From a virus, in IMG/VR virus record IMGVR_UViG_3300031774_004116, positions 1 through 22,256 of that record: a stretch of 22,256 nucleotides of DNA, one strand, 5' to 3'. Of this stretch, positions 1-22,256 are shown piece by piece. The first letter of the stretch is position 1. Each line of letters starts with the position of its first letter. The notes below the pieces were generated by a model. The model was not told the DNA's origin, ran no database searches, and was given only the letters and a program-made list of their open reading frames with translations. The position numbers and the translations under genes are program-made.

Positions 1-1
1 T

Positions 2-1270
2 AAAGGTTTTCAGTTAAGCAAATATGAAATCACGCAGGCGCAATACCAGGAGGTAATGACAGGGAATACTGATGGTTTAAGTGCTACTCCGAGTCAATAT
101 GGCGGTAACCCGGATCGCCCAGTGGAAAGTGTGTCATGGGATGCGGTCCAGGTGTTTTTACAACGCTTGAATGCACAGCTAGCAAGCAGTATTCCTTCGG
201 GTTGGGAATTTGCCTTGCCAACAGAAGCAGAGTGGGAGTATGCCTGTCGAGCTGGCACAACAAGTGTACATTCCTGGGGGAATAACATAGACTCCACCCT
301 AGCTAATTACAGTGTCAATAACAATATTGGAAGCACAACAGATGTGGGAAGCTACGCCGCTAATCCTTGGGGCTTTTTTGATATGCATGGCAATGTGTAT
401 GAATGGGTAGCGGATTCACAAAATAGTTATACTTCGAGCCCACAGGTCGATCCCTTTTATGACGGAGGGTCGACATCAAGAAGGGTATGTCGAGGCGGGT
501 CCTATGCTCATGGGTCTTACTACGCAGCTTCAGCAGTTCGTGACAATGCTACTCATAACTACGGGCAGTATTGGCACGGCTTCCGTGTCGCATTAAAGCA
601 TACTGCACACTTTACAGGTGTGGAAGATATTCAATATACACAAGCAGAATTAGACAATTTCCCTGACACCACAAATAGCGACTACTCATTAGCAGGCGCA
701 ATTATTCAGTTCACTGGAGCTACAGGGTCTACGGTGAGTTATATAAAAAATGATTATTACAAAATAACGAACAAGAGATGGAACTGGATGACTAATAAGT
801 ACGAGTACACCGTGGTTGATGGATCGGGTACTACTATGTCGCCTGTATTAATCGGTAATTCTAGTGGACCGACTAATACTTCAGACCCACTCACTCAATG
901 GCAATTAAAAGAAATACCTTTTGATACAGATCAAGATAATATTAGGGATGATACCGATTATTTTTGGGGGAGGAGTGACAGTTTTCCCGATGGCGGAGAC
1001 AGTACAAATAACGATTGGGAGTATACGGGCCTGTACACACAAACCAAAGCCGAGTTAGACACCTGGGAAATTGATTCGTCAAGTACTATCCAAATAAATG
1101 ATGTGATTAAACTTTATGCAAATGACGAGTACTACATTGTAACCAACACTACTAGGACAGGGGCGAATCAAGCTCAATTAATAGATTTTATTGGTCCGGT
1201 TGATAATGCAGCATACAGTTATATTTATGCAAATACTAGAGGGAGCTCATTTGATAAGGTAGCTGAATGA
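2..1270 (+). CDS. FGE-sulfatase / C-type-lectin-fold protein, 5'-truncated
   Basis: The reading frame is open from base 2, and the 18 codons before the ATG at 56 already fit the family (LSKYEITQAQYQEVM), so the true start lies outside the window. Counting from the ATG at 56, residues 1-180 show the formylglycine-generating-enzyme/sulfatase-modifying fold: RPVESVSWDAV, LPTEAEWEYACRAG, GFFDMHGNVYEWVAD, then RGGSY and GFRVAL. In phages this C-type-lectin-like fold is more often a ligand-binding display domain than an enzyme. Residues 181-404 are a lower-GC tail with two related segments (about 194-239 and 327-364) and a DTDQDNIRDDTD stretch (290-301) resembling a calcium-binding thrombospondin type 3 motif. 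The position just before gpL suggests a virion or receptor-binding component. The domain is clear; the role is inferred. Confidence 0.8.
   Translation, partial: KGFQLSKYEITQAQYQEVMTGNTDGLSATPSQYGGNPDRPVESVSWDAVQVFLQRLNAQLASSIPSGWEFALPTEAEWEYACRAGTTSVHSWGNNIDSTLANYSVNNNIGSTTDVGSYAANPWGFFDMHGNVYEWVADSQNSYTSSPQVDPFYDGGSTSRRVCRGGSYAHGSYYAASAVRDNATHNYGQYWHGFRVALKHTAHFTGVEDIQYTQAELDNFPDTTNSDYSLAGAIIQFTGATGSTVSYIKNDYYKITNKRWNWMTNKYEYTVVDGSGTTMSPVLIGNSSGPTNTSDPLTQWQLKEIPFDTDQDNIRDDTDYFWGRSDSFPDGGDSTNNDWEYTGLYTQTKAELDTWEIDSSSTIQINDVIKLYANDEYYIVTNTTRTGANQAQLIDFIGPVDNAAYSYIYANTRGSSFDKVAE
491..589 (+). other. FGE C-terminal segment resembling a DGR variable region
   Basis: This segment, from RGGSY to GFRV, occupies the place where diversity-generating retroelements diversify FGE/C-type-lectin proteins. 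Many codons end in C or T and encode Tyr, His, Asp, Asn, Ala or Thr, as expected if they derive from AAY codons in a template. No reverse transcriptase gene and no obvious second copy of the segment were seen in the window, so this is only a resemblance. Ordinary FGE proteins also have an RGGSW...GFRV block here. Confidence 0.25.
635..1147 (+). repeat. Two diverged protein repeats in the FGE protein tail
   Basis: Bases 635-772 and 1034-1147 encode related segments: YTQAELD ... GAIIQF ... YYKITN in the first and YTQTKAELD ... NDVIKLY ... YYIVTN in the second. The similarity shows at protein level only. They are probably two copies of a small beta-rich module that carries or spaces the lectin-fold head. 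The family is not recognised. Confidence 0.45.
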
Positions 1271-1317
1271 TGTAAGTCATACAAAAAAACTATATTTAAA
1301 AACTAATCAATTTTCTT

Positions 1318-1328
1318 TATTATAACAT
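1318..1328 (+). promoter_or_regulatory. Promoter-like TATTATAACAT upstream of the tail-tip genes
   Basis: In the 73-base gap before gpL, the 11-mer TATTATAACAT ends 15 bases before the ATG at 1344. It contains -10-like hexamers (TATTAT, TATAAC) but has no good sigma-70 -35 at normal spacing. The identical 11-mer recurs at 18332-18342 before the first sugar-cassette gene. It may be a promoter read by a phage-specific or host sigma factor. AT-rich sequence makes chance matches fairly likely. Confidence 0.3.
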
Positions 1329-1343
1329 GTACATTGTATTGTA

Positions 1344-2378
1344 ATGAAGAATACCTCTAAAGCTAATGCATCTTTGTTTGACCTTGATCCGTCAACAATG
1401 ATATGTTTATATAGGATAGACTTAAAGGATAAAGGTAATTATTTATTTCATGCTGGGGAGAATGGATATCAAAACAAATTGGTATTTAATAGTCAGGATT
1501 ATGATTATTTTCCCATAAAGGTCGAGGGGTTTGAAATGCACGGGGACGGCAGATTACCCCGACCAAAGATGACATTCTCGAATCACAAGGGAAGCATATC
1601 AATGAAGTTGGCTTATTTTAATGACTTCACTAATTATAAAGTAACAAGAATAAAAACTTTTGTTAAATATTTAGACTCAGTTAATTTTCCTGACGATGTG
1701 AATCCACATGCCGACCCAGACCCTGATGCTTCTTTTGCTGAAGATGTTTTTTATATCAATCAAAAAGTAAAAGAGGATGACAATATTGTAGAGTTTGAAT
1801 TAGTGTCTTTACTGGAGCTGCAGAATGCAAATGTACCAGCACGAACAATGTATTCAAATAACTGTCCGTGGGCATACAGGAGTACTATTGGCTGTGGATA
1901 CAGAGGAAAGCCGGTGTCAGACGATAAGAATAAAAGATTTGTAGCTAGCGGATACAATGGACAGATGGTTGGATCTGAAGTGTATTTTTCGGGCGAAGAT
2001 ATTGTGGGAGAATTTGGTGCACGTGATGAAAACGGGCTATACCAAGACTGGACAAACACTGGGGTGTACGATAAGGGTGACGTTGTTAAGCTTATACCAT
2101 TCTCTTCTGATCCAGAATTAACACCTGTCGGTATATATGTTTGCCTTAGTGACGATGTAAGATCTAACCCTGTATTGGATAGGCAAAATTGGGTTAAAGA
2201 TGATTGTGATAAAACATTATGCGGCTGCAGATTAAGATTTTCTGATGATGCTACTGGAGCAGGTGGCGGAGTTAGGCTTCATGAAAATAAAGAAGGAAGC
2301 GATAATTTTTGGGCAGAAAGTGAAGAAGGGTTGCCTTTTGGGGGATTCCCAGGAATAGATCCTTATGACTTCAAATAA
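1344..2378 (+). CDS. Lambda gpL-like minor tail protein, Fe-S cluster type
   Basis: This tail-tip protein (344 residues) belongs to the phage minor tail protein L family, whose lambda member binds an iron-sulfur cluster and joins the tip to the tube during assembly. The N-terminal half fits the family (LVFNSQDYDYFPIKVEGFEM, LPRPKMTFSN). The conserved cysteines are Cys174 (NNCPW), Cys184 (GCGYRG), Cys288 and Cys293/295 (CDKTLCGCRLRF), followed by the family ending LPFGGFPG at 330-337. Between the cysteine pairs lies a long insert (about 190-287) whose YDKGDVVKL ... GIYVCLSDD ... NPV ... NWVKD pattern resembles the small CBM5/12-type modules common in tail proteins. No clear Shine-Dalgarno precedes the ATG. 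The next gene starts within its last 14 bases, indicating translational coupling. Confidence 0.88.
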   Translation: MKNTSKANASLFDLDPSTMICLYRIDLKDKGNYLFHAGENGYQNKLVFNSQDYDYFPIKVEGFEMHGDGRLPRPKMTFSNHKGSISMKLAYFNDFTNYKVTRIKTFVKYLDSVNFPDDVNPHADPDPDASFAEDVFYINQKVKEDDNIVEFELVSLLELQNANVPARTMYSNNCPWAYRSTIGCGYRGKPVSDDKNKRFVASGYNGQMVGSEVYFSGEDIVGEFGARDENGLYQDWTNTGVYDKGDVVKLIPFSSDPELTPVGIYVCLSDDVRSNPVLDRQNWVKDDCDKTLCGCRLRFSDDATGAGGGVRLHENKEGSDNFWAESEEGLPFGGFPGIDPYDFK

Positions 2379-3093
2379 ATTTTGCGACAGTATAATAGAG
2401 CATGCCAATAGTAGCCCCGAAAAAGAGGTTTGCGGCTTCGTTATTTTATCTGATGATTTAATCGTATATTCTGAAAGAGCGATAAACGAAAACCCGAAGC
2501 CAGAAGATTCATTCTCTATATCGCCAGCTAAATTTTTAAACTACAAACTTAATAAAAATATATTAGGAATATACCACTCTCACACACGAGAGGACGAGTT
2601 TCCATCTGAGCATGATAAAGCGGGTGCAGAAGCAACCGGACTTCCTTATTTAATTTACAGCCTGAAGACTAGGAGGTTCTTTTTATACTACCCAGAGTCT
2701 TACGATCCGGCCAATCTTTTGGGGCGGCCATATGTAAAAGGATTCTACGAGTGCACCTGTATATTAAAAGACTACTTTATATCCAACCTAGATGATAACA
2801 TAACAACATGGAATCAAAACTATTGGTTGCCAGAATTAGATGAAGCAGCAAATAAATTATTAATAAATATTTTAAATAAAAATTTAATGCAATTAAAAAA
2901 ACAAGATAATATACAAAAGCATGATGTTATAGTATTTGAATTGAAACAGGGTAAAAGATTTCATGTTGGTATATATCTGGGTAATGATTATTTTGTACAT
3001 CAACCAATGCATGGATTGTCTTGTAATCAATTATTTGACGAAAGATGGCAGTCTAAGGTTAAACATGTGTACCGACACCATTCTTTAGTGTAA
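2365..3093 (+). CDS. Lambda gpK-like tail assembly protein, JAMM plus NlpC/P60
   Basis: This two-domain tail-tip protein (242 residues) has the lambda gpK layout. The N-terminal JAB/MPN metalloprotease domain is complete: Glu21 (KEVCGFV), His71 and His73 (GIYHSHT), Ser81 and Asp84, fitting E...HxHx7Sx2D. The C-terminal NlpC/P60 cysteine-peptidase domain carries Cys130 (FYECTCILKDYF), His200 (RFHVGIYLG) and His212 as the likely triad. Such proteins are thought to process tail components or cut host peptidoglycan during DNA entry. The gene overlaps gpL by 14 bases, with an AGGAA ribosome-binding site at suitable distance. A second Cys (132) beside the catalytic one leaves the exact nucleophile slightly open. 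Confidence 0.9.
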   Translation: MTSNKFCDSIIEHANSSPEKEVCGFVILSDDLIVYSERAINENPKPEDSFSISPAKFLNYKLNKNILGIYHSHTREDEFPSEHDKAGAEATGLPYLIYSLKTRRFFLYYPESYDPANLLGRPYVKGFYECTCILKDYFISNLDDNITTWNQNYWLPELDEAANKLLINILNKNLMQLKKQDNIQKHDVIVFELKQGKRFHVGIYLGNDYFVHQPMHGLSCNQLFDERWQSKVKHVYRHHSLV

Positions 3094-3100
3094 ATAAAAT

Positions 3101-3104
3101 AAGG
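3101..3104 (+). promoter_or_regulatory. Ribosome binding site of the gpI-gpJ fusion gene
   Basis: AAGG lies 7 bases before the ATG at 3112, with a second AAAAGG directly abutting the start. It is one of the few clear Shine-Dalgarno sequences in the window and supports this start. Most other genes start by overlapping the preceding stop. Confidence 0.55.
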
Positions 3105-3111
3105 CAAAAGG

Positions 3112-6100
3112 ATGAAAAAGATACATTTACATGGTGATCTTGGTAAAAGGTTTGGTGAAACCTGGGATCTTGATGTGTCTTCTGCTGCCGAAGCTATGGC
3201 TGCATTATGTGCCAATAATTTTGGTATACAAAAATATTTACAAGAAGCATACAATACTGGAATAAGTTATGGTATAAAAAAAGATTCAGGAGAAATACTA
3301 CAAAGTAAAGAAGAGCTTGAATTAATTAGTAATCAAGATTTTCATATTTTCCCTATACCTCAAGGCTCTCAGACATTTACTATAAATTTAATAATGATGG
3401 CTGCGACAACTGCAGCCAGTATGTATATACAAAAGAAAATTGCTGAAGCCATGGAGAGAGATGACTCTGTACTTCAGGCTCAAACCCAGTCTTTTATATA
3501 TAGTGGAAAACAAAACAGGTTTGAGCAGGGATCTACCGTTCCATTGGGATATGGCAGAATGAATGTTGGGACAAACATTATATCTGCATGTGCAATAAAC
3601 TATGACTTTAGCGCGGAAAAGGTAAAAGTTTTTAATTTCGAAGAGGGTATATATAGTTTAGTTCCGTTTTATCAGGACCCTGAATTATATCAAGAGCACG
3701 GCCCCCTGGGGGCATCGTTTGGTAAAAAAACATTCGATGGAAGTAGTGAATACAGGGTAATAGATCCAACATATTTAAAACTTAAGCTAGGATTAATAGG
3801 TACAATGTTTGGAACTATTGATGGAATGTATGGTTCGGCTCTTACATCTGAAGAGTATAGAAGACAAGTTGTATCCATGGAGGAATGTAAGGGTGATAAT
3901 TTTTTTGGTTATTATTGCTATACATTTGATTGGTCGAAGGGGGTAAATAGAGATTTATTACCGAACTTCAATGAAGATACAGGAAATTGGTATGCTGAAA
4001 CTAAAACTATTGATAAGACAACATTTGCTATACCTTCATTGGAGGCAGAGAAAAGCTCTTTCGTGTGCATACAAAGTGACCCAAGACTAGAGACAGAGCA
4101 GCTTGGGAATTTTTATCCTATATTTTGGAGTGAAGAGAGTTTAGATGAATTAAAGGGTAACTTACAACTTAAAAATTTACTTGAGGCATTCCCTGTTCAA
4201 GCGGGAGAGAGATGGGTTGATGGTAAAAAGGAAAATGGACTGGGCTGGTTTAAATTAGAATCAACTACTGTATATAAAGCTATAGATTTAATTTGCGAAG
4301 GATCAATAGATGGATTTGCAAGTAAGAACGGAGAACTTTTGGATTTTAGCAAAGATTTTAAAGTAAATGAGGCAAGTAAAAATAAAACAAGAAATGAAAA
4401 TGACGACTATCTTCAGGCAGTATATCTAGATTCAACCCCAGTAAAGGAGGTAAATTATACTGCAGAACTAGATAGCTATAATATTAACGAGTTTGATATT
4501 GATGTCGGTATGAATTCAAAAGGAGCAATGGGCACTGATGACCAACTTCCCCTTAAGGAACAGTACCGGTTTACCGCAGACACGAAAGAAATTAATGCCC
4601 CGCTTTATGGCCCTAGGGCGGTTGCTGAGACTTTCTTAGCAGAGGGTGAATTGGAAGCATTTCAGCCTAAAAAAATATACAATCAAGGAGATGTTGTATT
4701 GCATGAAGAAAATGGGGGTTTAACTAAATATAAAATAAACAAAAACTTATCAAACCAGTTTTCAGATAAAGAAAATTATTTATATGAGGGAGATATTTCA
4801 AAGGCGGATATAGTATATACCGGAGAGGAATTAAATATACAGTTTTTAGTTACCGGGCCAGGGCTTGGTGAATATGGATTTTTTGGGGAGCAGCAATCTT
4901 ATACAGAAGGGGATAAGATAAAAACAGAAACATACGATGGGCACTGGGAATATTATAAACTTGGGCCGGGCGCTGAAATATATCTCGGAGATTATAGTAA
5001 GGATACTGATTATAGCGCGGAGGTCGGCAAAATAATTAAAAAGAAAGATTTTTTATACAAAATAAAGCCCGGAAAGGAAGTGGATGAGGAAACTGGGGAG
5101 ACTTCTATAATTGCAGATTTCAATGAAGATGCCCTTCCTGGCGGGGATATTAATACATTTGCAGATACACTATTCATAAAAGTACCATCTCCAGACGGCG
5201 AGGAGAGAATCATATTTAATGATTACGGTAAAATATTATCCGAGCAGCAAGATTTTATAAGTAAACAAATAGACATCACCCCAGAGTCTGAAGACGATCA
5301 AGTTGAAATTTTTTGGCAAAAGATTTATATAAATTCACCAGTAGAAATAAAAAATGACAGTGACGAGAATATAACCGAGCAAATATCTATATTTGGCCCC
5401 GGGAATAGTTATGTAACGAGTATTGAAAAAAGTGTGCAGGAGGAAAACTATGCTAGTCATACTATTATTAATCCGTTAGTGGAGCAAGTGTATGTCAGTT
5501 TACAGCTTGATGAATTAATGTATTTATACGAGGGTGATTATGTTCAGGTGGAATATAAAATTGGAGAGCTTTGGTTTGACATATTAAATGGATTAAGTAT
5601 TTATTTTGGGGTTGTCGGGGTTGTAAATACAACCAGGGGAACTACAAAGTTAGCAGATGCAATTATAATGATGGAGCTGGCCGGAATGGCGGGGAATCCA
5701 GATGGCGTAAAGGATGGAGAAGAACTATTGGCGGATGCGGTCCAAATTGGAGGTAAGGGTGTGGAACAACTCGCTGTGGCGGGTGTTTTGCAGGCAATTG
5801 AAAATCTTTTAGATAAAAATGATAGATTTAACTTGGGAACTAAAGTTGAAAACTCTGGAGAAAGTTGGCCAAATAGGGCAAAATTTAGGATAAAATACGG
5901 AAATGAGGGAGAAATTATGTACTCCACTGATGTATATATGTATGGAATTGCAACATCGCCCTACAGAAAAGATGTAAAACTATATATGCCACCAAACCCT
6001 GGACAGAAAAATAGAATAATTAAAGTATATAAGCTTAATCGAGAAAGGAATCCAGTGAAAGAAGGCGAGCAAGCCGCAAGATATAAGGACAGGATGTCGC

Positions 6101-8415
6101 TAGCCGCAGTCACGGAAATAACCCCGGTGAATTTAAGTTATCCGAATTCTGTTGTTATTGGAACAAGGGTAAATGCAAGAGATTATGCAAATATACCAGA
6201 AAGAAATTACCACTTAAGATTAAAAAAAGTAGCATTACCAGATGAGGCAACATATGACCCAGAAACAAGAAGGTATTTACAAAACTGGAATGGACTGTTT
6301 GCTGGTCAAGAAGATAAGAGTGACCCAATCCCAGAGAATGCTAAGAGATGGACAGACAATCCCGCATGGTGTCTTTATGACTTAATAGCTGACAAAAGAT
6401 ATGGAGTTGGGCGTTTTGGAATTAAGCCAGAGCATATAGATAGATGGACACTTTACAAAATATCTAAATACTGTGATGAATTTATTCCAACTGGCTATAG
6501 CCCTAAATTCCCAAAGAAAAAGTTCTCGTATAATAGTAATGAGTTAGGCGGCCATTCAGTGATTATTGATGGGGTTGATAATTTTGCGGCTGAATTTAAC
6601 CACCCTAATAAAAAACTTGCATTATTTTATCAAGATGGAACTTATGATAGTCTTGCAATCTCGAGCACAATAATAGAAGAAAATAAAATAATATTAAAAC
6701 ATAAACCTTTATTTGATGTTGGTGAATGTGCAGTAGAGATTGATTATCCATTAGTTGAGCCTAGGTATACCCTGAATGCTTTTATAATGAATCAGTCTAA
6801 TGCATTTAAATTAATAAATGAATTTGCATCTATATTTAGGGCATTTAGTTATTGGTCTGGTGGGGCTATAAATTTCTTTCAAGATGAAAAAAGAGAATCT
6901 GTCATGTTGTTCTCTAATAATAATATAGCCAAAGAAGGATTCGCATACTCTAATACCCCAAGAACAAGCAGAACGAATATTTGTAAAATAAAATATTTAG
7001 ACAGATATAATCACTTTCGGCCAAAAATGGAGCATCATGAGGATAGGGATTCTGTTATTGAGAATAATATAATTGAGCAAACTATAGATGGGTTTGGCAT
7101 TACATCACAAGCTCAAGCTAAAAGAGCCGCTGAGTTTTTAGTAAAATCAGCAAACCTAGAAACAGAAATAGTAGCATTTAAAACTAATCTGCTTGGGTCA
7201 TATTTAAGACCAGGAGATATCGTAGATGTGTTGGATAATAAAAGAAATATCGGAAAATTTTCCGGAAAGATACTTGATATAGAGGTAGCTGACGACGGAA
7301 GAACTGGGTCTATAAAAGTAGATTACCCCGTATCTTCCATAATAGATCCAACGGACATGAATACATGGAGAAAGGTTACTTTGTATAGCCCATCTCAGAA
7401 CCAAACTATTGAATCTTTAGATGCAATAGGATCACCTGAAAATCAAGATATAGACGATATAAGAAAGCCGCAAATAATTGAATACTTTGTCTCTGAGGTA
7501 TACGAAAATGATACAAGATTAAAGCTTTACAATAATCCATACGAATTTATTGAGGGTGAGTATACATGGTATCAAGCATTGGCTGATGCCGAAGAAAGGG
7601 GCGGTGTGCTTGCTAGGATATATAACGAAGATGAGCTCAATTTAGTCAAGGAAGCTCTTCCGGCTGATAAATCTGCATGGATTGGTGGTTATTACAGAAG
7701 AAAACCAGAGCCCGGGAAGGCTGTGTGGCACGAGCCTAAATCTTGCGAGCCCGGTGGAGAAGGTATAGAGTTTTTTGACTGGAAAGATGAATACCCGCAA
7801 TTTAACAGCCAATCAAATCCAGGAGATTATTTAAAAGTAAATGGATCCACTGATATGAATATTCATGGAGACTGGACACATGATGATGGAAAAAATAAAA
7901 TCGGATACCTGTTAGAGAAAGTTTCTGACAACGACCTCAGGGATCTGATAGGTATAGAGGGAACCACCTTCTCTCTACAAAGCGATGTTAATCTAGCCAA
8001 TAAAAAACAATACAAAATTATTAATATAACAGAAGATTCTAATGGTATATTTAATATACAAGGATTAGAATATAATGCTGATAAGTTTGATAATATTGAA
8101 AAACATGCATCTATTCAGCCGCCGACTAGACCTGTTTTATTTACAGAAAAAACTTTAGCACCGCCAGCAAATGTTAGGATTGAAATATTAAATGAAGATT
8201 TCCAGAATAAAATTCCTTATGGTCTTAAGGCTATATGGAAAACGGATCCGGCAGCAGCATCCTATCGAGTTCAGTTTTTTGATCAAAACGATTTACTTGC
8301 AACATTTGAAATAAACAATGATAAGGGTCAGGAGAAGATGTCCTATACTCATAGAAATAAAAGAATATCTGAGGATGGCACTTATTATGTAAGAATATAT
8401 TCAGTACCTTTTTAA
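3112..8415 (+). CDS. Tail tip attachment protein: gpI-gpJ fusion with inserted C-type lectin domain
   Basis: This 1767-residue protein combines two lambda tail genes. Residues 1-85 match the gpI tail-assembly domain (IHLHGDLGKRFG ... HIFPIPQGS), followed by a hydrophobic stretch (about 88-104). Residues 125-160 (QSFIYSGKQNRFEQGSTVPLGYGRMNVGT) start the gpJ-like part. The central gpJ hallmark is at 1082-1100 (DNPAWCLYDLIADKRYGVG). Family members form the central tip structure that contacts the host receptor. Long additions lie at about 420-850, including a CBM5/12-like YNQGDVVLHEENGGLTKYKI. Residues about 1477-1605 form a C-type-lectin-like domain (YTWYQALADAEERGG, SAWIGGYYRR, GDYLKVNG, GDWTHDDG, YLLEKV) inserted in the C-terminal beta region, which resumes at KYKIINITED and ends with an FN3-like segment. 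The next gene begins one base after its stop. Confidence 0.9.
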   Translation: MKKIHLHGDLGKRFGETWDLDVSSAAEAMAALCANNFGIQKYLQEAYNTGISYGIKKDSGEILQSKEELELISNQDFHIFPIPQGSQTFTINLIMMAATTAASMYIQKKIAEAMERDDSVLQAQTQSFIYSGKQNRFEQGSTVPLGYGRMNVGTNIISACAINYDFSAEKVKVFNFEEGIYSLVPFYQDPELYQEHGPLGASFGKKTFDGSSEYRVIDPTYLKLKLGLIGTMFGTIDGMYGSALTSEEYRRQVVSMEECKGDNFFGYYCYTFDWSKGVNRDLLPNFNEDTGNWYAETKTIDKTTFAIPSLEAEKSSFVCIQSDPRLETEQLGNFYPIFWSEESLDELKGNLQLKNLLEAFPVQAGERWVDGKKENGLGWFKLESTTVYKAIDLICEGSIDGFASKNGELLDFSKDFKVNEASKNKTRNENDDYLQAVYLDSTPVKEVNYTAELDSYNINEFDIDVGMNSKGAMGTDDQLPLKEQYRFTADTKEINAPLYGPRAVAETFLAEGELEAFQPKKIYNQGDVVLHEENGGLTKYKINKNLSNQFSDKENYLYEGDISKADIVYTGEELNIQFLVTGPGLGEYGFFGEQQSYTEGDKIKTETYDGHWEYYKLGPGAEIYLGDYSKDTDYSAEVGKIIKKKDFLYKIKPGKEVDEETGETSIIADFNEDALPGGDINTFADTLFIKVPSPDGEERIIFNDYGKILSEQQDFISKQIDITPESEDDQVEIFWQKIYINSPVEIKNDSDENITEQISIFGPGNSYVTSIEKSVQEENYASHTIINPLVEQVYVSLQLDELMYLYEGDYVQVEYKIGELWFDILNGLSIYFGVVGVVNTTRGTTKLADAIIMMELAGMAGNPDGVKDGEELLADAVQIGGKGVEQLAVAGVLQAIENLLDKNDRFNLGTKVENSGESWPNRAKFRIKYGNEGEIMYSTDVYMYGIATSPYRKDVKLYMPPNPGQKNRIIKVYKLNRERNPVKEGEQAARYKDRMSLAAVTEITPVNLSYPNSVVIGTRVNARDYANIPERNYHLRLKKVALPDEATYDPETRRYLQNWNGLFAGQEDKSDPIPENAKRWTDNPAWCLYDLIADKRYGVGRFGIKPEHIDRWTLYKISKYCDEFIPTGYSPKFPKKKFSYNSNELGGHSVIIDGVDNFAAEFNHPNKKLALFYQDGTYDSLAISSTIIEENKIILKHKPLFDVGECAVEIDYPLVEPRYTLNAFIMNQSNAFKLINEFASIFRAFSYWSGGAINFFQDEKRESVMLFSNNNIAKEGFAYSNTPRTSRTNICKIKYLDRYNHFRPKMEHHEDRDSVIENNIIEQTIDGFGITSQAQAKRAAEFLVKSANLETEIVAFKTNLLGSYLRPGDIVDVLDNKRNIGKFSGKILDIEVADDGRTGSIKVDYPVSSIIDPTDMNTWRKVTLYSPSQNQTIESLDAIGSPENQDIDDIRKPQIIEYFVSEVYENDTRLKLYNNPYEFIEGEYTWYQALADAEERGGVLARIYNEDELNLVKEALPADKSAWIGGYYRRKPEPGKAVWHEPKSCEPGGEGIEFFDWKDEYPQFNSQSNPGDYLKVNGSTDMNIHGDWTHDDGKNKIGYLLEKVSDNDLRDLIGIEGTTFSLQSDVNLANKKQYKIINITEDSNGIFNIQGLEYNADKFDNIEKHASIQPPTRPVLFTEKTLAPPANVRIEILNEDFQNKIPYGLKAIWKTDPAAASYRVQFFDQNDLLATFEINNDKGQEKMSYTHRNKRISEDGTYYVRIYSVPF
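7540..7926 (+). other. C-type-lectin-like domain inserted in gpJ
   Basis: Residues about 1477-1605 of the gpJ protein follow the C-type lectin pattern: helix 1 (TWYQALADAEERGGVLARI), helix 2 (NEDELNLVKEALP), WIGG, then FFDWKDEYPQFN, GDYLKV, GDWTHDDG and a closing YLLEKV strand. Classical disulfide cysteines are mostly missing, as in many bacterial and phage members. The flanks read as one gpJ beta domain interrupted by the insert. Ligand binding (glycan or protein) is inferred. Confidence 0.75.
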
Positions 8416-8416
8416 G

Positions 8417-10810
8417 ATGAGCTTCTCAGATTCAAAAAAAGTGGTTATACCAAAGGCGGATCCAGTAAAAAAATACGGGAACACTTTTCAGGTGGCTAAT
8501 ATATACCTAACTCATTCAGAGTATGCGAGAGAAGATTCGATAGTGCCTGAGTTTCACACACTTTTATCCACGCATCATCAAAATTTTCAGGGCGAGGAGC
8601 TAAATTTACACTGGAACTTAAGAGAACCAAGAAATGGATTAATATATGACTCTCAAGATATATTTAAAAACTCATACATTAGTGGTTTTAATGTAGCTAT
8701 ATATGAAAACCTTGATGAAGAAAAAAGAAAAAAAGTAAGAGGCAATAGGAATAAAATATTTGAAACGAATGATTTAAGTGATAATAGCTTATTATATTAT
8801 ATAAGCGGAGACAGAAAAATAAGAAATTATTCAGTTGATGTGGAGGTTGTTGATTTTGCTGGAAATAAAAGCAGTGGAATTTTTACAACAAAAAACCCAC
8901 CGCCAGAATATACGATATTATCTGAAAGTTTTGGAAATGGTATTTTAACGATAAACTACGAAGGTCTTAAAGATACTGATGGAAACGATATATCGAATAA
9001 CTTTCAAACATTAGAGTTATATCACTTTACAGGATTAACCTCTGGGGTTAGTGGCGTGGTTAGTCAAGAGGATGACTATTTTAATACAGCTGTAAGGTCG
9101 GTTACTGGACTCAATAATAGCCTTAGTATAGAGCTTTATCCAGAAGAGTTTAATTATTTAATGCCGCTAGGAGTTGATCAATTTTCAACAGGTGAAAATA
9201 ATAATAATTACTCAGCCAGGAAGTATCAACCTTATATAAATTCATTATACGGTCAGAGAATAAGCGGGGGAGATGCTTACTATTTTACTTTCGATAAAAA
9301 TTATAGTAGTGACTCTCAGTTTGTAGAAACATGTTATGGTTTAACTGGAGAAGGTGAAACCTCTCAGGCGGTTTATGGGTATAATGATATTATATATTTA
9401 GATAGCGGTGTTATAGACTCGGAAGCATATTATGGCACTAACGAAGAGAATCAATATGTATTTGATAATTCATTATATTTTCAAGATAGTTTTTATACTG
9501 GATTATTTATAGATGCACCAAGAGAAGAAATAACTGGATATATAGGTTCTGGGGCGGGTAACTCATGGGTAAGTAATAACCCTATATATTTAGAAGAAGG
9601 TTCGGGGATATATAATGTTTACAATTATGGGTTTTATAATGCAGGCGAGCAGGCATTCTCATGCTCAACCTCTGGATTAAACGAAGAGATAGTTGGTACT
9701 TATTCTATGCCAAAAGATAACCCTAACAGCTATGATATAAAATTTAGATCAGGGGAAAGGTTTTCAAAAACATTGGAAGAGTCGGCATCTTACTTAAATG
9801 AAATTGGTGAAATGCCTGCAGTTATACTTAACCCATACCAATTAGAATTAATTAAAAAAATGGGTTACGGAAATGGGTGGGTAGGATTAAGAAGAAATAA
9901 AGTTGGTATACTTTCTGGAGTTTTTTCTGAAAGATTCTTGAATGATGAAATTTTCTTAGAGGTAGACTTTCAACAAGAATCACAAAGAACAATAGAAACC
10001 ATAAATTCTGAGAACGAAATAGAGTATGGATTAATTACGTCAAACGATGTGGGAGAGCATTGGTGTTGGGCTAATTCTAATGGAACACATATTTATAAAT
10101 ATGCGGGCAGTGGATACGGGAAAGTAAGAGAAGCTCATTTAAGTATAGATTTAAAAAATAAAGTTAGGGGTAATATTATAAGTTCATATGCAGCTACCGG
10201 AGTATCACCAATAATGGAATTCAGTGGAGTGTCTATAGATAAAAATAATAATACATTTCAGGCAAATTACACTTTTGTTGATACCTTTTATAACCCAGAA
10301 GAGCAGCAAGGATATTTAGCTAATAATTACAATGTAACAGGGATATATTTATATGGATCTGATCAACAAGATTTCAATATCTCTGAGGAAAATTTACTCG
10401 AAGTATACAGCCAAGAAAATGGAGGAATACAGAATACTATATCATATGGATTTAGTGGCGATATTAACCCTAATAAATATATTAGCATGATTCCGTTTGA
10501 TACAATAGGATCAGGTATATTACATAAAGAAGAGTTTACTTTAACGAAAGCTGCCCAGAATCATATTTTTAATTTAGACGAAGCGAAGGATGCTAACCAA
10601 AATTGGATAAGCGGATCATTTGATTACCACCACAACACCATACCAGATTTAACTTTTGGGGTTTACTATAGCGGGGACCCTGCTGGATTTACCAATATTA
10701 ATGCTACCGTTAGTGGGTCGCCTAGTGCTGAGGGGGCTGTATTCTTCTTAAGTAGCATACCAAGTGAATACGGCTACACCTTGCATGTCAACTCAGTTGA
10801 TCAAACCTAG
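8417..10810 (+). CDS. Large tail fibre-like protein with FN3-like and lectin-like parts
   Basis: This 797-residue protein directly follows gpJ and is probably part of the tail tip or a fibre. Residues about 25-160 resemble a fibronectin type III-like beta domain (LNLHWNLREPRNG, GFNVAIYE, YSVDVEVVDFAGNKSSG), continuing the style of the gpJ C-terminus. The rest is rich in Gly, Ser, Asn and Tyr, as expected for fibre beta structure. Residues about 443-560 look like a C-type-lectin-like fold: an alpha-helical SKTLEESASYLNEIGEMPAVI, GYGNGWVGLRR (483-493) and WCW (549-551). No signal peptide or transmembrane segment is seen. It may serve as the replaceable receptor-binding part. No Shine-Dalgarno is visible, so translation is probably coupled to gpJ. 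Its 3' end overlaps the convergent gene by 18 bases. Confidence 0.6.
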   Translation: MSFSDSKKVVIPKADPVKKYGNTFQVANIYLTHSEYAREDSIVPEFHTLLSTHHQNFQGEELNLHWNLREPRNGLIYDSQDIFKNSYISGFNVAIYENLDEEKRKKVRGNRNKIFETNDLSDNSLLYYISGDRKIRNYSVDVEVVDFAGNKSSGIFTTKNPPPEYTILSESFGNGILTINYEGLKDTDGNDISNNFQTLELYHFTGLTSGVSGVVSQEDDYFNTAVRSVTGLNNSLSIELYPEEFNYLMPLGVDQFSTGENNNNYSARKYQPYINSLYGQRISGGDAYYFTFDKNYSSDSQFVETCYGLTGEGETSQAVYGYNDIIYLDSGVIDSEAYYGTNEENQYVFDNSLYFQDSFYTGLFIDAPREEITGYIGSGAGNSWVSNNPIYLEEGSGIYNVYNYGFYNAGEQAFSCSTSGLNEEIVGTYSMPKDNPNSYDIKFRSGERFSKTLEESASYLNEIGEMPAVILNPYQLELIKKMGYGNGWVGLRRNKVGILSGVFSERFLNDEIFLEVDFQQESQRTIETINSENEIEYGLITSNDVGEHWCWANSNGTHIYKYAGSGYGKVREAHLSIDLKNKVRGNIISSYAATGVSPIMEFSGVSIDKNNNTFQANYTFVDTFYNPEEQQGYLANNYNVTGIYLYGSDQQDFNISEENLLEVYSQENGGIQNTISYGFSGDINPNKYISMIPFDTIGSGILHKEEFTLTKAAQNHIFNLDEAKDANQNWISGSFDYHHNTIPDLTFGVYYSGDPAGFTNINATVSGSPSAEGAVFFLSSIPSEYGYTLHVNSVDQT

Positions 10811-11602
10811 CATCACCCTAGTTTCCTTGCCTGGAATGTCTTCCCAAGAGTTAGCATCCTTAACAGCATCATTCTGATAAATGCCCTCGGTTTTTTCTTG
10901 CCACCAAGTCTTGATATATTTCTTCCTGAAGTCCTCAAAGGACTCGCAGCCAAGAGATTCCTCAGCTTTATGTTTAAGTAAGCTTGTAGGGCTAAGCGGG
11001 TTAACTCCAGACTTAGATTTTTTGCTATTATAACTAGGTGTACCAGAGGAGTCAGATTTATCTATCTCGTCGTCACCAACGATATGAACCTGAAGGAAGT
11101 TTCTCACACAACGAACAAATGCTCTGTTGCATGCTATGGTCTCTAGAAATTTTGTAGCAAAACTGCTAGTATTGTCTAATGTAGCATTAGCCATATCTTG
11201 AAACTCGACAGGACTTCCAAATGTTTCGTAATTCGACAAGAAAGTCATTTTACAGACAACAGCTACATGGTCTAGTTCACACCTTACGGTTTCATAACTT
11301 ACATCAGAAAAACCCCTCAGCTTTGCAAGCTCTTTAATTCCGCTAAGTTTTATTAAAAGCTGGTAATCTGCTAGACCATCTATAGACCGAGGTGTGTCTT
11401 TACCTCTTGATTGAAACCATCCACGGTTAGGAAATAAATGCTCTTCACCAACCATAGCCCTCCAGTTAATTGAACCATCATCATTGAAGGAATATTGTAC
11501 ATTTTTTAATAAACCATTCTCATCTCTACTAAAGAGGCTTGGTCCCAATGAATTGTCTACACTACTGTTTTCTTTACTGTCTTCTTGTTTTGTCTTCGGC
11601 AT
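10793..11602 (-). CDS. Putative ERF/Rad52-like single-strand annealing protein
   Basis: This 269-residue soluble protein has no unambiguous family signature that I can name. Its core (about 45-180) has the outline of ERF/Rad52-type phage annealing proteins: beta strands (YETVRCELDHVAVVCKMTFL), then a helix FATKFLETIACNRAFVRCVR leading to NFLQVHIVGDDEID. This resembles the conserved ERF helix that ends near acidic residues. A Ser/Lys-rich linker (about 182-203) joins it to a conserved-looking C-terminal segment with FEDFRKKYIKTWW. Such proteins anneal single strands in phage recombination and replication, which suits the nearby SSB. It begins inside the end of the GT9 gene (29-base overlap), so it belongs to the same operon. 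Other DNA-metabolism roles are possible. Confidence 0.4.
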   Translation of the reverse strand: MPKTKQEDSKENSSVDNSLGPSLFSRDENGLLKNVQYSFNDDGSINWRAMVGEEHLFPNRGWFQSRGKDTPRSIDGLADYQLLIKLSGIKELAKLRGFSDVSYETVRCELDHVAVVCKMTFLSNYETFGSPVEFQDMANATLDNTSSFATKFLETIACNRAFVRCVRNFLQVHIVGDDEIDKSDSSGTPSYNSKKSKSGVNPLSPTSLLKHKAEESLGCESFEDFRKKYIKTWWQEKTEGIYQNDAVKDANSWEDIPGKETRVMLGLIN

Positions 11603-12755
11603 AATTATATATATTTAGATAATCAATTTCTTCCCAGAAATCGTCTGTGTCAATAAACTTCTCAGGACTTCCTGATTTCTCTATGCCAGCTTTCCATGCA
11701 GCTTTACTAGAGTATTTTTTATTCTTTGACACAATGGTTTTATTACTATGATAGTAAGTATTATCGCATAGCCGTTCACAAAAGTCAAGGTCTTTTTTGG
11801 AGGTTAAATCATAACCGTTAATAACAAAGTCAAAAAATTTAAATCTATAATCATTTATTTTATTTTCGTCTTTACATATTAATGTATGTTTTATGTTTAA
11901 TGAAGATAATTGAGACAAGTAATCTACATCAATATCCGAATCATCAAGGAAAATAGTAATAGCTGCTATGTTTTTCTTGAAGTAATATAATACATTTGGA
12001 TTGATTTTTTTACTTATCATTAGGTTTACTCTTTTGTGCAGCCAGGGAGTTAACATTTCTTCATCGAGATGATAATCGCATCTAAGGTTAACCAATCGCT
12101 TTGGGTCAAAATTAGAATTAGGTTTAAAGTCAGGGACTACTTCAAGAATTTTACTATGATAATGCTTTCCAATATTTAATGTTCTATATGTATTAAATAA
12201 ATCATTATCAATATCTAATAATTCAAGAACCTCTTCGGCTACATCTTCAGGAAGAATGCCATCAATAGTTTTAGGATCTTCCTCAACGGCATATGAAGCC
12301 TTATTTCCATCTTTCGGTGAGTTTATACAGGTAGATGTATTACCCCAAATAGGCCCAGAGTTTGTGATCCACATATTAGAATAAAGCCCAACAACTGGTT
12401 TGTTGTAAGCAGATGCTAGGTGAACACAGAGACTGTCTACACCAACATGTAGAGTACTTTTCTCTACAATATAACATAATTGCTTTATGGTTGTTTTACC
12501 TCTCAGGTCTAAATCAATATTACCAGCCAATGGGTTTTCTTTTTCCCCGACCTGAACTATAGAGATATCCCCGATATATTTTTTTAACAAGTAAACAACC
12601 TGATCCCAATGAGCATAATCTCTTGATTGAAATTTATTAGTAGTTTGTATAGTAATATATTTATCTACATTAATCGGAAAATAATGAGATAGTACTGTAG
12701 GTCTAGAGATTTTAACCCCTAAGCATTTAGCGTACTCTTCAATTAAGTGACTCAT
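11574..12755 (-). CDS. GT9 heptosyltransferase-like protein: C-terminal half plus unknown domain
   Basis: The first ~180 residues of this 393-residue protein correspond to the second (nucleotide-sugar-binding) half of a GT9 ADP-heptose-type glycosyltransferase. Visible features are MSHLIEEYAKCLGV, the strand KYITIQTTN, HWDQVVYLLKKY, and the family signature VGVDSLCVHLASAYNKPVVGLYS (104-126). The matching N-terminal half is not here; it is the C-terminal end of the gene just upstream. Residues about 200-393 are an unrecognised alpha/beta region (VNLRCDYHLDEEML and following). Start ATG overlaps the upstream TGA in an ATGA arrangement, so it is either made separately by reinitiation or joined by a frameshift. 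The sugar it handles cannot be read from sequence. Confidence 0.75.
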   Translation of the reverse strand: MSHLIEEYAKCLGVKISRPTVLSHYFPINVDKYITIQTTNKFQSRDYAHWDQVVYLLKKYIGDISIVQVGEKENPLAGNIDLDLRGKTTIKQLCYIVEKSTLHVGVDSLCVHLASAYNKPVVGLYSNMWITNSGPIWGNTSTCINSPKDGNKASYAVEEDPKTIDGILPEDVAEEVLELLDIDNDLFNTYRTLNIGKHYHSKILEVVPDFKPNSNFDPKRLVNLRCDYHLDEEMLTPWLHKRVNLMISKKINPNVLYYFKKNIAAITIFLDDSDIDVDYLSQLSSLNIKHTLICKDENKINDYRFKFFDFVINGYDLTSKKDLDFCERLCDNTYYHSNKTIVSKNKKYSSKAAWKAGIEKSGSPEKFIDTDDFWEEIDYLNIYNYAEDKTRRQ

Positions 12756-12780
12756 AGATCTGAAAAAAGGTTTAGGGAGT
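12752..12780 (-). other. Junction that splits the GT9 domain: T6 run and ATGA overlap
   Basis: On the minus strand, the frame of the upstream gene runs AAC CTT TTT TCA GAT CTA TGA. The downstream ATG uses the last A of CTA, a -1 shift. The -1 frame is open from a TAA about 27 bases before the ATG, so a -1 slip anywhere in that short stretch would give one continuous protein. A run of six T (plus-strand 12763-12768) sits in it and could allow slippage. It is not a canonical X XXY YYZ heptamer in the zero frame. Alternatives are reinitiation at ATGA, a real inactivating mutation, or a sequencing error. Confidence 0.5.
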
Positions 12781-14686
12781 TAATATCCTGCCCATTATGG
12801 GTATATACAGCAGTCCTTTGGGTTGTAACATAGGGGAGGTATGCAATATCAAAATAACCCTTCCTGTGCCCTTTCCCTTCAAGGTTAAAAATATTATCAA
12901 AACTTTCGTGATACTTTAAAACTTTATGTACATCAGGGTGATCCTCAATTAAATCAAAAAAAGATGGTTTTGTAAAAAAATAAATATTTTTATTTGGGTA
13001 TAGTTTTTTAAGATTACTAATTAACGAATTAACCATAAGAACATCGCCGGCACTCTCAGGCATAACAACAGCAATTCTTTGAGAAGGATCTTCTTTATCT
13101 AAAAATTCAGATAAATCAACCGAGTCTTCTATTTTAGAATTTTCTTTATCCGCCACACTCTGGAAATATTTCAAGATTTCAGATCTACTGAACCCGCTAG
13201 AAAGTTTTTTCATCCAGTGGGCATGACCCTCATTGTCGTGAGGGTCGATATCCATATTTAAAATATTTTTATATATATCAGATAACCAAATAGAGTCATC
13301 TTTGATGTCTGGTGGATTGTATGATGCATTCCTCTTTTTTTCAGAGAAGTCAAAATCCCAGTTGGTTTTAGGCATATTGTCTAATATTTTTTCAAGTTTT
13401 CTGCCAACAACTTTAATGGAATAATTATCTATAACATACTTCCTTGCTTTTTTACCCATTTCGGATTTTTTACTAATACCCATATCGTAAACACATGATA
13501 TTTGATCCGATATACTATTGGGCGATGTACTGGCTTTTATGAATTGAGTACCAGGCTCTCTGTACTCTGTCCATTCAAGTGGAAGACCTGCACTATGGTT
13601 GGTGCAATGCTCTTCCCCACAACTATAGTTTGTGACCAATGTAACTAACTCGCAAAGCTTAGCCTCTTGAATTGGTATTTCCTGACCGCCAGAAGTAAAT
13701 GGGTGACAGTAAACATCCATTAAGTTATATATTTCGTTTAACTGAGATTCTGTAACTCCGTTTTTTACATTAGTGGTGTTTTGACTTTTTTCACTTTTGC
13801 AAAAACGACAGTCTAGCTCTTGACCTGAGTAGGGTTTAACCTCATACTGTTTACATTTATTGCAGTAATAAGTAGTTAATACATCAAACCTATCTATGTT
13901 TTTTTCCTTGATTAGTCTAGGTATATCCCAACCCTCATCCCAATGAGTATGAAGGAGTAATTTGGCATTTGAATCTGGGTGTTTAGATTTAAAGAGAGCA
14001 AAGCCATCTAGGAGGTTAGGGACACTTTTTCTTAATTGATTCCTGAATACGAAGCCTATAATGAATGCATCATTATCTATCGAGTTTCTACTTCTTAATT
14101 GACTAGAGTCAATTTTATAAAAATTATCACAATTAACTATTCCGTGTAGGGTTTTTACGTGGCTATGGCCAAGTTTAGCCATCTCACGTTCCGCGAACTC
14201 GGCCCACACGAAGTAGTTCTTTATATTATTGGCGGCATCAACCGCTAGTGGTAGCATGGGCTCTGAGTCAATAGTAGTCCATACCATGCAGTTGATTTTA
14301 TTCCACCATTTTCTTTCCCAGTAATTATTAAATGCCCATATGTCTTCAGCGCCTATGTAAATATCAGGTTTGTGTTCTTTTATTAGTTCGTCAATAGTTT
14401 CAGACCCATAACTGGCCGACCTAGCAAGACTTGGGTCTTTGTTTAACCTCGCCAGTTTTGCCTTGTCATCAGGAAGGGTGCCAACACACTTCCATGGTAA
14501 AGTTGATAAGGGTTGGTAAGATTTGGGGAATCCGTTGGCAGCTTCAATTATCTCATACTTTCCAGTAGAATAAAGGTATTGCAATACATTTTTTGAATTC
14601 TTACCGAATCCAGTAAATGACTTACAGAAGTTACTGTGGAATAGTATTTTCTTTCTACTATTTTTTTTAGAGCTTCTTTTAGTCAT
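12752..14686 (-). CDS. Multidomain glycosyltransferase: GT4 with zinc ribbon, DUF4214-like, GT9 N-half
   Basis: About 644 residues from the ATG at 14686; a TTG three bases earlier is also possible, and the numbers below count from that TTG. Residues 14-440 form a GT-B fold of the GT4 type (ILFHSNFCKSFTGFGKNS at the start; IGFVFRNQLRKSVPNLLDGF at 211-230). The usual EX7E region reads SGGQEIPIQEAK (333-344), with Gly in place of the first Glu. A zinc-ribbon-like insert, Cys276/279 and Cys294/297 (CNKC...CRFC), lies inside the second Rossmann domain. Residues 466-515 look like DUF4214 (LSDIYKNILNMDIDP, HWMKKLSSGFSRSEILKYF). Residues 537-645 are the first half of GT9 (IAVVMPESAGDVLMVNSLI). The ATG overlaps the preceding gene's stop as ATGACTAA. 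It probably acts in the cytoplasm on host or viral glycans. Confidence 0.8.
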   Translation of the reverse strand: MTKRSSKKNSRKKILFHSNFCKSFTGFGKNSKNVLQYLYSTGKYEIIEAANGFPKSYQPLSTLPWKCVGTLPDDKAKLARLNKDPSLARSASYGSETIDELIKEHKPDIYIGAEDIWAFNNYWERKWWNKINCMVWTTIDSEPMLPLAVDAANNIKNYFVWAEFAEREMAKLGHSHVKTLHGIVNCDNFYKIDSSQLRSRNSIDNDAFIIGFVFRNQLRKSVPNLLDGFALFKSKHPDSNAKLLLHTHWDEGWDIPRLIKEKNIDRFDVLTTYYCNKCKQYEVKPYSGQELDCRFCKSEKSQNTTNVKNGVTESQLNEIYNLMDVYCHPFTSGGQEIPIQEAKLCELVTLVTNYSCGEEHCTNHSAGLPLEWTEYREPGTQFIKASTSPNSISDQISCVYDMGISKKSEMGKKARKYVIDNYSIKVVGRKLEKILDNMPKTNWDFDFSEKKRNASYNPPDIKDDSIWLSDIYKNILNMDIDPHDNEGHAHWMKKLSSGFSRSEILKYFQSVADKENSKIEDSVDLSEFLDKEDPSQRIAVVMPESAGDVLMVNSLISNLKKLYPNKNIYFFTKPSFFDLIEDHPDVHKVLKYHESFDNIFNLEGKGHRKGYFDIAYLPYVTTQRTAVYTHNGQDINSLNLFSDL

Positions 14687-15233
14687 CAAATGGTTCTATA
14701 TCATTATTAAATGATTCAGTGATTTTTTTAATTCTATGAGAATAAATTCTTTCAAGCACGACAGTAAGGAAAGAAGATAGGCATTCTAACTCACCGGGCT
14801 CAAGGGGCATCTTAAATGTATTGCCACTAGCCCTGGATATACTTAAGCCAAAAGCCGGGACTACCTGTTTTTTAGTTTTGTACTCTTTAGTCTTTGGATC
14901 ATAAGATTTCATAGAAGCCTCTTTATCCCAAGGGCTGAATTTAATGGTGGTTTTAGTGTCACTAGTTTGGTGAAAGGTGTTCCATTCATACCTACTTTTA
15001 ATTGCTGAAATAATGGACCCGCATTCAAACTCGTTTAATTTAACTGTTATATTTTTTTGGGGATCATCTTTGCTACCCATGAATGTACCCCTGTGGCTTT
15101 TGGAATCCCAGGAATGCTGAAGTATTGCAGAAACAAATACTACAGGCTCTTTACTATTCTTGTCATAACCCATGGAGAAACTAAATCCGCATCCAGAGTT
15201 ATTTTTATTAGGTTTATATATTTGAACACTCAT
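14679..15233 (-). CDS. Possible ssDNA-binding protein, PC4/whirly-like, with SSB-like acidic tip
   Basis: This 184-residue protein is not firmly recognised. It shows two beta-rich blocks, each followed by a helix: VVFVSAILQHSWD ... ITVKLNEFECGSIISAIKSR, and FGLSISRASGNTFKMPLEPGELECLSSFLTVVLERIYS. This beta-sheet-then-helix outline resembles PC4/whirly-type single-strand-binding domains. The C-terminus, NDIEPFDD, looks like the acidic Phe-containing tip by which SSB proteins recruit partners. The Lys-rich middle (about 105-122) could contact nucleic acid. It sits 2 bases after the FmdB-like gene and overlaps the glycosyltransferase gene by 8 bases. The DNA-binding role is inferred from outline, tip and context. 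Confidence 0.35.
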   Translation of the reverse strand: MSVQIYKPNKNNSGCGFSFSMGYDKNSKEPVVFVSAILQHSWDSKSHRGTFMGSKDDPQKNITVKLNEFECGSIISAIKSRYEWNTFHQTSDTKTTIKFSPWDKEASMKSYDPKTKEYKTKKQVVPAFGLSISRASGNTFKMPLEPGELECLSSFLTVVLERIYSHRIKKITESFNNDIEPFDD

Positions 15234-15235
15234 AA

Positions 15236-15622
15236 TTAATTAAAGTCTATTTTTACATTCTTACTTTCGTATGAACTAGGTTTATCTAAATGGTGCTTTA
15301 CTCCATTTCTTTCTTTCGAATAGTTCTTGAAGTAATTTTCCTTCAGGGGGTCAACACCATTGTTTGATTCGGCTCTTTGAGCTGAAAGCTCCGCACTTTT
15401 ATCAAGTAAGTCCCCGACGGATCCTTTCATGTTTGCGGTTTTATTTACAAAGCCATTTTGATCCCAGGGATCAAACGAGGATTCAGTGCTTAACCCAGGT
15501 AATGAAAAAACTCTTGACCATTCTTCTCCATTGTCATCTACGTATTTTTTTTCATCATTCATTCCAAAGAAAACTTCTTTAGTTTCTTCGGTTTTCGGGT
15601 GCTGAAAAATGTACAATGGCAT
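15236..15622 (-). CDS. Conserved phage-type small protein, FmdB-like N-terminus without cysteines
   Basis: This 128-residue hydrophilic protein opens with MPLYIFQHPKTEETKEVFFG and continues DDNGEEWSRVFSLPG. That layout matches the FmdB-type putative regulatory zinc ribbon (MPxYxY..C..C ... C.. ..R.F), but all the zinc-binding cysteines are gone. The remainder is charged and probably partly helical (SVGDLLDKSAELSAQRAESN). Function unknown. It has its own strong sigma-70-type promoter immediately upstream, with the ATG only 8 bases past the -10, so it should be made from a nearly leaderless transcript in addition to any read-through. Confidence 0.6.
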   Translation of the reverse strand: MPLYIFQHPKTEETKEVFFGMNDEKKYVDDNGEEWSRVFSLPGLSTESSFDPWDQNGFVNKTANMKGSVGDLLDKSAELSAQRAESNNGVDPLKENYFKNYSKERNGVKHHLDKPSSYESKNVKIDFN

Positions 15623-15630
15623 AGTGTTTG

Positions 15631-15658
15631 ATTATACCATAATCAACAAATAAGTCAA
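15631..15658 (-). promoter_or_regulatory. Sigma-70-type extended -10 promoter within the early operon
   Basis: On the minus strand the -35 is TTGACT (plus 15653-15658), a 16-base spacer follows, and the -10 is a perfect TATAAT (plus 15631-15636) preceded by TGG, giving an extended -10. It is the best sigma-70 promoter in the window. The ATG of the 128-residue gene is 8 bases downstream, so the transcript would start at or a base or two before the start codon. It would feed the FmdB-like, putative ssDNA-binding, glycosyltransferase and annealing genes. The -35 overlaps the stop of the upstream membrane-protein gene. Confidence 0.75.
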
Positions 15659-15957
15659 TTATTTTTATCTAAATAATTACAAGAAATTTGAATTAAATCA
15701 AGCAGGGAATCAAAAAACCAACATACAGCGCTAGATGCAAGTGGTAAAAGTATTAGTATCGGATTTTCTTCCACATATATATATAAGAAAGTAGAAGATA
15801 AAACTCCACACCAGAATCCTAGACATAAGCTACAATGCAATAAATCTTTTAGTACTTCTGATTTACCGCAAATACAATCCCTTGGCTTTTTTAATATTGA
15901 ACCGTAACGTACGATCCACATTAAACCAACGCAGGATATTAAACTAAGAGTTATCAA
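15655..15957 (-). CDS. Small Cys-rich membrane protein, DUF1360-like
   Basis: This 100-residue protein has about three hydrophobic segments (2-18, 45-62, 67-90), so it is predicted to sit in the host inner membrane. Between the first two lies a Cys-rich loop: CICG (28-31) and HCSLCLGFWCG (41-51), which could bind metal or form disulfides. The pattern of a CxxC(L)GFW motif entering a membrane helix is like small DUF1360-type proteins found in phages and bacteria; the family match is tentative and the function unknown. The start is TTG, overlapping the end of the upstream gene by 14 bases; no upstream in-frame ATG is available. The next ATG, at residue 13, would remove most of the first helix. 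Confidence 0.55.
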   Translation of the reverse strand: MITLSLISCVGLMWIVRYGSILKKPRDCICGKSEVLKDLLHCSLCLGFWCGVLSSTFLYIYVEENPILILLPLASSAVCWFFDSLLDLIQISCNYLDKNN

Positions 15958-16135
15958 GTTCTTGTACGGCCTCTTGGATCGCTAGGAGTTGATCTTTAGT
16001 GAGATGAACCTCTCCCCCAAAGTCATCAGCAAGTGAATACAATTCTTCTTTGTCTTCAGACTTAGCTAAAGCTGGACACCTACCTTTACCACAGCACAGC
16101 AATACTGTGCCGCCTTCTCTTCTTATGTTACTCAT
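15944..16135 (-). CDS. Small phage protein with CCGKGRCP motif
   Basis: This 63-residue protein has VLLCCGKGRCPAL (residues 12-23), then a short acidic segment and the LTKDQLLAIQEAVQEL helix. Three closely spaced cysteines (14, 15, 20) could bind a metal. Not recognised. Start ATG overlaps the stop of the upstream GT4 gene (ATGA), and its own end overlaps the next gene by 14 bases, so it is firmly part of the operon and very likely translated. Confidence 0.55.
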   Translation of the reverse strand: MSNIRREGGTVLLCCGKGRCPALAKSEDKEELYSLADDFGGEVHLTKDQLLAIQEAVQELDNS

Positions 16136-17217
16136 GATTTAATAATGTTAAGTATTTTTTTGACTGTGTTATTATAATTGAAAGTATCTTTTAGTTCAAT
16201 ACCTTTTATGTTTTTATTTTTACATTTACTTATAGCCTGTTCTGTTGCTTTGTAAAAATCTTTTTCACTAAATGTATTTATGCTGCCTTGGTTAAAGTCT
16301 CCGCCTTTAGAGAAAAACACATCATCATATATTGGCTCTTTACCATTTGGGTTTACTAAAATTGAGTTTTCATTGTTCGCCCAATCTTTATGTGAGGTAG
16401 CATTTAAAACAATAGACCATTTACCTAGGCATGTCGAATTGAATGCGGGGAGGTTCCAACCCTCAGCCCCGCTTAATCCGCTAAGATTTATGTCAACCGC
16501 ATTATACAGCTCATTCATTTCAGAGTTAGTTTCAAGGTATGGTAGGAAATTGATATTTTTGTATCTTTTGCCTTCAAGGGCCTTTGCTATCAATGTAGAC
16601 ATTTGATCTTTATTAAAGAAAGGGTTTGTGATGCAGCAAGTCAACTGATAGTCGGGATTGTCTCCATATTTTTTAGCCCATAAATTAATTATTCTTTCAG
16701 TATGTTTTCTTTTCTCGAATTTACCTATGAGTCCGAATAATACTCTGTCTGACAAGTAAGTCTTACCTGTTTCAAAAAAATCTTCATCAAAGCCTATTGG
16801 TACATATTCTGTATTATCGCAGCCAGAGTCAAGGAAGCATTGCTGAGCATGAGAGCTACTAAAAATTGTTTTTGATTGAATTTCACATATAGACTTCTCT
16901 GCACTGGTTGGTTCATCTGTCTCGTAGAATGTATACAAAAAACTATTTGAACCTATATTAGATTCAGCCCCGTTAATGTGCCACATTTTTAATGTGTGAT
17001 TATCTTTTGATAAGTTGGAAAATCTATTATTATAAGAATCAGATAACCAATCTGTGAAATCTTTATCGATCTTATCGAATGCTTTTAATTCAATTTTATT
17101 ACCAACGGGAAAGAAGCATATCTTTTGATCGAGGTTATAAAGTGACCTTAACATGTTAACGGACACATTGCCGAAACTTAGAGAGTTTACTGGACCTATG
17201 AAGTTAATGTATTCCAT
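16132..17217 (-). CDS. GT4-type glycosyltransferase
   Basis: This 361-residue protein has the GT-B fold of the GT4 family. The N-terminal acceptor domain begins YINFIGPVNSLSFGNVSVNM. The C-terminal donor domain begins FGLIGKFEKRK (161-171), with the basic residues that hold nucleotide-sugar phosphates, and the helix signature AEGWNLPAFNSTCLG (251-265). The second Glu of the EX7E motif is Asn (260), so catalysis may be altered, though this position varies among phage members. Length is normal. Its ATG shares one base with the SSB stop (TAATG), so it is tightly coupled to replication genes. The sugar donor and acceptor are unknown. Confidence 0.8.
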   Translation of the reverse strand: MEYINFIGPVNSLSFGNVSVNMLRSLYNLDQKICFFPVGNKIELKAFDKIDKDFTDWLSDSYNNRFSNLSKDNHTLKMWHINGAESNIGSNSFLYTFYETDEPTSAEKSICEIQSKTIFSSSHAQQCFLDSGCDNTEYVPIGFDEDFFETGKTYLSDRVLFGLIGKFEKRKHTERIINLWAKKYGDNPDYQLTCCITNPFFNKDQMSTLIAKALEGKRYKNINFLPYLETNSEMNELYNAVDINLSGLSGAEGWNLPAFNSTCLGKWSIVLNATSHKDWANNENSILVNPNGKEPIYDDVFFSKGGDFNQGSINTFSEKDFYKATEQAISKCKNKNIKGIELKDTFNYNNTVKKILNIIKS

Positions 17218-17603
17218 TAGAAGGGCATATTTTCGGGATTAATAATTTCCTTTATACTATCAGAGGGTTCGGGACTTTCAACTGTTTCTTTTTCGTTTTC
17301 TTTCTTGCCGTTTGGTAGGAATCTAACTATATCTGCGGAGACGAAAAATCTCTGCTTGGGGCAACCATCTTTATCTTTCCATTTATTCACTTTTATTTTG
17401 CCCTCTACATAGACGCATGATCCTTTGGATAGGTATTTATTGCAATTGTCTGCAACTTTATTCCAACACTCTACATCCATAAATAAGACCTCATCCTTGG
17501 TGCTATTAATTGCGATGGGGAATATGCACTTATTGTAGCTACCCAATTCTTTTAGCTCTGGCGATTTAGTTAGATTTCCAATACCTATAAACTTATTAAT
17601 CAT
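17217..17603 (-). CDS. ssb: Single-stranded DNA-binding protein
   Basis: This 128-residue protein is a recognisable bacterial/phage SSB: an OB fold (about 1-98) starting MINKFIGIGNLTKSPELKEL, with FMDVECWNKVADNCNKYLSKGSCVYVEGKI and KQRFFVSADIVRFL, then a charged linker and the terminal tip ENMPF that binds replication and repair partners. It coats single-stranded DNA during phage replication and recombination. Its ATG overlaps the stop of the sigma-like gene (ATGA), with a GAGAAAG ribosome-binding site inside that gene. The linker is shorter than in E. coli SSB, as is common in phages. Confidence 0.93.
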   Translation of the reverse strand: MINKFIGIGNLTKSPELKELGSYNKCIFPIAINSTKDEVLFMDVECWNKVADNCNKYLSKGSCVYVEGKIKVNKWKDKDGCPKQRFFVSADIVRFLPNGKKENEKETVESPEPSDSIKEIINPENMPF

Positions 17604-18208
17604 ATTTCTTTCTCTAGTTGTTTTTTTATTTTTTTTACTGCTTTATTATGAATGTTAATACATCCCTGTATACTTAAATTTAACTCGCCGCCTATATTCT
17701 TCCATGGGGTAACCTTGTTCCCCTCTGAATCTAAATACCTAAGCTTGAATATTTTTACTATTCTTGAATCCTTATAAGTATCCGCTATTTTTAGTATTCT
17801 GTCAAGCATTTCTTTATTTACTAATGCCAACTTAACCTCATCCTTGGAATTGATGTCGTTAGTTTTTAAACAATCAAGCCCTACTTCCTTCATTGTTTTA
17901 TTTTTATTTTTATTGTATAAGTTTAGGCACATCCACCTGGTTTCATTACCTAGGTAGGTTGAAAATTTGGTGTTTCTGTCTTCGTCGTATTTTAAGGCAG
18001 CTTGGTATATGTAATAATTTTTATCCTCTATTAATTCGGATTTATACGAAGGGCCGTCGTGAAATGAATTGGGCAGATAATTATGCACCATAGTCATAAA
18101 TATTCCGCTATGCCTGGATACAAGTTCCATGAGACAGTCACCTGAGTCGTTAGTGTCTTTCATTCCGAATATTAGCTCGGAATCAGTCATTTCTTTAAAG
18201 TTTTCCAT
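17600..18208 (-). CDS. Sigma-70-family-like transcription factor
   Basis: This 202-residue protein resembles small sigma factors. The N-terminal half has a region 2-like segment, IEDKNYYIYQAALKYDEDRNTKFSTYLGNETRWM (60-93), matching the usual Gly/Ala-x-x-Lys-Tyr/Phe-Asp ... F.TYa...Ir pattern. The C-terminal half (about 130-200) ends with a helix-turn-helix of the region 4 type, PWKNIGGELNLSIQGCINIHNKAVKKIKKQL. It could direct host RNA polymerase to phage promoters. It is the first gene of the leftward operon, reads from a promoter overlapping a palindrome, and overlaps ssb by 4 bases. It could instead be a sigma-derived regulator; divergence is high. Confidence 0.65.
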   Translation of the reverse strand: MENFKEMTDSELIFGMKDTNDSGDCLMELVSRHSGIFMTMVHNYLPNSFHDGPSYKSELIEDKNYYIYQAALKYDEDRNTKFSTYLGNETRWMCLNLYNKNKNKTMKEVGLDCLKTNDINSKDEVKLALVNKEMLDRILKIADTYKDSRIVKIFKLRYLDSEGNKVTPWKNIGGELNLSIQGCINIHNKAVKKIKKQLEKEI

Positions 18209-18223
18209 ATTGAATTTTTGCTA

Positions 18224-18254
18224 TGTTAACATAATATCATATGTTATGTCAACA
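18224..18254. repeat. Imperfect 31-base palindrome in the divergent control region, operator candidate
   Basis: Arms 18224-18237 and 18241-18254 match at 12 of 14 positions around a 3-base centre. The outer parts are TGTTAACATAA and TTATGTCAACA. It overlaps the -10 of the leftward promoter for the sigma-like gene, as expected of an operator bound by a dimeric regulator. No repressor gene lies in the window apart from the sigma-like gene itself. Confidence 0.5.
18231..18239 (-). promoter_or_regulatory. Extended -10 promoter for the sigma-like gene and leftward operon
   Basis: On the minus strand, TGATATTAT is an extended -10 (TG, one base, TATTAT). No good -35 lies 17 bases upstream; TTGACA sits too close (10-base spacing), though with TAACAT downstream it could form an alternative pair at 18-base spacing. 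Either start would give a very short leader (under about 20 bases) before the ATG at 18208. The element sits inside the palindrome at 18224-18254. Confidence 0.45.
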
Positions 18255-18305
18255 TTATTATGAGGTTTACGATAGATATATATAAGATTACCGTAAGGTA
18301 TATAT

Positions 18306-18326
18306 CCTTAAACATAAAGTTTAAGG
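18306..18326. repeat. Perfect 8-bp inverted repeat with 5-base loop
   Basis: CCTTAAAC and GTTTAAGG flank ATAAA. There is no U-tract after it on either strand and stem GC is low, so it looks more like a protein-binding site or weak mRNA/DNA hairpin than an intrinsic terminator. It lies just upstream of the putative rightward promoter. Confidence 0.45.
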
Positions 18327-18331
18327 AATAA

Positions 18332-18342
18332 TATTATAACAT
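18332..18342 (+). promoter_or_regulatory. Promoter-like TATTATAACAT before the sugar cassette
   Basis: This 11-mer, identical to 1318-1328, ends 11 bases before the ATG at 18354. TATTAT or TATAAC would be the -10; upstream sequence offers only a poor -35. It is the only candidate for driving the rightward nonulosonate genes. There is no clear Shine-Dalgarno between it and the ATG. Confidence 0.35.
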
Positions 18343-18353
18343 AAAATCAAAAA

Positions 18354-19121
18354 ATGTCAAGTAAAAAAATGTATCCAACTAATGATAGCCTATTAAGTAG
18401 CCTCAAGGACCTTTTTAAGGGGGAGACCGTGGTTATCCTGGGGTGCTCCCCCTATATTACTTCAATAGATAGAATTGCTCTTGAAGATGTGTGCAGGAAT
18501 AACAGGGTTATATCATTAAAACAATCTTATTTATTGTTTCCCGATTTAGTTGATATTCATATTTATAACTGCTGTAATATACAGAGGTACGAATATGGGG
18601 ATAGTAAACCAATAGTAATAGAGAGCTCAAGCGCCCCGCCGTCAATTAATGATTTTGATTTATTCTTTATGGTCAAGGAAAGAGATAAACGCAAGAGTGT
18701 ATCGTGGGTATGCAATCAGGAGAAAAGTTTCAGTGAGATCGACAAGTGGTCTATTACCAACTCATCTAATCCTTACTTGAGGCCATATGGCCCCGGCATA
18801 ATGACTGAAATAGTATTTTATTTATGCGAACATCTAGGGGTATCAAAAATAGTATTAATTGGTTGTGATAATAAATCCATGGATAATGTAACACATTTTT
18901 ACAGAGATAATAATAATCATTCAGGTCTTACATTTAATGATCCTCATGCTAGCTCCCCTTGGGTTGACTTTAATGAAGAGAAGTTACTTTTCCTTAATTC
19001 AATGGTTTATTGGCAGCAATGGTTATCGACCAAAAACATTATCATTGAAAATGCATCCAAGTTTCATTATTATCCTAAAACAATTAATCATATAGATGTG
19101 AATGAAATTAATTCAAGATAA
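18354..19121 (+). CDS. MAF/DUF115- or GT42-like putative nonulosonate transferase
   Basis: This 255-residue protein has a Rossmann-like start, ETVVILGCSPYITSID (28-43), then VISLKQSYLLFPDLVDIHIYN and PYGPGIMTEIVFYLCEHLGVSKIVLIGCDN, followed by a histidine (THFY). This order (nucleotide-binding loop, 'L..FP....' segment, G-x-x-x helix, LG..KI.LIG.D) is shared by the MAF_flag10/DUF115 proteins and GT42 sialyltransferases, which move CMP-activated sialic-acid-like sugars onto flagellin or lipooligosaccharide. It leads a tightly overlapping operon of nonulosonic acid genes (20-base overlap with the next), which supports a transferase role. Similarity is at motif level only; a related methyl- or nucleotidyl-type Rossmann protein is possible. 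Confidence 0.5.
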   Translation: MSSKKMYPTNDSLLSSLKDLFKGETVVILGCSPYITSIDRIALEDVCRNNRVISLKQSYLLFPDLVDIHIYNCCNIQRYEYGDSKPIVIESSSAPPSINDFDLFFMVKERDKRKSVSWVCNQEKSFSEIDKWSITNSSNPYLRPYGPGIMTEIVFYLCEHLGVSKIVLIGCDNKSMDNVTHFYRDNNNHSGLTFNDPHASSPWVDFNEEKLLFLNSMVYWQQWLSTKNIIIENASKFHYYPKTINHIDVNEINSR

Positions 19122-20076
19122 AAAAATTCTTATAACTGGAGCGACAGGCTCCTTAGGCCAGGCATTAGTTGGTAAATTAATAAATTTTAACTGCAAGATC
19201 ATTGCATACAGTAGGGACGAAGGCAAACATGCTAACCTTTTTTCAAATAATCCTAATATTATTTCCGTCATTGGAGATGTCAGGGATTACGATAAATTAA
19301 ACACATCTATAAGAATTCATCAACCTGACTATATTATTCATGCAGCTGCATTAAAGCGCATTGATGATATGGAGTTTTACCCCGACGAATGCATCAAGAC
19401 AAATATTAATGGTTCCGATAATGTAGCGCGTGCAGCTTTATCTAATAATATCAAAAAATGTATTTTAGTATCCACAGACAAGGCATGCCAACCTGTCAAT
19501 GTATATGGGTCTAGTAAATTTATTGCAGAAAGGTTATTTACCAACTATGATTTCAATTCGACAGGTACAGTTTTTGCTTCAATCAGGTACGGAAATGTAA
19601 TTGCCTCAAGAGGCTCATTTATTCCATTATGGATCGATATGATAAAAAGGGGTAAAACCCTAAGTGTTACATCCAAAGATATGACCAGATTCCTATTTAC
19701 TCTTAATGATGCAGTAGATGCCGTACTCGGAGCTCTTGAAAACTGCATAGGTGGAGAAGTTTTTGTGCCTCAGATTAATTCATACACTTTACCCTCATGT
19801 ATAAAAGCTCTAGAGAGGGCTTTAGAATTAAAAGCTTCCACAAAAATTACAGGTTTAAGGCCTGGAGAGAAATTGCATGAGGACATGTTAGCGGAAACGG
19901 AACTTCCTTTTACATATAAAGTTCCTAAAATTAACTTACTTCAAATTAGACCTCAATATACAAAAAATAAATTCCAAAATTTCCCTAAATATGATGGACC
20001 TCACTTTAATTCTAAGTTATGGGTCCAAGAAGATGTTGATAGCTTAGTTAAATTAATAAAATCTGGTCTTAAATGA
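19102..20076 (+). CDS. pseB: PseB-type UDP-GlcNAc 4,6-dehydratase (5-epimerase)
   Basis: This 324-residue protein is an extended short-chain dehydrogenase. It has the NAD(P)-binding loop TGATGSLG (12-19), catalytic Thr125-Asp126-Lys127 and Tyr135-x3-Lys139 (STDKACQPVNVYGSSK), MTRF (194-197) and RPGEKLHE (253-260), the last two typical of soluble PseB/FnlA-type enzymes. These convert UDP-GlcNAc to a 4-keto-6-deoxy sugar, the first step toward pseudaminic acid and also used in other amino sugar routes (LegB, FnlA). It is soluble, with no membrane helices, at the usual length. It starts inside the preceding gene and its stop overlaps the aminotransferase start (ATGA). Which epimer it makes cannot be decided here. 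Confidence 0.88.
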   Translation: MKLIQDKKILITGATGSLGQALVGKLINFNCKIIAYSRDEGKHANLFSNNPNIISVIGDVRDYDKLNTSIRIHQPDYIIHAAALKRIDDMEFYPDECIKTNINGSDNVARAALSNNIKKCILVSTDKACQPVNVYGSSKFIAERLFTNYDFNSTGTVFASIRYGNVIASRGSFIPLWIDMIKRGKTLSVTSKDMTRFLFTLNDAVDAVLGALENCIGGEVFVPQINSYTLPSCIKALERALELKASTKITGLRPGEKLHEDMLAETELPFTYKVPKINLLQIRPQYTKNKFQNFPKYDGPHFNSKLWVQEDVDSLVKLIKSGLK

Positions 20077-21113
20077 AATTATTTTTAACTAAATTTTCCA
20101 ACGAACACTCATTAAAAGCTTTAGACTTAATCAAAGAAGGTGATATAGGGTTCGGTAAATTATCTACTGAATTCGAGAACCAATTTAAAATTCAATCTAA
20201 AAAGAAATATAATATCTCTACAAACTCTGCCAGCGCATCTGCATTCATGATATTTGATTATCTAAAAGATGTGTACGGCGAATGCAATGTATACACTCCA
20301 TCATTAGCTTTCACTTCTCCAGTTTGGGCCGCCAAGCATCATGGCCATAATATAATATTTACAGATGTTAATAGTGATCTAGTTTTCGATAGTTCTGATT
20401 ATTTGAGCAAACGTGCCTCTAGTGACAAAAGAAAAACTATTGTCATGCCTATACTTTACGGTGGTATAAGCAACATACCGCAACTGAAATTAAAAGGAGA
20501 TGAAATAGTGGTGGTAGATTCAGCTCATTGTGTCTCACCAAAAATTAAATCTGACTTTACTTTTTTCTCATTCCATCCATATAAGCCTATTTGCTCAAGT
20601 GATGGTGGCATGATTAGTACCGACGATAAAAAAGCTAGTGATTTCTTCAGGCAATATAGAAACTTTGGCAGGAAAAATATAGAAAACTCCTATGACATTG
20701 TCCAGTCAGGTTTTAAATTTTACATGAACAACCTAAATGCCTGTCTTGCTCTTGAAAGCCTTAAAACTCACAAGGAAAGATTAAAAGAGCGCAAGGACAA
20801 TTTTAATTCACTTAAAAGCAGAATAGGTATATTTGGTGACATTCTATTTAATGCAAAATTACTCAGTCATGATAAAGATAGCTCTTACTATTTTGCCACC
20901 GTTATAGCTGATAACAACAATAGAGATAAATTAAAAAAAATCTATCCAACATCAACACACTATCCACTACTTCATAAAACAAAGTATTTTAAGTCTGAAG
21001 TAAAACTTAATAATTCAGAATCTATATATGATAATATAATTAATATTCCATTATATAGTGACAATCAATCATCTATTTCTGACATTTGGGCAGATTCCAT
21101 AATCTTAAATTAA
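20073..21113 (+). CDS. DegT/DnrJ/EryC1-family sugar aminotransferase, PseC-like
   Basis: This 346-residue PLP enzyme belongs to the DegT/DnrJ/EryC1/StrS family. The PLP lysine is Lys171 (SFHPYKPICSSDGGM), and Asp149 (VVVDSAH) would hold the pyridine nitrogen. TNSASAS (50-56) forms the phosphate-binding loop. By context it aminates the 4-keto sugar made by the preceding dehydratase, giving UDP-4-amino-4,6-dideoxy sugar. It is somewhat shorter than typical members (about 370-390). Overlap with pseB is 4 bases, and the next gene starts one base after its stop. Substrate specificity is inferred. Confidence 0.85.
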   Translation: MKLFLTKFSNEHSLKALDLIKEGDIGFGKLSTEFENQFKIQSKKKYNISTNSASASAFMIFDYLKDVYGECNVYTPSLAFTSPVWAAKHHGHNIIFTDVNSDLVFDSSDYLSKRASSDKRKTIVMPILYGGISNIPQLKLKGDEIVVVDSAHCVSPKIKSDFTFFSFHPYKPICSSDGGMISTDDKKASDFFRQYRNFGRKNIENSYDIVQSGFKFYMNNLNACLALESLKTHKERLKERKDNFNSLKSRIGIFGDILFNAKLLSHDKDSSYYFATVIADNNNRDKLKKIYPTSTHYPLLHKTKYFKSEVKLNNSESIYDNIINIPLYSDNQSSISDIWADSIILN

Positions 21114-21114
21114 A

Positions 21115-22095
21115 ATGAAAACCTTTGTTATAGCTGAAGCTGGCTCAAATCATAATAATAATTTCGAACAAGCCAAATCCTTAATTAATGTTGCTAAATA
21201 TTCTGGTGCATCCGCATGCAAATTTCAAACATATTCATCAGATACACTATACAGTAAAAATACCCCCGATTTCGCAGGTTATAAAAACATAAGTAAATTA
21301 ATTGATGATATAAAGCTTCCTAGAGATTGGCAAAAACCCCTCAAAGAATATTGTGATCAAGTCGGCATTGAATTTATGTCAACCCCATTCGATGAAAAGG
21401 CGGTCGAAGAACTAGTAAACTTAAAAGTTAAAAGGTTAAAAATCTCCGGATTTGAGTCTACAGATTTTAGATTCATAGAGATGGTCGCCTCGTCTAAATT
21501 GCCATTAATTATTTCACTAGGGATAGGTTTCAGAATGAATCTTATAGGGAGAATTTTCGACATAGCAGATAAATATGGAAATGATTTAAGTTTCATGCAT
21601 TGCAATAATGCCTACCCAACCCCAATCGAAGATGCCGGAATCAATATTGTAAAACAATTATCCAATGACGGTTGCTACCGATGGGGCCTATCAGACCACA
21701 CAGAGAGTGTGCTCACTCCAGCATTAGCAGTCGCAGTAGGAGCTTCAATCATAGAAAAGCATTTTACTTTAAGCAGGAGGCTTCCTGGCCCCGATCATTT
21801 GTTCGCACTAGAACCAAAAGAACTTCGTGAAATGGTTAATCATATTCATTTCGCAGAAAAATCAATTCAACATAAAAATAGCGACAATTTATCTAAATCT
21901 GAAATTAAATTTAAAAATGCCATGAGGTCAGTGGTTGCAAAAGCCGAAATCAACAAGGGCGAAAAATTAACAATTAAAAACATCACCACAAAAAGGCCCT
22001 TCATCGAAGGGAATATCCCCGCCCAAGACTTTCACCTAATGTTAGGTACTAAATCTAATAAATTTTATAAAAAAGACGACTTCATATGCAATTAA
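21115..22095 (+). CDS. NeuB/PseI-family nonulosonic acid synthase
   Basis: This 326-residue protein condenses a 6-deoxy-hexosamine (or ManNAc) with phosphoenolpyruvate to form a nine-carbon sialic-acid-like sugar. Family motifs are all visible: AEAGSNHN (7-14), KFQTYSSDTL (36-45), STPFD (89-93), HCNNAYPTP (162-170), LSDHTES (192-198) and EKHFTLSRRLPGPDH (214-228). His195 and His216 are the likely metal ligands. A C-terminal SAF (antifreeze-like) domain follows (about 270-322, MRSVVAKAEINKGE). Whether the product is pseudaminic, legionaminic or N-acetylneuraminic acid cannot be read from motifs alone; the upstream PseB-type enzyme favours pseudaminic. Its end overlaps the next gene by 10 bases. 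Confidence 0.9.
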   Translation: MKTFVIAEAGSNHNNNFEQAKSLINVAKYSGASACKFQTYSSDTLYSKNTPDFAGYKNISKLIDDIKLPRDWQKPLKEYCDQVGIEFMSTPFDEKAVEELVNLKVKRLKISGFESTDFRFIEMVASSKLPLIISLGIGFRMNLIGRIFDIADKYGNDLSFMHCNNAYPTPIEDAGINIVKQLSNDGCYRWGLSDHTESVLTPALAVAVGASIIEKHFTLSRRLPGPDHLFALEPKELREMVNHIHFAEKSIQHKNSDNLSKSEIKFKNAMRSVVAKAEINKGEKLTIKNITTKRPFIEGNIPAQDFHLMLGTKSNKFYKKDDFICN

Positions 22096-22256
22096 GACCT
22101 GCAAACTTTAATGATTGGCAGCATCTACTAAAGTGGAGAAATGATCCTATCGCTAGATTAAACTCATTCGACCAGGATATTATCTCTGAGGATATTCATA
22201 AAAAATGGTTAAAAGCTAGCTTACTGAATAAACAGAGAAAGATCCTAATAATGGAA
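22086..22256 (+). CDS. GNAT acetyltransferase, PseH-like, cut by window end
   Basis: Only the first 57 codons are present. MQLRPANFNDWQHLLKWRND (residues 1-20) and ISEDIHKKWLKASL are typical of the GNAT acetyltransferases, such as PseH, that N-acetylate the UDP-4-amino sugar intermediate in pseudaminic acid synthesis. The ATG at 22086 lies within the end of the synthase gene, as with the other cassette genes. The acetyl-CoA-binding motif lies outside the window. Confidence 0.7.
   Translation, partial: MQLRPANFNDWQHLLKWRNDPIARLNSFDQDIISEDIHKKWLKASLLNKQRKILIME

Follow-up and report, generated by a model that had tools for sequence, protein, structure and literature searches.

Why would a phage carry genes for making a sialic-acid-like sugar, and where would that sugar be put? 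The question is raised by five genes at one end (18354-22256) of a 22,256-base virus contig from IMG/VR, recorded without a stated completeness. This contig, over its whole length, is here called the window. The likely answer is that such a sugar is put on the virus particles or on the host: the fragment brings together most of a pathway and a candidate transferase, and other versions of the cassette are found in no fewer than 50 further uncultivated phages.

The cassette and its phage setting

A first-pass annotation, made from the letters alone, had read the segment as five close-packed genes of nonulosonate type, and both the open reading frame coordinates and Pfam confirm this. All five follow one another on the plus strand; neighbours overlap by 20, 4 and 10 bases in turn, and a single one-base gap interrupts them. 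ORF1 (18354-19121, 255 amino acids), a candidate nonulosonate transferase with a Maf/MptE-like predicted fold, overlaps the gene for a PseB-type (C5-inverting class) UDP-GlcNAc 4,6-dehydratase (19102-20076, 324 amino acids; PF02719, TIGR03589). This in turn overlaps the gene for a DegT/DnrJ/EryC1 PLP aminotransferase in the PseC position (20073-21113, 346 amino acids; PF01041). After the one-base gap comes a NeuB/PseI-family nonulosonic acid synthase with a SAF domain (21115-22095, 326 amino acids; PF03102), and its gene is overlapped by that of a GNAT N-acetyltransferase in the PseH position (22086-22256; TIGR03585), of which the end of the contig leaves only the 5' part, 57 codons.

To the left lies a divergent intergenic region of 145 bases (18209-18353), with inverted repeats and a 12/12 match to a sigma-70 promoter on the minus strand (18360-18333). 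Across it, as had also been claimed, stand sigma-like and single-stranded DNA-binding protein (SSB) genes, both on the minus strand. The first (17600-18208) matches the sigma-70-ECF type in NCBIfam weakly (TIGR02937, 31 bits, cut-off 43) and is syntenic in relatives; the second (17217-17603) is a phage SSB (PF00436, E 2e-19; phrog_44, E 1e-23). Next to these on the same strand is a phage glycosyltransferase (16132-17217; phrog_2170, E 2e-18), a conserved neighbour with a syntenic homologue that is 67% identical. Lambda-type tail genes, including one for a J-like protein, lie to the left of the cassette in the window, and further glycosyltransferase-like genes, GT9 heptosyltransferase-like ones among them, lie near it.

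The contig is phage, not a phage-host chimera. A join of phage to bacterium near 18.2 kb, where the first-pass annotation had placed the risk, is contradicted by three other viral contigs that keep the junction between glycosyltransferase-SSB-sigma on one side and ORF1-PseB on the other. Two of these (3300020166_001708 and 3300025621_001306) retain the order onward through DegT and NeuB, and the third (3300026083_000350) retains it as far as PseB. In one of the three, 75 kb long, each of the 18 larger genes that were compared has its colinear counterpart in the window, 38-75% identical. The shared junction and this colinearity together exclude a chimeric or misassembled contig, and the arrangement cannot be put down to chance. 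The 75 kb relative encodes a phage-type DNA polymerase, a primase, a DnaB-like helicase and a UvsX-like recombinase; tail genes in the window and replication genes in its colinear relative are what mark a tailed phage.

The enzymes and the type of sugar

The dehydratase matches Polysacc_synt_2 (PF02719) in Pfam with an E value of 2e-80, and its best match in the PDB is 2gn4, a UDP-GlcNAc C6 dehydratase. Against the NCBIfam model for PseB (TIGR03589), it scores 268 bits where the cut-off is 408. All 66 phage homologues keep the STDK motif and Y135 of PseB; CapE has methionine where the phage PseB proteins have this active-site tyrosine. The family of the aminotransferase is certain (DegT PF01041, E 1e-35), its likely PLP lysine, K171, is invariant in 38 of 38 sequences, and its best NCBIfam match is PseC (90 bits, cut-off 424).

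The synthase matches NeuB (PF03102, E 1e-64) and SAF in Pfam, and alignment to PseI (8h2c) and NeuB (1xuu) finds its catalytic positions conserved. Its best NCBIfam matches are NeuB_NnaB and PseI, the former scoring higher and both falling under cut-off. The GNAT fragment matches PseH (TIGR03585) with an E value of 1.7e-5, and a complete homologue, in contig 3300025621_001306, does so with an E value of 1e-9 (38.6 bits, cut-off 93). Thus the best NCBIfam matches of all the enzymes are under the curated equivalog cut-offs. The Pfam and NCBIfam matches, together with the conserved active-site residues, nevertheless support the earlier assignment of these enzymes to nonulosonate-type families.

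Nonulosonic acid synthases differ at a specificity position, which is Phe in those of the Pse pathway and Gly in those of the Neu and Leg pathways (PMC7371886). All 47 synthases in the window's phage clade (support 0.98) carry this pseudaminic marker, a Phe that is F113 in the window's own protein. Taken with the tyrosine of PseB, it points to a product of the pseudaminic type, so far as residues can tell. A second discriminating position, however, is Asn rather than the Ser of the Pse type. With this Asn, and with the equivalog cut-offs missed, we infer a pseudaminic-like sugar and make no firm call on its identity.

Recurrence and possible exchange of the cassette

NeuB and PseB alignments, scanned against viral contigs, picked out 73 different contigs of IMG/VR for study, the longest about 160 kb. 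PseB and the main NeuB family occur together in 57 contigs, where they are joined by a cytidylyltransferase in 54, an aminotransferase in 52, and a GNAT or formyltransferase in 52. Of these aminotransferases, 37 are DegT and 15 are class III; no contig has the two types together, and only contigs with the class III enzyme (15/15) also have a Gfo/Idh oxidoreductase. When identity to the window's proteins is compared, PseB differs between the DegT and the class III cassettes, whereas NeuB does not. That PseB follows the type of aminotransferase, while NeuB does not, is as expected if phages swap the front of the cassette as a unit.

The cassette also sits on at least two unrelated phage backbones, since the DNA polymerase of the 75 kb relative and that of a T4-like phage, both cassette-bearing, belong to different families. 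The NeuB of the T4-like phage is 69% identical to that of the window. Close pairs of cassette genes have dN/dS ratios mostly of 0.04-0.1 and up to 0.24, except for one pair with only four changes, and to judge from these ratios the genes are under purifying selection and are being maintained.

The continuation to the right and the missing hydrolase

A complete pathway should, according to the first-pass annotation, continue to the right of the window with a PseF-like CMP transferase and a PseG-like hydrolase. The relatives bear out the first expectation and fail the second. Downstream of NeuB, the 75 kb relative has a GNAT, a cytidylyltransferase whose best NCBIfam match is PseF (E 3e-9, under cut-off), a second Maf/MptE-like protein (family f46), a GDP-mannose dehydratase and a GDP-fucose synthase. 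A search of 49 phage records with the cassette for PseG (TIGR03590), on the other hand, gave no match at E<=0.01 (the window itself being truncated), and no Epimerase_2 of the NeuC/LegG type scored above cut-off in the same 49; for both searches the control genomes were positive. With neither hydrolase above cut-off in these records, the pathway is incomplete as the phages encode it. The simplest guess is that the host's PseG supplies the hydrolysis of the UDP-sugar ahead of the NeuB step.

Where the cassette came from

In sets of 398, 385 and 369 Pseudomonadota genomes, no NeuB is closer to that of the window than about 39% identity, with one exception; phage NeuB proteins reach 76%. The exception is a solitary chromosomal NeuB, 59% identical, that lies amid housekeeping genes beside gltX (genome G759), so the NeuB clade is not strictly viral. 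A first scan of bacterial genomes with strict peptides had a sole match, in Nitrincola, at 38%. The ORF1 profile matched nothing in 349 Pseudomonadota genomes, in a search run without a positive control, and within the data searched here (viral contigs and Pseudomonadota genomes) its family is found only in phages. Named phage records gave NeuB matches of at most 30% (one of the three being a misfiled Moritella contig), PseB matches of at most 43%, and no match to ORF1. As the genomes sampled were Pseudomonadota, a bacterial source of the cassette is possible. Phages have captured such synthases repeatedly, as is shown by a separate clade of 28 phage sequences, among them those of a huge phage of 484 kb and of a marine Kyanoviridae virus.

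Candidate transferases

The first gene of the cassette had been guessed to encode a transferase. ORF1 has no match in Pfam, PF01973 included. Neither its sequence nor its profile found anything useful in the PDB, and for this reason its structure was predicted. The AlphaFold model, made with 14 phage homologues, has a pLDDT of 85.6, and its best fold match in the PDB is the Maf glycosyltransferase 5mu5 (E 3.4e-4, probability 1.00, TMq 0.47). MptE, a pterin kinase, comes next and fits almost as well. A second family in these cassettes (f13), present in 32 of the studied contigs and predicted with a pLDDT of 84.7, has matches to the GT29 sialyltransferases ST8SiaIII (human; E 1.4e-4, probability 1.00), ST6GalNAc2 and ST6Gal1, and again to MptE. 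TM-scores of about 0.4-0.5, for this family as for ORF1, indicate a class of fold and are not proof of activity. At that level, the predicted likeness to a flagellin Maf supports both the earlier guess and the description of ORF1 as a candidate nonulosonate transferase.

The ORF1 family occurs in 16 of 76 contigs and, together with f13 and f46, both of which match PF01973 under cut-off, in 51 of the 76; one further family (f23), a mixed cluster, was left out of this count. These Maf-type families make up 79 of 1081 open reading frames within 5 kb of a synthase or PseB and none of 491 farther away, a contrast that is partly selected, as the families were chosen by inspecting the surroundings of cassettes.

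Where the sugar would go

Maf-type enzymes work on protein in the cytoplasm. Maf itself is an O-transferase that places nonulosonates from CMP donors on flagellin (PMC11339370). With rather more confidence than doubt, we read the segment as the front of a phage cassette by which a CMP-pseudaminic-like sugar is made and then attached in the cytoplasm, with virion proteins as the most likely acceptors. Here, the PseB-type dehydratase and the DegT aminotransferase would convert UDP-GlcNAc to a UDP-4-amino sugar, which the GNAT would acylate. A hydrolase with no visible phage gene, the host's PseG or some other enzyme, would free the sugar, and the NeuB/PseI-type synthase would condense it with PEP. 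The cytidylyltransferase that adjoins the GNAT in relatives would then charge the product with CMP, and ORF1, as a small Maf-like protein, might transfer it to protein while still in the cytoplasm, most likely to a protein of the phage virion. Particles would then leave the cell already decorated.

The main rival keeps the pathway and moves its product: the nonulosonic acid would be put on the host's surface polysaccharide or flagellin, altering receptors and excluding other phages. Phage-encoded enzymes are known to modify nonulosonates of host capsules (PMC12053666, PMC6586298), Maf itself modifies flagellin (PMC11339370), and the other glycosyltransferase-like genes nearby, with the GT9 heptosyltransferase-like ones, would fit such a role. 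However, a search, non-exhaustive, recognised no export or polymerisation gene in the cassette or its continuation, whether flippase, polymerase or obvious membrane transferase, and remodelling a dying host would bring little gain if the phage is lytic. Because such genes were not recognised, modification of protein, and most likely of the virion, is preferred, and the host surface is left as a possible but unlikely destination.

Less probable again is that no nonulosonic acid is made, with PseB and DegT delivering a UDP-4-amino-4,6-dideoxy sugar for some other glycan and the NeuB homologue using a different aldose. This would account for the missed equivalog cut-offs, for the want of a hydrolase to link UDP-sugar and synthase in the 49 records, and for a PseB that varies with the aminotransferase when NeuB does not. 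Yet a cytidylyltransferase accompanies synthase and PseB in 54 of the 57 contigs, nonulosonate pathways typically have a CMP transferase beside the NeuB-family synthase, and the candidate transferases have predicted folds of the sialyltransferase type.

That the sugar goes on phage DNA seems very improbable. Viral glycosyltransferases that hypermodify DNA exist (cited in PMC12619734), but no base-modifying enzyme is seen in the window, and the transferase folds are of the kind that sialylates protein or glycan. We know of no nonulosonate on DNA. Last, although such genes are typical of bacterial glycan islands, and surveys of auxiliary metabolic genes (AMGs) drop contigs that hold them on that account (PMC11360552), surface-glycan genes joined by misassembly or passing through as functionless cargo are scarcely credible against the shared junction, the full colinearity with the 75 kb phage contig, the apparent purifying selection, and a NeuB closer to those of phages than to its Pseudomonadota relatives.

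A broader proposal is more tentative than our reading of the segment, and on present evidence doubtful. It holds that diverse uncultivated phages share a virus-adapted nonulosonate system, with sialylation of their own virions, phage-specific Maf-like transferases, and an undescribed route that lacks PseG.

Comparison with known systems

What was already known are single viral pseI/neuB genes and prophage modifiers of nonulosonates; in the open-access literature we found reports of such single genes and modifying enzymes only, and none of a recurrent phage nonulosonate cassette with its own transferases, which is what appears new. If the reading holds, phages go beyond altering a host's sugar: they make a sialic-acid-like one and place it with dedicated enzymes. 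Sialylation of virion or virocell would become testable, the scattered pseI/neuB genes of marine viromes would be explained, and the small transferases would join the sialyltransferase/Maf group. Glycan cassettes would be modules common to unrelated phages; surveys of AMGs tend to remove genes of this class (PMC11360552).

Those marine viromes list pseI/neuB as single auxiliary metabolic genes, with motility as one suggested role (PMC6359870, PMC3877843). They share with the cassette a NeuB/PseI-family synthase in marine viral sequence; unlike it, they are isolated genes, with no cassette, transferase or phage lineage. EpaA/EpaB and O-acetyltransferases of Acinetobacter baumannii prophages (PMC12053666, PMC6586298) are likewise phage genes acting on nonulosonic acids, but they modify a host-made sugar or capsule, whereas the cassette has synthesis genes and candidate transferases. 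Virion glycosylation in mycobacteriophages, as cited in PMC12619734, offers a precedent for glycans on capsid and tail tube, with other sugars, enzymes and hosts.

The flagellin Maf transferases (PF01973, MptE-like) provide the best fold match of ORF1, which lies beside nonulosonate genes; ORF1 differs in being a single domain of 255 amino acids with no Pfam match, a TM-score of 0.47 and no known flagellin partner. The nearest system is the bacterial pseudaminic pathway (PseB-C-H-G-I-F). The cassette departs from it in being phage-borne, in enzymes that score under the equivalog cut-offs, in having no PseG in 49 records, and in the exchange, by some phages, of DegT for a class III aminotransferase with a Gfo/Idh oxidoreductase. 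It shares with that pathway the PseB-type dehydratase, the aminotransferase, the GNAT, the NeuB/PseI synthase, the cytidylyltransferase (in relatives), and the Phe at the specificity position.

Additional features of the window

The divergent region between the cassette and the leftward sigma/SSB operon contains a sequence matching the sigma-70 promoter at 12 of 12 positions (TTGACA-16-TATAAT, with an extended -10). This match lies at 18333-18360 on the minus strand. It is directed leftwards, into the operon encoding SSB and the weak sigma-70-like protein, and overlaps the start of ORF1, the candidate nonulosonate transferase gene.

Further left, a single GT9 heptosyltransferase-like domain appears to be split across two ORFs (11574-14689). 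Its N-terminal part forms the end of a GT4/DUF4214 protein (12752-14689), while its C-terminal part lies within the ORF at 11574-12755. Here, the colinear 75 kb phage contig 3300025621_001306 carries an additional ORF of 135 aa between the two halves. The same relative has a second long island at ~20.7-40.2 kb (L153-L156), whose genes, judged by eye, are probably sulfotransferase-, methyltransferase- and glycosyltransferase-like.

The left end of the window is occupied by an FGE-sulfatase/C-type-lectin-like ORF (2-1270), open at the contig start, that matches phrog_18508 (E 7e-41). Towards the C terminus (RGGSY...GFRVA), the protein is similar to the variable region found in targets of diversity-generating retroelements. 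No reverse transcriptase is visible within the 22,256 nt of the window.

Related genes in other records

A NeuB-like gene is found in the 484 kb huge phage LR756508.1 (L006, 7247-12068), surrounded by four ORFs of one family that, by eye, look GT29 sialyltransferase-like (VGNS...VGSRT motifs). A solitary phage-type NeuB, matching that of the window at 59%, sits on a bacterial chromosome (G759 C75; L202, 9376-10392), where its neighbours are gltX on one side and further housekeeping genes on the other; no cassette accompanies it. The apparent phage match to NeuB in FPLJ01000048.1 (L005) proved false, this record being a Moritella viscosa capsule contig filed among phage records.

The cassettes of 10 phage contigs (for example, 3300023179_006682) include a metallo-beta-lactamase-fold protein of ~443 aa, family f35, encoded beside PseB or the cytidylyltransferase CytT. 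This could be a candidate for the missing hydrolase, or for a protein resembling CMP-sugar hydroxylases.
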